This document shows positions 1 through 64,000 of a DNA stretch of 64,000 nucleotides, piece by piece (position 1 is the stretch's first letter; each line of letters starts with the position of its first letter). The stretch lies in the NCBI RefSeq assembly GCF_027359355.1, contig NZ_CP114777.1, forward strand, positions 248,001-312,000, in the 5' to 3' direction. Source of the DNA: Prochlorococcus marinus str. MIT 1214. GTDB taxonomy: Bacteria; Cyanobacteriota; Cyanobacteriia; PCC-6307; Cyanobiaceae. The notes beneath the pieces are model-generated. The model made no database searches. It had not been told where the DNA came from and saw only the letters and a list, made by a program, of their open reading frames with translations. The translations under genes were made by a program, and so were the position numbers.

Positions 1-86
1 GCAGCATATTAATTTTTTATCGTAATAGTTAAAACGTTTGTTGAATTTATTACTCTTAGTTCGTTTTGAATGAAAACCCGATTTTG

Positions 87-950
87 ATGAAACTAGCTTT
101 TATTGGTCTTGGCGCTATCGGGAAGCCCATGTCTGAGCGTCTCATTGATAATGGCTATGAATTGAATTTATATAAGAGAAATAAACAAAAAAAGGACTAC
201 AATAAAAAATATTTTGTTGACCCTGTAGAGGCTGTTACTGACTGCGATGGCCTCTTGATTTGTGTTACTGATGATGATGCGGTTGAATCTGTTCTATTTG
301 GTGATAACGGAGTAGCAGACAAGCTGAAGCCTAACTCTTTTGTTATTGATTTCTCTACAGTAAGTCCTAATAAATCTATCTCAATACATAAACGATTAGC
401 TCAACAAAATATTTTTTATGTTGACTGTCCAGTTTCAGGAGGAACAGAAGGTGCTCATAATGGATCACTCTCTTTATTTATTGGTGCAAGTAAAAAAGAG
501 TGTAAGTCTTTTGAAAAGATCTTTGAAGTGCTCGGTAAATCAATAAATTACTTTAATGGAGTTGGTAAAGGTCAACAAGTCAAAGCTCTTAATCAGATAT
601 TAGTTGCAGGAACATATGCAGCTGTAGCTGAGGCAATCGAATTAGGAAAATTGCTTGAGTTGCCCATGGATGATGTGATTACTGCTTTAAAAGTTGGAGC
701 AGCGAATTCATGGCCATTAGAAAATAGATCAAAAGCAATGTTGATTGATAAGCATCCCTTAGGATTCAAATTAGAGTTACATCATAAGGATTTATCTATT
801 GCCATTGATATGGCTAAATCTATAAATATTGATTTACCAATAGCCTCTAGAGTAAAAGAGATTGAGCAACGATTAATGCAAGCTGGTTTAGGTGAACTAG
901 ATATTTCCGTGCTTCATAGGTACATTTCAAATAAAAGAATAGAGCACTAA
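87..950 (+). CDS. NAD(P)-binding 3-hydroxyisobutyrate dehydrogenase-family oxidoreductase
   Basis: Probable cytosolic beta-hydroxyacid dehydrogenase of about 287 residues. The N-terminus begins with a Rossmann motif (AFIGLGAIGKPM). It is followed by the family substrate-binding motif (DCPVSGGTEGA) and the catalytic-lysine region (GKGQQVKALNQ); the C-terminal half is the all-helical domain of this family. The reading frame is open back to a TTG at 66, but the ATG at 87 sits directly before the Rossmann strand and is preferred. Members act on hydroxyisobutyrate, tartronate semialdehyde, succinic semialdehyde or glyoxylate, and the substrate cannot be decided here. It stands alone on the plus strand. 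Confidence 0.85.
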   Translation: MKLAFIGLGAIGKPMSERLIDNGYELNLYKRNKQKKDYNKKYFVDPVEAVTDCDGLLICVTDDDAVESVLFGDNGVADKLKPNSFVIDFSTVSPNKSISIHKRLAQQNIFYVDCPVSGGTEGAHNGSLSLFIGASKKECKSFEKIFEVLGKSINYFNGVGKGQQVKALNQILVAGTYAAVAEAIELGKLLELPMDDVITALKVGAANSWPLENRSKAMLIDKHPLGFKLELHHKDLSIAIDMAKSINIDLPIASRVKEIEQRLMQAGLGELDISVLHRYISNKRIEH

Positions 951-1048
951 AATTCATTTAAATAGTGGTTTTTGCTAACTTATTTTATTTACAGATTCAA
1001 AAAAGTATGTTAATATTATGTATATTGTTAAATGTCTAAGTCTGATTT

Positions 1049-1177
1049 ATGAAACTGGAAAAGCAGCACGCGAAACTTATAAAGTTGCAAACTAAAGCTG
1101 AGTCTTGTATGTCTCGTGACGAGGCTCAGAAGATTATTCGCAAAGCTGAGAAAGCTCAATCAAAGATTTCAGGATAG
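1049..1177 (+). CDS. Small basic hypothetical protein (42 aa)
   Basis: Short ORF starting ATG and ending TAG, encoding a highly charged, Lys-rich, probably helical peptide with no membrane segment and one Cys. The composition (repeated KAE/KAQ) looks like a short amphipathic helix or coiled coil. Its 3' end overlaps the convergent gene at 1169-1573 by 9 bases. No function recognised; it could be a spurious ORF, but amino-acid use is protein-like rather than A/T-noise. Confidence 0.5.
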   Translation: MKLEKQHAKLIKLQTKAESCMSRDEAQKIIRKAEKAQSKISG

Positions 1178-1573
1178 TTTCTTTTTTATTAAGTCAAAAA
1201 ACATAATCCCTTCATGTTTTTTGAATTGAACACTCCAAAGATTGGAGCATTTTGGCTTTAATTTCTCTATTAAAGTATCTGTATCTCCACTATTAATCCA
1301 ATTTGATTTAATTTCTGGAATATTATTATGCATACTTTCAAAACTCATTTCTGCTAGTAATAAGCCAGTTTCATCATTCGATATTTTAATACTACCTTCA
1401 GTAGTTCTTTGAAATAATCTTAGTAATAAATCAAGTATTATCTTTTCGACTTCTTTCTTAGACGATTTACTTAAAATATCAACTCCAGAAATGGTTTTCC
1501 CTCCAAGTGGCATTAATCTTTTATTATTTTGCTCTGCAAGAGCTATAGCTATTACATATTTTTGTTCTTCCAT
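1169..1573 (-). CDS. Hypothetical protein (134 aa)
   Basis: Soluble protein of unknown function with no signal peptide or membrane segment. The N-terminal 30 residues (IAIALAEQNNKRLMPLGGKT) look like a beta strand and loop, followed by a Lys/Ser-rich helix and a second alpha/beta part with one Trp-rich stretch near the C-terminus. ATG start at 1573. It is flanked by divergent transcription on the right (ABC exporter at 1670). I do not recognise the family. Confidence 0.65.
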   Translation of the reverse strand: MEEQKYVIAIALAEQNNKRLMPLGGKTISGVDILSKSSKKEVEKIILDLLLRLFQRTTEGSIKISNDETGLLLAEMSFESMHNNIPEIKSNWINSGDTDTLIEKLKPKCSNLWSVQFKKHEGIMFFDLIKKKLS

Positions 1574-1669
1574 TTAATTTTAACAACCTATAGATTTTTC
1601 TTTACGTTGATTTTATCTGCTATGTAGGCAAAAATGTTTTATCTTAATGTTGAAGCATTTGAAAATTAA

Positions 1670-2668
1670 TTGCGTAGTAATCCTAGTGACTTGATCGTTG
1701 TAGATCAGCTGAGTAAATATTATCGAGTTGCAAACAAACAGCCTGGTTTTAAGGGTACTCTTAGGCATTTTTTCGATCGAAAGACTTATGATGTACCTGC
1801 CGTAACTGATATAAGTTTTAAAATTTCACGGGGAGAAGTAGTCGGATTTCTTGGGGCTAATGGAGCTGGTAAGACCACATTATTAAAAATGATGTGTGGT
1901 CTTATTCATCCATCGACAGGGTTAGTTGATGTTGGTGGCTTTTCTCCTCAAAGAAGGCAAACGGCTTTTCTAAAAGAGATAACTTTGGTTATGGGGCAAA
2001 AGCAGCAGTTAATTTGGGACCTTCCTCCCATGGACTCTTTGTATGTCAACGCAGCTGTATATGGTTTGTCTGACCACGAAGCAAAAGTAAGAATTAATGA
2101 ATTAGCAGAAATGCTTGAACTAGGAGAAGAACTTACAAGACCTGTAAGAAAGTTGTCGTTAGGACAAAGAATGAAATCTGAAATTCTTGCTGCTTTATTG
2201 CATAAACCATCTGTCCTTTTTCTAGATGAACCTACTCTTGGTCTAGATGTAAATGCTCAAGCTAGAGTTCGTAGTTTTTTATCCGAATACAACAAAAGGA
2301 CTGGTGCGACAATTTTGCTAACTAGTCATTACATGGCAGACATAACAGCATTATGTCCAAGAGTTATTTGTATTCATAAAGGAAAGCTTTTTTATGATGG
2401 TGACCTTGATTCACTGTCTAATTCATTATCACCATCAAGAGAGGTAAAAGTTGAATTGAAAAATCCATGTGCAAGAGAAAAATTTGAAAAATATGGTGAG
2501 ATTCAAGATTTAAAAGATCGTTTTATATGTTTGTTAGTTTCAAGGGATAAATTGACAGCTGTAGTAAGTAATCTATTAACTGATTTCGATATTATCGATT
2601 TAGAGATTAGTGATCCTCCTATTGATCAATTAATAGGAGAATTATTTATAAAGGGAGAAGTCAATTGA
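1670..2668 (+). CDS. ABC-2 type exporter, ATP-binding subunit
   Basis: ATPase of a three-gene ABC exporter. It has Walker A (GANGAGKTTLLK, about residue 65), the signature LSLGQRMKSE, Walker B with catalytic Glu (VLFLDEPTLGLD) and a switch His (TSHY). The roughly 100-residue C-terminal extension after the nucleotide-binding domain is typical of DrrA/CcmA/NatA-type subunits of ABC-2 exporters. The start is a TTG immediately after an in-frame stop, so the start is close to fixed. It overlaps the first permease gene by 4 bases, which suggests translational coupling. Substrate unknown. Confidence 0.88.
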   Translation: MRSNPSDLIVVDQLSKYYRVANKQPGFKGTLRHFFDRKTYDVPAVTDISFKISRGEVVGFLGANGAGKTTLLKMMCGLIHPSTGLVDVGGFSPQRRQTAFLKEITLVMGQKQQLIWDLPPMDSLYVNAAVYGLSDHEAKVRINELAEMLELGEELTRPVRKLSLGQRMKSEILAALLHKPSVLFLDEPTLGLDVNAQARVRSFLSEYNKRTGATILLTSHYMADITALCPRVICIHKGKLFYDGDLDSLSNSLSPSREVKVELKNPCAREKFEKYGEIQDLKDRFICLLVSRDKLTAVVSNLLTDFDIIDLEISDPPIDQLIGELFIKGEVN

Positions 2669-3462
2669 GAATATTTGGATTGTCTTTCAAGGTTATTAAG
2701 ACCTTACTTACAACACAATATGCATACATGTTGGAATATCGCATCGAGATAGCTTTGTGGGCTTTATCTGGAGTACTACCATTTATTATGTTTTCTCTTT
2801 GGAGTCAAAATGATGTTGGTAATTCATTTGGTCTAAATGATATTGGTTTGGCAAGATATTTTTTAAGTGCTTTTCTAGTTAGGCAATTTTCAGTTGTTTG
2901 GGTTGTCTTCTCTTTTGAGGAAGATTCTCTTTCTGGTCGATTATCACCATATTTGCTTCAGCCTTTGCATCCTCTCTTTAGATATGTAGCATCTCACTTG
3001 GCAGAGCAGGCAACAAGACTTCCTTTCGCAATAGCCATAGCTATTACCTTCTTTTTATTAAATCCATCATCTTTTTGGCTTCCTTCATTACCTCAATTTT
3101 TACTGGCGTACTTATCAACTCACTTTGCTTTTACTATCGCGTTCCTTCTTCAAAGTTTAGTCGCTGCACTTTGTTTTTGGACTGAAAAATCTAGTGCTCT
3201 TGAGAGATTAATATTTGTTCCTTATCTTTTTCTTTCTGGTTTATTAGTACCTTTATCAGCCTTTCCTTCTAACGTTCTAAAAGTTTCAATGTTAACGCCA
3301 TTTCCCTATCTAATTAATTTTCCAGCAAAGATTTTATCCGGGATGCCAGTTGATATTTTTAATGGCTTTTTAGCTCAGATTTTGTGGATTTCTATACTGG
3401 TACCTTCTGTAAACATTCTTTGGAAACTTGGTGTAAAAAGATATACAGCTATGGGAGCCTAA
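2665..3462 (+). CDS. ABC-2 type exporter, permease subunit 1
   Basis: Integral membrane protein of 265 residues with about six hydrophobic segments, between the ATPase and a second permease gene and in the same operon. The TTG start overlaps the ATPase stop codon. Residues 30-120 hold a membrane segment, a cytoplasmic loop (EEDSLSGRLSPYLLQPLHP) and further helices. The loop resembles the conserved SGxLxxyLlrPl element of ABC-2 permeases of the DUF990 type. It would form a heterodimer with the next gene product. Substrate unknown. Confidence 0.82.
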   Translation: MRIFGLSFKVIKTLLTTQYAYMLEYRIEIALWALSGVLPFIMFSLWSQNDVGNSFGLNDIGLARYFLSAFLVRQFSVVWVVFSFEEDSLSGRLSPYLLQPLHPLFRYVASHLAEQATRLPFAIAIAITFFLLNPSSFWLPSLPQFLLAYLSTHFAFTIAFLLQSLVAALCFWTEKSSALERLIFVPYLFLSGLLVPLSAFPSNVLKVSMLTPFPYLINFPAKILSGMPVDIFNGFLAQILWISILVPSVNILWKLGVKRYTAMGA

Positions 3463-3463
3463 T

Positions 3464-4252
3464 ATGCAGCGTTACTTTAAAACGATTAGATTATTTTGGT
3501 CAACAGCATTTGCTTCTCAACTTGAATATCAATTAAATTTTTTGATTGAGTTGTTAGCTATGTTAGGAACTCTTTTGGGAAGTTTATTTATATTATCCCT
3601 TTTCTTTACTGGAGGAAGGCAATTAGGAGATTGGACTTGGGAATCAGCATTAGTTATTCAGGGTGTTTATACATTTCTTGATGGTTTAACGAATGCTCTT
3701 TTAAGACCAAATTTAACAGAAATCGTTAATTACGTTAGAGAGGGTACTCTCGATTATGTTTTGTTAAAACCAATTGATAGTCAATTTTGGCTATCAGTCA
3801 AAAAGTTTTCTTTTGCAGGATTGCCTGAAATTATTTTAGGACTTTCAATTGTTTTTTGGGCGACCATTCAATCAGTTTCAACTTTTTCAATTTACTCATT
3901 ATTTGTATTTATTATTTCCTTATTGATTGGTTTTATTATTCTTTATTCTGTTTGGTTCCTAATTGCTTCATCAAGTATTTGGTTTGTTAAGACATGGAAT
4001 GCTACTGAAGTTCTTAGGGCTTTGTTAGCTGCAGGTAGATACCCTATTTCAGCTTATCCTGTTATTTTGAGATTCATATTTACTTTGGTTTTACCTGTAG
4101 CTTTTCTTACCACTTTTCCTGCTGAGGCAATCCTCGGAGAACTTAAATTTAATATTTTATTTTTTGGCCTAATATTAAGTAGTATGTTTTTTATTTTTAG
4201 CAGACTCTTCTGGAAATTTGCTCTTAGACATTATACTTCTGCCTCAAGTTAA
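3464..4252 (+). CDS. ABC-2 type exporter, permease subunit 2
   Basis: Second membrane subunit, 262 residues with about six hydrophobic helices, beginning one base after the preceding stop. It carries the same kind of loop as its neighbour (REGTLDYVLLKPIDSQFW), marking the pair as related ABC-2 permeases. The operon ends here; the 58-base gap before the convergent NRAMP-like gene shows no clear terminator hairpin. Function is inferred from family and context only. Confidence 0.82.
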   Translation: MQRYFKTIRLFWSTAFASQLEYQLNFLIELLAMLGTLLGSLFILSLFFTGGRQLGDWTWESALVIQGVYTFLDGLTNALLRPNLTEIVNYVREGTLDYVLLKPIDSQFWLSVKKFSFAGLPEIILGLSIVFWATIQSVSTFSIYSLFVFIISLLIGFIILYSVWFLIASSSIWFVKTWNATEVLRALLAAGRYPISAYPVILRFIFTLVLPVAFLTTFPAEAILGELKFNILFFGLILSSMFFIFSRLFWKFALRHYTSASS

Positions 4253-4310
4253 TAATTAATTAATTTCATTAACTATATTTTATTTTTAAAGATATTTATA
4301 AATTATGAGC

Positions 4311-5624
4311 TTATTGTCCAATACCAAAGAAGGAATTGAATATGAACAATAAACTAAAGACTGTGAGGAATGAAATCCCAAACCAGCAAAGTGTTTTTAG
4401 AGCAATTCCGTAACGAAATTGACTTTTGACTAATGAGCTATTCATTGTATCCATAGCCATCCAGGCAAATAAAGGAGCTGTCAGGAAACTACCGGTCATA
4501 GCGCCGAAGACATAGTCTTTAACTCCAATTCCTCCAGACTTAGCAATAAGAAGTGCAAATAGTGATGCAAAAACATGAAATATGATCCATTTTTTGAGAC
4601 GTTTTTTCTCAGTCAAAGTAGAGTTATTTCCCTTGTCTGTGCGAGCTGTTAAGCCATGAGCTGATGAGATGCTCCTGGGATATGCATCTAGACATGTAAG
4701 CGTGGTGCTAAACATTGCTGCAAAAGCTGCAGGTACAATGATCCACTTTGCCCAGCTACCAATGGATTCTGTATATAAGCGGATTAAATTCTGAGCAAAA
4801 CTAACTCCAGATCCTGTAAGCATTTCATCGCCAGTCCCATACATCGTGAATGCACCAAGAATTAGAAAGAAAATTGCAGTAAGAACTGTAATGAAATATC
4901 CAATATTGAAATCAAATTCTGCTTCTTTCAAAGTAGCTGTATGCTTTGTCTCTTTGGCTCTGGAGAACATCCATAGAGATGGCCATATGCAAAGTTCTAC
5001 TGGACCGGGCATCCACCCCATAAGTGGGATTAAGAAACCTAGATTTGAGAGAGTCCAGGGAGAGGGACTGCTATTCAAAAATGAAATATTGATATCACCG
5101 GCAGGGCCTTTTATTAATAAAGATATAACAGCAAAAAATGTTAATAATGTAAGCAAAAATACAAGAATCTTAGATATCCTATCAAGGGCTTTATATTGCC
5201 CAATAAATAATATTAATGAACATACTATTAATATACCTATAGCTAAATCTAATTCAGGAAAGGATGAAAAAATTACAATATTTTTTAAAAGAAGACCAGT
5301 AACAAAGCTTACGGCCGAAATAGTTAATGTACCTGTAATTAATCCAACTATCAAATATATAGGTAAATAAAATTTATTACGTTTTTGAAATCCCTCTAAA
5401 AGTGATAGACCTGTAACTGCTGTAAATCTTGTTCCGACAAGTAAAAATGGATATTTAACTAGATTTGTTAGTAGAATAAGGCCAAGAAGCGAAAATCCAA
5501 ATTTTGCTCCTGCTGTGGTGGATGACATCAGGTGAGATCCACCTATGCATGCTGCTGCTAAAAGAATTCCAGGGCCAAGGCTTTTTCGATAACCCATGGA
5601 TTTACTTGAGACTACTTTTTCCAT
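4311..5624 (-). CDS. NRAMP-like membrane transporter lacking the canonical metal-site motifs
   Basis: Polytopic membrane protein of 437 residues with about 11 hydrophobic helices, clearly NRAMP-fold by the first segment (GPGILLAAACIGGSH, then AGAKFGFSLL). Canonical NRAMP metal transporters have DPGN in helix 1 and MPH in helix 6. Here helix 1 reads CIGGSH (residues 26-31), and the helix-6 region reads GWMPGPVELCIW (about 203-214) with no MPH. The protein is otherwise full length and undegraded. It may belong to an NRAMP-related branch that moves something other than Mn/Fe. It is monocistronic, convergent with the ABC exporter. Confidence 0.82.
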   Translation of the reverse strand: MEKVVSSKSMGYRKSLGPGILLAAACIGGSHLMSSTTAGAKFGFSLLGLILLTNLVKYPFLLVGTRFTAVTGLSLLEGFQKRNKFYLPIYLIVGLITGTLTISAVSFVTGLLLKNIVIFSSFPELDLAIGILIVCSLILFIGQYKALDRISKILVFLLTLLTFFAVISLLIKGPAGDINISFLNSSPSPWTLSNLGFLIPLMGWMPGPVELCIWPSLWMFSRAKETKHTATLKEAEFDFNIGYFITVLTAIFFLILGAFTMYGTGDEMLTGSGVSFAQNLIRLYTESIGSWAKWIIVPAAFAAMFSTTLTCLDAYPRSISSAHGLTARTDKGNNSTLTEKKRLKKWIIFHVFASLFALLIAKSGGIGVKDYVFGAMTGSFLTAPLFAWMAMDTMNSSLVKSQFRYGIALKTLCWFGISFLTVFSLLFIFNSFFGIGQ

Positions 5625-5773
5625 TTATTTATGATGTTATGTTTATTTTTACAATAAAAATAATTTTTTCAAATTAAGTACATAAAGATTATTATTTTAT
5701 AGTTAGATATCTTTTTATTAAATTGCTTTTTTCTAAGCCCTATTTATTGCATAACGTCTATAGAATTTAATTA

Positions 5774-6280
5774 ATGACTAAATCTGTAAATCTATATTTG
5801 GCGTCAGGAATAGATGATGATAAAAGCTTTTGGGTTGTTAATTTTACTGAGGATGATGATATTTTGAATTCTTCAGGTATCGATTTGCTTGAATGCTATA
5901 GGAAGGAATTATTTGGTATTAATGCGGCAAGTGAAGTTAAAGAAGCAATTAATAGCACATTAGATATTCTGGCTTTTGATTCGAAATTTGATCGATATCA
6001 ATTAGATGATTCTATTACAGGTTATTCTTCCGAGATTCCCATTAATATAATTGAGGATATTTTTGATCTATGGGCATATAATTATAATAATGAAAACAAC
6101 TGGAAAAAATGTATCGGTTTATTGAAATTCAGAAAAAAAATAAAAAAAAATAATGATTATATTAATATAGGATTAAAGGGAGATACTTATGAGTTTGCAA
6201 AGAAATTAAACAAATTATTGAGTTTAAACTCAGTTGATTTATCATCTAGGCTAGATCATAACAATGAATTAATGTGGTAA
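5774..6280 (+). CDS. Hypothetical protein (168 aa)
   Basis: Soluble, acidic N-terminal half and Lys/Asn-rich C-terminal half, with no signal peptide or membrane segment. ATG start. The 149-base upstream gap is A/T-rich. It ends 4 bases before the convergent phosphoribosyltransferase-like gene. I do not recognise the family; very A/T-rich codon use fits a lineage-specific accessory gene. Confidence 0.6.
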   Translation: MTKSVNLYLASGIDDDKSFWVVNFTEDDDILNSSGIDLLECYRKELFGINAASEVKEAINSTLDILAFDSKFDRYQLDDSITGYSSEIPINIIEDIFDLWAYNYNNENNWKKCIGLLKFRKKIKKNNDYINIGLKGDTYEFAKKLNKLLSLNSVDLSSRLDHNNELMW

Positions 6281-6284
6281 AAAA

Positions 6285-6671
6285 TTAATTTCTAGATTTA
6301 TTGTATAAATCTCTATCTTTACTAGCTTCATTTATATTCTCCCAAGGAAAAATAATCCATTCATTATCTTTGATATATTTATATGAATTCCACCATGTTG
6401 GCTTTTTTTTACTAACCCATACATGAGTTTCTAAACCTTTTATATTTTTTATTTTTTCAAGCGTATGTCCAGTATCATAAATATCATCAACTATGAGTGA
6501 ATTATTTTTAGGTCTATCTAATAACGGAAGTCCAAGTGAATGACTTAATGCAACTGCAAGACACAAACCTCCCCTAGGGAAACCATAAACTCCTTCAAAA
6601 TTTTTGTTTTTGCATTTTTTATATATTGAATAAATGCATTCATCAAATTCTAGCCAGCTTAACTTCTTCAT
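6285..6671 (-). CDS. Phosphoribosyltransferase-like protein (128 aa)
   Basis: Small type I phosphoribosyltransferase-fold protein. The PRPP-binding signature is visible as SLIVDDIYDTGHTL (around residues 58-71). An upstream loop (YGFPRGGLCLAVALS) matches the PPi-binding region of this fold. At 128 residues it is shorter than hypoxanthine or xanthine phosphoribosyltransferases and lacks an obvious hood domain. It could salvage a purine or be a regulatory or uncharacterised PRTase. ATG start at 6671; isolated gene. Confidence 0.72.
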   Translation of the reverse strand: MKKLSWLEFDECIYSIYKKCKNKNFEGVYGFPRGGLCLAVALSHSLGLPLLDRPKNNSLIVDDIYDTGHTLEKIKNIKGLETHVWVSKKKPTWWNSYKYIKDNEWIIFPWENINEASKDRDLYNKSRN

Positions 6672-6713
6672 TTATAGGTTAAAATATGTTTTCTTTACTA
6701 TTAAGCTATAATT

Positions 6714-6833
6714 TTAAAACTTCCTAGATAAACTGTAGTAACCCATAAAGCCACCTATAGTTAGTATCCCAGCTATAGGAGCCGATAGATTTAATGGCGT
6801 TGCCCAATCATGAACCATCAATGAAGCTAACAT
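6714..6833 (-). CDS. Putative single-span membrane peptide (39 aa)
   Basis: ORF with ATG start and TAA stop: a short N-terminal stretch (MLASLMVHDWATPLNL), a hydrophobic Gly-rich helix (APIAGILTIGGFMGYYSL) and a basic C-terminal end (SRKF). The pattern is that of the tiny one-helix subunits found in thylakoid complexes, but I cannot match it to a named subunit. It lies in a gap left by larger genes. Confidence 0.45.
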   Translation of the reverse strand: MLASLMVHDWATPLNLSAPIAGILTIGGFMGYYSLSRKF

Positions 6834-6998
6834 AAGTAACGATTAATAGATAGCTAACAAATTACTACATCTCATATAGTTTTGTTATTTTAGTTCGCAA
6901 TAATTCACAACTATATAGAATTATTAGTTGATTTATAAATAATTTTGATTCAAATATGTTTGTTTTTATAGATAAACATATCTTTAATTCATGATTTT

Positions 6999-7166
6999 TT
7001 ATAAATCATTTTTATTCTTCTTCTCGAAAATATTAGCTACTTGTTCATATATTTTTCCAAAAAGCCATGAAATAGCAATAATACCAACAATTCCTACAAT
7101 TATTGTTATCGCTGATATGCCCGCATCATTTGGACCATAATTTATAGCTGGGTCAAAACCTTCCAC
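6999..7166 (-). CDS. Putative single-span membrane peptide (55 aa)
   Basis: ORF beginning with GTG (no in-frame ATG; a TAA lies seven codons upstream). It has a polar N-terminus (VEGFDPAINYGPNDAG), one hydrophobic helix (ITIIVGIVGIIAISWLFG) and a charged C-terminus (NIFEKKNKNDL). This topology is typical of small picocyanobacterial membrane proteins. The family is not recognised. An 8-base inverted repeat lies just downstream at 6954-6981. Confidence 0.5.
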   Translation of the reverse strand: MEGFDPAINYGPNDAGISAITIIVGIVGIIAISWLFGKIYEQVANIFEKKNKNDL

Positions 7167-7274
7167 GATGATTCCAATTCGCTTTTATTCATATTAATAT
7201 TAATTTGATTAGTTTTCTGAATTTTAACTTTTTTGAAATCTGAGATCATCATAATTGCTTATTCTTCAATTATG

Positions 7275-7280
7275 TATAAT
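7275..7280 (+). promoter_or_regulatory. Possible -10 element upstream of 7303 gene
   Basis: TGTATAAT, an extended -10-like sequence ending 22 bases before the ATG at 7303. No convincing -35 was seen. In DNA this A/T-rich the match is weak evidence. Confidence 0.3.
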
Positions 7281-7302
7281 AAAAACATCTTAAATCATAT
7301 TT

Positions 7303-7593
7303 ATGAAGTGGGAATATCATGTGGTCCATCTAAACGTAGATTATTCATTAAGTGAAATTGAAGGATCTAGTAATCCAGAGGTTGCAAGCGAAAAACTTAA
7401 AGGTTCACTTAGTGCAGATTTTCTTAAAGATCAATTCCCAGAACAATTTCAGGATGATGAAGATTCTGAGCATCCTGCTATTCAAATAAGTAAATTCCTT
7501 AATAAAAAAGGATTGGAAAGTTGGGAGCTTACAGAAACAATTAAACTTGGAAAAATGTTATTTCTTATTTTTAAACGAGAAGTTAATTATTAG
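7303..7593 (+). CDS. Hypothetical protein, DUF4177-like ends (96 aa)
   Basis: Soluble protein of 96 residues. It starts MKWEYHVVHLN and ends with a GLESWELTE / FLIFKRE pattern. These resemble the first and last strands of DUF4177 proteins (MKWEYKVV ... GWEL ... FKR), with an acidic insert between them. The resemblance is from memory of the family and was not tested. The gene ends 1 base before the convergent gene at 7595. Confidence 0.6.
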   Translation: MKWEYHVVHLNVDYSLSEIEGSSNPEVASEKLKGSLSADFLKDQFPEQFQDDEDSEHPAIQISKFLNKKGLESWELTETIKLGKMLFLIFKREVNY

Positions 7594-7594
7594 C

Positions 7595-8014
7595 TTAGAC
7601 AATATCTTTTAGCGTATATATCAACCAGTTAATTAAATTAATTGGGTTTATTATTATGCTTATATCTCTGTTTCCATTTATCGGATAAGCAACTTTATAT
7701 TTCCCTGCTGTGAAATCACCATTTTGGTTTTTGTGATATTTATTCGTATCTTCCATTTTATATTCTCTGATTGTTTGTTCATTTAATTCTGTGTTGAAAA
7801 TCCATATTTTTAGATTATTTTCTGTCATTAACACATATCCAATTCCCATCCCATCTGTCATTTTATAATCTACGATTTCTGCATTTATATGTAGAGGCAA
7901 GTTATCCAACAATTTTTTTTGTAGAAGATTTTCGATTTTCGATTTATCTACTTTTATCTTTGCCCCAATTGGTATTAGTGGATTTACTTCCATTATGGAT
8001 AACTTAGATCTCAA
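7595..8014 (-). CDS. DUF2862-like cyanobacterial protein (139 aa)
   Basis: The segment from about residue 12 (LIPIGAKIKVDKSKI) to about 77 (DGMGIGYVLM, IWIFNTEL) matches the layout of DUF2862. That is a small beta-rich domain found in cyanobacteria, with a conserved DGxGIGYVV and a WxFxxEL end. A C-terminal extension ends in a hydrophobic helix (INLINWLIYTLKDIV). Function unknown. The ATG at 8014 is used; a second ATG (MEVNPLIPIG) seven codons in is equally possible. Confidence 0.68.
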   Translation of the reverse strand: MRSKLSIMEVNPLIPIGAKIKVDKSKIENLLQKKLLDNLPLHINAEIVDYKMTDGMGIGYVLMTENNLKIWIFNTELNEQTIREYKMEDTNKYHKNQNGDFTAGKYKVAYPINGNRDISIIINPINLINWLIYTLKDIV

Positions 8015-8118
8015 TAAATTAACATATTCTAGCTATTAATGAATTAACTATCCATTTACTATTAATTTCTTTATATCTTGGAAAGAATTTCTTATGATTT
8101 TTTCTTTATATATCGACT

Positions 8119-8313
8119 TTAAAAACCTTTCGATTCACTTTCGTTTTCCTTTTTCTCCTTGTCTTTTTCTTCTTCTTTTAAATAATTAACCTTTACATAG
8201 TTAATTCCTATTATCGTTAGTCTTACAAAGACAAAAGCCGTAGCTATAAACCCTAATAAGATAAAAGTTGATAAAAGTGCAGATCCTAGATCTATTTCAG
8301 ATACTTTGACCAT
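8119..8313 (-). CDS. Small membrane protein (64 aa)
   Basis: One or two hydrophobic segments (SALLSTFILLGFIATAFVFV, then LTIIGINYV) followed by a strongly charged Lys/Glu tail (KEEEKDKEKKENESESKG). The topology suggests a membrane anchor with a cytoplasmic charged tail. Family not recognised; ATG start at 8313. Confidence 0.55.
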   Translation of the reverse strand: MVKVSEIDLGSALLSTFILLGFIATAFVFVRLTIIGINYVKVNYLKEEEKDKEKKENESESKGF

Positions 8314-8467
8314 GTGAAAAAAGTTTACTAATTTATTTAATCTTTTATAAATCGATTTTTAATTTAAAATCCGATTCTAAATAAATTTTAATTTATATTG
8401 GTTACAAGACATCTGTAGAAAAAAAAATCATATGGATGCATAACTGAAATAGGAATATAAATTGAAA

Positions 8468-8677
8468 ATGAATCAAACTCAATTTAAAATCCCACTTACA
8501 AGCTTAAGACCTTACACGGTTCATTATAGGGACTGTGATAATCAACGTCTTGAGAATTGCTTCTACGCATGTGATGCATATGAAGCTAGATTACTTGCAA
8601 TGGAATTTAATAGGTATATTCATGAACATCCAAATTGTATTGATCTAATTAGAAGGGAAATGATTAAGAATATCTAA
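8468..8677 (+). CDS. Small hypothetical protein (69 aa)
   Basis: Soluble, compact protein with a Cys-containing centre (HYRDCDNQRLENCFYACDAY) and a helical C-terminus (RLLAMEFNRYIHEHPN). The frame is open to a TTG at 8462, but ATG at 8468 is the likelier start. It looks like the small proteins shared among marine picocyanobacteria; no function is assignable. Confidence 0.6.
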   Translation: MNQTQFKIPLTSLRPYTVHYRDCDNQRLENCFYACDAYEARLLAMEFNRYIHEHPNCIDLIRREMIKNI

Positions 8678-8726
8678 ATCGATTGTTAGAGATTATTTTG
8701 GTATTAAAAGTTACATTTAGATTTAT

Positions 8727-9500
8727 ATGTTAAATAATGATATTCTTTCTCAAATTAGTTTGGGATTTATATCACTTTTTTCTAATTTTATCTCTGCTTT
8801 ATCTGGAGGAGGTGCAGGTTTAATACAACTTCCAGCTCTTCTTTTTTTGGGATTGCCATTCTCAACAGCTTTGGCAACTCATAAAGTTGCTAGTGTTGCG
8901 CTTGGATTTGGCGCATCAATCCCTCACCTAAAGAAAAATAGATTACAAATAAAATTTGCTTTTTTGATATTAATTTCTGGTATCCCTGGTGTTTTATTAG
9001 GCGCCTATACGTCATCCATTTTACCTAATGATTTTTCTACTAGCATATTAGGGGTTTTGACTTTATTTCTTGGCTTTTATTCAATTAAGCAGAAACAACT
9101 TGGCAGCTCAACTCAAGAAATTGAAATTAATAAGTTAAGAAAAATTATTGGCTTATTAGGTCTTTTTATTATTGGGTTCTTAAATGGCTATCTTTCTTCT
9201 GGTACAGGACTATTTGTAACAATTTGGATGATAAAAATGTATAATTTATCTTTTTCTGTTGCGGTTGCTTATACCTTGATTTTTGTAGGTATTTTTTGGA
9301 ATGGAATTGGAGCACTTTCTTTAGGATTAACGGGAAATATTATTTGGAGCTATATCCCTGTTTTAATTTTAGGCTCTCTTATGGGTGGTTATTTTGGCGC
9401 TTATTTTTCAATAATTAAAGGTTCCAAATTTATTAAATTTGTTTTTGAATTAGTGTCTTTTGCTGTTGGCATTTCATTACTAATTAAAGCCTTTTTATGA
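8727..9500 (+). CDS. TauE/SafE-family sulfite/anion exporter-like permease
   Basis: Membrane protein of 257 residues with about eight hydrophobic helices. The N-terminal helix carries the family hallmark (SALSGGGAGLIQLPALLF), repeated in the second half (GFLNGYLSSGTGLFVTIWM), as expected for the internally duplicated TauE/SafE fold. Members export sulfite, sulfoacetate or other organic anions, but many are uncharacterised and the substrate is unknown here. It is monocistronic and convergent with gpgS. Confidence 0.82.
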   Translation: MLNNDILSQISLGFISLFSNFISALSGGGAGLIQLPALLFLGLPFSTALATHKVASVALGFGASIPHLKKNRLQIKFAFLILISGIPGVLLGAYTSSILPNDFSTSILGVLTLFLGFYSIKQKQLGSSTQEIEINKLRKIIGLLGLFIIGFLNGYLSSGTGLFVTIWMIKMYNLSFSVAVAYTLIFVGIFWNGIGALSLGLTGNIIWSYIPVLILGSLMGGYFGAYFSIIKGSKFIKFVFELVSFAVGISLLIKAFL

Positions 9501-9522
9501 GTATTTATTTCTTATAAGATTT

Positions 9523-10710
9523 TTATATGCATCCGGCCTTTTCTAAATCATCTTGCAATTTACTCTCACAGTCTAAAACCCTTGCCCAGCAAGGTAATTG
9601 CTGCTTTACAGGTGATTCAAGGAATTTATTGATTGCAGGTCTTAATAGTTTTCCAAAAGTATGAACTGCTAACTCTTCTTTATGTCGACTGTAGGGTAAT
9701 TGATTTACTGAGGAATCTAAACTAAATTGTTTTACCCTATCTTCCCCTGCTCTTCTATACAAAACCTCCAAATTTGCTAATTGAGAACTAGTAAGTGTTC
9801 TTGCTTCATGCTCCATTAATCCTCTCAGAACACTTGATAATATTTCTGTTGACATTTTTTGTAAGCCCTCACTAGCTTTTGAACCTATTTCTTTGTGCTT
9901 ATGGTCAAAAATCCCTAAATCAACTTGTGCGATTCTTGATATTCTTACATTTTTATAGACCTCTGAGAGAAGCCCTATCTCTAAGCCCCAATCGCATGGG
10001 ATTCTTAAATTCATTGCTAAGTCTGTAGTAAATGCAAACTCCCCAGCTAATGGATATCTAAAAGACTGTAGATATTGGAGGAATGGGACGTTCCCGATTA
10101 ATTGTTCCAAACTTGAGAGGAGTGGACCTACAAATAATCTTGTCGCTCTACCTTGTAGTGCATTTGTCTCAAGGGATAAACGGCTGTAAAAAGCTTTTAC
10201 GTATGAAATCCCATTTGACTTTTCGAGTAAGGGGCTCAGCATTCTCGATGGATAATTAGAGTTGAATGTTCTGATGTCAGCATCAAAAAGTGCTACGACT
10301 TCAGAGCTTTTTGTCGCAACACCAACTCCTTGCCATACTGCCCAACCTTTGCCAGGAACACCTAAAAGATCCAGACCGTTCTTTTCCTGGTTTTTTAGTA
10401 ATTCAATAACTCTTGGACTATTAGTCCATTGGACGTGAACTGGGAAGGGCATTTCTTTAAAGAAATCCCTTGCATTAGCTACCTCATCTTTATTACTTGC
10501 AGATAGGGCTATGACTAATTGGTTTAAATTTTTTAATTCTTTTAAAGTGCTTCTTATAAGTTTTAATGCTGGCCTACTGAACTCGTCGAATAGGCATGGA
10601 ATTAGTATTGATGTTGGCCGTTTTAATAGGTCTTTGTTTAATTGAGATACTGGATCTTTTGCTAGTCCGTACTCATGAATAGTTGTGATTAAACCCTGCT
10701 GAAAGTCCAT
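9523..10710 (-). CDS. gpgS: Glucosyl-3-phosphoglycerate synthase
   Basis: GT81-type retaining glycosyltransferase of 395 residues. It joins glucose from an NDP-glucose donor to 3-phosphoglycerate, giving glucosyl-3-phosphoglycerate, the precursor of the compatible solute glucosylglycerate. The GT-A motif is visible as ALFDADIRTF, with the metal-binding DAD at residues 143-145. A GKGWAVW loop and a long helical C-terminus also fit the family. It lies head-to-head with the phosphorylase, phosphatase and kinase genes, sharing a 72-base intergenic region, so the two arms are probably co-regulated. A mannosyl-3-phosphoglycerate synthase is the main alternative. Confidence 0.85.
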   Translation of the reverse strand: MDFQQGLITTIHEYGLAKDPVSQLNKDLLKRPTSILIPCLFDEFSRPALKLIRSTLKELKNLNQLVIALSASNKDEVANARDFFKEMPFPVHVQWTNSPRVIELLKNQEKNGLDLLGVPGKGWAVWQGVGVATKSSEVVALFDADIRTFNSNYPSRMLSPLLEKSNGISYVKAFYSRLSLETNALQGRATRLFVGPLLSSLEQLIGNVPFLQYLQSFRYPLAGEFAFTTDLAMNLRIPCDWGLEIGLLSEVYKNVRISRIAQVDLGIFDHKHKEIGSKASEGLQKMSTEILSSVLRGLMEHEARTLTSSQLANLEVLYRRAGEDRVKQFSLDSSVNQLPYSRHKEELAVHTFGKLLRPAINKFLESPVKQQLPCWARVLDCESKLQDDLEKAGCI

Positions 10711-10782
10711 TCAAGAAAAAAGTTTTACAGATTCAATGTGGGAGCTACGATGAGGTAGAGAAGATTGTTTTCCTTTTAAAGA

Positions 10783-12534
10783 GTGTCTGAGCTGGATAGT
10801 GAATTAGATGAGTTGAGATTGTCTCTCAGAGAAATTTATCCTGAGCATACTGAACAAGAAATCAATTCAGTGTGGTCTCAATTGTTGCAGATTCTAGATC
10901 CATTTCGTGTTGTTCAAGACACCCATGAATTAAATAATGAATCAATTTGGGATTCTTCAAGTGTAGTTTTGATTACTTACCCAGATTCAATTTATAGGAA
11001 AGATGAATCAACTTTAAAAACATTAACTGAATTCGTAAAAAATAGATTAAGAGGCCTTTCTTCAGTCATACATGTTTTACCATTTCTTCCTTCTACAAGT
11101 GATGGAGGATTTGCTGTCTCTAATCATGAAAAAATTGAAGATACATTTGGAAATTGGAATGATTTAAAGGATTTATCAAGTAACCATAAAATAATGGCAG
11201 ATCTTGTTTTAAATCATGTCTCTTCTTCTCATCCATGGGTTCATCAATTTATAAAATCAGAGGACCCTGGCTCGTCGTACATTGTTGCGCCTTCTGAGAC
11301 TCATATTTGGGAGCAAGTGATAAGGCCTAGAAATTCATCTCTTTTCACTCAAATCAATACAGACAAGGGCTTTAGGAATGTTTGGACAACTTTTGGGCCA
11401 GATCAGATTGATGTTGAGTGGAGAAATCCATATGTTTTTTTAGAATTTTTGAAATTATTGGTTAGATATGTAACTAATGGAGCTGAATGGATTCGACTTG
11501 ATGCAATTGCATTTATTTGGAAGGAGCCATATACGACGTGTTTGCATTTGGAGCCAGTTCATTTAATAGTCAAGCTTTTAAATAAATGCTTGAAGATTAT
11601 TAAGCCAACCGCTGTATTAATTACCGAGACAAATGTTCCTGAGAAGGAAAATCTTTCTTATTTGATCGAAGGTAATGAAGCAAATCTCGCTTATAACTTT
11701 ACTCTACCTCCTTTATTATTAGAGGCTATTTATACAGGTAAAACAGATTTACTGAATGATTGGTTATCTAATTGGAATGAGTTGCCAAAACATACATCTC
11801 TGCTTAATTTCACTTCTTCACACGATGGCATTGGGTTAAGAGCATTAGAAGGAATTATGGACGAGAAGAGAGTCCATAATCTCTTGGTAGAATCAGAGAA
11901 GCGAGGAGGATTAGTTAGTCATCGCCGCCTGTCGAATGGAGAAGACCAGCCATATGAATTAAACATTAGTTGGTGGAGTGCTATGACTCATAATGGATCT
12001 GATATTACTTTATTTCAATTTGAACGTTTTTTGCTCAGTCAGTTATTCACTTTATCTTTGAAAGGAGTTCCAGCTTTTTACCTTCCATCTATTTTAGCAT
12101 CGCCTAATGATCTTGATTCTTTTAGAAAAACAGGGCAAAGAAGAGATTTAAATCGAGAGAAATTTGAGGCTAATAAATTACTTGAGGAACTTAAGAAATT
12201 TGATTCTCCATCCAGTAAAAATATTTCATATCTTACTCATATAGTTAAAGTTAGATCACGACTTAAAGCTTTTCATCCGGAGGAGAGTATGAAATGTATA
12301 TCAACTAATATTGATAATTGTGTAATTATTCAAAGAGGTTTAGATGAAGAAAGTGTTTATGTCTTTTGTAATATGTCTAGCAAATGTATAAATATTTCTA
12401 CATTAAACGAACTTGATTTTTCTGAATTTTCTTCGAATAAACGTTTGATGGATAATATTACAGGCTCCTATTTTAATACTGATACATTTAAGCTTAATCC
12501 ATATCAAGTGGTTTGGTTCTCTTTAGTTGAATAG
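10783..12534 (+). CDS. GH13_18 glycoside phosphorylase, probable glucosylglycerate phosphorylase
   Basis: Sucrose-phosphorylase-like alpha-amylase-fold enzyme of 583 residues with a GTG start. The catalytic residues are visible: nucleophile Asp240 (WIRLDAIAF), acid/base Glu282 (LITETNV) and transition-state Asp348 (SSHDGIGLRAL). Sucrose phosphorylase and glucosylglycerate phosphorylase belong to the same subfamily. Because its neighbours make glucosylglycerate and phosphorylate glycerate, cleavage of glucosylglycerate to glucose-1-phosphate and glycerate is the likelier reaction. That choice rests on context, not on a residue I can verify. It overlaps or abuts the next gene, indicating an operon. 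Confidence 0.82.
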   Translation: MSELDSELDELRLSLREIYPEHTEQEINSVWSQLLQILDPFRVVQDTHELNNESIWDSSSVVLITYPDSIYRKDESTLKTLTEFVKNRLRGLSSVIHVLPFLPSTSDGGFAVSNHEKIEDTFGNWNDLKDLSSNHKIMADLVLNHVSSSHPWVHQFIKSEDPGSSYIVAPSETHIWEQVIRPRNSSLFTQINTDKGFRNVWTTFGPDQIDVEWRNPYVFLEFLKLLVRYVTNGAEWIRLDAIAFIWKEPYTTCLHLEPVHLIVKLLNKCLKIIKPTAVLITETNVPEKENLSYLIEGNEANLAYNFTLPPLLLEAIYTGKTDLLNDWLSNWNELPKHTSLLNFTSSHDGIGLRALEGIMDEKRVHNLLVESEKRGGLVSHRRLSNGEDQPYELNISWWSAMTHNGSDITLFQFERFLLSQLFTLSLKGVPAFYLPSILASPNDLDSFRKTGQRRDLNREKFEANKLLEELKKFDSPSSKNISYLTHIVKVRSRLKAFHPEESMKCISTNIDNCVIIQRGLDEESVYVFCNMSSKCINISTLNELDFSEFSSNKRLMDNITGSYFNTDTFKLNPYQVVWFSLVE

Positions 12535-12538
12535 TCCC

Positions 12539-13345
12539 ATGAAAAATAACTCTAAATATTGGATAGTTACAGATCTTGATGGAACATTAATGGACGATAG
12601 TTACGATATTTCTCCTGCAAAGAAAACATTGAATATGTTATCAGGAATGGCTATTCCTGTAATACCTTGTACAAGTAAAACAGCTTCTGAGGTTAGATAT
12701 TTTAGAGATGAGAATGGATTAACAGATCCTTTTATTGTCGAGAATGGTGCGGCTATTTATGGGAACAATTTAAATAATTCTTCTGAGTGGGAATTGATCT
12801 TAGGTAAAAGTTATAAGGAATTGAGAATTACATTAATGAATATATCTAAAGAAGTTGGCTACCATTTAATTCCTTTGAATGATTTAAGTAAAAATCAAAT
12901 ATTTAGACTTACTGGTTTATCAGATCAAGGTATTATTAGAGCCTTAGATAGACAGTGGAGTGTTCCGTTCTTAAATCCTCCTGATGAAATCTTTGAAAAA
13001 GTAAAGCTTATTTGTGATTCTTATAATGTTCATGTTTTCAAGGGGAATCGGATGAGTCATTTACTCTCTAGTGAAAGTCATAAAGGACAAGCTGTTAATA
13101 AATTAAAGGTATATCTACAGAACAAAGATGTAAAGATTATTGCACTTGGCGATTCTCAAAATGATCTTCCTTTACTTGAATATGCAGATATATCTATTGT
13201 TATTCCTGGTAAGAATGGTCCAAATAAGTATCTACAGGACGGCATTGACAAAGGTTCTTTTAGATTAGCGAATGCGCCTCATGCAGAGGGGTGGTCAAAT
13301 AGTGTTGAAGATGTTATTAAAAGCTTTGAGAATTATGCTAAATAA
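12539..13345 (+). CDS. gpgP: Mannosyl/glucosyl-3-phosphoglycerate phosphatase (HAD family)
   Basis: HAD hydrolase of the MPGP subfamily, about 268 residues. Motif I is VTDLDGTLMDD with the nucleophile Asp. The CTSKTASEV and PFIVENGAAIY motifs are characteristic of mannosyl-3-phosphoglycerate phosphatases, and motif IV is ALGDSQNDLPLL. It would remove phosphate from glucosyl-3-phosphoglycerate made by the divergent synthase, releasing glucosylglycerate. The frame is open to a TTG at 12527 inside the upstream gene; ATG at 12539 fits the domain start better. It overlaps the following gene by 11 bases. Confidence 0.83.
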   Translation: MKNNSKYWIVTDLDGTLMDDSYDISPAKKTLNMLSGMAIPVIPCTSKTASEVRYFRDENGLTDPFIVENGAAIYGNNLNNSSEWELILGKSYKELRITLMNISKEVGYHLIPLNDLSKNQIFRLTGLSDQGIIRALDRQWSVPFLNPPDEIFEKVKLICDSYNVHVFKGNRMSHLLSSESHKGQAVNKLKVYLQNKDVKIIALGDSQNDLPLLEYADISIVIPGKNGPNKYLQDGIDKGSFRLANAPHAEGWSNSVEDVIKSFENYAK

Positions 13346-14339
13346 GCATTATGATATAAGCGATATTTTTCCAAAGGATATAAGGAATGATTTCCTTTTT
13401 CCTCTTGATACATATCGCTTATTTCTTGAAGGTTTATCGATTAACCCCTCACTTTTTTTTCATAAATGGTCTGATATTAATAGGCAATCAAATATTGATA
13501 AATATTGGAAACCAAATACAAAATCAGATTGGAAATGGTCATTAACATTTCCATTTTTTTCTGTCTTAGAAAATTATATTAATTGTATCAATAATCCAAT
13601 AATAATAGGCTTTTCAGGCCTACCTGGTTCTGGTAAGTCTACTTTAGGATTTTGGATTGATAGTGTTGCAAAAGAATTATCTTTAGATATTAAAGTTATA
13701 TCTTTGGATGATTTTTATTTGCCTGGACAAGAAATGGATATTGCTATTAATGGTAATCCATGGAATGTTCCTAGAGGCTTCCCTGGAAGTCATTCTTTAG
13801 ATTTATTGCATCAATCACTAGACACCTTTTTAAATACTGGTGTTTTATGTAGCCCTACTTTTGATAAATCTTTAAGAGATGGGAGAGGAGATAGGTCCGG
13901 GTGGTGTGAATTAAAAACTAGAGTTTTAATTTTGGAGGGATGGTTTGTAGGCTGCGAACCAGTTTCAGATTTATTAAAAATTGATGAATTGGCTGAGGAC
14001 GAATTTAACTTATCATTGACTCAGAGTGAAAAAGACTATCGTATTCTGATTCAAGAATCACTGCGTGAATATAGTAAAATATGGAAAAAATTTGAAAAGA
14101 TTTGGCATCTTAAATCTTCTCAATTTAATAATACAATTTTATGGAAATCGCAGCAAGAAGATGAAATGATTAAATCAAAAGGATCAGGTTTGAAAGGCAA
14201 TAATTTAACAGATTTTATACGCATGATACAAACTTCGATTCCGCAGAATTCTTTATCCTATATTAATTCAGATACCACTGTTGAAATCAATCAAAACCGT
14301 AGGATATATAAATTAATGACTAATGACTACCATTTTTAA
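13335..14339 (+). CDS. glyK: D-glycerate 3-kinase-like P-loop kinase
   Basis: P-loop kinase of about 334 residues. Walker A is GFSGLPGSGKSTLGF, followed by SLDDFYLPG and a VLILEGWFVG strand, the layout of plant and cyanobacterial D-glycerate 3-kinases of the phosphoribulokinase/uridine kinase superfamily. It phosphorylates glycerate to 3-phosphoglycerate, the last step of photorespiration and here also the fate of glycerate released from glucosylglycerate. The frame runs back to 13272, but ATG at 13335 gives a short overlap with gpgP and a sensible N-terminus. A weak A/T hairpin followed by T-rich DNA lies at 14364-14390. Confidence 0.82.
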   Translation: MLNKHYDISDIFPKDIRNDFLFPLDTYRLFLEGLSINPSLFFHKWSDINRQSNIDKYWKPNTKSDWKWSLTFPFFSVLENYINCINNPIIIGFSGLPGSGKSTLGFWIDSVAKELSLDIKVISLDDFYLPGQEMDIAINGNPWNVPRGFPGSHSLDLLHQSLDTFLNTGVLCSPTFDKSLRDGRGDRSGWCELKTRVLILEGWFVGCEPVSDLLKIDELAEDEFNLSLTQSEKDYRILIQESLREYSKIWKKFEKIWHLKSSQFNNTILWKSQQEDEMIKSKGSGLKGNNLTDFIRMIQTSIPQNSLSYINSDTTVEINQNRRIYKLMTNDYHF

Positions 14340-14474
14340 TACTCTTAGATTGTATTAAATATTATAGATTATATGATCTATTGTTTGTTTGTTTTATCTT
14401 TTGTTAAACTTTTATCTTTTATTCTTTTTATACACTATCATTAAAAACTATAAAAACTTACTCATGCCTATAAA

Positions 14475-14852
14475 ATGGCTTCTTATGTTTATTTGATTCA
14501 AAATGGTGATTTATTCAATATTGGTATTACTAACAACCTTGAAAGAACAAGAATTGATTTAAGACCTGGTGAATTGGTTGCTTTTTTAATTACTGAAAAG
14601 CCAGAACCATTAATTAAGAACCTTAGGAAAATATATATAGATAACAGATTACCTGGCTCAGACTATTATCGACTTGCGAATTCTCAGGTTAAGGAATGCA
14701 GGTCTTTCCTAGAGGGAGATGGATCGAAAAATTATTTCCAACCTTTTCTCAAGGGTCCAAGCTTAATGATATTCTTTTTGTTTGCCTGGTTTATAGTAAC
14801 TTATATTATTATTGAGCTTGCTGTAAATCCTGTACTAAATCGGTTTAGTTAA
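14475..14852 (+). CDS. GIY-YIG-like (Mug113/T5orf172 type) domain with C-terminal membrane anchor
   Basis: Residues 4-80 resemble the T5orf172/Mug113 branch of the GIY-YIG fold: YVYLIQNG, then FNIGITNNLERTR with the conserved Arg, then LPGSDYYRL in place of the usual GxEWFxL. A hydrophobic segment (MIFFLFAWFIVTYIIIELA) near residue 100 would tether it to a membrane. That is unusual for a nuclease fold. The catalytic Glu is not obvious, so nuclease activity is uncertain. ATG start at 14475. Confidence 0.65.
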   Translation: MASYVYLIQNGDLFNIGITNNLERTRIDLRPGELVAFLITEKPEPLIKNLRKIYIDNRLPGSDYYRLANSQVKECRSFLEGDGSKNYFQPFLKGPSLMIFFLFAWFIVTYIIIELAVNPVLNRFS

Positions 14853-14940
14853 CTCTTTGTTTTTGGTTTAATAGATTAATTATTAATAAAGAATGTTTGT
14901 GTCACTATTTTGATTTCCTTGTTAGATTGTATCCATAGAA

Positions 14941-15090
14941 TTGAATTTAAGTAATTTGAATTTATCAAATTTTTTGATTTTTGTAGCATTACCTTTTGTT
15001 ATCTCGGCTGTTTTTTTTGGCACTAAGAATGGATACTACAATAGTGATGACTATGAAGGAGATGGCTGCGCTCATGACGTACAGCGATGA
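14941..15090 (+). CDS. Putative small membrane peptide (49 aa)
   Basis: ORF with TTG start: one hydrophobic helix (NFLIFVALPFVISAVFF) and a short acidic tail (YNSDDYEGDGCAHD) ending in TGA. It resembles single-span picocyanobacterial peptides, but the family is not recognised. It is followed by a convergent secreted-protein gene. Confidence 0.45.
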   Translation: MNLSNLNLSNFLIFVALPFVISAVFFGTKNGYYNSDDYEGDGCAHDVQR

Positions 15091-15131
15091 TTTTTCTCTA
15101 TCTGATATTTTAAGTGACGTATGATTATCTT

Positions 15132-15413
15132 TTAATCACTTCGATTTTTAATGCATGTCCATTTGCTATCAAATTGCCAGACAGGTTTGTAGATATCATT
15201 CTCAATTTTTCTTCCAGCCTCCTTACACATCTTTTCGGAACCAAAAGGTATTGCAAATAATGATGGACTGGTGATACCGCTTACTTGTGGTTTCCCTCCA
15301 GGACCTTGTCTATAGCTACCAATTACTAACCAGTAATCTGCTTTGGCCTTTGTTTGGAATCCGCCTAAGGAAGCCAATGCAAGAATTAATGAGAATATAA
15401 TTTTTTTTCTCAT
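15132..15413 (-). CDS. Secreted hypothetical protein (93 aa)
   Basis: Clear Sec signal peptide (MRKKIIFSLILALASLGGF, probable cleavage after AKA near residue 25). The mature part of about 68 residues has two Cys (KMCKEAG and WTCIK) that could form a disulfide. Periplasmic or lumenal location is inferred. Family not recognised. ATG start; divergent from uppP. Confidence 0.65.
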   Translation of the reverse strand: MRKKIIFSLILALASLGGFQTKAKADYWLVIGSYRQGPGGKPQVSGITSPSLFAIPFGSEKMCKEAGRKIENDIYKPVWQFDSKWTCIKNRSD

Positions 15414-15500
15414 GATTTATTTTTATTTATGAAATCATATCTATACTAATTGAAAATTTATAGAAATTTATTGGGCTTGTGTTTTTATTATTTTTTAAAT

Positions 15501-16340
15501 ATGTCTGAAGAAATTATTCCGTTTATATTTATTTGCATTAAATCTTTTTTCTTAGGCATAGTCCAAGGTTTTACTGAGTTTCTTCCAATTAGTAGTACAG
15601 CTCATTTGATAGTAATACCTCATATTTTTGGATGGAATGATCCTGGGGTGTCTTTTTCTGCTTCTATACAATTAGGTAGCGCAGTAGCTATTATTTATTA
15701 TTTTCGAAATCAACTTAGTTTAATTGTTGGTTCTTTTTTTTCAATTTTTAAACATCATAATGTTTTCAAAGATCATAATACAAGACTATCTACATACATC
15801 TTTATAGCTAGTATACCAATATTTGTTTTTGGTTCACTTATTAAATTATATTGGCCGAATTACGCTGATTCGAATTTCAGAAGTTTATTTTCCATAGCTA
15901 TAATCTCTATTATTATGGCACTATTGCTAGCTCTTTCGGAAATCTATGGCAATAGAAAAAAGTTATTTAAGGACATTAATATTAGGGATGTTATACTGTT
16001 AGGCCTTGCACAAGCTTTAGCTATATTTCCTGGGGTTTCAAGATCTGGTATTACTATGTCATCAGCATTGTTTTCAGGTATCGAAAGAAAGACAGCAGCT
16101 AGACTTTCTTTTCTAGTTGGTATTCCGGCTATTTCAATTTCAGGACTTGTCGAATTAATTACAATATTTAGAACGTTATCTTTAATCGATATTCTACCTA
16201 CAATCATTGGGATTATATCATCTTTCTTTTCTTCAATATTTGCTATTGATTTTTTTCTAAAGTTCTTAGCTAAAAATAATACTTTTGTTTTCGTGTATTA
16301 TCGTTTAGCTTTTGGTGTTTTTATATTGTCGGCTTTATAA
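15501..16340 (+). CDS. uppP: Undecaprenyl-diphosphatase
   Basis: Integral membrane phosphatase (BacA/UppP) that recycles undecaprenyl pyrophosphate for peptidoglycan and other envelope polymers. It has the diagnostic motifs QGFTEFLPISSTAHL near the N-terminus and FPGVSRSGITMS in the second half, with about eight membrane helices. The frame is open from a TTG at 15450, but ATG at 15501 gives the normal N-terminus (MSEEIIPFIF). Length of about 279 residues is typical. Confidence 0.92.
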   Translation: MSEEIIPFIFICIKSFFLGIVQGFTEFLPISSTAHLIVIPHIFGWNDPGVSFSASIQLGSAVAIIYYFRNQLSLIVGSFFSIFKHHNVFKDHNTRLSTYIFIASIPIFVFGSLIKLYWPNYADSNFRSLFSIAIISIIMALLLALSEIYGNRKKLFKDINIRDVILLGLAQALAIFPGVSRSGITMSSALFSGIERKTAARLSFLVGIPAISISGLVELITIFRTLSLIDILPTIIGIISSFFSSIFAIDFFLKFLAKNNTFVFVYYRLAFGVFILSAL

Positions 16341-16397
16341 ATATAAGTTTCCTATATTCGTTGGTTTATTATTGATTTATGATATGTATTTGCTTTG

Positions 16398-16556
16398 ATG
16401 AGATTTTTATTTACTTTATTCATTGTTTCTTTTGGTGAAATTGACATCCCACCAGCTCTCTTTGCGTTAATTATTTTTTTAACTCTTTTTGTTTTTTTGG
16501 CAGTTCTGATTAGTACAGCGAAATTAATTCAATCTTTAGTCCACGACTCAGATTAG
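16398..16556 (+). CDS. Putative small membrane peptide (52 aa)
   Basis: ATG-initiated ORF with a short N-terminal hydrophobic part (MRFLFTLFIVSFGEIDIPP) and a longer membrane helix (LFALIIFLTLFVFLAVLI), ending in a polar tail (KLIQSLVHDSD). It lies between uppP and the tRNA gene. Family not recognised. Confidence 0.45.
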   Translation: MRFLFTLFIVSFGEIDIPPALFALIIFLTLFVFLAVLISTAKLIQSLVHDSD

Positions 16557-16573
16557 TAATACATTCGATTTTA

Positions 16574-16647
16574 TCGGAACGGCGGGATTTGAACCCACGA
16601 CCCCCACTACCCCAAAGTGGTGCGCTACCAAGCTGCGCTACGTCCCG
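16574..16647 (-). tRNA. tRNA-Pro (anticodon GGG)
   Basis: On the minus strand the sequence folds as a cloverleaf. The acceptor arm CGGGACG pairs with CGTTCCG (one G-T pair) plus discriminator A. The anticodon stem is CCACT/AGTGG with loop TTGGGGT, giving anticodon GGG. The T-arm contains GGTTCAAATCC. CCA is not encoded. It reads proline codons CCC and CCU. Confidence 0.95.
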
Positions 16648-16655
16648 TTTTTAAA

Positions 16656-17012
16656 TTATAATAAGGTCTTGCGGATATTTTGAATTTTTGATGATTTCCA
16701 TTTAATTCTTTTCTTTGATTTCTTAATTATTCGTCTAATGAGTGAATTCCTATTCTCATTAGAATATCCATGAATAGATAGTCTTTTAGCCATTAATCTT
16801 AACTCATAGATATTCATCTTTGAGAGTTTTAATTCAGCATCTTCTTCCCATGCATCTCCCTCATCCGGTAAAATAGATTTATGTTGCGATACTTCGATTG
16901 AATAGATTAACTCGGCAAAGTATTCAGGAATAATTACAATTAAAATTGCAAGAATATTGTATAAGTTTATCCTGGCTCTTTCTATGTTTTTTTCTAATTT
17001 ATTATTTTTCAT
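16656..17012 (-). CDS. Hypothetical protein with one membrane segment and a Rho-N/SAP-like helical end
   Basis: 118 residues. An N-terminal basic stretch is followed by a hydrophobic helix (LYNILAILIVIIPEYFAELI), an acidic linker (DEGDAWEEDAEL) and a C-terminal helix-extended-helix pattern (LSKMNIYELRLMAKRLSIHG, then NRNSLIRRI). That pattern resembles the Rho N-terminal or SAP-type fold. The tail is very basic. The resemblance is by eye only. It lies 8 bases from the tRNA-Pro gene on the same strand. Confidence 0.6.
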   Translation of the reverse strand: MKNNKLEKNIERARINLYNILAILIVIIPEYFAELIYSIEVSQHKSILPDEGDAWEEDAELKLSKMNIYELRLMAKRLSIHGYSNENRNSLIRRIIKKSKKRIKWKSSKIQNIRKTLL

Positions 17013-17052
17013 ATTTTAAAAGAAATATAATCCAAGTAATATATATTTCTCT

Positions 17053-17217
17053 TCAGCTTGGATAAGTATATTCAGTATTTAACGAGCTATCCATCCATTG
17101 AATTGTTTTTTCTTGTTCAATCTTCTCAGATTTGAAACTAAATGCTAAAAAGAATACTAACAACAACGTAGCTAATATTATAAGCAAAACTATTCTATCT
17201 GGTAATTGATCATTCAT
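17053..17217 (-). CDS. Small membrane peptide coupled to msrA (54 aa)
   Basis: The ATG overlaps the msrA stop codon as TAATG, a strong sign of translational coupling. It encodes one hydrophobic helix (RIVLLIILATLLLVFFLAF) and a polar tail of about 25 residues (KSEKIEQEKTIQWMDSS). Family not recognised. The coupling makes it more likely real than most ORFs of this size. Confidence 0.6.
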   Translation of the reverse strand: MNDQLPDRIVLLIILATLLLVFFLAFSFKSEKIEQEKTIQWMDSSLNTEYTYPS

Positions 17218-17966
17218 TATAAATTAGATTTAATCGGTGTATTCTCGCCTCTAAGAATACAATGACTTATGTCCCAATTATAGTTAGTCCAAATTTCCTC
17301 ATTTAGCTTAAAGTTTGCGCCACTAAAGTCTTTAAACTTTACCTTTGTTGGCATCGCAGAGCAATATGGTCTGCTATCAGGTTTTGCTAAATATTGTTGA
17401 TGATAATCCTCAGCAAAATAGAACTTAATATCATTTTGAATCTCTGTAGTAATTTCTCCAAAGCCATTATTTTGTAGCTCTTTTTGGTAGCTATTTTTGC
17501 TTTGTATTGCTTTACTTAGCTGATCTTTGCTTGTCGTATAAATGGCAGATCTATATTGGCTTCCACTATCGTTACCCTGACGATTGCCCTGTGTTGGATC
17601 ATGGCATTCCCAAAATAACTTTAGTAAGTCGCTTAAATCAATTTTATTATTATTCCAAACAACTCTTACGACTTCACTATGACCTGTTAGGCCAGAACAT
17701 ACTTCTCTATAGTTTGGGTTGTCCTTCTGACCGCCAGCATATCCCACGGCAGTATTAACAACTCCTGGCAACCTCCAGAAACCTTTCTCTGCTCCCCAAA
17801 AGCAGCCACATCCAAAAAATATTTCTTGCTCATTCTCTTTTGGTTTTGCGCTTAGATCAATTTTTAATATTGTATGAAGCACTTTCTTCTTTAGCTTTTC
17901 TGTACTTTTATCAGAATATAGCTTATCAATTATTATTGTTAAATAGTCACTTATCTTTTTAATCAT
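17217..17966 (-). CDS. msrA: Peptide-methionine (S)-S-oxide reductase
   Basis: Repairs methionine-S-sulfoxide in oxidised proteins. The active-site motif GCGCFWGAEKGFW (catalytic Cys in GCFWG) and the downstream TAVGYAGG are present, plus the conserved EVVRVVWN strand and YHQQYLAKP region. At 249 residues it is longer than the usual 170-210, with an N-terminal extension of about 45 residues that is basic and not an obvious signal peptide. It starts 5 bases after the stop of the upstream membrane-protein gene and is coupled to the downstream peptide, so these three form an operon. Confidence 0.92.
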   Translation of the reverse strand: MIKKISDYLTIIIDKLYSDKSTEKLKKKVLHTILKIDLSAKPKENEQEIFFGCGCFWGAEKGFWRLPGVVNTAVGYAGGQKDNPNYREVCSGLTGHSEVVRVVWNNNKIDLSDLLKLFWECHDPTQGNRQGNDSGSQYRSAIYTTSKDQLSKAIQSKNSYQKELQNNGFGEITTEIQNDIKFYFAEDYHQQYLAKPDSRPYCSAMPTKVKFKDFSGANFKLNEEIWTNYNWDISHCILRGENTPIKSNL

Positions 17967-17970
17967 AACT

Positions 17971-18216
17971 TTAATTTATAGTTTCTATTTTTATATGATT
18001 TATTAGTGTAGTAACAAATGCAAATAACAAGAAAGGGAGGCTTAATACAAGGATTAAACCAACACCTAAAAGAGCGAAAATTGGTCTTGATGAGCCCATT
18101 AATGCAAGACCTGCAGCAAGACTTACAAAAATCACACCCATCCATGCAAGGATTTGAATGTAAATATCGCCAAATGCTAGATCGCAAATAAGTTTATATT
18201 TTGTTAATTCGCTCAT
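17971..18216 (-). CDS. Two-span membrane protein (81 aa)
   Basis: Two hydrophobic helices separated by a short basic turn (GSSRP): the first around residues 20-41 (ILAWMGVIFVSLAAGLALMG), the second around 46-70 (FALLGVGLILVLSLPFLLFA). ATG start at 18216. It precedes msrA by 4 bases and probably shares its transcript. Looks like a conserved cyanobacterial membrane protein; no function recognised. Confidence 0.65.
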   Translation of the reverse strand: MSELTKYKLICDLAFGDIYIQILAWMGVIFVSLAAGLALMGSSRPIFALLGVGLILVLSLPFLLFAFVTTLINHIKIETIN

Positions 18217-18306
18217 GATTTCATAATTATCTTAATGAACATAATTGTTTTTCTATCTTATATCTAATTAAGTTCGAATTGATTAAAAAACTTTAATAAG
18301 TAATGA

Positions 18307-20076
18307 TTAATCATCTGATTGAAGTTGCTCTTTAGCTTTTTCTCTCTCCCACATGCTTTTATATAAACCATCTTTCTTAATTAAGAATTGATGAGTTCCC
18401 TCTTGTACAATTTTTCCATCACTCATTACTAATATTCGATCACACGCAGCAGCAGCTGATAGTTGATGACTAATCATTAATACCGTTTTACTATATTGGT
18501 TTTTTATCGTTTGAAGTATTGCCGAAGCTGTTTTATTGTCCACACTTGCTAAAGCATCATCAAGAACAATTATTTTTGAATCTACAAGTAATGCTCTACT
18601 TAGAGCTGTTCGTTGTCTTTGTCCACCGCTAAGTGTTATGCCTCTTTCACCTACAAGTGTTTTCAGACCATCTGGAAAACCTTTTATGTCATCTGTCATT
18701 CGCGCTTCATAGGCTGATTGCTGGACTTTATCTAAGGAGGCTTCTGGATTTCCGTATTTTATATTTTCAGAAAGTGTTTCTGTAAAAAGATATCCCTCTT
18801 GAGGCACTAGCGCGATATGGCTTCTTAATTGTTTTAGCTTTATTTCCAGAACATCATTCTCATCTAAAAACAATGTTCCTTCCTCGATTTTAATCATCCT
18901 TCCAAGAGCTCTTGCCAATGTTGTTTTACCGCAACCTACAGGGCCTACTAAAGCAACTATTTCTCCTGGATTTATTATGAATGAAATTTCATCAAGTATT
19001 TTTCTAGGAGAATCTTCATACTTTATTGAGAGGTTTCTTGCTTCTAACTTTCCTGAAATAGGTTTAGTTATATTTATAGTCTTGTCTTTATCTTTGATTG
19101 TTGGTTCATGATTTAGTAGCTCTTCTACTCTCTCTAAACTTACTTGGCCTAATTGAAAAGTATTAAGTGTGAATCCTAGTAAGGCTGTTGGGAAAACTAG
19201 TCTTTCTACATAAAGAATTAAAGCTACTAATCCTCCCACTGTAAGACTTCCACTGCTGAGTTGCCCACTACCTATTGCAATAAGAAGAAGCAAAGAGATT
19301 GAGGATAAACCTTGAAGTAATGGAAATAAAGTACTTGCAGTTCTTGCAAGGTTAATTGCAGCGTCTCTGTATTTAATATTTAATTTCGCGAATGCTTTTT
19401 GTTCAGCTTGTTCTTGACCATAAATCTTAATGGCGCTAATACCAGATAAATCTTCTTGGATTAATTCACTTAATTCTGATAATGCCTGTTGCTGCCGCTT
19501 TCTTTGTTTAACCATTCTTCCCCCAAACAAACCAACGGTGCCAAGTAAAACTGGATAGACGGATATGGCAAAAAAGGTTAAAAGTGGATCGATTGACAGC
19601 ATCGCTGGCAATGTAAATGTGTATGCCAATAATGTGTTTGTAAGACTAAGGACAGTGAAACCAAGCAATCTTCGAATGTTTTCTAAATCGCTAGTAGCTC
19701 TTGTTATTACTTCTCCAGTCCCTATGGTTTGAACCCATCCGGGATCTTGTTCCAACATGCGATCAAATAATTTTTGTCTTAATGAAACTTCTACTTGTCT
19801 ACCGACACCAAATACGAGTTGCCGAGATATCAACCTTGCTCCCCCCATCACTGTTGCCAAGAGTATTAACCATGTCGACTTATTTATGACGTATGAAAAT
19901 GTAAATCCTTCCTTTAGATCATCAACGATACTTCTAACTTCCATTGGAATTGCAACACTTAAAATATTTACAAAAATTAGACAGAATGCACCAATTATTA
20001 GCTCCTTCTTGTGTGGTCTTAGGTAGTTTTTTATTAGATCTAGTCTTAATGCAGCCATTCTTTTATTAATATGCAC
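18307..20076 (-). CDS. ABC exporter half-transporter (fused membrane and ATPase domains)
   Basis: 589 residues: about six N-terminal membrane helices (residues 20-310), then a nucleotide-binding domain with Walker A GPVGCGKTTLARAL, signature TLSGGQRQRTALSRAL, Walker B IIVLDDALASVD and switch His (MISHQ). The residue after the Walker B Asp is Asp rather than Glu, which occurs in some heterodimeric or lipid/drug exporters of the MdlAB/MsbA type. No partner half-transporter is adjacent, so it is either a homodimer or pairs with a distant gene. Substrate unknown. Divergent from the DUF3288 gene. Confidence 0.88.
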   Translation of the reverse strand: MHINKRMAALRLDLIKNYLRPHKKELIIGAFCLIFVNILSVAIPMEVRSIVDDLKEGFTFSYVINKSTWLILLATVMGGARLISRQLVFGVGRQVEVSLRQKLFDRMLEQDPGWVQTIGTGEVITRATSDLENIRRLLGFTVLSLTNTLLAYTFTLPAMLSIDPLLTFFAISVYPVLLGTVGLFGGRMVKQRKRQQQALSELSELIQEDLSGISAIKIYGQEQAEQKAFAKLNIKYRDAAINLARTASTLFPLLQGLSSISLLLLIAIGSGQLSSGSLTVGGLVALILYVERLVFPTALLGFTLNTFQLGQVSLERVEELLNHEPTIKDKDKTINITKPISGKLEARNLSIKYEDSPRKILDEISFIINPGEIVALVGPVGCGKTTLARALGRMIKIEEGTLFLDENDVLEIKLKQLRSHIALVPQEGYLFTETLSENIKYGNPEASLDKVQQSAYEARMTDDIKGFPDGLKTLVGERGITLSGGQRQRTALSRALLVDSKIIVLDDALASVDNKTASAILQTIKNQYSKTVLMISHQLSAAAACDRILVMSDGKIVQEGTHQFLIKKDGLYKSMWEREKAKEQLQSDD

Positions 20077-20132
20077 ACTAACCTAGGCAATATAAGCCCA
20101 TGGACGTGAGTAAAATCCAATTTAACTAATTT

Positions 20133-20444
20133 ATGAACGAGGCTCAAAATCACCCACTGTATTCAACAGATAGAGAAAATCTTGATCGTTTATGTGCCAT
20201 AGATTCGCCAACTTCTAACAATTTTGTTGAACTAGCTAGATTAATAATTCGCTATCAAGATTTTAAAGGTGCTGAAGATCTTAATTCTGACATGGAAAAA
20301 TTATTAAAAAAATGGAGCATTAATCGTGAGAAATTAGAGGCAATAACAAGAAAACTTTGGTCAGAGGGATTTCGTCCTACAAGTCATTCAAGTCCTGAAA
20401 ACGTTGGTTCTGGGTTTGATACGTCCGATTCCTCTGAAGCTTAA
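20133..20444 (+). CDS. DUF3288-family cyanobacterial protein
   Basis: 103 residues. The N-terminal HPLYSTDRENLDRL pattern followed by a helical core (ELARLIIRYQDFKGAEDLN, then LLKKWSINREKLEAITRKLW) fits DUF3288, a cyanobacteria-specific family of unknown function. The last 20 residues are a Ser/Gly-rich disordered tail. ATG start; no membrane segment. Confidence 0.75.
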   Translation: MNEAQNHPLYSTDRENLDRLCAIDSPTSNNFVELARLIIRYQDFKGAEDLNSDMEKLLKKWSINREKLEAITRKLWSEGFRPTSHSSPENVGSGFDTSDSSEA

Positions 20445-20505
20445 TGTTAGGAAATTATTTTTTTATTTAAACAACTTATATAGTTGATATATTAATGATT
20501 AAGTT

Positions 20506-20559
20506 ATGAACAATATTCTGCTGGGAATGCTTAGCATTCAGCCACTTTCTGATAAATGA
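20506..20559 (+). promoter_or_regulatory. Possible 17-codon upstream ORF overlapping the trpD start
   Basis: An ATG at 20506 opens a 17-codon frame ([17 protein letters not shown]). Its TGA overlaps the trpD ATG as ATGA, the classic layout for coupled translation. A hairpin is present inside it at 20520-20542 (GCTG-GG-AATGC pairing with GCATTCAGC). It contains no Trp codon, so it is not a classical attenuator leader. Whether it is translated is unknown. Confidence 0.3.
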
Positions 20560-21593
20560 CCCCATTAAATCCTATATCTTTTTCAGTAATCCTTGAATCA
20601 CTTCTTTCAGCCAATGATTTAACTGAAGAGCAATCTAATTTTTTAATGAATTCATGGCTTGAAGATAAAATTGAACCAGTTCAAACGGGGGCATTATTAG
20701 CGGCATTTAGAGCAAAGGGTGTTTCAGGTGATGAGCTTTCTGCAATGGCAAAAATCCTTCAAGATGCCTCGATTACACCATCGGATTTGCCACCTTTTGA
20801 CTTGGTTGATACATGTGGTACTGGTGGAGATGGAGCTAACACATTCAATATTTCTACAGCAGTTGCTTTTGTCTCAGCTGCATTAGGAGTGAAAATTGCT
20901 AAACATGGTAATCGTAGTGCAAGTGGGAAGGTTGGATCAGCTGATGTGTTAGAAAAATTAGGATTACCTTTAAATGTTCCTTCCGAAAAAATTGTTCAAG
21001 CTTTAAAGAATTTGGGCATTACATTTCTTTTTGCTCCTTCTTGGCATCCTTCATTGGTAAACCTTGCTCCTTTAAGAAAAAGCTTAGGAGTTAGAACCAT
21101 TTTTAATTTGCTTGGTCCATTAGTTAACCCACTTAGACCAAAGTCTCAAGTATTGGGAGTAGCAAAAGCTGATTTACTTGATTCAATATCAGTAGCTTTA
21201 AAAGGAATGGGGCTTAAAAGAGCTGTAGTGGTTCATGGTGCGGGTGGTCTTGATGAGGCTTCTTTGGCTGGTCCTAATCAATTTCGGTTCTTAGATAAAG
21301 GTGTCATTAGATCTGAAATTATTAAACCCAGTGATCTTGGACTTACTGAAATCTCTAATGAATGTTTGAAAGGTGATGATTTGAAAAAAAACTCTCTAAT
21401 TTTAATGTCTTTACTTAAAGGAGAAGGAAATAAATATCACAAAGAAGTCGTAGCATTAAATACCGCTCTTGTTTTATGGGTATCTGGAGCTGAGGATGAT
21501 TTGTATTTAGGTGTCAAACGATCATTAGATTGTTTGAATACAGATAAATCATGGCTCCTTTTCAAGCAGTTAAGAGATTTTTTAGCCACCTAA
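20556..21593 (+). CDS. trpD: Anthranilate phosphoribosyltransferase
   Basis: Second step of tryptophan synthesis: transfers phosphoribose from PRPP to anthranilate. It has the family PRPP-binding motif [17 protein letters not shown] around residue 85, then [18 protein letters not shown] and the anthranilate-site residues around [20 protein letters not shown]. Length of 345 residues is normal. Start chosen at ATG 20556, giving an N-terminal helical dimerisation domain. It is followed 29 bases later by carA. Confidence 0.97.
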
Positions 21594-21622
21594 TTCTTTT
21601 AACCTGATAAACCGTATTTCTT

Positions 21623-22777
21623 ATGTTTTTTGATACTGATTGCTCTGCAATATTGTTATTAGAAGATGGGACCTATTTTGAAGGATTGTCTTTTGGTTCA
21701 GTAGGGACTGTTTCTGGAGAAGTCGTATTTAATACTGGTATGACAGGATATCAGGAAGTCATAACTGACCCAAGTTATTACGGACAGTTAATTACTTTTA
21801 CCTACCCAGAAATTGGAAATACTGGATTCAATTCTGAGGATAATGAATCATCAAATCCTTCAGTTAAAGGAGTAATAGCTCGTCAAATATCTAAAACTTC
21901 AAGTAACTGGAGACATGAAATTTCGTTTGAAAAATGGTTAAAGGATGAAAATGTTGTTGGAATTCATGGAATAGATACAAGAGCACTTGTTAGACATATA
22001 AGAGAATCTGGGTCTCTGAATGGAGTTATTTCATCAGAGTCAAACTATTCAATTGCTGATTTATTTTCACTTTTAGAAGAATCTCCTTCAATGAGTGGTC
22101 TCAATCTTGTTGATAAAGTAACAACTAAAAGCTCTTTTAAAGTTAATTCAAGTTGTCCTGTTTTATTTGATAAGAGAATTAAAAATATTCAAAGAATTCC
22201 ATACAAAGTTGTCGCTATAGATTTTGGTATAAAGAAATCGATATTAGATCGATTAGTCGCTCATGGTTGTGAAGTAACTGTTTTGCCTGCAAATGCTGAA
22301 ATATCAGATGTTTTAGCTTTATCCCCTGAAGGTGTTTTCCTTTCCAATGGACCTGGCGATCCATCCACAGTTGAGAGTGGTATTAACCTTGCTAAAAATT
22401 TAATTGAATACAAAAAAATACCTGTTTTTGGAATTTGCTTAGGTCATCAGATCCTTGGATTGGCTTTGGGTGGAAAAACATTTAAACTTTCTTACGGGCA
22501 CAGAGGATTAAATCATCCATGTGGATTGAATGGAAAAGTTGAAATTACCAGTCAAAATCATGGTTTCGCTTTGAATTCAGATTCTCTTAATACCGACAAA
22601 GTAAAAATTACACGATTTAATTTAAATGACCAAACAGTTGCAGCTATTTCAGTAATTGATATGCCTTTCTTTGGGGTTCAATATCACCCTGAGGCAAGCC
22701 CAGGCCCTCACGATGCTGATCATCATTTTAATCATTTCGTAACCTTAATCGAAGAACGGAGAAGAATCGTGGATTAA
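21623..22777 (+). CDS. carA: Carbamoyl-phosphate synthase small (glutaminase) subunit
   Basis: Provides ammonia from glutamine to CarB for carbamoyl phosphate, feeding pyrimidines and arginine. The class I amidotransferase domain has nucleophile Cys272 in [12 protein letters not shown] and the His/Glu pair in [15 protein letters not shown]. The N-terminal CarA domain begins [14 protein letters not shown]. Length of 384 residues is typical. The partner carB is not in this window. Confidence 0.97.
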
Positions 22778-22814
22778 TTTGGTTTCTATCACTACACTTC
22801 CATCATGAAGACAT

Positions 22815-22820
22815 AGGGGA
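22815..22820 (+). promoter_or_regulatory. Ribosome-binding site of the STAS gene
   Basis: AGGGGA is one of the few clear purine-rich sites in this stretch and is well spaced from ATA at 22829. It is far (71 bases) from the GTG at 22892. It therefore supports a start in the non-standard region rather than at the GTG. Confidence 0.5.
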
Positions 22821-22828
22821 CTAATTCC

Positions 22829-23194
22829 ATAGCTGAATTACAACGACTTACTGTTTCTCTTAGAGGTGGTTTTAACCAGCAAAATGGTTGTTTGGTGATA
22901 AATTTCACTGGTCAACTAGATGCCTATTCGGAGAAGCAATTCACTACATATATCAATGAAGTTTTAGCTTCTAATCAACTTTCAGTCGTTATTGATTTAT
23001 CTAATATCGATTTCATTGATTCTTGTGGCCTAGGTGCAATGGTTCAAGCTGTTAAAAAATGCACTCAATCCAAAAGAGCATTTAATGTTGTTGGCAATCC
23101 TAGAGTTGTTCAAACAATTAAACTAGTTCGCTTAGAGGAATACCTACACCTTGCACCAGATCTAAATACAGCAATTGCTAAATTGTCAGCTTGA
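22829..23194 (+). CDS. STAS-domain anti-sigma factor antagonist-like protein (non-standard start)
   Basis: Anti-anti-sigma (SpoIIAA-like) protein. The domain runs LQRLTVSLRGG, then CLVINFTGQLDAYSEKQF, with the phosphorylatable Ser in FIDSCGLGAMVQA. The first standard start, GTG at 22892, would cut off the first beta strand. The frame stays open upstream to a TAG at 22814 with no ATG, GTG or TTG before codon 20. An AGGGGA ribosome-binding site at 22815-22820 lies 8 bases before ATA at 22829, so an AUA start is proposed. If the GTG is used, the protein is 100 residues and lacks that strand. It overlaps the next gene as TTGA. Confidence 0.78.
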   Translation: MAELQRLTVSLRGGFNQQNGCLVINFTGQLDAYSEKQFTTYINEVLASNQLSVVIDLSNIDFIDSCGLGAMVQAVKKCTQSKRAFNVVGNPRVVQTIKLVRLEEYLHLAPDLNTAIAKLSA

Positions 23195-23589
23195 CTGATT
23201 GGATTCGCTCTTACAAATCAACCATCTCTCCAGATGGCTTAGGTCCTTTGCAATTAGCTTGGCTTGGTGATTCTGTATGGGAAATGCATCAAAGGTTGAG
23301 ATATTGCACTAGTCCAATGCGATCAAAGGATTTGCATAATGCTGTTGTTAATGAGGTGAATGCATCCAGTCAAGCTAGAGCAATCCGAAAAATCGAACCT
23401 TTTTTAACTGATGTTGAAAAGGATTTCCTCAGAAAAGGTAGAAACAAAGCAGGGAGAGGCCCTAAAAATGTAGATGCAGCCACATATGCAATTGCTACAG
23501 GATTTGAGACTATTGTTGGATGGTTGTTTTTGAAAAATCCAAATCGGCTTGCTGATTTATTCGATCTTCTTGATCGACCCATTAACTAG
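23191..23589 (+). CDS. mrnC: Mini-ribonuclease III (Mini-III)
   Basis: RNase III catalytic domain without a dsRNA-binding domain, 132 residues. It shows the Mini-III pattern: LAWLGDSVWEMHQRL with catalytic Asp, AVVNEVNASSQA, then FLRKGRNKAGRGPKNVDAATYAIATG with the second acidic set. In other bacteria and plastids Mini-III matures 23S rRNA. The TTG start overlaps the STAS stop as TTGA, so translation is coupled. The next gene, an rRNA methyltransferase, fits a role in rRNA metabolism. Confidence 0.9.
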   Translation: MTDWIRSYKSTISPDGLGPLQLAWLGDSVWEMHQRLRYCTSPMRSKDLHNAVVNEVNASSQARAIRKIEPFLTDVEKDFLRKGRNKAGRGPKNVDAATYAIATGFETIVGWLFLKNPNRLADLFDLLDRPIN

Positions 23590-23606
23590 ACAATAGTTCT
23601 TATAAA

Positions 23607-24857
23607 ATGAGTTATCGTTTCAATAAAGACACAAGGAATTCAAAAAACTCTTCATTTAATAAACGAAGTAGTAATTATTCTCGTCAAGATAATGACATAA
23701 AAAAGTCAAACTTTAATGATCAAAGAAGAGCAAACAATAAAATCAATCGTCTTTCATCTGATCAAGTAAATCAATACTCATCAGATAAAGAATCATCTGA
23801 AAGATTAAGAAGTAGTAACCATTCAAATTCTAATTACAGAGGATCTAATCGATTTGAACGAAAATCGATTAACTCTTCATACAGAAAGCAAAATTCTCAA
23901 GAAACTAACAATTACAGAGGATCCAATCGATTCGAAAGGAAATCGACAAAACCTTCATTCCGAAATCAGAATTCTCAGGAAACGAACAATTACAGAAGAG
24001 AAGAAAATAAAACACCTCTTTCATATTCGGAAAGTTTCACCAAAACATTAAGTGATGATTTAATTTGGGGCCGGCATTCAACTGAGGCAGCTCTTTTAGG
24101 TGGCAGAGCAATTCATAGAATTTGGTGTACCTCTGAATTACGAAGTTCACCAAAGTTTTTTCAACTTCTCAAAGAATCAAAATCTTCTGGAGTCTTGGTT
24201 GAAGAAGTTTCCTGGTCAAGGCTTGGCCAGCTTACAAATGGCGCAGTTCATCAAGGAATAGTTTTACAAATTGCCGCATCCAAAACACATGACTTGAAGA
24301 ATTTAATAGATGCTTGCAAAGCTTTTGGTGATTCATCATTGCTTTTGGCCTTAGATGGATTAACTGATCCTCAAAATCTTGGAGCAATAATTCGATCGGC
24401 CGAAGCTCTTGGTGCTCAAGGCTTAATCCTCCCACAAAGGCGCAGTGCAGGTTTAACTGGATCTGTTGCAAAAGTCGCTGCTGGAGCTCTGGAACATTTG
24501 CCGGTGGCAAGAGTTGTTAATTTAAATAGGTCTTTGGAAAAGTTAAAAGATGAAGGTTATACCGTTCTTGGCCTTGCGGAGGAAGGGCCTTCTACATTAT
24601 CTGAAATCAAATTTATAGGACCTTTAGTTGTAGTCGTTGGGTCCGAAGATAAAGGAATTTCTTTAATAACTAGAAGGTTATGTGACCATTTAGTAAGGAT
24701 TCCTCTTAAAGGGGTGACTACAAGTCTTAATGCATCAGTCGCTACGTCTATTTTCTTATATGAAGTGGCAAGATCTAGATGGATGCGCTCAATCTCTGGG
24801 CAAGATCCTTCTCCTAGATTATTGAAACCTCAGATTTCATCTGAAAATAACAACTAA
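23607..24857 (+). CDS. RlmB-type 23S rRNA 2'-O-methyltransferase (SpoU/TrmH family) with repetitive N-terminus
   Basis: C-terminal 260 residues are a SpoU methyltransferase. A substrate-binding domain begins DDLIWGRHSTEAALLGG, followed by the motifs LALDGLTDPQNLGAIIRSAE, VVVVGSEDKGISLI and RIPLKGVTTSLNASVATSI. The first 150 residues are a low-complexity Asn/Ser/Arg-rich region containing two tandem 26-residue repeats (NYRGSNRFERKS...) encoded by a 78-base duplication at 23832-23987. The likely role is Gm2251-type methylation of 23S rRNA. The N-terminal extension is probably disordered and RNA-binding. Confidence 0.88.
   Translation: MSYRFNKDTRNSKNSSFNKRSSNYSRQDNDIKKSNFNDQRRANNKINRLSSDQVNQYSSDKESSERLRSSNHSNSNYRGSNRFERKSINSSYRKQNSQETNNYRGSNRFERKSTKPSFRNQNSQETNNYRREENKTPLSYSESFTKTLSDDLIWGRHSTEAALLGGRAIHRIWCTSELRSSPKFFQLLKESKSSGVLVEEVSWSRLGQLTNGAVHQGIVLQIAASKTHDLKNLIDACKAFGDSSLLLALDGLTDPQNLGAIIRSAEALGAQGLILPQRRSAGLTGSVAKVAAGALEHLPVARVVNLNRSLEKLKDEGYTVLGLAEEGPSTLSEIKFIGPLVVVVGSEDKGISLITRRLCDHLVRIPLKGVTTSLNASVATSIFLYEVARSRWMRSISGQDPSPRLLKPQISSENNN
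23832..23987 (+). repeat. 78-base tandem duplication inside the methyltransferase gene
   Basis: Two in-frame copies of 78 bases (23832-23909 and 23910-23987) encode NYRGSNRFERKS followed by a Ser/Lys/Asn-rich 14-residue tail. A third partial start (NYRRE) follows at 23988. Copies have diverged at several codons, so the duplication is not very recent. Confidence 0.8.
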
Positions 24858-25084
24858 TCTCTTTAAATTTAATCTTTAAAAGAAGCGTATATTTTTTATA
24901 GTTTTATTAGGATTTATAAAACATCATAATTAAATTAGATTATTAATTGCATCACCCACAGCTTTTTATACTCAACATTTTTTGACTTCAAATATATGTT
25001 TCATCATCAAGTGAACATAATATTCCATTTTTATTTGATAAACATCTAGTAAAGAAAGTATAGTAAATTAAATGCAGTTTACTT

Positions 25085-25315
25085 ATGGGTCCCATTAGGG
25101 CTCTTCGAAGCTTAGGTAATAGTTTTGGCTTGGCCTGGTGGGCCAAGGTTGAGACAATTCAACCAGAGGTAACTTATTGGTTTGGTCCTTTTCTAACTCG
25201 CCGTAGCTTGAAAGTCAGATTAAATGCTTTTATAGAAGATCTTTCTGCAGAGTCACCCAAGAAAATTAATCATAGTTTAATTAGGTGTCGCCGTAATGAG
25301 CCTCTAACGTCATAA
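25085..25315 (+). CDS. DUF1816-family protein (76 aa)
   Basis: Small soluble cyanobacterial protein. The stretch [20 protein letters not shown] followed by [17 protein letters not shown] matches DUF1816 (Trp-rich start, YYFGPF motif, YIEDL motif), a family distantly like phycobilisome linker CpcD ends. Function unknown. ATG start; gatA follows 29 bases later. Confidence 0.75.
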
Positions 25316-25344
25316 GCTTAAAAATATTTTTTTATAATTTAATA

Positions 25345-26805
25345 ATGACTTTTGAAGACTTACGCCAGAAATTGAAAAGTGGTGAGGTCTCTTCTAAAGA
25401 GCTTGTTCAAGAAAAAATAAACCGAATAAAACAATTAGATCCAACTCTGAATTCCTTTCTAACAGTTAATAGTGAGCTAGCCCTAAGCAAAGCTGACCAT
25501 ATCGATAAACAAATAGCTTCTGGCGACCATTTACCTCCTTTGTCAGGAATACCCATTGCTATAAAAGACAACCTTTGTACAAAAGGAATTAAGACAACTT
25601 GCGCAAGCAAGATTTTAGACAACTTTGTACCGCCATATGAGTCAACAGTTACAAAAAAACTTTTGAACGCAGGAGCAATAATGATTGGCAAGACAAATAT
25701 GGATGAATTTGCTATGGGCAGTTCTACAGAAACCTCTGCATTTGGTCCTACTTTGAATCCATGGAACATTACAAAAGTACCAGGAGGCAGCTCTGGTGGT
25801 AGTGCAGCTTCTGTTGCTGCTGGATTATGTTACGGATCTCTTGGTTCTGATACTGGCGGCTCAATTCGACAACCTGCTTCTTTTTGTGGCGTTGTTGGCA
25901 TGAAACCAACTTATGGCCGAGTAAGTCGATGGGGGTTAATAGCTTTTGCTAGCTCTTTAGATCAGGTTGGTCCATTTGCGAATAATGTTTCTGATGCAGC
26001 TGAAATCTTGCAAGTAATATCAGGCAAAGATGAGTTTGATTCAACTACTGTTGATATTCCTGTTCCCAATTATTTAGAGAGCCTGTCTAAGTCAATTAAG
26101 GGTATGAAAATAGGCTTAATCGATAACTGCTTTGATCATGAAGGCTTAGCCACTGATGTTAAAGAATCTGTTCTTGGCTCTGCCTCGCTTCTAGAAAACT
26201 TAGGCGCAGAAATTGTTAATGTTTCTTGTCCTCGTTTCAATGATGGAATTGCTACCTATTACGTTATTGCCCCATCTGAAGCTTCAGCGAATCTAGCTAG
26301 ATACGACGGTGTCAAATATGGATTCCGCTCGGAAGATGCACAATCTCTTATAGAAATGACCTCCAAAAGTAGAGCACTTGGTTTTGGAAGTGAAGTTAAA
26401 CGAAGAATTCTTATTGGAACCTATGCCCTATCCGCTGGTTATGTTGATGCTTACTACAAGAAAGCCCAGCAAGTTCGAACTTTGATACGGAGAGACTTTG
26501 ATGATGCTTTTAAAAAAGTAGATGTTTTGTTAGCTCCAACAGCACCTACTACTGCTTTCGGCTCTGGAGATAATATGGATAATCCAATGGCGATGTATCT
26601 ATCGGATTTATTGACGATTCCGGCAAATTTAGCTGGATTGCCTGCAATCAGCCTGCCATGTGGTTTTGATAAATCCGGTTTACCAATAGGCTTACAGCTA
26701 ATAGGAAATGTTTTTGAAGAAGGGAAGCTTCTTCAAGTAGCTAATCAATTCGAGAAAGCTGCTGAGGTTTATAAAAATAGGCCTAAAACAGATTTCACGT
26801 TATAA
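25345..26805 (+). CDS. gatA: Glutamyl-tRNA(Gln)/aspartyl-tRNA(Asn) amidotransferase subunit A
   Basis: Amidase of the GatCAB complex, making Gln-tRNA(Gln) by transamidation in organisms without GlnRS. The amidase triad is visible as Lys74 (IAIKDNLC), Ser149 ([11 protein letters not shown]) and Ser173 ([10 protein letters not shown]). Length of 486 residues is typical. gatB and gatC are not in this window. ATG start. Confidence 0.97.
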
Positions 26806-26830
26806 AGTTTGAACCACTTCATGTGGAGAA

Positions 26831-26861
26831 TATAATTATCGCTACACTATATGCAGTGTAG
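26831..26861 (+). promoter_or_regulatory. Promoter-like -10 and palindromic operator/hairpin upstream of dnaE
   Basis: TATAAT at 26831-26836 is followed by a perfect inverted repeat at 26842-26861 (CTACACT, 6-base loop, AGTGTAG), 15 bases before the dnaE ATG. The repeat would lie at about the transcription start or in the short 5' leader. It could be a repressor site or an RNA hairpin. It does not match the cyanobacterial LexA consensus. Confidence 0.45.
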
Positions 26862-26876
26862 TTCCGTGGAATATTA

Positions 26877-29800
26877 ATGGCTTTTGTTCCTATTCATAAC
26901 CATAGTGACTACAGCCTTCTTGATGGAGCCAGTCAACTCCCTTTAATGGTTCAAAGGGCAAAGGAATTGGGGATGCCAGCTTTAGCTCTGACTGACCATG
27001 GAGTAATGTATGGCGCGATCGAATTATTGAAGTTATGTAAGGCCGCGAATATAAAGCCAATTATTGGGAATGAGATGTACGTTATCAATGGTTCAATTGA
27101 TGACCCTCAGCCCAAAAAGGAAAAAAGATATCATCTTGTTGTCGTAGCTAAAAACCAAATTGGTTATGAAAATCTCGTAAAGTTAACTACGCTTAGTCAT
27201 TTAAACGGTGTTAGAGGAAGAGGGATATTTTCAAGACCTTGCATAGATAAGTATTTATTCAAAAAATATAGCGAGGGATTGATTTGTTCAACAGCTTGCT
27301 TAGGTGGTGAAATTCCACAAGCGATTTTAAAAGGAAGAAATGACGTTGCTAGAGAAGTAGCAGCTTGGTATAAAGAGGTTTTGGGTGATGATTTTTATCT
27401 TGAAATTCAAGACCATGGATCAATTGAGGATAGAATTGTTAATAGTGAAATAGTTAAAATATCCGAAGAACTTGATATCCAAATCATCGCTACTAATGAT
27501 GCACATTATGTATCAAAGAATGATATTGAAGCTCATGATGCATTGATTTGTGTTTTGACTGGAAAATCAGTTAGTGATCACAAAAGATTACGATATACAG
27601 GGACTGAATATATTAAATCTGAGGAGGAAATGAGAAGTTTATTTACTGATCATTTAGACAAGCATGTCATAAATAGTGCAATAGAAAATACAGTTAAACT
27701 ATCAAATAAGGTTGAAGAATATACGATATTAGGGACTTATAAGATGCCTAATTTTCCTATACCTGATGGTTATCAACCAATTGAATATCTTAAAGAGATA
27801 ACTATCAACGGTTTGAAGGAAATTTTAGATATTACTAAATTTGAACATTTTCCAATCGAATATAAAGAACGACTTGATTATGAGTTAAAAGTAATAGAAA
27901 AAATGGGCTTCCCAACCTATTTTCTTGTTGTGTGGGATTATATAAAATTTGCAAGAGAGCAAAATATTCCTGTAGGTCCAGGTAGAGGTTCAGCAGCAGG
28001 CTCTTTAGTCGCTTTTTCTCTTCGCATAACTAATATTGATCCAGTAGAAAATGGTTTGTTGTTTGAAAGATTTCTCAATCCTGAGAGAAAGTCAATGCCT
28101 GATATTGACACTGATTTTTGTATTGAAAGGCGTGGCGAAGTTATAGATTATGTAACTAAAAAGTATGGTGAAGATAAAGTTGCACAGATAATTACATTTA
28201 ACAGAATGACATCTAAGGCTGTTTTGAAAGATGTTGCCCGAGTACTTGATATTCCCTATGGAGATGCAGACCGCTTAGCGAAATTAATTCCAGTTGTAAG
28301 GGGTAAGCCTGCAAAATTGTCAGCCATGATTTCAAAAGAATCCCCCAATAAAGAATTTTATGAAAAATACAACAATGATTCAAAAGTAAAGAAATGGGTT
28401 GATATGGCAATGAGGATAGAAGGGACAAATAAGACTTTTGGTGTTCATGCAGCAGGTGTGGTTATTGCGGCTAATTCACTTGATAATTTAGTTCCTCTTC
28501 AAAGAAACAATGATGGACAAATAATTACTCAATATTTTATGGAAGATATTGAATCACTCGGTCTTTTGAAGATGGACTTTTTAGGACTTAGAAATCTTAC
28601 AATGATCGAAAAGACAATTAATTTAGTTGAGAAATCAATTGGTAAGAGATTAGATCCTGATTCTTTGCCTTTTACAGATGAAAAAACATTCGAACTACTT
28701 TCCAGGGGCGATTTAGAAGGAATTTTCCAACTTGAATCTAGTGGAATGAGGCAAATAGTAAAAGATCTAAAGCCCTCATCTCTTGAGGATATTTCTTCGA
28801 TTCTTGCTCTTTATCGTCCAGGTCCTCTTGATGCAGGATTGATTCCTAAATTTATAAATAGAAAACATGGGAAGGAGAGTATTGATTTTCAACATCAATC
28901 ACTTGAGCCAATTTTAAGTGAGACTTATGGAATCATGGTTTATCAAGAGCAGATCATGAAGATTGCACAGGATTTAGCCGGATATTCGCTTGGGCAAGCA
29001 GATTTATTGAGAAGGGCAATGGGTAAGAAAAAAGTATCCGAGATGCAGCGCCATAGAACGCTCTTTGTTGATGGAGCTGTTAAAAATGGTGTCACAGATG
29101 TCATCGCTGAACAGTTATTTGATCAAATGGTTTTATTTGCTGAATACTGCTTTAACAAAAGTCATTCAACTGCTTATGGAGCTGTTACTTATCAGACTGC
29201 TTATTTAAAAGCACATTATCCTGTCGCTTATATGGCGGCATTGCTTACCGTTAATGCTGGATCGGCTGACAAGATTCAAAGATATATTTCTAACTGTAAT
29301 TCAATGGGCATAAACGTAATGCCTCCAAATATCAATACCTCTGGTGTTGATTTCACTCCAAAAGATAATTCAATTCTTTTTGGTTTTTCGGCTGTCAAAA
29401 ATTTAGGTGATGGTGCAATTAGAAAAATTATCACCTCTAGAGATGAAGATGGCGAATTTACTTCTTTAGCACAATTATGTGATCGAATTTCACTTGGTTC
29501 CGTTAACCGAAGAGGACTTGAGGCGTTGATACATAGTGGAGCGCTTGATTGTCTTGAAAAAAATGCAAATCGCGCTCAGCTTATTGCTGATTTGGATTTA
29601 ACTATTGAATGGGCTTCTTCTAGAGCAAAAGATAGAACTAGCGGTCAAGGTAATCTCTTCGATTTATCTAATTCCACAAATAATGAATCATCACCGACTG
29701 ATGATTATTCATCAGCTCCAAAGGCGAAAGAAGTCCAAGAGTATCTTCCTTCAGACAAACTTAAATTAGAAAAAGAGCATGTTGGATTCTATCTATCTGA

Positions 29801-30395
29801 TCATCCTTTGAAGCAACTTTCAGAACCAGCAAAATTGATTGCTCCTATAAGCCTTAGTTCTTTAGAAGAGCAAAAAGATAAGTCAAAGGTTAGTGTTATT
29901 GCAATGATTCCAGAAATGAGAGAAGTCACAACTAGAAAAGGTGACAGGATGGCAATTATTCAACTAGAGGATTTAACTGGTTCTTGTGAAGCTGTTGTTT
30001 TCCCCAAAAGTTATGAACGATTATCAGATCATTTGATGGTTGAAACGAGGTTATTGATATGGGGCAGCGTAGACAGGAGAGATGAAACTGTTCAATTGCT
30101 TATTGATGATTGTCGTGAAATTGATGACTTAAGATTTCTCTTGATTGATCTTCGTCCTGATCAAGCTACAGATATCAATATTCAGCATAAATTAAGAGAA
30201 TGCCTTTCTAAAAACAGACCTAACAGAAATGAATTAGGTGTACGTATCCCAGTAGTAGCATGTCTAAAGGACAACACTAATACTAGGTATGTAAGGTTGG
30301 GTGATCAATTTTGCGTAAAGGACACTGACCTGGCTTTGGAGGCACTATCTAAGAATTCCTTCATTGCAAGATCAAGTAAAAGCCTTGTAATTTAA
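26877..30395 (+). CDS. dnaE: DNA polymerase III alpha subunit, intact and intein-free
   Basis: Replicative polymerase, 1172 residues. The N-terminal PHP domain begins [17 protein letters not shown]. The polymerase motifs are [14 protein letters not shown] and the acidic PDIDTDFC. The helix-hairpin-helix and OB domains follow in the C-terminal third (e.g. [18 protein letters not shown]). In many cyanobacteria dnaE is split by a trans-splicing intein at a Tyr-Cys junction (AEY/CFN). The same junction is present here, uninterrupted, at Tyr757-Cys758. Single continuous frame with ATG start. Confidence 0.97.
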
Positions 30396-30403
30396 ACTTA
30401 TTT

Positions 30404-30844
30404 TCAACTTGAAATATCTTTTTGACTTGTTTTGAATGCATCTTTCATCCTATTGATGTTTGGCTTTATGTTCTCAAAACCAAGAAAACTTCCAGTATTT
30501 AAATCCCAACTAGCTGAGAGTATTCCATAACTTAATCCTAATAAACCTATAAGGAAACAAAGCGCTGAACTTACAAGAGTGACTGTTGGAGATATTTCAG
30601 CAATACCTTTGCTTATTAAAAAATAACTCCCAATAAATACTCCCATGCCACTTAGGGTTGGAATGCCTGTCGTAAAAGCTATTCTTCTTGCCATTCTATT
30701 TGCAACATAGCTTGGTATTCCTGAGTTCTTGCTACTACTTTTTGAAGATTTCTTTGAAACTATTTTTGGAGCCGAGTTATTGCTGGAGAATCCTATTTTT
30801 ACTTCTTTAGGTTGGTCCTTTTTGTTTTTCTTTGAACCTTTCAT
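30404..30844 (-). CDS. PAM68-like photosystem assembly protein (DUF3464)
   Basis: 146 residues: a Lys/Ser-rich basic N-terminus of about 45 residues, then IPSYVANRMARRIAFTTGIP, two membrane helices (GMGVFIGSYFLISKG and TLVSSALCFLIGLLGLSYGI) and SASWD. This matches the PAM68 family. In plants and Synechocystis these proteins assist photosystem II assembly and chlorophyll protein insertion. Next to rpsO on the same strand. Confidence 0.82.
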   Translation of the reverse strand: MKGSKKNKKDQPKEVKIGFSSNNSAPKIVSKKSSKSSSKNSGIPSYVANRMARRIAFTTGIPTLSGMGVFIGSYFLISKGIAEISPTVTLVSSALCFLIGLLGLSYGILSASWDLNTGSFLGFENIKPNINRMKDAFKTSQKDISS

Positions 30845-30871
30845 TAGCTTCTAGCAATCTAGTACCAGCAA

Positions 30872-31141
30872 TTATCCTCTAATAGCTAATTTTTCAATGA
30901 GCTCTGTATATCTTTTTTCACTTTTAGAACGTACATAACCTAAAAGTCTTTTTCTCTGCCCAATCATTTTGAGCAATCCTTGTCTTGAGGAGAAATCATG
31001 GATATTGCCTTGAAGATGTGTGCTTAATTTTGAGATCCTTGTGGTAAGCATCGCAACTTGAACTTCTGCTGAGCCAGTATCAGTTGGATGTACTTGATGT
31101 GTGTTGATTAGATTTTGTTTCTCTTCTGTGCCAAGTGACAT
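30872..31141 (-). CDS. rpsO: 30S ribosomal protein S15
   Basis: 89-residue S15: begins [13 protein letters not shown], with the [19 protein letters not shown] core and [17 protein letters not shown], both diagnostic. Binds 16S rRNA helices in the central domain. Upstream of the PAM68-like gene, same strand, 27 bases apart. Confidence 0.98.
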
Positions 31142-31191
31142 TTGTTTAACTTTTCTTATTCATCAATTCTAATTTAATCCCTAGCCTTCTA

Positions 31192-31866
31192 TCAAGTACT
31201 CTTTTCACTTAATTTCATAAGAATCTCTTTGAGATGTTTATCCATTAGCTCTGCTTTTTCTTCTGCAGATGAAGAATTCAATAACAAAGAATTTTCTTTT
31301 TCATTGATTGTGATTATTTTAATTGATTCTTTTATTTCATTATCTACATAGCCAAGTGAATTTAGAATTAAATATATTTCATCAATATATTTGGAGAATT
31401 GATTAGCCTCTATGTCATTTTTGTTTTCATGAATTGTTTTATCATTATCTGTAAATCTTTGAAGTTTATTTCTTAGCTCAACTATTAATCTCTCTGCAAT
31501 TCTTTTACCTATGCCTTGGGTTTTTGTTAATAAATTAGATTCTTTATTTTCTATTGCATTAACTAATTGAGGAACTTCAAATTCCTCTAACATAGCCATA
31601 CCTATTTGAGGGCCTATTCCATTTACACTGATGATTTCTCGAAATAGATCTCTTTGATTAACCTCTATAAAACCATATAAACTTGTGCCATCTTCACGAT
31701 CTATTTGATGAATCCATAATTCAAACTCATTTAAAAATTCAGCTTTATCTATTTGTTTTGGTAATAGTTGTATTTCATAGCCAACACCACCAACATTTAG
31801 AACGACTCCTTTTCTTGAGGATATTTTCCAAGTATGAACTTTTTCGCCTTTTAACCAGCTAATCAT
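31192..31866 (-). CDS. ruvA: Holliday junction branch migration protein RuvA
   Basis: Tetrameric junction-binding subunit, 224 residues. OB domain at the N-terminus (MISWLKGEKVHTWKIS, NVGGVGYEIQL), helix-hairpin-helix repeats (ISVNGIGPQIGMAMLEEF and TQGIGKRIAERLIVELRNKL), and a C-terminal RuvB-binding domain (EIYLILNSLGYVDNEI). It is 51 bases upstream of rpsO on the same strand. Confidence 0.95.
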   Translation of the reverse strand: MISWLKGEKVHTWKISSRKGVVLNVGGVGYEIQLLPKQIDKAEFLNEFELWIHQIDREDGTSLYGFIEVNQRDLFREIISVNGIGPQIGMAMLEEFEVPQLVNAIENKESNLLTKTQGIGKRIAERLIVELRNKLQRFTDNDKTIHENKNDIEANQFSKYIDEIYLILNSLGYVDNEIKESIKIITINEKENSLLLNSSSAEEKAELMDKHLKEILMKLSEKST

Positions 31867-31905
31867 TATTTATTTTGATTAAATTTCTGAAAATATAAAA
31901 TATTC

Positions 31906-32292
31906 TCAACCACCATCAATCTGACATCCAACCATTGACCCTCCTACCAAACCAGCAGGAATTGCCCACCAACGATCTTTTCCTCTGGATATTGCTGTAG
32001 CGAAGCCAGCTCCTAAAATCCCTCCTGCAATTTTGCCTTCAGAGCAATCATTGTTATCGAATTCATTGTTATCGAATGTTGATCCAGCACCTGGGCAAGG
32101 AACTTCAACTGTTTCCTCCCATTTTTTGACATATCCAGGATCTTTTCTTGTCCCAGGAATATATTCTTCTCTATATTCGTTTCTCGTGCAAGTTTTACTA
32201 GAAGAGTAGCCTCGCTGATATTCATCTGCAAGAATCGATGTTGATCCAGTGCAAATAAAAACTATTGAAAAAATTAAAGATTTATAATTCAT
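31906..32292 (-). CDS. Secreted Gly-rich (glycine-zipper-like) protein (128 aa)
   Basis: Signal peptide (MNYKSLIFSIVFICTGSTSI, cleavage probably near ILA-DE). The mature protein has Cys residues, a charged middle, and a C-terminal Gly-rich segment (KIAGGILGAGFATAISRG, then AIPAGLVGGSMVGCQ) like the glycine-zipper 2TM region of outer-membrane-associated proteins. A 15-base in-frame duplication produces FDNNEFDNND near residue 80. The start codon overlaps the stop of the EamA gene as ATGA, so the two are co-translated. Function unknown. Confidence 0.7.
   Translation of the reverse strand: MNYKSLIFSIVFICTGSTSILADEYQRGYSSSKTCTRNEYREEYIPGTRKDPGYVKKWEETVEVPCPGAGSTFDNNEFDNNDCSEGKIAGGILGAGFATAISRGKDRWWAIPAGLVGGSMVGCQIDGG
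32049..32077 (-). repeat. 15-base direct duplication
   Basis: CATTGTTATCGAAT occurs at 32049-32062 and again at 32064-32077 (plus-strand reading), a 15-base period. It duplicates five codons in the secreted-protein gene. Confidence 0.75.
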
Positions 32293-33197
32293 ATTTTTGA
32301 TTGTGTTCTCTTGGATGCACTCATACTAATAATAGTAGAAATAAGAACGCAAAATCCACCTAAGTATATTGAACTTGTTATTTTTTCTTGAAATATCAAT
32401 ACTCCCCATATACTTGCAAATATAACTTGTGAATAATTTAGTGAAGTTGCTTGGCCAGCTGGTAGTAGTCTTAACCCCTCTGTTATACAGAGTTGTCCAA
32501 TCTGTGTAAAAATACCAATACCTATTATCCAGAACCAATCTGTACCAGAAGGTAATACAAAATCACTAATAATAAAAGGAATAGATAAGGGGATAGAGAC
32601 CAAAGGAAAGTAGTAAATTATTACAAGAGGGTGTTCTTTGGAAGAAAGCTTCCTTACACATATATATGCCAATGATGTCATCAGCGCACCAAATATTGCA
32701 ATGATTATTGCTAATATTGTCTCTTGAATATTACTGTTGCTGGTGAATTCCGGCTGACTAACTAAAACAATTCCTATCCAACCAATAATGATTGAATATA
32801 CTATTCTTCTTAATATATATTCCTTTAAAATTATGTAAGCACATATCACTGTAAAAGTTGGATAAATGTATTGTATTACTGTTGCCGTTGCAATAGGTAA
32901 TATTGTAAGAGCTTTGAAAATACAGAATAGTGCAACTGTTCCTAGTAAACCCCTTATGATTAATAATTTTTTCTGATATCCCCAAGGGTTAATGTTATTT
33001 TTATATAAGTAAAATCTTGTTATTATTATACTTATTGTAGCTCGAGCAAATACAAGTTCTGAAATAGGGATCCTTCCCCCAATCGCCTTCACACAAACAG
33101 TCATAAGGCTAAATGCAAAACCGCTTCCTATTAAAAATCTGATCCCTTTAAAATTTTTTTCTATATTTAATTTATTGGTAAGTAGTTTTTCTCTCAA
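32289..33197 (-). CDS. EamA/DMT-family permease
   Basis: Drug/metabolite transporter with ten predicted helices and two EamA repeats of about 140 residues, 302 in total. Visible elements: FALSLMTVCVKAIGG in helix 1 region, ATVIQYIYPTFTVICAYIIL in helices 4-5, and SLNYSQVIFASIWGVLIFQE in the second repeat. Inner-membrane exporter of unknown solute. Divergent from dnaG. Confidence 0.85.
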   Translation of the reverse strand: MREKLLTNKLNIEKNFKGIRFLIGSGFAFSLMTVCVKAIGGRIPISELVFARATISIIITRFYLYKNNINPWGYQKKLLIIRGLLGTVALFCIFKALTILPIATATVIQYIYPTFTVICAYIILKEYILRRIVYSIIIGWIGIVLVSQPEFTSNSNIQETILAIIIAIFGALMTSLAYICVRKLSSKEHPLVIIYYFPLVSIPLSIPFIISDFVLPSGTDWFWIIGIGIFTQIGQLCITEGLRLLPAGQATSLNYSQVIFASIWGVLIFQEKITSSIYLGGFCVLISTIISMSASKRTQSKI

Positions 33198-33245
33198 TTC
33201 CTAAATCTCTTAACTAAATATTTAAATATCAATTAAAATTATCAT

Positions 33246-35273
33246 ATGGCTTCTGCTCGACTACATCCTAAGACAATTGAGTCTGTAAAAGAGCGCGTAG
33301 ATATTGTTGATGTTGTTGGTGAACACGTCGTTTTAAAGAAAAAAGGTAAAGAATATGTTGGAATATGTCCTTTTCATGATGATAGTAAACCTTCAATGTC
33401 AGTAATTCCTGGCAAGCAATTTTATTATTGTTTTTCATGTGGAGCTGGTGGAAATGCAATTAAATTCTTAATGGAGTTTCAGAGACAAAGTTTTAGTGAT
33501 GTTGTTCTTGAGCTGGCTAAGAAATATCAAGTACCAATTGATACGATTGAAGGACCTCAACAAGAAAGACTCAAGCAACAGCTTTCACGTAGAGATACCC
33601 TTTATCGTGTTTTAAAAACCGCTACTGGTTGGTTTAGAAATCAATTGAATTCTCCATGTGGAGAAAATGCACTTAATTACCTTAAGAATAAGCGTAATTT
33701 AAGTGATGGAACTTTAATCAATTTTGAACTTGGTTTTGCTCCAGATAATTGGGATTCACTACTTAAATATTTTGTAGACATAGAAAAAGTCAGTGTTGAA
33801 ATCCTTGAATCAGCGGGATTGATTGTTCCTCGAAAGGGTGGTAATGGTTTCTATGACAGATTTCGCAATCGAATAATTGTTCCTATTCACGACAGGCAAA
33901 AAAGAGTTATTGGTTTCGGCGGACGAAGTCTTGATGGTTCAGAACCTAAGTATTTAAATTCACCTGAGACTGAAATCTTTGAAAAAGGAAAAAATCTTTT
34001 TGGTTTTGATAAATCCACACTTTCCATTAGGAAAAAAGATTATGCAGTTGTTGTAGAGGGATATTTTGATGTGATGGCACTTCATGATTCGGGTATTACA
34101 AATGTTGTCGCTTCTTTAGGAACAGCATTAAGTCGCAATCAAATAACGCTTCTTTCTCGTGCCACCGATAGTAAAAAGATTCTCTTAAATTTTGACTCAG
34201 ATAATGCTGGAATCCGTGCGGCTAATAGAGCCATTAGTGAAGTAGAAAACCTCGCTATTCAAGGTCAACTAGATTTACGAGTCCTTCAATTACCTTCAGG
34301 TAAAGATCCAGATGAATTTCTTAAGGATAATTCTCCATCCGAATATGAAGCATTAGCGGCAAAATCACCTCTTTGGATGGATTGGCAAATTGATCAATCA
34401 TTGAAGGATTTAGATTTAAGTAAATCTGATCAATTTCAGGAAGCCGTTAGCAGCTTAGTAAGTCTCCTTGGAAAGCTTCCTCAAACTGCAATAAGAACTC
34501 ATTATCTACAGAAGGTTGCTCAGCGTCTTAGTGGAGGTCAAGGTAGATTCGCTCTAAAACTAGAGGAGGATTTACGTAATCAAATAAGTGGTCAAAGATG
34601 GCACGGTCGCTCGAAAAAAATTGATAAGCCTCAAGAAATTAGTCTCAGAGAAAGAAGTGAGGCAGATATACTTTTTACTTATATTCACTGTCCTAATTAC
34701 AGATCTTTTATTCGTTATGAACTTCGCTTAAGGGATCTTGATGATTTTGCGATTAATCATCATCGTGCAATATGGTCTACAATAAGTAACATTGAGGAAA
34801 AGATTTTTGGTCCTGAAATTGTTGAGAAGATTAATCGTTTTAATGATTCTAATAATATTTTAGCTGATGTTGATTTAATTAAAAAGTTGTTAGATAATTT
34901 CCTATCCAGTGATAATGAGCATCTTCCTAAACTTACTCCTTTACTAGATGTTAATGAACTTCGTTTGGCAACATTAAATGACCCCGAGTCGCTCATCCGT
35001 GGGGCCCTGGCTGCTCTTGAAAAGCAAAAATCCTTAAAACGTTGTAGACATTTAATTGATGCATGGAGTTCTCAAAGATTGCAAACTCTTGAGAACTGTA
35101 TAGCCTCTCTTATTGTTCAGGAAAAATCTGAGCCTAGCGATTCATCTGATATGGAACAGAGAGTTATTAGCATGTTTGAAGAATTAAATAATGATGCTAT
35201 CAATTTTCAACAGCTTTACTATGCCGAGAGAAAACACATACTTAATCTAGATCAACAGAGATGTTATAAATAA
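33246..35273 (+). CDS. dnaG: DNA primase
   Basis: Makes RNA primers at the replication fork, 675 residues. The N-terminal CHC2 zinc-binding domain is seen as GICPFHDDSKPSMSV and FYYCFSCGAGGNAIKFL. The TOPRIM catalytic core has VVVEGYFDVMALHDSG and the DSDNAG acidic motif. The C-terminal region of about 200 residues would bind DnaB. ATG start; divergent from the EamA gene. Confidence 0.96.
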   Translation: MASARLHPKTIESVKERVDIVDVVGEHVVLKKKGKEYVGICPFHDDSKPSMSVIPGKQFYYCFSCGAGGNAIKFLMEFQRQSFSDVVLELAKKYQVPIDTIEGPQQERLKQQLSRRDTLYRVLKTATGWFRNQLNSPCGENALNYLKNKRNLSDGTLINFELGFAPDNWDSLLKYFVDIEKVSVEILESAGLIVPRKGGNGFYDRFRNRIIVPIHDRQKRVIGFGGRSLDGSEPKYLNSPETEIFEKGKNLFGFDKSTLSIRKKDYAVVVEGYFDVMALHDSGITNVVASLGTALSRNQITLLSRATDSKKILLNFDSDNAGIRAANRAISEVENLAIQGQLDLRVLQLPSGKDPDEFLKDNSPSEYEALAAKSPLWMDWQIDQSLKDLDLSKSDQFQEAVSSLVSLLGKLPQTAIRTHYLQKVAQRLSGGQGRFALKLEEDLRNQISGQRWHGRSKKIDKPQEISLRERSEADILFTYIHCPNYRSFIRYELRLRDLDDFAINHHRAIWSTISNIEEKIFGPEIVEKINRFNDSNNILADVDLIKKLLDNFLSSDNEHLPKLTPLLDVNELRLATLNDPESLIRGALAALEKQKSLKRCRHLIDAWSSQRLQTLENCIASLIVQEKSEPSDSSDMEQRVISMFEELNNDAINFQQLYYAERKHILNLDQQRCYK

Positions 35274-35292
35274 TTTTATATGGTTTTTATCA

Positions 35293-35592
35293 ATGAAAAA
35301 TATTTCACCTTTTAATTTGGATCAATGTTCTTTATCTAATGATCTATGGCCAGATTTTATCAATAAAATTGGTCTTATTAAGGCAAATTTAGCTGTACGA
35401 CAATCTCTCGATCTTCAGAGAATGCAGGGATCGACTTCCACTCTACCTGTACTTATTCTTGAAACATGTGGAACTGCTTTAGTGAATTCTGAAGCCGTTA
35501 AGATTTATATTGGTCTTTCATATTTGGAGCAAGGAATGGTTTTAATTTTCAGTAGTAAATTAAACGCTATTCAGTTACTTAGATACAATTAA
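35293..35592 (+). CDS. Hypothetical protein (99 aa)
   Basis: Soluble protein directly downstream of dnaG (19 bases), probably co-transcribed. It has a helical N-terminal half (DFINKIGLIKANLAVRQSL) and a hydrophobic strand-rich half (LPVLILETCGTALV, then GMVLIFSSKLNAI). Not recognised as a known family; no signal peptide. ATG start. Confidence 0.55.
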   Translation: MKNISPFNLDQCSLSNDLWPDFINKIGLIKANLAVRQSLDLQRMQGSTSTLPVLILETCGTALVNSEAVKIYIGLSYLEQGMVLIFSSKLNAIQLLRYN

Positions 35593-35605
35593 TATTAATA
35601 AAGTA

Positions 35606-36109
35606 TTATAGACAATATTTTATTAATTCATTTTTTACTAATCTTGGTTTATCTTCTAATATATATGCTTGTCTTTCTTTTTCTTCCTCTCTGGATATTC
35701 TAATAGATCCATTAAAAGCATTTATCTTTGATGGATTCATTGATAGCTTTCTATCTATTTTTAATAACTTTCCATTATTGCACTCTTGTGCGACATGAAT
35801 AGCTTCATGTCTTAAAGCTTTTTTTATATGTAAGGCTGTTCTTTCAAACACATCCTTATTTTTCTTTCTTAGATGCGTATATCCTTCTCGCTTCTTTGCG
35901 TTATTTGTACAAATAATAATTTCCTTTTTTACGCGATTAAAAAAACCCACATAGTTCTCACCTAACAAACATAATTTTGTATTTTCTGCTGTCTTATATC
36001 CCGCCTTTTCAATCACCCTTATTATTTCTACTTCTGTTCTATCTATAAATTCTATGAACTCCACTATATTTTTTCTAGGACTTCTCTTCTTTTCAATGTA
36101 GCATGACAC
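35606..36109 (-). CDS. Hypothetical protein with HExxH motif, third gene of the umuDC operon
   Basis: 167 residues, basic, no membrane segment. Residues 98-110 read ALRHEAIHVAQEC, an HExxH zinc-peptidase-type motif (His101, Glu102, His105). I do not see a third ligand with confidence; Asp119, Glu144 or Glu145 are possible. It starts 50 bases after the umuC stop on the same strand, so it is probably induced with the translesion polymerase. It may be a small metallopeptidase or a DUF of unknown function; the activity is inferred only from the motif. Confidence 0.6.
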   Translation of the reverse strand: MSCYIEKKRSPRKNIVEFIEFIDRTEVEIIRVIEKAGYKTAENTKLCLLGENYVGFFNRVKKEIIICTNNAKKREGYTHLRKKNKDVFERTALHIKKALRHEAIHVAQECNNGKLLKIDRKLSMNPSKINAFNGSIRISREEEKERQAYILEDKPRLVKNELIKYCL

Positions 36110-36159
36110 TCAGTTTGAATTTTAATATGTAGCATCATTGTTAAATATTATACTAACTT

Positions 36160-37437
36160 CTAATTAGCATATATAGTTGGAATATTTTCTATATTTGTTG
36201 TTTTTATACTAGATAGATTTTTTCTTCGGGGTCTCCATTCTGTATCCATCATTGATGATCCCCAATTTATTGTATCTATACCATTTTTCGAATTAATATT
36301 ATCTATTACATTATCCAGTCTCTGTCGGTATAATTCTTCTTTAATATTCTGTGCATCAAATATTAGGTTTTGTTTATATTGATTGCTTTGAAGTTTATGC
36401 AATATTACACCTGCTTTTATAAATTTTTTATATGGTTTAAAAATTTCTTTTGTTAGTAATAGACTTTTTTCAATCATGATCTTTGAGTTAGAAGTTGGAA
36501 CGCTTATTTTTGCTGTTGCTTCACTCCTAAAAAAATCTTTTGAATGAGTATTTGTATTCGTAAAAAGCGTAATAGCTGAAGATAATTGATTGTATTTTCG
36601 CAACTTAGCACTTGCGATTAAAACGTATTTAATAATTGCTTGGCTCAAATCATCTAAGCTATCTATGGGATGTGCAAAACTCCTGCTTACGCAGATTTCT
36701 TTTCGATCTGATGAGTTCTCTTTTATAGGGATACAGAGGTTTCCTTTTAATTCATTTTGAATGCGTAGACCAACTACACCATACTTTCCTTTAATTTGGT
36801 CGCTTGACATATCTCTAAGTTCTCTCGCATTAGTGATGCCTCTGTCTTTTAGCCATTTAGACATCCTTTTGCCGATACCCCAAACTTTATCTATATTAAT
36901 TAGATCAAGATAATGATCTTTATTTTCAACAAGACCTATATCAAATATGCCTGAATTCGTTTGTATTTTTTTTGCTAGATGATTAGAAATTTTTGATAGA
37001 ACTTTTGTCTCACCAATACCAATAGATATTGGTATTCCTATGTTTTGATAAACCAAAGCCCTTAAATCTTTTCCCCATTTGTATAAGCACTTTTCTTTTG
37101 GACGTTTTATAGTTCCAAACGCTTCATCTATAGAGTAAATTTCCAGTTCTTCACAATTTTTTCTTAGTAGTTGCATTAATCGATTACTTATATCACCGTA
37201 AAGTTCGTAATTTGAACTTCTTACATTTATATTTAATTGATTTAGTTTATTTTTTAACTTGAAATAAGGCTGTCCCATAGGAATTCCCATTCTTCTGGCC
37301 TCTGAACTGCGAGCTATTATGCATCCATCATTATTCGAAAGTACTACTAATCCCTTTCCTTTTATGGAAGGATCGATCATTTGTTCACACGAAGCATAGA
37401 AATTATTCCCATCAATTTGAAGTATTACTTTGGACAT
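36160..37437 (-). CDS. umuC: Translesion DNA polymerase V subunit UmuC
   Basis: Y-family polymerase, 425 residues. Motifs: catalytic Asp9 in QIDGNNFYASCEQ, NNDGCIIARSSEARRMGI in the fingers, and Asp104/Glu105 in EIYSIDEAFG. Further on are the helix-hairpin-helix (IDKVWGIGKRMSKWLKDRGI) and a little-finger domain (CVSRSFAH). It copies damaged DNA after activation by UmuD'. It begins 2 bases after the umuD stop. Confidence 0.95.
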   Translation of the reverse strand: MSKVILQIDGNNFYASCEQMIDPSIKGKGLVVLSNNDGCIIARSSEARRMGIPMGQPYFKLKNKLNQLNINVRSSNYELYGDISNRLMQLLRKNCEELEIYSIDEAFGTIKRPKEKCLYKWGKDLRALVYQNIGIPISIGIGETKVLSKISNHLAKKIQTNSGIFDIGLVENKDHYLDLINIDKVWGIGKRMSKWLKDRGITNARELRDMSSDQIKGKYGVVGLRIQNELKGNLCIPIKENSSDRKEICVSRSFAHPIDSLDDLSQAIIKYVLIASAKLRKYNQLSSAITLFTNTNTHSKDFFRSEATAKISVPTSNSKIMIEKSLLLTKEIFKPYKKFIKAGVILHKLQSNQYKQNLIFDAQNIKEELYRQRLDNVIDNINSKNGIDTINWGSSMMDTEWRPRRKNLSSIKTTNIENIPTIYAN

Positions 37438-37439
37438 AA

Positions 37440-37874
37440 TTAGACTTTTGATTGTTGTAGTTCATGTATCGAATAAATCGCTACTCCCCATATTTGTATA
37501 TCTATATATTCATATAAGTTTATTGCTGGATAATTTTCTTTATCTGCTTTCAGATAATAACTATCTTGCTTTTTGATAAGTCTTTTTAATGTGAATTCTC
37601 CATCCAAGAGAGCAACTACAATATGCCCAGGATTTGGGTTTATACTGCGATCTATGATTAATAAATCGTTGTTATAAATTCCTGCGTTATTCATTGAATT
37701 ACCGCTTACACGTAGAAAGAAGGTACTTATTGGATTCTTGATTAAGTATTTGTTTAGATCGATACCGAGCTCTATGTAGTCTTCCGCAGGAGAAGGAAAG
37801 CCTGCAGAAATAGTTGGAATTAATAGTGACGACAAGCCTTCTGTTGATGAAGAGCGAGAGCGATTTGAACCCAT
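37440..37874 (-). CDS. umuD: UmuD-like S24 autoprotease subunit of polymerase V
   Basis: LexA/UmuD-type S24 peptidase without a DNA-binding domain, 144 residues. RecA-assisted self-cleavage is expected at Ala24-Gly25 (ISAGFPSPA). The catalytic dyad is Ser60 (RVSGNSMNNAGI) and Lys97 (FTLKRLI). The cleaved form binds UmuC. First gene of the operon and preceded by a LexA-like site that overlaps the -10. Confidence 0.93.
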   Translation of the reverse strand: MGSNRSRSSSTEGLSSLLIPTISAGFPSPAEDYIELGIDLNKYLIKNPISTFFLRVSGNSMNNAGIYNNDLLIIDRSINPNPGHIVVALLDGEFTLKRLIKKQDSYYLKADKENYPAINLYEYIDIQIWGVAIYSIHELQQSKV

Positions 37875-37895
37875 AGGACCAGATCAATACAATGC

Positions 37896-37914
37896 ATTAT
37901 AGTACACTTGAACT
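37896..37914 (-). promoter_or_regulatory. LexA-type SOS box with -10 element for umuDC
   Basis: On the minus strand, AGTTCAAGTGTACT (37914-37901) fits the cyanobacterial LexA consensus RGTAC-NNN-DGTWCB with one mismatch. It runs into TATAAT (37901-37896), which lies 21 bases upstream of the umuD ATG at 37874. The overlap of operator and -10 is what repression by LexA would need. No competing promoter is seen in the 62-base gap. Confidence 0.7.
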
Positions 37915-37936
37915 ATTACTCCTCCTTCGGATCTGC

Positions 37937-38374
37937 TTATTCCTTGTGGTAAGGGCCTCCTTGGGTGATTGTTTTTGCGCGGTAGAGCTGTTCTATTAGT
38001 AATAGGCGAGCTATTTCATGCGGAAAAGTTAGAGGTGAAAGACTTAATTGCCAAGAGGCTAAATTGTTAAGGGAAGAGGTAAGACCTGAAGCACCTCCAA
38101 TAACAAAAGTAATATTTTGATTGTGAGAATTTAGAAGTTTTGTTGCTAGTTCTTTTGATGTAAATGATTGACCATTTTCGTTAAGAGTTACCAGAAATTC
38201 ATTTTTGCTGATAATTTCTTTGATCGTATGTTCTTCTTTTAATTGTGTGCTGTCTTTAATTTCTTTAACTTCTAAACCAGGTAATCTTTTTAGGTACATT
38301 TCTATACCCTCTTGAATCCACTTTTTTCTTATTTTTCCTATAGCAATGATTTTATAGTGTGAAATATTAAGCAT
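37937..38374 (-). CDS. rlmH: 23S rRNA (pseudouridine1915-N3)-methyltransferase RlmH
   Basis: SPOUT methyltransferase acting on helix 69 of 23S rRNA, about 145 residues. The knot motifs are VTLNENGQSFTSKELA, ITFVIGGASGLTSS and LSLSPLTFPHEIARLLLIEQLYRA, followed by QGGPYHKE, the conserved C-terminal end. The frame extends to 38398 into the upstream gene; ATG at 38374 (MLNISHYK) gives the usual N-terminus and length. Confidence 0.93.
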   Translation of the reverse strand: MLNISHYKIIAIGKIRKKWIQEGIEMYLKRLPGLEVKEIKDSTQLKEEHTIKEIISKNEFLVTLNENGQSFTSKELATKLLNSHNQNITFVIGGASGLTSSLNNLASWQLSLSPLTFPHEIARLLLIEQLYRAKTITQGGPYHKE

Positions 38375-38384
38375 AAAGTTTTTT

Positions 38385-38750
38385 CTAATCGATATCATCT
38401 TCGAGTAGAAATTGTTGAAATTGTGTGTATAGGTTTAGGGCATCTTCAGCTGAAAGATCTTTAGAATTTTCATTGATCTGTGGATCTGAATTGGAAGAAA
38501 TTTTCACATTATTTGATTCAAGTTTTTTTAGTCTTTCTAGTAAATGAGGTGGTACGTTCCCATCTGGACTTATTTCCATCAACTCTCGAAAAAGTTGTTC
38601 AGGGTTAGTTTCGGTTTCAACTGGATGTAACTGTTGTGCTTTAGTTTCTTTTTGATTATTTAATTCATTTGTTTGAGGTTTTGATATCTCTTTGGGAAGT
38701 TTACGTCCTAGCTCTTTTAGACGCTCAAGGCTATGGCTATCAAAAGTCAT
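38385..38750 (-). CDS. Hypothetical protein (121 aa)
   Basis: Soluble, hydrophilic protein with helical ends (SHSLERLKELGRKLPKEI; AEDALNLYTQFQQFLLEDD) and a Gln/Asn/Thr-rich middle containing PPHLLERLKKLE, a partial echo of the N-terminal SLERLKELG. Immediately upstream of rlmH (10 bases), so an operon. Not a recognised family. Confidence 0.65.
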   Translation of the reverse strand: MTFDSHSLERLKELGRKLPKEISKPQTNELNNQKETKAQQLHPVETETNPEQLFRELMEISPDGNVPPHLLERLKKLESNNVKISSNSDPQINENSKDLSAEDALNLYTQFQQFLLEDDID

Positions 38751-38845
38751 TTTTAAAATGTATATTGATTGAAGATCTTCTTGTGAGTATATTTTAAATA
38801 ATTTATTTTTATTTGAGTGAGATATGTGATCGTTTCTAATGTGGT

Positions 38846-39736
38846 ATGGAGTTTATGCGTATGTGTGGTGATAACACTTTGAATGATTTTAGGCACATCC
38901 CAAGAAAACGCTTTGGACAACATTGGTTGAAAGATCAGGGCGTTTTGGATCAAATAGTCAAGGCGGCCGAATTGAATCCTGAAGATTGCGTATTAGAAGT
39001 TGGTCCAGGTAAAGGTGCTTTAACAGAAAAATTAATTGAATCCCAAGCAAGATTTATCCAGGCAATTGAGCTAGATAGAGATTTAGTCATTGGTTTGAAA
39101 AAGCGTTTTCATCATCAAAATAAATTTAGTTTGAGAGAGGGAGATGTTCTATCTGCCCCACTGGATGCTGAGAATGGACTCACTATCAACAAAGTTGTAG
39201 CTAATATTCCATACAACATCACCGGTCCACTATTAAAAAGATTGATTGGTGAATTAAGAAAAGCGCCTGAAAATAGTTTTGAAACTTTAGTTTTACTTAT
39301 GCAAAAAGAAGTTGCACAAAGACTTTTAGCTAGACCTGGGAATAGCAATTTTAGTGCTTTAAGTGTACGGATCCAGCTTTTGGCTAAATGTCAGGACGTA
39401 TGTGATGTGCCTTCTATATGTTTTCAACCAGCACCGAAGGTGGATTCTAAAGTAGTCATGATTAAGCCCTTTGCATCTATTGATCCAGATTTTTATGAGG
39501 TAGGGAATTTATTAGAGAAACTTTTGAAACATGCTTTTGCTGGTAGAAGAAAAAAATTACGAAACACGATTGGAAGTTTTGTTACTTCCAACGATCAAAT
39601 AAAGGAATTTTTCGCCTACAGAGGTATTAGTCTTGATCAAAGACCACAGGAAATTTCACCTTCCAATTGGTTCGGCTTGGCAAAAGCTTTAAAAGAAACT
39701 TGTGTTATTGAAAATGGTACCTTCCAAAGCAAATGA
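38846..39736 (+). CDS. rsmA: 16S rRNA (adenine1518-N6/adenine1519-N6)-dimethyltransferase
   Basis: KsgA/RsmA, 296 residues. The N-terminus RKRFGQHWLKDQ, SAM motif VLEVGPGKGALTEKLI, catalytic NIPYNITGPLL and later FQPAPKVDSKV are all family signatures. Modifies two adenines at the 3' end of 16S rRNA. ATGs at 38846, 38855 and 38861 are all possible starts. Overlaps ispE. Confidence 0.96.
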   Translation: MEFMRMCGDNTLNDFRHIPRKRFGQHWLKDQGVLDQIVKAAELNPEDCVLEVGPGKGALTEKLIESQARFIQAIELDRDLVIGLKKRFHHQNKFSLREGDVLSAPLDAENGLTINKVVANIPYNITGPLLKRLIGELRKAPENSFETLVLLMQKEVAQRLLARPGNSNFSALSVRIQLLAKCQDVCDVPSICFQPAPKVDSKVVMIKPFASIDPDFYEVGNLLEKLLKHAFAGRRKKLRNTIGSFVTSNDQIKEFFAYRGISLDQRPQEISPSNWFGLAKALKETCVIENGTFQSK

Positions 39737-40673
39737 AGATTTTCTTATCGCAAATGCACATGCAAAAATTAATCTACATTTAGAGGTTTTAGGTATTAGG
39801 AGCGATGGCTTTCATGAATTAGCAATGGTCATGCAAAGTATTAATTTAAGTGATCAATTGAAGATGATAAAAAGAGTAGATAATACTATTAATCTAAAAT
39901 CTAATAATAAAGAAATTAGTAATGGTGACGATAATCTAATAATAAAAGCTGCAAAGCTGTTGAGAAATAAAGTAGAAAATCAAGAATTAGGTGTTGATAT
40001 TGAACTTGAGAAAAACATTCCTATTGGAGCAGGATTGGCAGGGGGATCTACAGATGCAGCTGCAACATTACTTGGATTAAATAAACTTTGGAAGCTAAAT
40101 CTTAAGACTGATGAATTAGAGAACCTATCAAAAGAAATAGGATCAGATATCCCTTTTTGCATATCAGGAGGGAGGCAAATATGTTTTGGTAGAGGTGAAA
40201 TTTTAGAAAAATTGAAATTTGATCAAATTCAGTTAGGTCTTATTTTGGTTAAAGACCCTTCAATACAAGTATCTACTCCAGTTGCATACAAAAAATATAA
40301 AGAGCAGTTTGGTGAAAGCTATCTTGAAGATGATAGGGATTTTGAAATCAAAAGAAACTCTATTAGATCTATTGACTGGTCTGATCAGTCGCTTTTTGAT
40401 AATCGTAAAGAAATACAAAATGATTTACAAAAAAGCGTTCGCCCTATGACACCAGAGGTTGAGAAGTCATTGAATTTATTGTCTAGGTTGCCAGATTCAC
40501 GTCTTGTTTCAATGAGTGGTTCTGGTCCAAGTTGCTTTGCCTTGTTTCAAAATTATGACCAAGCAAATAAAGTACTCAAAGAACATGTTAATGAATTTGA
40601 AAGGGCTGGTTTATCAGCTTGGGCATGTTCAATGATGTCTAATGGAGTTGAATTAAGAAATGAATTCACCTAG
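39714..40673 (+). CDS. ispE: 4-diphosphocytidyl-2-C-methyl-D-erythritol kinase
   Basis: GHMP kinase of the MEP isoprenoid pathway. Begins ANAHAKINLHLEVLG, with the ATP-binding loop PIGAGLAGGSTDAAATLLGLN and the C-terminal SMSGSGPSCFALF. About 319 residues. ATG at 39714 overlaps the rsmA end by 23 bases. It overlaps the next gene by 14 bases, so rsmA, ispE and the DUF3082 gene form one transcript. dxs, also of this pathway, is at 58041. Confidence 0.95.
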   Translation: MVPSKANEDFLIANAHAKINLHLEVLGIRSDGFHELAMVMQSINLSDQLKMIKRVDNTINLKSNNKEISNGDDNLIIKAAKLLRNKVENQELGVDIELEKNIPIGAGLAGGSTDAAATLLGLNKLWKLNLKTDELENLSKEIGSDIPFCISGGRQICFGRGEILEKLKFDQIQLGLILVKDPSIQVSTPVAYKKYKEQFGESYLEDDRDFEIKRNSIRSIDWSDQSLFDNRKEIQNDLQKSVRPMTPEVEKSLNLLSRLPDSRLVSMSGSGPSCFALFQNYDQANKVLKEHVNEFERAGLSAWACSMMSNGVELRNEFT

Positions 40674-41022
40674 TAATGGGTTTAAAAATGAATCTGATGA
40701 ATTAGCTAATCAATCATCAAGTTCTTTAGATCCCAATAGCCCTGAACCACAGAAAGGCCCCATAAGCTTTCTCTCAGGTTCGATTACAAGTTTATCTTTT
40801 AGCATGTTAAGCCTTTTTATTAGTAAAAAAATAGTTTTATATTTTTCGATCCATACTCCTAATTATTCTTCTCCCATTGCTCAGAGTATTGCTTCTGGTT
40901 TTAAAACACTAATTATTGGAATTAGTTTTCTTGCAACTTTTACCTTTGGTTTTATTGGACTTGGTTTGTTTTTAGTATTTATTCGAAGTTTAATAGAAGG
41001 CAACAAGGACAAAACTGACTAG
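40660..41022 (+). CDS. DUF3082-like membrane protein (120 aa)
   Basis: Polar Ser/Asn/Pro-rich N-terminus of about 35 residues (NSPEPQKGPISFLSGS), then two membrane segments (LSFSMLSLFISKKIVLYF and LATFTFGFIGLGLFLVFI). This arrangement matches cyanobacterial DUF3082 proteins. Function unknown. Translationally overlapped with ispE. Confidence 0.7.
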   Translation: MNSPSNGFKNESDELANQSSSSLDPNSPEPQKGPISFLSGSITSLSFSMLSLFISKKIVLYFSIHTPNYSSPIAQSIASGFKTLIIGISFLATFTFGFIGLGLFLVFIRSLIEGNKDKTD

Positions 41023-41058
41023 TATTTAACTATTAAATTGTAATATTTAGATCTTTCT

Positions 41059-41154
41059 ATGACTCTTCATGACTTAGGACTTCTCGTTTTATTACTCTCT
41101 CCTGGAATGTTGCTTTCCATTTTGCTGTTATCGACTTTTGCAGCAGGTGGGTAA
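41059..41154 (+). CDS. Single-helix membrane peptide (31 aa)
   Basis: ATG-started ORF, almost entirely one hydrophobic helix (MTLHDLGLLVLLLSPGML, then LSILLLSTFAAGG). It sits alone between ispE and pdhB. Its size and Gly-terminated helix resemble tiny thylakoid subunits, but I cannot name it. Composition argues against chance. Confidence 0.5.
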   Translation: MTLHDLGLLVLLLSPGMLLSILLLSTFAAGG

Positions 41155-41216
41155 TTAGGCACTGTTTGAGATAGTTTGGAAGAACAAACCGGTAATCCGG
41201 ACGATCTGTTAATTCT

Positions 41217-42206
41217 GTGAAAGGGACTCTTTTATTTAATGCTCTTCGTGAAGCAATTGATGAAGAAATGGACAGAGATCCTTTGGTATGTGTAATGGGT
41301 GAGGATGTTGGACAATATGGAGGCTCTTATAAAGTTACGAAAGATTTGTATGAAAAATATGGTGAGTTCAGGGTATTAGATACACCAATTGCTGAAAATA
41401 GTTTTACTGGTATGGCTGTTGGCGCTGCCATGACTGGTTTAAGACCAATTGTTGAAGGGATGAATATGGGTTTTTTGTTGCTTGCCTTTAATCAAATATC
41501 CAACAATATGGGAATGCTTAGATATACGAGCGGTGGAAATTTCACTATTCCAACAGTTGTTAGAGGTCCTGGTGGAGTTGGAAGGCAATTAGGTGCTGAA
41601 CACAGTCAAAGACTTGAAGCCTATTTTCATGCAGTTCCTGGCATCAAAATTGTGGCTTGTAGTACTCCCACGAATGCTAAAGGCCTAATGAAAGCTGCTA
41701 TTAGAGATAATAATCCTGTTCTTTTCTTTGAACATGTTCTTTTATATAACCTCACTGAAGAACTGCCTGAGGGTGATTATGTCTGCGCCTTAGATCAAGC
41801 CGATCTTGTAAAGCAAGGAAGTGACATTACGATTTTAACTTATTCGAGAATGCGTCACCACTGTTTGAAAGCAGTTGAGCTTCTTGAAGGGAAAGGAATT
41901 GATGTTGAATTGATTGATTTAATAAGTCTTAAGCCTTTTGACATGGAAACAATATCTAAATCTATAAGAAAAACTCATAGAGTAATTATTGTTGAAGAAT
42001 GTATGAAAACAGGTGGAATTGCTGCTGAGTTAATGTCTTTGATTACTGAGAATTGCTTCGATGATTTAGATTCTCCTCCTGTTCGTTTAAGCAGTCAGGA
42101 TATTCCAACGCCTTATAATGGAAATTTAGAAAATTTAACTATTATTCAACCTCATCAGATAGTTGATGCTGCGGAAAATATTATTAATAATGGTGGAGTA
42201 GATTAA
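41217..42206 (+). CDS. pdhB: Pyruvate dehydrogenase E1 component, beta subunit
   Basis: 329 residues with a GTG start. N-terminus [20 protein letters not shown], then [38 protein letters not shown] and C-terminal [16 protein letters not shown]. Forms the TPP-dependent E1 with PdhA (not in this window), supplying acetyl-CoA. It ends 2 bases before secD. Confidence 0.95.
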
Positions 42207-42208
42207 TA

Positions 42209-43699
42209 ATGGGTAGAAAGAACTATTGGTTTCTTGTTGTCATTATTTTTGCAGTATTAAGTATTTTTATATGCACCAATATACCTTTCCAATTAGGACT
42301 GGATCTACGAGGAGGTAGTCAACTAACTCTAGAGGTTAAGCCTACTCAGGAAATTACAAAAATTACCTCCAATGAAATCGAAGGAGTTAAGGCTGTTCTT
42401 GATAAGAGGGTAAACGGATTAGGAGTTTCAGATTCACAACTTCAAACTATAGGAACAAATCAATTGCTATTAGAACTTCCTGGGGAACAAGATCCTTCCG
42501 GAGCAGCGAAAGTGTTAGGAGAAACTGCTCTATTAGAATTTAGGATTCAGAAAGATGGTACAGCTGCACAATTAAGAGATTTACAAACTCAACGAAACAG
42601 CGTTGAATCTATTATTAAATTATTAGAAGAGAATAATAATTCAGCCCAATTAATAAAGGAGGTTAATATTAATAACGAAATTAATCAATTATTCGAAAAA
42701 TATAATATTCAATCTGACCAGATATTAGATGTAGATCAATTCAATCTTTTAAGGAATAAAATAAGTACGGACATTGCAGGTCTGTTTGACAGAACATCAT
42801 TAACTGGACAATATTTGACAAATGCAGGCAGACGACAAGATCAAAATACTAATAATTGGGAAGTCACTTTAAGCTTCAATAATCAGGGAGGAGAATTATT
42901 TGCAGACCTCACAAAATCCATTGCTGGAACTCCTCGATTGCTTGGAATTGTTATTGATGGTATTTCATATAGCGAAGCTAGTGTTGGTAAGCAATTTGAA
43001 ACTGCTGGCATTACTGGTGGTGCAGCGACTATAAGCGGAAATTTTACTGCCGATGACGCTAGAAATTTAGAAGTTCAATTAAGGGGAGGAGCTTTGCCTC
43101 TACCTATTGACATTATTCAGATAAGAACAATAGGACCTTCTCTAGGGACTCAAAATATTCGTCTCAGTCTTTTTGCTGCTCTCACAGGCTTGCTTCTTGT
43201 AGGTATTTTTATGATCTTTATATATAAACTTGCTGGATTAGTTGCCGTCTTGGCTTTGTCTTTTTACTCGCTCTTCACTCTCTCTATTTATGCACTGCTA
43301 CCAGTGACGCTTACTCTTCCAGGCATAGCTGGCTTTATATTAAGCATAGGAATGGCTGTTGACGCTAATGTTCTAATTTTCGAAAGATTAAAGGAAGAAT
43401 TACGCAATGGAAACACCTTGATTCGTTCAATAGACGCAAGTTTTAAAAACGCTTTTTCATCAATAATTGATGGTCATTTAACTACTTTAATAAGCTGTAT
43501 TACGTTATTTTATTTGGGCACTGGATTTGTAAAAGGTTTTGCAGCTACCTTGGGTATTGGTGTCGTCTTGAGTTTGTTTACGGCCTTAACATGTACAAAA
43601 GCAATATTGAAGTTCCTAATGAGTTATCAAGGCCTTAGAAAAATTACTAACTTTATTAACCCTAATCAGATTCCATCCCCATCTATCAACGTTCAATAG
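42209..43699 (+). CDS. secD: Protein translocase subunit SecD
   Basis: RND-like partner of SecYEG, 496 residues. N-terminal helix, then LGLDLRGGSQLTLEV, the large periplasmic P1 domain, and five C-terminal helices including GIAGFILSIGMAVDANVLIFERLKE (split here: GFILSIGMAVDANVLIFE). Pulls proteins across the membrane using the proton gradient. secF follows after 19 bases. Confidence 0.96.
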   Translation: MGRKNYWFLVVIIFAVLSIFICTNIPFQLGLDLRGGSQLTLEVKPTQEITKITSNEIEGVKAVLDKRVNGLGVSDSQLQTIGTNQLLLELPGEQDPSGAAKVLGETALLEFRIQKDGTAAQLRDLQTQRNSVESIIKLLEENNNSAQLIKEVNINNEINQLFEKYNIQSDQILDVDQFNLLRNKISTDIAGLFDRTSLTGQYLTNAGRRQDQNTNNWEVTLSFNNQGGELFADLTKSIAGTPRLLGIVIDGISYSEASVGKQFETAGITGGAATISGNFTADDARNLEVQLRGGALPLPIDIIQIRTIGPSLGTQNIRLSLFAALTGLLLVGIFMIFIYKLAGLVAVLALSFYSLFTLSIYALLPVTLTLPGIAGFILSIGMAVDANVLIFERLKEELRNGNTLIRSIDASFKNAFSSIIDGHLTTLISCITLFYLGTGFVKGFAATLGIGVVLSLFTALTCTKAILKFLMSYQGLRKITNFINPNQIPSPSINVQ

Positions 43700-43718
43700 C
43701 AACTAATTAAATTAAATT

Positions 43719-44684
43719 ATGAAAGCTAATTTTAATGTTCAACTCTATAAAAACAGAAAAAATGTTTGGCTTGTTTCATTCTCTTTATGTTTAATATCAA
43801 TAATTGGAATGCTAATTTGCCTTAAAAGTACTTCTATTAAGGCCCCTTTGAATCTTGGTTTAGATTATACCGGAGGAACTCAAATAACATTAGAGAGGAG
43901 TTGTACTGATGAATGTATTGACTTAAATACAAGTGACATATCTAATAATATAATCGCTTTAAAAAACAATAATAAAAATTTTAGTTCAAATACATCTCCG
44001 AATTTAACTAGATCACAAATACAATTACTTGATAATTCACAATTAATATCCATTAGGCTTCCATTTTTATCTGCAGTTCAATCTGAGTCTGTAGTGGCAG
44101 AGGTTAATAAATCTTTCGGACCATTAAACAATGAAAATACTTCAGTCGAAATTATTGGTCCAAGTCTTGGGAAGCAGTTACTTAAAAGTAGTTTAATTTC
44201 TCTTCTCTTTGCTTTTCTTGCTATAGCTTTATATATTAATTTTAGATACGATCAAAGATACTCATTCTTAGCTTTATTTGCTCTTTTGCATGACATACTT
44301 ATTGTTTGTGGTGTATTTGCATGGCTGGGATATTTTTTTAATGTAGAGGTTGACTCCTTATTCGCTGTTTCTCTTTTGACCATTGCAGGCTATTCAGTAA
44401 ACAATACTGTTGTTGTCTTTGATAGGATTAGAGAAAAAAGTTTAATAGAGAATCAATTAAGTTTTAAATATCAGATTGATAAAGCTGTTGGTGCAACATT
44501 AACAAGGACAGTTTATACAAGTTTAACAACACTTCTCCCATTAATTTGTATATTGATCTGGGGCGGATCAACATTGTATTGGTTTGCCTTTGCTTTAGTA
44601 ATCGGCGTTATAGCCGGTTCTTGGTCGAGTATAGCTTTAGCCCCTTCATTATTATCAATAACAAGAAATAAAGAGTTTGATTGA
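43719..44684 (+). CDS. secF: Protein translocase subunit SecF
   Basis: 321 residues with the SecF counterparts: LGLDYTGGTQITLE after the first helix, EIIGPSLGKQLLKSSLISLL, and the conserved YSVNNTVVVFDRIREK and LTRTVYTSLTTLLPL. Six helices. Follows secD and is followed by a 73-residue protein gene 6 bases later. Confidence 0.96.
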   Translation: MKANFNVQLYKNRKNVWLVSFSLCLISIIGMLICLKSTSIKAPLNLGLDYTGGTQITLERSCTDECIDLNTSDISNNIIALKNNNKNFSSNTSPNLTRSQIQLLDNSQLISIRLPFLSAVQSESVVAEVNKSFGPLNNENTSVEIIGPSLGKQLLKSSLISLLFAFLAIALYINFRYDQRYSFLALFALLHDILIVCGVFAWLGYFFNVEVDSLFAVSLLTIAGYSVNNTVVVFDRIREKSLIENQLSFKYQIDKAVGATLTRTVYTSLTTLLPLICILIWGGSTLYWFAFALVIGVIAGSWSSIALAPSLLSITRNKEFD

Positions 44685-44690
44685 TTTAAC

Positions 44691-44912
44691 ATGGCCTTTA
44701 TTTCTATAGATAGATTTTTTAATTATATAAAATACAATTGGTTACAAATTCTTCTAATTACACTTTCAATATATGATTTAAGAATTGACCTTCGAATTCT
44801 AATCGATTTTTTTACTTTTTCGACACTTTTTTATACTATTTCTAATCACCCTTTGGCGATTACCATATTAATTACTAGCCCCTCACTTTTTAAAACTATA
44901 AATAAGGTTTGA
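44691..44912 (+). CDS. Small hydrophobic protein downstream of secF (73 aa)
   Basis: Probably two short membrane segments (YNWLQILLITLSIYDL and LAITILITSPSLF) with one hydrophobic linker. Starts 6 bases after secF, hence co-transcribed. The family is not recognised. A hairpin terminator follows at 44977. Confidence 0.6.
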   Translation: MAFISIDRFFNYIKYNWLQILLITLSIYDLRIDLRILIDFFTFSTLFYTISNHPLAITILITSPSLFKTINKV

Positions 44913-44976
44913 ATAATATCAACTAATCATTAGATTCTATATTGAGTTATTTTATTTATGCCTAAGTCCTTTTTAC

Positions 44977-45005
44977 AAGGAAAATGGGCTTTCCTTATTT
45001 TTTTG
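44977..45005 (+). terminator. Rho-independent terminator of the secDF transcript
   Basis: AAGGAAA (44977-44983), 6-base loop, TTTCCTT (44990-44996), followed by ATTTTTTTGC. It is a classic hairpin plus T-run on the plus strand. The right arm overlaps the stop codon of the convergent gene at 44995. Confidence 0.75.
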
Positions 45006-45192
45006 CTTTTCTAGATGACTTTGGTTCAATTACAACCAATAGCGCCTCCATTTGAGTCATCAATTTTTTGACTTCCGTTGGCTCTGGGAGTGAAAGCTCT
45101 TCTGTTACTCCTAGATGCATTTTTCTCAGTTCAGATCGTAAAATCTTTAGAGATGCTTTTACTTCTTCCTTCTTTTCCTTAGCGGTTGCCAT
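44995..45192 (-). CDS. Small basic protein (65 aa)
   Basis: Lys/Glu-rich, helical: MATAKEKKEEVKASLKILRS, then ELSLPEPTEVKKLMTQMEAL and a basic tail (KSSRKAKK). Soluble; possibly nucleic-acid associated, but this is only composition. ATG start at 45192. Family not recognised. Confidence 0.6.
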   Translation of the reverse strand: MATAKEKKEEVKASLKILRSELRKMHLGVTEELSLPEPTEVKKLMTQMEALLVVIEPKSSRKAKK

Positions 45193-45259
45193 CTTTTATA
45201 AGTCTTAAAATATTTTTATTATACATGATGTTATTAATTAACAGTCTCTTAAATTCCCA

Positions 45260-45314
45260 AATCAAATTACTAAGGATATAATTTGATTAAAATGTAGTTC
45301 ATTAAAATTGAACT
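45260..45314. promoter_or_regulatory. Two adjacent inverted repeats in a divergent intergenic region
   Basis: First repeat: AATCAAATTA (45260-45269) and TAATTTGATT (45279-45288), a perfect 10-base pair of arms with 9-base loop. Second: AGTTCA (45296-45301) and TGAACT (45309-45314). They lie between the gene ending its start at 45192 and the glycosyltransferase starting at 45340. Operator sites are possible, but in A/T-rich DNA chance palindromes occur. Confidence 0.35.
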
Positions 45315-45339
45315 TAAGAATTTATAATCATATTCGACC

Positions 45340-46989
45340 ATGAGAATTCTTCCATCGAATATAATCAATTATAAGAAGATTAAAGTAGTTATTAATAACT
45401 ATCTCTTACAAAATAAAAAGATTATTGTCCCTGTTCTGTTTTTTATCTCTTTTATTTCACTTTATTTCCTTATTGATCTTTCTACTCAAAGTCTCGTCGC
45501 CCATGATGAGGGTCTTTACGCTAGAAGAGCAAGATTGATTGAAGAATCTGAAAACTGGTTTTCCCCCCCATTCTTATCTCCTCACCATAAGACATTAGGA
45601 AGCTATTGGTTTATAGCATTATCTATTAGGTTGTTTGGATATAGTGAACTAGCTATAAGGCTTCCAAGTATTCTTTCTTCTTTCCTTTGCTTAATTAGCT
45701 CGTACTTAATTGCATTAAAAGTTACAAATAGAAAGTCTGCATTAATTTCTGTATGCTCACTTTCATCAATGCCATTATGGATTCAATATTCAAGATACGG
45801 TAGTCCAGATATACCATTCGTATTGTGTATACTTTTAGTTATTTTATTTTTCCTCAAATCTCTTGATTCATCAGAATATATAAGGCAGTATTTTTATATA
45901 TTTTTGTCTGGCCTTTTTATTTCTATATCTTTTTTTATTAGAAGTTATATGGCCTTTGTACCATTTATAGGACTAGCACCTTTTATATTTTATCATTCCC
46001 ATAAAAAAGAGAATACTTTTAATATTTTATTTTTTATAGGAATCTTTCTTGGTGCAATACCAACTTGCCTAAATCTTTATTTTTCATTTCAAAAGTATGG
46101 ATTCCTCGGAATTACAACCCTTTTTGATTTCGCTAGGAAACAGGCAGTCGGCGATGTTGGTTTTAATAATTTATTACTTTCACCTTTGAATTTTCTGTAT
46201 TTTACTTTTCCCATTGGAATATTTTTCCTTATACTATTTATTTTTACTCGACCCAATACTAAGACTAATTATCCATTATTGATTTATTTCTATCCCGCTT
46301 TATCTTTAATATTATTATTATGTATGTCTACTTCATATCCACATTATTATCTTTTCCTCTTACCTTCATTATCTATTATCTTTGCCACTTACTTATCATC
46401 TAACTCTTTTAGATTTTCCTTTTCTAGCTCTACTATTAAGTATTTACTGTTTATAATAAATCTATTCGTATCATTTATCCTCATATTTTCTATTATTAAT
46501 TTCAAAGACAAAATAATTGCCTATTCTCCTGCTAATACATTGATAATTTATATACTTTCTACATTTCTATTATTATCGTATTTAAAATCAATTATATTAT
46601 TATTTGACAATAAAAAGAATAGTTTTAATTTAATTAACTTCTTATACAATATTATTATACCTCAATATATTTCTTTGTCATTATTATTTAATTTTGGTGT
46701 GCTAGGTAATCCAAACTATAAAACAAAACTATTCCTAAAAGATGATAATGTATTATCAATTATGAATTCTAATACCATTTACTTATCAAGTCTTGACAGT
46801 AAAACTAAGACTTTATTATCATATTATTTGCCTTCGTCTAAGATCGTAGATGATTTTGATGATGTCAGCAAGTATAAGTATGTAATTACTTCTAAGAATA
46901 ATTACATAGCAAAATCAAATTTTAAAAAATTCTATGTTACTGTTAAAAAATCTGACGATCTGTTTTTACTAATGAACATTAGCGAATAG
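45340..46989 (+). CDS. GT-C family glycosyltransferase (PMT/ArnT-like)
   Basis: 549 residues with about ten membrane helices. After the first helix comes VAHDEGLYARRARL, the acidic motif at the start of the first periplasmic loop in PMT/ArnT enzymes. SRYGSPDIPFVLCILLVI follows. These enzymes transfer sugars from polyprenyl-phosphate donors to lipid A, proteins or polysaccharides. The C-terminus (residues 470-549) is a soluble domain. Very A/T-rich codon use. It stands alone, so the acceptor is unknown. Confidence 0.85.
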   Translation: MRILPSNIINYKKIKVVINNYLLQNKKIIVPVLFFISFISLYFLIDLSTQSLVAHDEGLYARRARLIEESENWFSPPFLSPHHKTLGSYWFIALSIRLFGYSELAIRLPSILSSFLCLISSYLIALKVTNRKSALISVCSLSSMPLWIQYSRYGSPDIPFVLCILLVILFFLKSLDSSEYIRQYFYIFLSGLFISISFFIRSYMAFVPFIGLAPFIFYHSHKKENTFNILFFIGIFLGAIPTCLNLYFSFQKYGFLGITTLFDFARKQAVGDVGFNNLLLSPLNFLYFTFPIGIFFLILFIFTRPNTKTNYPLLIYFYPALSLILLLCMSTSYPHYYLFLLPSLSIIFATYLSSNSFRFSFSSSTIKYLLFIINLFVSFILIFSIINFKDKIIAYSPANTLIIYILSTFLLLSYLKSIILLFDNKKNSFNLINFLYNIIIPQYISLSLLFNFGVLGNPNYKTKLFLKDDNVLSIMNSNTIYLSSLDSKTKTLLSYYLPSSKIVDDFDDVSKYKYVITSKNNYIAKSNFKKFYVTVKKSDDLFLLMNISE

Positions 46990-47029
46990 CATTGCCTTAA
47001 TTTTATTTATATATTATAATAGAATAAAA

Positions 47030-47188
47030 ATGAATAAAATTCTTAATAATGCCTATATAAAATTTTGGGTGCCGGTAATGGGAAGGTTGGTTACTAAATT
47101 GATTCCTTTGTTTGAGGGTAAGCCTCCTGAAAAAGCTCCAACATATGAGATTGATGGTGAAAAATATAAAAAGCGAACTGCTAATTAA
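47030..47188 (+). CDS. Small hypothetical protein (52 aa)
   Basis: ATG-started ORF: a hydrophobic amphipathic N-terminal half (NNAYIKFWVPVMGRLVTKLI) and a charged tail (EKAPTYEIDGEKYKKRT). It overlaps the convergent gene end at 47185 by 4 bases. No family recognised. Confidence 0.5.
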   Translation: MNKILNNAYIKFWVPVMGRLVTKLIPLFEGKPPEKAPTYEIDGEKYKKRTAN

Positions 47189-47529
47189 TCAGGTAAGGAA
47201 CCACCATGACAATATCCAACAGCTAAGGAATTTATATCCATTTCAATTTGAGATGTATTTATATTATTTGATTTTAGATACTTTATAGTCTTATTTATGC
47301 ATGAGGAACTTGAAGATGTATATCTTACTATTGGATATATGTATAATATCCCTGCAATTATGATGGCGGAATAAGCTATATTTTTTTTGTTTTCATTAAT
47401 TAAATTCGCTGCTTCTTTTTTCTTTTTTAGATATTTAGAAAGCCATGCGTCTGGTAATCCGATTTGAACAAACAACAGTTCAACCCACCATGGAAGTTTT
47501 GTATGGTTTTTATCTGAATTACTTTTCAT
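47185..47529 (-). CDS. Hypothetical membrane protein (114 aa)
   Basis: Begins MKSNSDKNHTKLPWWVELLF, then VQIGLPDAWLSKYLKKKKEA, one membrane helix (IAYSAIIIAGILYIYPIV) and a C-terminal extracytoplasmic part with two Cys (SSCINKTI; VGYCHGG) that could pair. The frame is open to 47634 but the upstream part overlaps palindromic DNA and is unlike protein, so ATG at 47529 is preferred. Family not recognised. Confidence 0.6.
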   Translation of the reverse strand: MKSNSDKNHTKLPWWVELLFVQIGLPDAWLSKYLKKKKEAANLINENKKNIAYSAIIIAGILYIYPIVRYTSSSSSCINKTIKYLKSNNINTSQIEMDINSLAVGYCHGGSLPD

Positions 47530-47611
47530 AGTGATAGTTAGATTAGTTAGCCCTTTAATAAAAATCTTTTGGTCTATTATCACATTGTTATTGTACCAAG
47601 TAAAATATATC

Positions 47612-47695
47612 CCATTTTTATAAAAATGGTACACTCATATACTCGTTTTATGAGTATTTACCCTTATTCGAGTGGTTTTAAGATCCCCTTACTCG
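47612..47695. promoter_or_regulatory. Palindrome-rich intergenic segment
   Basis: A perfect 18-base palindrome (CCATTTTTATAAAAATGG, 47612-47629) is followed by overlapping inverted repeats: ACTCATA 47633-47639 with TATGAGT 47649-47655, and ATACTC 47639-47644 with GAGTAT 47652-47657. The motif ACTCG occurs at 47641 and 47691, and its complement CGAGT at 47669. It lies between divergent genes (47529 minus, 47753 plus) and may be a shared control region. Confidence 0.45.
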
Positions 47696-47752
47696 ATTGA
47701 TTGATTTTTCCTTTTAAAATGGTGTATTATTTTTGTGGATGAATTGTATTCA

Positions 47753-48022
47753 ATGGCAAAAAGAAGACGTAAACTTAGTCCTGAATTAGAGAAAAACATT
47801 TCATTAGCCAAGAAGCAAATAGAATTAATTACAGCCATAATTCACGATATAGATGAAGATGATATACAGGAAGAATATAAATCTGCATTTTTACCTGTAA
47901 TGAGTGCCTACATGTCTCTTGAGCAAATGTACAATGACGTAGGCTTCAATGATGAAACTACTAATCTTCATCAACTATATTTGACGAATTTAGATAAATT
48001 TAAAAACGAATATGAACTTTAG
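47753..48022 (+). CDS. Small hypothetical protein (89 aa)
   Basis: Soluble helical protein: basic start (MAKRRRKLSPELEKNISLAK), then a Glu/Asp-rich middle (DIDEDDIQEEYKSA) and helical C-terminus (LHQLYLTNLDKFKNEYEL). The frame is open to a GTG at 47735 but ATG at 47753 is preferred. No family recognised. Confidence 0.6.
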   Translation: MAKRRRKLSPELEKNISLAKKQIELITAIIHDIDEDDIQEEYKSAFLPVMSAYMSLEQMYNDVGFNDETTNLHQLYLTNLDKFKNEYEL

Positions 48023-48260
48023 GTTTATATTCGGTTGCTTTTTTTATGCTTATTTTTAGCTCTCTTTCTTAGATTAATTACCTAACAAATATTCTATATC
48101 TTTAACCTATATTATTTTGCTTTGAAACTCGTCTAATAAATATTTTAATCTTTTTATTATTTATAAGTGTTTTACTTTTCACTTTATATAAATCTGATTA
48201 TTTTATTAATTATTAGAGCTTCTTTGATTTACGCATTATATTAAAAAAAAATTCTTTTTT

Positions 48261-48419
48261 ATGGCTGAACACCTATGCGAAATAGATTTAGCGATGAACA
48301 TGATCAAAGAAGATATCATAAAGGAACTTTCTGAATCTGTATCTAGGCAACATAAAAACACCTACTTTCGTCAAGCTTCATCTAACAACCTTTCTTTTTC
48401 CGACAAGACTTTGGATTAG
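48261..48419 (+). CDS. Possible small protein (52 aa)
   Basis: ATG-started ORF with a helical, acidic first half (AEHLCEIDLAMNMIKEDIIK) and a Ser-rich second half (RQASSNNLSFSDKTLD). Its 3' 38 bases are antisense to the 3' end of the DUF2103 gene. No ribosome-binding site is visible. It may be spurious. Confidence 0.3.
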   Translation: MAEHLCEIDLAMNMIKEDIIKELSESVSRQHKNTYFRQASSNNLSFSDKTLD

Positions 48420-48684
48420 TTTTTTCAATTATTTTTATAATTTCATTCACGTCCAAGTTTGTAACCAGAAAGACCTCTTGTACAAGTTTCCCTTTCCTTG
48501 CTAGGAGCTTATAACCTTCGTTGGTTTTGATGGTAACTTTTAGACCAAGATTTGCACCTCTACCGTTAGTCTTTGATAGCGAGGCAGGTGTTACTGTCTT
48601 AATCTCGTCTGTTGCTGCTATCTTTTTCAACCATTTGATCAGTCCTTCTATGTTTGTGCTGTGGTTTTGGACGAGTCTTCCCAT
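48382..48684 (-). CDS. DUF2103 metal-binding-type protein (100 aa)
   Basis: Starts MGRLVQNHSTNIEGLIKWL, followed by TPASLSKTNGRGANLGLKVT and ARKGKLVQEVFLVTN, matching DUF2103 (predicted metal-binding, cyanobacteria and archaea). The C-terminus ends in two Cys (SCRKKKGC) after His/Asn residues that could bind metal. Divergent from petN. Confidence 0.75.
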   Translation of the reverse strand: MGRLVQNHSTNIEGLIKWLKKIAATDEIKTVTPASLSKTNGRGANLGLKVTIKTNEGYKLLARKGKLVQEVFLVTNLDVNEIIKIIEKTNPKSCRKKKGC

Positions 48685-48762
48685 TTTTCTGATGCTGTTT
48701 GTCTAATTTCTTATTCGCTTTTAATTTCTCTAAAGTACATGATTTAAACCTTTTTAATAAGT

Positions 48763-48768
48763 TATAAT
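48763..48768 (+). promoter_or_regulatory. Possible -10 element for petN
   Basis: TATAAT 19 bases before the petN ATG. No clear -35. Spacing fits a short leader. Confidence 0.35.
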
Positions 48769-48787
48769 TTAGAAAATAATTCTAGTC

Positions 48788-48889
48788 ATGATCTTCACTT
48801 TAGGTTGGGCTTCCTTAGCTGCTATTTTCACTTTTTCTATTGCAATGGTGGTATGGGGTAGAAATGGAGATGGTTCAATTGATATTTAG
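48788..48889 (+). CDS. petN: Cytochrome b6f complex subunit VIII (PetN)
   Basis: 33-residue single-helix subunit of cytochrome b6f. The sequence LTLGWASL...[16 protein letters not shown] is the PetN signature (short start MIF before [13 protein letters not shown]). Sits in thylakoid membranes. Small enough to be missed by most ORF finders. Adjacent to another single-span peptide at 48902. Confidence 0.92.
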
Positions 48890-48901
48890 TGATACTTACT
48901 G

Positions 48902-49027
48902 ATGCCTATAGACTTCAATCTCTATAGTTTTCTATCTTTTCTTTCTATTTTTCTACTTTCGTTTATCACAATTGGTGTGATATACATAACCTATATTGAT
49001 TTTAAAGATAAAAGAAGAAAAAAGTAA
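48902..49027 (+). CDS. Small single-helix membrane peptide (41 aa)
   Basis: ATG-started ORF 12 bases after petN, so probably co-transcribed with it. One membrane helix (SFLSIFLLSFITIGVIYITY) and a basic tail (DFKDKRRKK). Topology resembles tiny photosynthetic subunits; identity unknown. Ends just before the convergent thf1. Confidence 0.55.
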   Translation: MPIDFNLYSFLSFLSIFLLSFITIGVIYITYIDFKDKRRKK

Positions 49028-49036
49028 AGACTACAA

Positions 49037-49636
49037 TTATTTTGATGTTAGGTTTAGAGCGATAATTTCTAAAGCTTGTTTCATCTTCTCAATATTTGAC
49101 TTATACATGCTTATGTCTTTTTCCACTCTTGAATATTGATAACCAAGTAATTCGGAAATCTTACTTATCTCTTTATTTACATCTTCTTCTTTCATATTAT
49201 TTATGAATGGTATTTCATTAGTTAACTTATATATACCAATAGCATTGATGCGACTATAGTAATTATTTTCTTTGTTCTCGTTTTTTACTTGTGTTATATA
49301 TGCATTTAAATCTTCATTTGTAAATGATTTTGCCTTATTTACTAATTCTTCAGAGCTGTTAGTTATCTCTACTGGATTAAATCCATTGCTATTGCAAATT
49401 GCGTCGAAAAGCTTCTTAATATGTTCATTGGGTTTATACCCATTAGTGAACTTAATAAATATTTCTTTTAATCCAATAGCAAAAATTGAATCCCTCTTGA
49501 AGTTCTTTTGATGACTCAATAGATGAAGTTCTACAAGCAACTCATCTGCAAGCTTTCTATAAATTGGCGGTATCACATAAGGAAATTCCTTATGGAAATC
49601 AGATTTGCTGTCTGAAATTGTTGCTCTAACGCTCAA
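49037..49636 (-). CDS. thf1: Psb29/Thf1 thylakoid formation protein
   Basis: Photosystem II-associated factor that stabilises FtsH complexes. Family signatures: [51 protein letters not shown] and a long coiled-coil-like C-terminus. The frame runs to an ATG at 49696, but the family normally starts just before the TxSDSK motif. TTG at 49636 therefore fits better and gives about 199 residues; the ATG would overlap the divergent clpP start. Confidence 0.9.
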
Positions 49637-49694
49637 TGCCAAACCTAGATAATTCTTAAGAGACCTTAGCTTACCCCGTGACTTAGCTAGGATC

Positions 49695-50312
49695 ATGAAA
49701 ACCGACCATCATCATAGTTCAATGATTCCAATAGTTATTGAAGAATCTGGAAGAGGAGAAAGAGCCTTTGATATTTATTCCAGGCTTTTAAGAGAAAGAA
49801 TAGTATTTTTGGGTGAACCAGTAACGAGTGATTCAGCGAATCGTATTGTTGCTCAACTCCTTTTCCTAGAGGCGGATGATCCCGATAAAGATATTTTTCT
49901 CTACATCAACTCGCCAGGTGGATCTGTTTATGACGGCCTTGGTATTTTTGACACTATGCAACATGTTAAGCCAGACATTCACACAGTATGTGTTGGACTT
50001 GCTGCAAGCATGGGAGCGTTTCTACTTTGCGCTGGTGAAAAAGGAAAGAGAAGTAGCTTGCTTCATTCAAGAATAATGATTCACCAACCATTGGGAGGTG
50101 CAAGAGGCCAAGCAAGCGATATAAGAATTCAAGCTGATGAAATATTATTTATTAAGGATAAATTAAATAAAGAATTGTCGGATAGAACTGGCCAACCTAT
50201 TGAAAGAATTCGTGAGGATACAGATAGAGACTTTTATATGTCCCCTTCTGACGCTGTAGAGTACGGAATTATTGATAATGTTTTTAATAAAAGACCAATA
50301 AATTCAGTTTGA
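49695..50312 (+). CDS. clpP: ATP-dependent Clp protease proteolytic subunit
   Basis: Serine protease, 205 residues from the ATG at 49695. The nucleophile is Ser105 ([14 protein letters not shown]) and the catalytic His is in [12 protein letters not shown]; Asp is expected in the DTDRDFYM region. An alternative start at [10 protein letters not shown] (49722) is also plausible. Works with ClpX or ClpC. One of several cyanobacterial ClpP/R paralogs; which one is not clear. Confidence 0.93.
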
Positions 50313-50322
50313 TATTTTTCAT

Positions 50323-52245
50323 TTATTTTGGGTCCTGGAGAACTGGGATAAATCTATCTTTTTCGGGAATAACTGTGAATTCAGATAATATTTTGCAAAA
50401 TTCTTCTCCGTCCATGGTTTCTTTTTCGATTAAAATTTCAACCAATTTATCCATAGCAGATCTATTATTTGCTACTAATTCAAGAGTTTCTTCATAGCAT
50501 TGTTTAACTATTTTTCTAACTTGTTCATCAATTTGTTTTGAGATTTCATCTGATATGTCAGATGTATTCATTAGACTTCTTCCCACAAAAACTTCTTGAC
50601 TATCTCCTTCTAGAGAAACTGGACCAAGGCTGCTCATCCCAAATCGAGTTACCATCTGACGCGCCATTGAAGCCACTTGCTGTACGTCACCACCTGCACC
50701 TGTAGTAACTTCTTCTCTACCAAAAATTATATCTTCTGCAGCTCTTCCACCTAAAGCTCCCATTATTCTGGCTTTTAACTGTGCTCTGCTAATTAACGTT
50801 TGATCATCATCTGGTGAGAACCAAGTTAAACCTTTTGCTTGCCCCCTTGGAATAACAGTAACTTTTTGGACTGGATCATGATCTTTGACAAGCGAACCTA
50901 TCAAAGCGTGACCTACTTCATGATATGCAATCAACCGTTTGCTTCTTCCATCAACTAATGGTTGACCTTCCATTCCAGCGATGATTCGATCAACTGCGTC
51001 ATCTATTTCTGAAAGTCCTATTTGATCTTTTCTCCTTCGCGCTGTAAGAATTGCAGCTTCATTTAGCAAATTTGCTAAATCTGCACCAGTAAAACCTGGC
51101 GTTCTTCTAGCGATACTTTCTAAAGTTAAATCTTTCTGCAATTTTTTATTTCTAGAGTGGACTTTAAGTATCGATAATCTTCCTGAAATATCAGGCGCGT
51201 CAACAGTTACCTGTCTATCAAATCTTCCTGGTCTCATTAATGCTGAATCAAGAACATCTGGCCTATTAGTTGCTGCAATGATAATGATTCCACTATTTCC
51301 TTCAAATCCATCCATTTCGGTTAGAAGTTGATTGAGTGTTTGCTCTCTTTCATCATTACCACCTCCTATGCCAGCACCTCTTTGTCTACCAACTGCATCA
51401 ATTTCGTCGATAAAAATTAGGCATGGACTGTTTTCCTTTGCTCTTTTGAATAAATCTCTTACACGACTTGCGCCTACACCTACGAACATCTCAACAAATT
51501 CTGATCCAGAAAGTGAGAAGAAAGGAACATCTGCTTCTCCAGCAATTGCCTTAGCTAAAAGTGTCTTACCAGTTCCTGGAGGACCAACAAGAAGAACGCC
51601 CCGTGGAATTTGAGCTCCAACAGATGTAAATCTTTCAGGTTGCTTTAAAAAAGTTACTACTTCTTCTAAATCTTGTTTGGCTTCATTTACCCCAGCCACA
51701 TCATCAAATTTCACGCCTGTCTCGGCTTCCATGGCAAATCTTGCTTTCGTCTTGCCAAATTGCATAGCTTGACCTGGCCCGCCTGGCATTGAATTTGATC
51801 TTCTTGAAAGTAGAATTAAACCACCAATAAGAATAAGTGGGAAAAGGAGATTCCCAAGAATTCCTATTCCAGCGGGGGCAGTTTTAGGAGGGTGTATATC
51901 AAAACTTATTCCCTCGTCTTTTAATGAAGAAACTAATTCAGGAGCTAATCCTGGAAGGTCAACTCTTAGTCTTTGTACTCTGTTATCAATTTCCGGATCA
52001 ACTGATTCGACTATTGCATTTCTGCCTCCTTCGTAAATATCAACAGATGTTACTCTTCCTGCTTTCACATAATCGAGAAATCTGCCATAGCTAATTTTGG
52101 CAACTGGAGCATTTCTTGATGCTGAAGTGGTATTGGTTTGATTAACTTGGTTGTTGCTTGCTGATCCAAGGATTTGCCAAGTAATTAAGACAACGATTGT
52201 TATCGGTAGCACCCAAAGAGCTATAACTTTCCATTTCTTATCCAT
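50323..52245 (-). CDS. ftsH: FtsH membrane zinc protease
   Basis: AAA protease of 640 residues with two N-terminal membrane helices (residues 5-25 and about 120-140). Walker A is [16 protein letters not shown] (about residue 218), Walker B is [16 protein letters not shown] and zinc motif is [10 protein letters not shown] (about residue 442). In cyanobacteria such proteases remove damaged D1 in photosystem II repair. The nearby thf1 product acts on this type of complex. Convergent with clpP. Confidence 0.96.
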
Positions 52246-52385
52246 GAATCTTTAAGTTTTAGGTGTGATTCTAATGGTGTAACACCCCTTTCTGTTGGAT
52301 AATTTCACCACTTCTCTCACGATTTTTAAAAAATTTATTTAAAAATTTTTTAAATTTACTAATAATATTATTTAATAAGTTCTAT

Positions 52386-53615
52386 TTATAAACTTCTCAG
52401 TGCTGTAATTGGATCTAGTTTTGCTGCTCTTTTTGCTGGTAAAACACCAAAAGTTAAACCTATTGTACCAGAAATTATAACAGTAATAATAACAGTCCCA
52501 AAACCAATTGTTGCAGGTAATGGTGTTAATAATGCTACAACTTTTACAGTTGTTAATCCTAAACCGGTTCCAGCTATTCCACCTAGACTAGAAAGTATTA
52601 ATGATTCAATTAGGAATTGTGTTGATATATCAAGCCTCCTTGCACCTAGTGCTTTTCGAAGGCCTATTTCTTCAGTTCTTTCACTAACAGATACCAACAT
52701 AATATTCATAATTCCAATACCGCCAACTAATAATGATATCCCGCCGATTGCTGCTAGCATTAATGTTAATCCACCCGTAATTGTAGATACTATTTGCAAA
52801 GCATCTTTTTGAGATCTAACAGCGAAGTCATCATCTCTGATTATTTTATGTCTTTGTCTTAATAAGTTTGTTATTTGAAATTTTGCTGCTTTTGTTGATT
52901 TTTCATTTATTGCTTCAACACTTATGAAACTTAGACTTACTCCATAAGTTGGATCTTTACCAGTAATTCTGCTGACCATGGTGGATATTGGAATGTATGC
53001 GTTTTCATCTTGATTGTTTCCAAATACAGCACCTTTAGGCTTCATCACTCCCACAATTTCAAAAGACTGATCCTTTATTCTGATCCTCTCTCCCAAACCT
53101 TCTCTGTCATTAAAAAGCTTCTCTTCAAGATCTGGTCCAATAACTACTACATTTTTGGCCCCTTTTGTATCTTGATCATTGATAAAACGACCTTTAGCAA
53201 TCTCAAAGCTTCTTACAACTAAAAAATCTCTTGTTACTCCTGAAATGGAAGTACTTGTACTTTTAGAGCCAGTTTGAATTACTTCATTTGATGAGATTTG
53301 TGGCGCTACTCTCTTAACAGTTGGGACTTGTTGTTCAATAGCCTTGGCATCTTTAAGAACTAAATTTTTCGGAAACGCAACACCTCGTCTTCTAGTGTCA
53401 TTATTTCCTGGAACTACAAATAATACATTTGCGCCAAGATTGCTTAATTGATTTTCTGCAAGGTTTTGTGCTCCTCTCCCTACGCCTACAAGTGTTATTA
53501 CAGAAGCATTCCCAATTACTATTCCTAGCATTGTTAATAAGCTTCTAAATTTATTAGATTTAAGATTATTTATTGCCATTCCCGAGGTTTCAGCGAGCGG
53601 GAGTTTTCTTTTCAT
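52386..53615 (-). CDS. MacB-type ABC transporter permease (FtsX domain)
   Basis: 409 residues: N-terminal helix after MAINNLKSNKFRSLLTMLGI, a large periplasmic MacB domain (residues 45-265), then three C-terminal helices of the FtsX fold (ISLLVGGIGIMNIMLVSVSE; EEIGLRKALGARR). Substrate unknown. No ATPase gene is adjacent; it presumably pairs with a distant one. It starts 6 bases after pyk on the same strand. Confidence 0.9.
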   Translation of the reverse strand: MKRKLPLAETSGMAINNLKSNKFRSLLTMLGIVIGNASVITLVGVGRGAQNLAENQLSNLGANVLFVVPGNNDTRRRGVAFPKNLVLKDAKAIEQQVPTVKRVAPQISSNEVIQTGSKSTSTSISGVTRDFLVVRSFEIAKGRFINDQDTKGAKNVVVIGPDLEEKLFNDREGLGERIRIKDQSFEIVGVMKPKGAVFGNNQDENAYIPISTMVSRITGKDPTYGVSLSFISVEAINEKSTKAAKFQITNLLRQRHKIIRDDDFAVRSQKDALQIVSTITGGLTLMLAAIGGISLLVGGIGIMNIMLVSVSERTEEIGLRKALGARRLDISTQFLIESLILSSLGGIAGTGLGLTTVKVVALLTPLPATIGFGTVIITVIISGTIGLTFGVLPAKRAAKLDPITALRSL

Positions 53616-53621
53616 ATGTTT

Positions 53622-55079
53622 TTAGATAAAAAGAGTTTCATTGTCATCTTCTGAACTAACTATCCCAACTTTTACTAAATCTGTTGACCCACTTACTCCT
53701 GACAAGGTTCCTGCTGTCTCAACTACCAGATCACCTTGCTTAAGGATGTTCATTTTTTTTGCCATAGCCATAGCATCATCAAATGTTTTTGATGTACTGG
53801 TTTGATTTTCTATCAGAAGTGGTGTGACTCCCCATACAAGCTGAAGTGTACTTGCAACACTCTTTTCGTTTGTTACTGCTAAAACAGGAGTAGCAGGTCT
53901 AAATTTACTTACATTTTTTGCGGTAGCACCACTTTTTGTTAGTGGAATTATCGCCGCTGCGTTTATTTGTCGGGCAATGCTGCTTACTGCTGCACTAATT
54001 GCATTTGGAATAGTGCTTGGAAGATGACTTTCTAATGCTTTCTGTGGATAATCTCTTTCTATCCTTTTCGCAATAGTGGCCATAGTTGCAACAGCTTCGA
54101 TTGGATAATCGCCTACAGCGGTTTCATTAGAAAGCATTACAGCATCTGTACCATCAAGAATTGCATTTGCTACATCACTTACTTCAGCTCTAGTAGGTCT
54201 TGGACTTGAGGCCATTGAATCAAGCATTTGTGTAGCTGTAATGATTGGTATGCCAAGGCTGTTTGCTTTTTTAATTAGTTGCTTTTGTAATAATGGAACT
54301 TCTTCTGCTGGCATCTCTACGCCAAGATCACCCCTAGCCACCATTACTCCATCGCAAAGTTTTAAAACAGAGTCAATTTGATCAATTGCTTCAAATTTTT
54401 CTATTTTGGCAACTACTGGAGTGTCAAAACCATGATTTCTAATTAGATCTTTAATTTCTATTAGATCTGATGGGTTTCTTACAAAACTGAGTGCTACCCA
54501 ATCAACACCTTGTCTTAAGCCAAATGCTAAATCTTCTTTGTCTTTGTCGGTTAAGGCTCTAATAGATAGCTGAACATCAGGGAAATTAACACCTTTATTA
54601 TTAGATAAAACACCCCCCACAGTTATTGAGCAAATCAATCTTTGTTCTTTTAAATCTACTTCTTCAACTTTCATTTCTACCCTTCCGTCGTCTAAGAGAA
54701 TTCGATTCCCAACAGTCACTTCTTCAGCTAGTTTGTCATAAGTGACATTTGCCTGGTCTTTATTACAGTCAATATTTTTTGATGTAAGAATAAATTTATC
54801 GCCATTTTTAACATTAACAGGACCATTCTTAAATCTACCAAGTCTGATCTTAGGCCCCTGTAAATCTTGAAGTATTCCTATGTGAATGCCTAGATCAACT
54901 GAAACTTGTCTAATTGTTTTTATTCTTAGTGCATGTTCATCATGGTCTCCATGACTAAAATTTAGACGAAAGGTAGTTGCACCAGCTTCCACTAACTTAG
55001 TTATTTGACTCGCACTTTCCGTTGCGGGCCCAATTGTAGCTACGATTTTGGTCCTTCTAGCTAGGTCGAGTATTGTCAT
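53622..55079 (-). CDS. pyk: Pyruvate kinase
   Basis: Converts PEP and ADP to pyruvate and ATP. Begins RTKIVATIGPATESASQI, with RLNFSHGDHDEH, LQDLQGPKIRLGRF, the active-site region VAKIEKFEAIDQID and GDLGVEMPAEEVPL, and a C-terminal domain (AIIPLTKSGATAKNVSKFRP). Length of 485 residues is the core bacterial size; there is no extra C-terminal PEP-utiliser-like domain. First gene of the minus-strand pair with the MacB-like permease. Confidence 0.96.
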   Translation of the reverse strand: MTILDLARRTKIVATIGPATESASQITKLVEAGATTFRLNFSHGDHDEHALRIKTIRQVSVDLGIHIGILQDLQGPKIRLGRFKNGPVNVKNGDKFILTSKNIDCNKDQANVTYDKLAEEVTVGNRILLDDGRVEMKVEEVDLKEQRLICSITVGGVLSNNKGVNFPDVQLSIRALTDKDKEDLAFGLRQGVDWVALSFVRNPSDLIEIKDLIRNHGFDTPVVAKIEKFEAIDQIDSVLKLCDGVMVARGDLGVEMPAEEVPLLQKQLIKKANSLGIPIITATQMLDSMASSPRPTRAEVSDVANAILDGTDAVMLSNETAVGDYPIEAVATMATIAKRIERDYPQKALESHLPSTIPNAISAAVSSIARQINAAAIIPLTKSGATAKNVSKFRPATPVLAVTNEKSVASTLQLVWGVTPLLIENQTSTSKTFDDAMAMAKKMNILKQGDLVVETAGTLSGVSGSTDLVKVGIVSSEDDNETLFI

Positions 55080-55157
55080 TTATGTGACTTGTGATAACAA
55101 AAAACTAGCACTTGATTGTGTTTTATTAGTCAACTTTGCTTTTTCAAGAAAATAAAC

Positions 55158-55487
55158 ATGGAATTAAATGATTATCAAAGAGAATCTCGTAAGACAGCTC
55201 TTTATCCTGAAGTAGGTAGCAATGCTATTTATCCAACTTTAGGTCTTGTTGGTGAAGCTGGTGAGGTCGCTGACAAAGTAAAGAAAATTCTAAGAGATAA
55301 AAAGGGTGTGTTTGATAAAGATAGTAAGGATGCAATTAAATTTGAACTAGGTGATGTTCTTTGGTACATATCACAACTTTCTAGCGAACTTGGATATGAA
55401 TTGGAAGAGGTCGCAAATGCAAACTTACAAAAACTTAACAGCCGAAAATTTCGTGGAAAAATCCAAGGCAGTGGCGACAATCGTTGA
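55158..55487 (+). CDS. MazG-like nucleotide pyrophosphohydrolase
   Basis: About 109 residues. Contains the EAGE-type metal-binding core (GLVGEAGEVADKVKK, then FELGDVLWYISQLSSELG, supplying the EExxD/ExxD ligands). Single-domain all-alpha NTP-PPase of the MazG fold; may clean up non-canonical nucleotides. The frame starts further upstream, but ATG at 55158 (MELNDYQRES) gives the normal beginning. Convergent with the YggT-family gene. Confidence 0.82.
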   Translation: MELNDYQRESRKTALYPEVGSNAIYPTLGLVGEAGEVADKVKKILRDKKGVFDKDSKDAIKFELGDVLWYISQLSSELGYELEEVANANLQKLNSRKFRGKIQGSGDNR

Positions 55488-55498
55488 TCTTCAAATTA

Positions 55499-55798
55499 TT
55501 AATACATTTGAAATCCTCCCATTGCTAGTAACGTTGCATTTCTAAGAATTGATTGAACAACATTGATAACTACAAAAGCTAAAATGGGTGATAAATCTAA
55601 ACCTCCTAATGGAGGTATAATTCCTCTGAAAAAATTTAAATAAGGGTCAGTGATAGCGCATAAATTTACAAGTATGGGATTACTCATATCAAGATTTGGA
55701 AACCAGGTCAACAAAACCCTAATTATCAATATTGTTGAATAAATTCCAAGAGTTTTTACTAGTACAAGCAGAATTGTTGGAATAATTTCGTAACCCAT
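55499..55798 (-). CDS. YggT-family membrane protein (99 aa)
   Basis: Two helices separated by the conserved loop NPILVNLCAITDPYLNFFRG, IPPLGGLDLSPILAF, all YggT signatures (the related Ycf19/CCB3). Proposed roles include cell-division and thylakoid protein organisation and cytochrome biogenesis. ATG start; downstream of scpB, 24 bases. Confidence 0.88.
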   Translation of the reverse strand: MGYEIIPTILLVLVKTLGIYSTILIIRVLLTWFPNLDMSNPILVNLCAITDPYLNFFRGIIPPLGGLDLSPILAFVVINVVQSILRNATLLAMGGFQMY

Positions 55799-55822
55799 TA
55801 GCCTTTAATTTTTAGTATTATA

Positions 55823-56329
55823 TTACGCCGCTTTTTTGTCTTCTGCTTGATCTGGGTCAGGTAAGACAGAAAATGTTTGATGAAATTTTTCTGAGAGAGT
55901 TAACCAGAAAGAACGTCCATCCTTTTGTCGCCTTCTTTCCACGAAGTTTTTCTCCACAAGTTCTTTAATGTGATCGTATGCACCAGATCCTCTGAGATCA
56001 ACCAATTCTGATTGAAGTATCTTTTTCTTAAGTGCAACAGTAGCTAGGGTCCTTAGTGTTGCTATGGATAAATCAGCTGGAAGTAGATTTTGAACCAACT
56101 GACCCAAACCTTGCCTTAATTCCAAACTGTAATAATTTTTACTTTCGTTTATTTCTAAAGAAGTGTCACGCTGAGCATATCCAGCCTTAAGTTCCCAGAG
56201 TGCTTTTTCTACTTCTGCAATATCTTTATCCAATAATTCAGCCATTTCTTTTGATGATGTTGGCCTCCCTTTGAGGTAAAGAATCGCCTCTATCTTTGCT
56301 GGTAATGATATTTCTATGCTTTCATTCAT
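55823..56329 (-). CDS. scpB: Segregation and condensation protein B
   Basis: Winged-helix partner of SMC, 168 residues. Motifs EAILYLKGRPTSSKEMAELL, LELRQGLGQLVQNLLP, LSIATLRTLATVALKKKILQ and LVDLRGSGAYDHIKELVEKN are typical. The frame runs to a TTG at 56365; the ATG at 56329 is preferred. Same strand as ilvA (48 bases before). Confidence 0.92.
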   Translation of the reverse strand: MNESIEISLPAKIEAILYLKGRPTSSKEMAELLDKDIAEVEKALWELKAGYAQRDTSLEINESKNYYSLELRQGLGQLVQNLLPADLSIATLRTLATVALKKKILQSELVDLRGSGAYDHIKELVEKNFVERRRQKDGRSFWLTLSEKFHQTFSVLPDPDQAEDKKAA

Positions 56330-56376
56330 GATCTTACTTTTAGAAGCTATTTTTTTTATATCCAAAATTAACGCGT

Positions 56377-57921
56377 CTAATAAAAGTCTGCACCTAAAAA
56401 TAATTTATAAGCTGGATTATCGGTCTCTTTCCAATTCTTATAACCTATTTTTCGAACAAATTCATTCCAAGCTGGAATATCGGAATTGTTTACCAGCACA
56501 CCTATTACTATTCTTCCGGTATCAGCACCATGGTTTCGATAATGGAAGATGCTTATTGTCCACTCTGGTCTCATTGAGTTAACAAATCTCATTAACGCTC
56601 CAGGCCTTTCTGGAAATTCAAATCGGTATAGTAATTCTCTGTAATCTTCTTTGGATACTTGATTTAGTGTTCTTGGTAGCCTGCCCCCAACCATATGTCT
56701 GAGATGAGCCTTTGATAATTCATCGTTACTCAAATCATGACAATCAAATCCTCTTTCCTTGATTTCATCAATTAATAATTTTCGATCATCGATATTTGAT
56801 ACTTCTACTCCCATAAATATTTGAGCTGTTGTACCTTCTGACATTCTGTAACTAAATTCGGTTAAGCTTCGTGATCCAAGTGTTTCACATAAAAGCTTTA
56901 AACTTCCAGCTCTTTCTGGAATTCCTACAGCAATCATTGCTTCCTTGTCTTCACCTAATTCGGCTCTTTCTGCAACAAATCTTAGTCTTTCAAAATTCAT
57001 ATTTGCACCACAAGCAATCGCAACAAGGTTTTTATCTTTTAACTGATTTTTAACAATATGTTTTTTCAAACCAGCAATAGATAATGCTCCTGCTGGTTCA
57101 AGAATTGAACGTGTATCTTCGAAAACATCTTTGATAGCCGCACAGATTTCGTCAGTATTTACAGTAACCATTTCATCAACATGTTTTTGACAAATGGTGA
57201 AAGTATTTTCTCCAACCTTTCTTACCGCAACACCGTCAGCAAAAAGTCCAACATTTTCAAGCTCTATAGGTTTATTTTCTTTTAGTGAAAGCGTCATTGC
57301 GCAGGCATCTTCAGGCTCAACTCCAATAATCTTTGTATCTGGCCATATTGACTTTACGTATGCACTTACTCCAGCTATTAGTCCACCCCCTCCTACTGCA
57401 ATGTATATGGCATTAGGTGGCTTATGACTTTGTCTAAGTATCTCTAGACCTATTGTTCCCTGTCCTGCAATAACTTCGGGATCATCAAATGGATGGATGA
57501 AAGTTAGATTTTCTTTTTTAGACATTTCCAGTGCTTTTTCGTAACACTCATCGTAAGTTTCCCCAAAAAGAATAACTTCAGCTTTGTGTGACTCAACAGC
57601 TCTTACTTTCATTATGGGAGTTGTCATAGGCATCACAATGACTGCTCTGCATTTAAGAAATGATGCACTCAAGGCAACTCCCTGTGCGTGGTTACCAGCG
57701 CTTGATGCAATTACTCCTTTAGAAAGCTCTTCCTTGGTCAGCTGAGACATGCGGTTAAAGGCACCTCTTAATTTGAATGAAAAGACAGGTTGAAGGTCTT
57801 CTCTCTTAAACCAGATGTTGTTTTTGAATTTTTTGCTTAAATTTTTTGCCCTTTCTAGTGGGGTTTCTTCAGCAACGTCATAAACACGAGCTCTTAGTAT
57901 TTTCTGTAAATAGTCCTCCAT
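56377..57921 (-). CDS. ilvA: Threonine ammonia-lyase (threonine deaminase)
   Basis: PLP enzyme, first step of isoleucine synthesis, 514 residues. The PLP lysine is in VFSFKLRGAFNRMS, the phosphate-binding loop is VGGGGLIAGVSAYV, and SSAGNHAQGVALSA is conserved. Two ACT-like regulatory repeats follow (about 340-420 and 430-505), as in biosynthetic, isoleucine-inhibited enzymes. Divergent from dxs. Confidence 0.95.
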   Translation of the reverse strand: MEDYLQKILRARVYDVAEETPLERAKNLSKKFKNNIWFKREDLQPVFSFKLRGAFNRMSQLTKEELSKGVIASSAGNHAQGVALSASFLKCRAVIVMPMTTPIMKVRAVESHKAEVILFGETYDECYEKALEMSKKENLTFIHPFDDPEVIAGQGTIGLEILRQSHKPPNAIYIAVGGGGLIAGVSAYVKSIWPDTKIIGVEPEDACAMTLSLKENKPIELENVGLFADGVAVRKVGENTFTICQKHVDEMVTVNTDEICAAIKDVFEDTRSILEPAGALSIAGLKKHIVKNQLKDKNLVAIACGANMNFERLRFVAERAELGEDKEAMIAVGIPERAGSLKLLCETLGSRSLTEFSYRMSEGTTAQIFMGVEVSNIDDRKLLIDEIKERGFDCHDLSNDELSKAHLRHMVGGRLPRTLNQVSKEDYRELLYRFEFPERPGALMRFVNSMRPEWTISIFHYRNHGADTGRIVIGVLVNNSDIPAWNEFVRKIGYKNWKETDNPAYKLFLGADFY

Positions 57922-58040
57922 AGCTAGTTTTTCACCGATTTTTGGTTTATGTATTTTCTACATTCCATTTGTTCTTGTGCAAGTTTTATCAAAATGTACG
58001 TTAGACCTCGTAGATTAGAGGGATTCAATCTCAGAGTTAT

Positions 58041-59927
58041 ATGCGTCTGAGCCAGTTAAGTCATCCGAATGAGCTTCATGGCTTAGCCATTAGTGAATTG
58101 GAAGATGTTGCTTGCCAAATTAGAGAAAGGCATCTTCAAGTAGTTTCTACTAGTGGTGGCCACTTAGGTCCAGGTCTTGGTGTTGTTGAGTTAACAATTG
58201 CTCTTTATCAGACTTTAGATTTAGATGTCGATAAAGTTATTTGGGATGTTGGACATCAAGCCTATCCTCACAAATTAATAACTGGAAGATATGACCGATT
58301 CGATTCACTTAGACAGCAAAAAGGAGTAGCTGGTTACCTAAAAAGAACCGAAAGTAAATTTGATCATTTTGGAGCAGGGCACGCGAGCACATCAATTTCC
58401 GCCGCTCTTGGAATGGCGATTGCTAGAGATCGAAAAGGAGAAAATTATAAATGTGTAGCTGTTATTGGCGATGGTGCATTAACTGGTGGAATGGCTTTAG
58501 AGGCCATAAATCACGCTGGCCATTTACCAAAAACTCCCCTTTTGGTTGTTTTAAATGATAATGACATGTCGATTTCCCCTCCTGTGGGAGCATTGTCGAC
58601 ATATTTAAATCGTATGCGTCATAGCCCACCTGTTCAATTCATATCTGACAGTGTTCAAGAAAGTGTCAAAAATCTTCCTTTTATGGGCGATGCTATACAA
58701 GAGGAATTTAAATCTCTTACAGGAAGCGTTAGACGTTTGGCAGTTCCAAGTGTGGGTGCTGTTTTTGAGGAATTGGGTTTTACTTATATGGGTCCTGTAG
58801 ATGGTCATGATATCGCCGAATTGACCAGGACATTTAATGCTGCGCATAAAGTTGGTGGGCCTGTAATGGTCCATGTCGCTACTACAAAGGGAAAAGGTTA
58901 TCCATATGCGGAGGCTGATCAGGTTGGTTACCATGCACAGTCTTCTTTTGATTTGACTACGGGAAAATCTATTCCTTCTAAAACACCTAAACCTCCAAGT
59001 TTTAGTAAGGTTTTTGGTCAAACTTTAGTAAAGCTTTGCGAGCAAGACAGCAAGATTGTTGGAATTACTGCAGCGATGGCAGAAGGTACTGCTTTAAATC
59101 TTTTACAGAAAGCTATTCCAGATCAATATGTAGATGTTGGTATAGCAGAACAACATGCTGTAACACTTGCGGGTGGAATGGCTTGCGAAGGCATCAAACC
59201 AGTTGTAGCTATTTACAGTACTTTTTTACAGCGAGCATACGATCAGTTAATTCATGACATTGGTATACAGAATTTACCTGTAACTTTTGTATTAGATAGA
59301 GCTGGAATTGTTGGCGCAGATGGACCAACCCATCAGGGACAATATGACATTAGTTATTTAAGATGTGTTCCTAATTTTACTGTTATGGCTCCAAAAGATG
59401 AGTCTGAATTGCAGCAAATGTTAGTTACGTGTATTAATCATAATGGTCCGTCAGCTCTAAGAATACCAAGAGGATCTGGTGAAGGAGCAGCGTTGATGGA
59501 AGAAGGATGGGAGTCTCTTGAAATTGGTAAGGCCGAGATACTTGAAGAGGGTGATAATTTATTAATAATTGGTTATGGCTCTATGGTTTGCCCAGCAATT
59601 AAAACAGCTGCATTACTTAAAGAGTCTGGAGTGAATAGCACTGTTATAAATGCTCGCTTTATCAGACCATTAGATGAGGAAACGATTCATAAGGCTGCCA
59701 AAAGAATTGGTAAAGTAGTTACAATGGAAGAAGGAACATTGTTGGGGGGCTTTGGATCAGCGGTAGTTGAATCTTTTAATGATAATGATATTTTTGTTCC
59801 TACATTAAGAATTGGAATACCGGATAAATTAGTAGATCATGCAACTCCACAGCAAAGTAAAGTATCACTTGGTTTAACACCAGAAATGATGGCTGAACAA
59901 ATAAAAAATAAATTTAATTTTAATTAA
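58041..59927 (+). CDS. dxs: 1-deoxy-D-xylulose-5-phosphate synthase
   Basis: TPP enzyme opening the MEP isoprenoid pathway, 628 residues. TPP motif [20 protein letters not shown]-terminal [20 protein letters not shown], later [16 protein letters not shown] and [16 protein letters not shown]. Supplies carotenoid and chlorophyll side-chain precursors. A strong terminator follows at 59941. Confidence 0.97.
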
Positions 59928-59940
59928 TTTCCAAACAATA

Positions 59941-59973
59941 AAAAAAGGATTATTGATTAATAATCCTTTTTTC
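59941..59973. terminator. Bidirectional terminator between dxs and psaK
   Basis: Stem AAAAAAGGATTATT (59941-59954), 4-base loop, AATAATCCTTTTTT (59959-59972), with T-runs read from either side. Serves both convergent genes, dxs and psaK. Confidence 0.85.
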
Positions 59974-59995
59974 TAACTAAATTTAGAAACTTAAT

Positions 59996-60256
59996 TTATA
60001 AAACGCCTCTCGCAGCAAGACCCAATATCGATCCTATTCCTAATACATGACCTAGGCAGTTTGCAGCCACAACAGAACCATGACTTAGACCACCAAAAAA
60101 TTGTGAATTAGGAATTGGGAACCCTTCGTTTGGCTTTTCAATATTTGATCTTGCAATGGCATAAGCAAGTAAATTGCAAATGATCATCACAACGGCACAT
60201 TTTGGAGACCACTGAAATGTCACTGGATCAGCAGCAGCTAGTAATGTTGTGAACAT
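59996..60256 (-). CDS. psaK: Photosystem I reaction centre subunit PsaK
   Basis: 86 residues, two-helix peripheral subunit of photosystem I. Family pattern: WSPKCAVVMIICNLLAYAI, a positively charged loop, GGLSHGSVVAANCLGHVLGI and a C-terminal GLAARGVL. In other cyanobacteria it links PSI to antenna proteins. ATG start at 60256, preceded by a weak AGGGAT site. Confidence 0.93.
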   Translation of the reverse strand: MFTTLLAAADPVTFQWSPKCAVVMIICNLLAYAIARSNIEKPNEGFPIPNSQFFGGLSHGSVVAANCLGHVLGIGSILGLAARGVL

Positions 60257-60326
60257 CTTTTATCCCTATTGAATATATTCATTATCGACCATAAAGAATG
60301 CTTTTGCGTAAAATGTTACTCACCTC

Positions 60327-60671
60327 TTAAGAGTTTTTTACTTCCGTTTTATTTTTGAATGACTGCAGCATCAGAACAAAACCGTAAACAACAAATGCAT
60401 CGCTAATCGTTAAAAACGATTCTGCTAGACCATGCAGTACATCTACATTTGTTAACTCATCCCCAAAATAAATTTGTGCGATTATTGCAAAAACTATCGT
60501 CATGAATACAAATAAGAGAGTTAACTTAAAACCAATAAATGATATTTTAGGTATCGCTTTTGTTTTGCCAGCGTAACGTAGAAATACTAGATAAGGAATT
60601 AGTGAAAGGACGAAAAATGGACTAGGATCAATTCGTGCAATTGACTCTAAACTAAGTATGGAAATATTCAT
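60327..60671 (-). CDS. DUF3593-family membrane protein
   Basis: 114 residues, three membrane helices. Begins with SIARIDPSPFFVLSLIPYLV, then FLRYAGKTKAIPKISFIGFK and a C-terminal helix (DAFVVYGFVLML). Matches DUF3593, found in cyanobacteria and plants, usually next to DUF2499. Overlaps the DUF2499 gene as ATGA. Confidence 0.8.
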   Translation of the reverse strand: MNISILSLESIARIDPSPFFVLSLIPYLVFLRYAGKTKAIPKISFIGFKLTLLFVFMTIVFAIIAQIYFGDELTNVDVLHGLAESFLTISDAFVVYGFVLMLQSFKNKTEVKNS

Positions 60672-60976
60672 TGGTTTGGTTGTGATGACTCAGTTCTAAA
60701 CAAGTTCCAAGCAGCAAATGCAAGACATATATTACCTACAGTTGTAAGAGCTGCCTGTAGTACAACTAATCCTTTTAATTCAATACTGTTATCAAATATA
60801 TGCCAGGTGATTGCAGCCATAGCACTAGCTAGATTTGGCAACATTGCTAAAGCAAAATAACCCAAAGCCTTGTTATTAGATATTGATGAAATATAGTCAA
60901 TTATTATTATTGCAATCCCCCACTCAAATAGAGTTGCAATGTGGATAAACCATGTTCCTAAGGAAAGTTCATGCAT
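60668..60976 (-). CDS. DUF2499-family membrane protein
   Basis: 102 residues, three helices. Begins LSLGTWFIHIATLFEWGIAI and contains GYFALAMLPNLASAMAAITW and a C-terminal helix (ALTTVGNICLAFAAW). DUF2499 proteins are conserved in photosynthetic lineages; the function is unknown. Upstream it overlaps the peroxiredoxin gene by 8 bases, so the three genes are one transcript. Confidence 0.8.
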   Translation of the reverse strand: MHELSLGTWFIHIATLFEWGIAIIIIDYISSISNNKALGYFALAMLPNLASAMAAITWHIFDNSIELKGLVVLQAALTTVGNICLAFAAWNLFRTESSQPNQ

Positions 60977-61523
60977 ATATTTTCTTTTGTTTAATAAGCT
61001 CTTCTAAAACTTCTTGAGCGTGTCCTATGGGTCTTACTCCTATCCATTTATATACAACTATACCCTTTGGATTGATCATAAATGTATTTCTTTTGGAATA
61101 GGGATCCAACCATGAATCATATGATTTACTTATTTCCCCTGTTGTATCTGAAAGTAGGGTGTATCCAAGTTTTGCGGATGTACAAAATGATTCATGTTCT
61201 TCTTCATTGTCAGCAGAGATTCCAACTACTGAGGAATCAAGTCTTCTAAACTTAGAAAGATTATCTTGAAATCCTTTGGCTTGTAATGTACAACCACTTG
61301 AGAAATCCTTAGGATAAAAATATAAAATTAACCATTTACCTGAAAAATCCTCCAGAGTCCATTCTTTTTGATTCGGATTGTTTCTGTTGAAACCATTTAA
61401 TAAAAAATTAGGTGCTTTCTGACCAAGCTTAACGGAATTTATACTTGCAAATAATCTTGAAGGTTTAAAAAATAAAATACTAGAAAATAAAACAAAAAAT
61501 TTTATAAAATTTCTTCTTTTCAT
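60969..61523 (-). CDS. PrxQ/BCP-type peroxiredoxin with Tat-like signal
   Basis: 184 residues. Thiol peroxidase fold: LGQKAPNFLLNGFN, FSGKWLILYFYPKDFSSGCT with the peroxidatic Cys, then VVGISADNEEEHESFC. Typical PrxQ has a resolving Cys five residues later (CTxxACxF); here it is Ala, with another Cys in HESFC. The N-terminus (MKRRNFIKFFVLFSSILFF) has a twin-Arg motif plus hydrophobic stretch, so export to the thylakoid lumen or periplasm is likely. Confidence 0.85.
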   Translation of the reverse strand: MKRRNFIKFFVLFSSILFFKPSRLFASINSVKLGQKAPNFLLNGFNRNNPNQKEWTLEDFSGKWLILYFYPKDFSSGCTLQAKGFQDNLSKFRRLDSSVVGISADNEEEHESFCTSAKLGYTLLSDTTGEISKSYDSWLDPYSKRNTFMINPKGIVVYKWIGVRPIGHAQEVLEELIKQKKIYA

Positions 61524-61541
61524 TTGATTAACAAATCAAAT

Positions 61542-61778
61542 TTAAAGTTTGTTTAGATCTACTCCTAATGATTTGGCATACTTTCCCAATCCCTTCTTCT
61601 GAATAGTTTTTAGTGCTCTTGTCGTTACTCTTATATTGATCCATTTGTTTTCTTCTTCCCACCATAATTTTCGCTGCTGCAAATTTGCTTGCTGCAATTT
61701 TTTGGTTCTAATATGGGAATGGCTGACTGACATTCCGTTGTTAGCTCTTGTGCCTGTAAGTTGGCAAACCCTAGACAT
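61542..61778 (-). CDS. rpmB: 50S ribosomal protein L28
   Basis: 78 residues: [20 protein letters not shown], then [18 protein letters not shown], exact L28 pattern. Located between htpG and the peroxiredoxin on the same strand. Confidence 0.98.
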
Positions 61779-61823
61779 TTTTCAAACTTATTCGTTTTTT
61801 TATTCTATCAAATGAGGTCGAGA

Positions 61824-63728
61824 TTAAACGAATTTTTGAATTAATTTCCCTAAGACCTCCGCATTTCTAGTTTGAAAAGCTGCGATATCTTTATTCTCAA
61901 GACCTCCAATTGACAGTTTTGCCATCTCATAAACATGAATAGCTATGTCATTAGCTAATTGGGCTTCCTCTGATTTATTAGATCCTTCAATAACTATTGT
62001 GTTGGAATTTAACTTTAGTAATCCTTGAATAAGTGGATGGTTTGAATTGACGATTAAATTATGATATTCAGGCAGACCAGGAAGTTTCTGTTCCATTAAT
62101 GCTGTTATATCATTAATTCTCCTCATTTGTTCTGGTAATAATATTAATGAAGGTGGGGAATTCTCACCTTTAAGACTTTGAACTTGTACCGTCACTTTTT
62201 CATTATTTAGTGCTGAACTAATTATCTTTTTAAGTGTTTCTGACTTGGTATTTCCATCTTTATCTGCGATTTCAGGTGAATCATCTTTAATACTTTCATC
62301 AAGTTCGGAGTCAACTCTAACAAAATTAATTTCTTTATTTTTTTCCTCCAACCAAGGAATAAATTGGGTATCAATAACAGTATCAAGTTTTAAAACTTCT
62401 TTGCCCTGCGAAGTCCACATATTGAGTGCTGTTGATTGAGAGACTTCATCAGTTGAATATAAAACCTTTTTGTTCTCATCAGTTAGCCTATTCTTATAAG
62501 CATCAAGGGTTGTAAAAGTCTTTGAACCAGATTTTATTATTTCATTAGTGTCTTCATTATCTTCTGATGTGTTTTTTGTTGTTGAATATAAAATTATCTC
62601 TTTTACTTGTTCTGCAAATTTTTCATCTTCCATAGCTCCTATTTTTATAAATGGTGATATGGAGTCCCAAATATCAGCATAAAATTGGGTTTCGTCTTTC
62701 TTTAACGTTTTAAGCTTATCGGCTAATTTCTTAGCAATAAAGTTACCGATAGATTTAACTCTTCTGTCTGATTGTAATGCGCTTCTGCTTACATTTAAGG
62801 GAATATCTGGTGAATCTATTACTCCTCTCAAAGGTAATAAGTATCTAGGAACAATTTCTTTAATTGAGTCACTAACAAATACCTGATTGCAGAATAGTTT
62901 GATTTCGCCACTTTCCCAATCGGCTCTTCCACTTATTTTTGGAAAATATAAAATACCTTGCAGGTTATATGGATAGTCTGTGTTTAGGTGAACCCACAAT
63001 AGAGGATCGCCTTGAAAAGGATAGAGATATTTATAGAGTTCAATATAATCTTCGTCTTTTAGATTTTGTTTGCTTTCTCTCCATGGTGGATTCATTTTGT
63101 TGATAACTTCCGCTTCAAGAGAGATTTCAATAGGCATGAAATCACAATATTTTTTTATTAATGTTTTAATCCTGCTTGGTTCAATGTATTCAATTTCTTC
63201 ATCCATTAAATGTAAAATTATATCTGTACCTATTTCTTCTTTATCTGACTCATCAAGTGAATATTGAGGTGAACCATTGCATTTCCATTTAATAGCTTGT
63301 GAATCATTCTTTGCTGATTTAGTTATTATTTCAACTTCTTCAGCAACCATAAAACTTGAATAAAAACCGAGGCCAAAATGGCCTATAAATCCATCATCAG
63401 GCTGTTTATATTTTTCAAGAAATTCTTCTGCACTAGAGAATGCTACTTGATTAATATATTTCTTAATTTCATCACTAGTCATTCCAATTCCATTGTCACT
63501 AATTGTCAATGTCTTATTTTCTCTGTCAATTGAGATTTTTATTTTTTCATCTTCAGAAGCAACACAATCACCTGCAAAGGCGGCCATTTTCCTTTTCTTG
63601 ATCGCATCTACCGAGTTACTTATTAGTTCTCTAATGAATATTTCATGATCTGAGTAGACTGCTTTTTTTATTATTGGAAATATATTTTCTGTGTGAATAA
63701 GAATTGTTCCTTCTTCTTTAACAGGCAT
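61824..63728 (-). CDS. htpG: Hsp90-family chaperone HtpG
   Basis: 634 residues. GHKL ATPase domain: IFIRELISNSVDAIKKRKM, LTISDNGIGMTSDEIKKYI, GFIGHFGLGFYSSFMVAEEV. The middle domain contains GVIDSPDIPLNVSRSALQSD with the conserved catalytic Arg region, and the C-terminal part is the dimerisation domain. No CIRCE element is visible upstream (63729-63857). ATG start at 63728. Confidence 0.96.
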   Translation of the reverse strand: MPVKEEGTILIHTENIFPIIKKAVYSDHEIFIRELISNSVDAIKKRKMAAFAGDCVASEDEKIKISIDRENKTLTISDNGIGMTSDEIKKYINQVAFSSAEEFLEKYKQPDDGFIGHFGLGFYSSFMVAEEVEIITKSAKNDSQAIKWKCNGSPQYSLDESDKEEIGTDIILHLMDEEIEYIEPSRIKTLIKKYCDFMPIEISLEAEVINKMNPPWRESKQNLKDEDYIELYKYLYPFQGDPLLWVHLNTDYPYNLQGILYFPKISGRADWESGEIKLFCNQVFVSDSIKEIVPRYLLPLRGVIDSPDIPLNVSRSALQSDRRVKSIGNFIAKKLADKLKTLKKDETQFYADIWDSISPFIKIGAMEDEKFAEQVKEIILYSTTKNTSEDNEDTNEIIKSGSKTFTTLDAYKNRLTDENKKVLYSTDEVSQSTALNMWTSQGKEVLKLDTVIDTQFIPWLEEKNKEINFVRVDSELDESIKDDSPEIADKDGNTKSETLKKIISSALNNEKVTVQVQSLKGENSPPSLILLPEQMRRINDITALMEQKLPGLPEYHNLIVNSNHPLIQGLLKLNSNTIVIEGSNKSEEAQLANDIAIHVYEMAKLSIGGLENKDIAAFQTRNAEVLGKLIQKFV

Positions 63729-63857
63729 GACTTATCAAAATTTCTATCATCATAGCGATTCGAATTTCTATTTAGGCGTTAAAAGCAAAAGTATTATTGA
63801 TTACAGCTCAATAGTTATCGATCCCTGACAATTTTAAAAGGTTATAGTTAATTTATT

Positions 63858-64000
63858 TCAATCTATCCATTCGATTTTAGTGCATCTGTTGGATTTTAAA
63901 AGTTGATTTGTTGCATCATTGTTTTTTAGAGGTTCATGTGAAATTACAGAAATAATTCCTTTGTTGTGCCATTTCTTTTGTTGTCTTAATGCTTTATATA
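63858..64000 (-). CDS. C-terminal fragment of a minus-strand gene, possibly HisZ
   Basis: About 47 residues ending in TGA at 63858, open to the window edge. Visible: ALRQQKKWHNKGIISVISHE, then NQLLKSNRCTKIEWID at the end. Aminoacyl-tRNA-synthetase-like HisZ (ATP phosphoribosyltransferase regulatory subunit) commonly sits beside htpG in this group, by memory of gene order, but this fragment is too short to be sure. Partial. Confidence 0.55.
   Translation of the reverse strand, partial: YKALRQQKKWHNKGIISVISHEPLKNNDATNQLLKSNRCTKIEWID

Follow-up and report, generated by a model that had tools for sequence, protein, structure and literature searches.

The closest described system is the glucosylglycerate cluster of Prochlorococcus NATL2A, published in 2024 (PMC11631117). 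The major solutes of this strain are glucosylglycerate and sucrose (PMC11631117, citing Klahn et al. 2010), and in its dark-tolerant cells transcripts for the gpgS step go down and those for recovery go up (PMC11631117). The phosphorylase gene is often found next to genes for glycerate kinase, gpgS and gpgP (PMC7178133), and two features of the enzyme, the motif (T/S)ETN at strand 5 together with a glutamate in loop A, separate glucosylglycerate phosphorylases from sucrose phosphorylases (PMC7178133, PMC6720575). Mutation of either Asn275 or Glu383 in the Meiothermus enzyme, both of which are assigned to glycerate binding, lowers activity severely (PMC7178133, PMC6720575). For the last step, characterised class III glycerate kinases yield 3-phosphoglycerate, and the presence of this class in Prochlorococcus and Synechococcus has already been remarked (PMC2063504).

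We analysed a stretch of 64,000 nucleotides (the window) from a 1.93-Mb Prochlorococcus genome, in which four genes that would make and recover glucosylglycerate lie together beside a transporter gene. The features are as follows, each with the sequence evidence behind its assignment:

8727..9500, + strand: TauE/SafE-family transporter (PF01925, E=1.9e-41), tail-to-tail with gpgS
9523..10710, - strand: gpgS, glucosyl-3-phosphoglycerate synthase, GT81-type (NCBIfam NF040724, GpgS structures, kept motifs)
10711..10782, no strand: divergent intergenic region of 72 bp, presumably holding both promoters (spacer comparison and consensus scan)
10783..12534, + strand: ggaP, GH13_18 2-O-alpha-glucosylglycerate phosphorylase (TETN, loop-A Glu, similarity to YcjM)
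12527..13345, + strand: gpgP, glucosyl-3-phosphoglycerate phosphatase, MPGP-type HAD-IIB (NF001217, TIGR01486, HAD motifs)
13335..14339, + strand: glyK, class III D-glycerate 3-kinase, GLYK (solved relatives, P-loop; listed ORF start 13272)

A first-pass annotation had described the four genes as one divergent unit, and the ORF check found them at the positions and in the layout it claimed. Two starts probably need adjustment. For gpgP the ATG at 12539 is a more likely start than 12527, and since relatives of GLYK align with the listed ORF only from about residue 22-27 onward, the ATG at 13335, overlapping the gpgP stop, is the more likely start of the kinase. The named relatives of the phosphorylase come from Prochlorococcus single-cell genomes, at 85-90% identity. 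The divergent order, with gpgS facing phosphorylase and gpgP, was seen in every genus inspected, and a layout that recurs across so many genera is not due to chance. The four-gene set is confirmed as real.

Three of the four identities follow from profiles, structures and motifs. The gpgS product matches the GpgS family model NF040724 (E=1.2e-118 over 392 aa, with a score below the equivalog cut-off of 700) and resembles solved GpgS structures such as 7p5l and 3e25; the Asp-x-Asp metal motif expected of the family is present as FDADI, and in an alignment of 56 rows the segments FDADI[RK]TF, GKGWAVW and FDHKHK are conserved in practically every one. The gpgP product exceeds the cut-offs of both NF001217 (435 bits against 373) and TIGR01486 (296.6 against 164.8), is similar to solved MPGP relatives, and belongs with the MPGP/GpgP HAD-IIB phosphatases in conserving DLDGT, CTSKT and GDSxND. 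The kinase is closest among solved proteins to the D-glycerate 3-kinases 7xpc (E=4.6e-16), 1odf and 6ckg, which puts it in class III, and carries the P-loop GLPGSGKST and the segment DDFYLP; from its class its product is predicted to be 3-phosphoglycerate. It is present in single copy, and a profile search of the source genome for PF02595 glycerate kinases found none, which leaves GLYK as the one glycerate kinase seen there. As a separate matter, about 340 locus tags separate the gpgP measured in NATL1A (NATL1_05721; PMC9606707 Table 4) from gpgS (NATL1_09131), so the gene measured is probably not the gpgP of the cluster, which adjoins gpgS in the window's genus.

The phosphorylase called for more care, as it had been left undecided between glucosylglycerate and sucrose. 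Its best solved relatives are GH13_18 phosphorylases, the catalytic Asp/Glu/Asp are present, and it is the sole such gene in the source genome. The acid/base site reads TETN (aa 281-284) and loop A carries the glutamate in PYELN (within aa 389-394). When 57 rows including E. coli YcjM, a member assigned by experiment, are aligned, 56 have TETN and one SETN, and the loop-A glutamate occurs in all 57, aligned with the Gln of YQVN in BaSP. Both features place the protein with the glucosylglycerate phosphorylases (EC 2.4.1.352), most other clades having Gln in loop A. The enzyme shares 34% identity and 318 bits with YcjM compared to 154 bits with the nearest solved sucrose phosphorylase, a rough comparison as the two scores come from different programs. 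It scores 186.2 bits with the sucrose_gtfA model (TIGR03852), compared to an equivalog cut-off of 334.4, and so appears as kin to sucrose phosphorylase but outside that equivalog. The earlier doubt is thereby largely settled in favour of glucosylglycerate, with sucrose disfavoured.

We looked for the same genes across 250 genomes of the family, taking a match to gpgS as close at E<1e-100 and counting by hand from the tables. Close gpgS occurs in 145 of the 250, and all but three of these (142/145) also have a close phosphorylase; no genome has the phosphorylase only, though the family genomes are related by descent and the counts are not independent. The exceptions are of different kinds. G247 is explained by a contig end. 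In G014 (L052:6455-8351) GLYK adjoins what is left of gpgS, a broken 3′ remnant, and gpgP and the phosphorylase are gone. In G055 (L051:5497-9246) gpgS, gpgP and GLYK are intact, and the phosphorylase survives only as a remnant broken by many stops. G055 is thus a natural make-without-recover lineage, so that at least one lineage can do without recovery, and partial losses of this sort offer natural comparisons for judging what recovery is worth.

Assembled from these parts, the cycle would begin with GpgS joining glucose from a nucleotide-sugar to 3-phosphoglycerate, after which GpgP would take off the phosphate and so yield glucosylglycerate, the compatible solute. The GH13_18 enzyme would use phosphate to split surplus solute, releasing glucose-1-phosphate and D-glycerate, and the latter would be returned by GLYK to 3-phosphoglycerate. 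With gpgS placed opposite the recovery genes and only 72 bp away, making and recovering could be controlled in opposite senses, and such opposite transcript behaviour has been seen in NATL2A (PMC11631117). The split into two arms is not clean, since gpgP, needed for synthesis, sits in the recovery transcript, and both the loss of the phosphorylase in G055 and the report that gpgS falls only modestly in NATL1A at low salinity also count against the cycle. The family assignments of all four enzymes are shown by sequence, the reactions are predicted from characterised relatives, and the way in which flux runs in the cell is an inference. On balance we put the probability of a closed glucosylglycerate cycle encoded here at about 0.93, and the making and recovering of the solute by GpgS, GpgP, phosphorylase and GLYK, as first proposed, is strongly supported by signatures, co-occurrence and published work.

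Between gpgS and the phosphorylase the window's genus has a spacer of 71-72 bp that hardly varies; in the small g9 genomes it measures about 50 bp, elsewhere 58-134 bp. The spacer of the window contains TTTACA-16-TACGAT on the + strand at 10724-10751, in a region that as a whole was not above shuffles in the consensus scan; promoter and terminator matches were at or near shuffle level and were not used as evidence. Inspection for an NtcA box (GTA-N8-TAC) showed none in the spacer. Separately, 10711-10782 holds a CTAC-N6-GTAG inverted repeat, a possible regulator site that the window's genus largely conserves.

The alternative that survives best concerns the kinase, which might be a photorespiratory GLYK that is merely located at the cluster, with glycerate from the osmolyte a minor input. 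That GLYK is single would suit this, as would its retention where the pathway is missing: it is kept in G010, G013, G029, G030 and G033, all without gpgS and phosphorylase, and GLYK-only genomes with GlcD or a glycolate-oxidase-like enzyme keep it. In Synechococcus-like genomes, moreover, GLYK lies far from the cluster, and three genera of these share a common unlinked site, FtsH-GLYK-HAD-RecJ. However, GLYK is found directly behind gpgP in the Prochlorococcus-like clades wherever the cluster is intact, and g9 genomes retain the linked kinase although the high-light strain MIT9312 is reported to have no detectable enzymes of 2-phosphoglycolate recovery (PMC9723591). The size and number of the small g9 genomes suggest that they are the high-light clade, in which case their linked kinase would serve glucosylglycerate only. 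Together these points leave a chiefly photorespiratory role doubtful. A tree of GLYK groups the three kinases of the unlinked site (support 96/94), which is its only usable grouping, as the backbone is unresolved and one row (L065) was wrongly extracted; proof of relocation by the tree was dropped on account of that backbone. No paper on the linkage of GLYK was found in a literature search that covered few subscription journals.

The first-pass annotation had also tied photorespiratory glycerate to turnover of the osmolyte, a claim that stands only in part. The single kinase, kept where the pathway is absent, is in its favour. Against it, no GlcD was found in the source genome, glyoxylate carboligase gave only below-cut-off matches there and in all other genomes searched (we read these matches as acetolactate-synthase-like enzymes), and the sole 2-hydroxyacid dehydrogenase match in the source genome is an ORF of 547 residues, SerA-like by size. 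The genome does encode an FMN 2-hydroxyacid oxidase, related among solved proteins to lactate and glycolate oxidases, and the oxidase of NATL2A has already been remarked (PMC9723591). A reductase of the TSR/HIBADH family at 66-950 of the window, about 10 kb from the cluster, is related to tartronate semialdehyde reductase and reaches the cut-off of no specific model; it is a candidate glycerate-forming reductase. A photorespiratory supply of glycerate is therefore possible in the source genome, and doubtful in high-light clades.

Some observations on the oxidase may be added. The FMN glycolate/lactate-oxidase-like gene lies at L113:1471-2655 on the - strand (genome C1, about 1,160,000), next to an ORF at L113:100-1452, also on the - strand, that resembles D-threonate/3-oxo-tetronate kinases; the pair might deal with a C4 acid sugar instead of glycolate. 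An FMN oxidase-like gene occurs without GlcD in G000, G029 and G055 and the reverse holds in G030, G033, G014 and G057, so that the seven genomes divide cleanly between the two.

The two roles of the kinase can be joined in a single reading. The single plant-type GLYK of the Prochlorococcus lineage may have left a housekeeping site, the FtsH-GLYK-HAD-RecJ order seen in Synechococcus-like genomes, and been captured by the osmolyte operon, to serve only glucosylglycerate recovery in clades without photorespiratory glycerate formation, and photorespiration where the osmolyte pathway was lost. We offer this tentatively, as something short of an even bet.

A second alternative is that the recovery genes act mainly on external glucosylglycerate, for instance from Alteromonas, taken up through the TauE/SafE protein, with turnover of the cell's own solute secondary. 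Uptake has been proposed for NATL2A from transcripts (PMC11631117), and here the TauE/SafE gene adjoins gpgS; it is probably the adjacent transporter of the published cluster and a putative member of the pathway. However, it converges tail-to-tail on gpgS and so lies outside the gpgS transcript, which tempers the published view of it as part of the operon. Among the genera sampled, adjacency is also limited to the window's own and one other (the gene is about 4 kb off in one g7 genome, and the g9 and g18 clusters sampled lack it), whereas phosphorylase and gpgS are linked everywhere. We therefore consider it unlikely that uptake is the main purpose, and prefer recovery of the cell's own glucosylglycerate.

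The weakest alternative, a sucrose phosphorylase or a bifunctional, sucrose-active enzyme like that of Xylanimonas placed beside gpgS for general sugar salvage, could draw on sucrose_gtfA being the nearest NCBIfam model, on the source genome probably making sucrose too (a 711-aa ORF with an S6PP domain has the size of a sucrose-phosphate synthase/phosphatase fusion) and on the sucrose-active glucosylglycerate phosphorylase already described, but with a score so far under the model's cut-off, both glycerate-binding signature residues present and invariant, and the tight co-occurrence with gpgS, it is highly improbable.

A closed glucosylglycerate cycle matters because glucosylglycerate, which contains no nitrogen, is among the major solutes of phototrophs abundant in the ocean. 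Phosphorolysis spares the energy of the glycosidic bond and would bring both halves back to central carbon metabolism, so the recovery route is relevant to acclimation to salt, survival in the dark and the exchange of carbon with heterotrophs.

Compared with known systems, the locus is correctly read, well explained and ordinary. The NATL2A cluster has the same co-located synthesis and recovery genes, the same adjacent transporter and the same route to glucose-1-phosphate and 3-phosphoglycerate; we saw no essential difference, and the window comes from a related genome. The EC 2.4.1.352 enzymes of Meiothermus silvanus, Spirochaeta thermophila and E. coli (YcjM) share GH13_18 membership, TETN and the loop-A glutamate with the window's enzyme, and genes for such enzymes, like that of the window, frequently neighbour glycerate kinase, gpgS and gpgP. 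YcjM differs, at 34% identity, in lying in a different glucoside cluster without gpgS. GpgS and GpgP of Synechococcus WH8102 (SYNW2436 and SYNW2434; PMC2874817) carry out the two-step synthesis expected here, and SYNW2435, between them in the gpgP operon, corresponds by position to the phosphorylase, although in Synechococcus-like genomes, unlike the window, the kinase lies elsewhere. The mycobacterial glucosylglycerate hydrolase breaks down the same solute, but hydrolysis loses the bond energy, whereas the window's enzyme is a phosphorylase-type GH13_18. The pathway, the enzymes and this cluster are thus already known, the enzyme and its gene context having been published in 2017-2020, and what the first-pass annotation offered as inference was already in the literature. 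The modest additions are the co-occurrence, the linkage and retention of the kinase, and the genome that has lost its phosphorylase.
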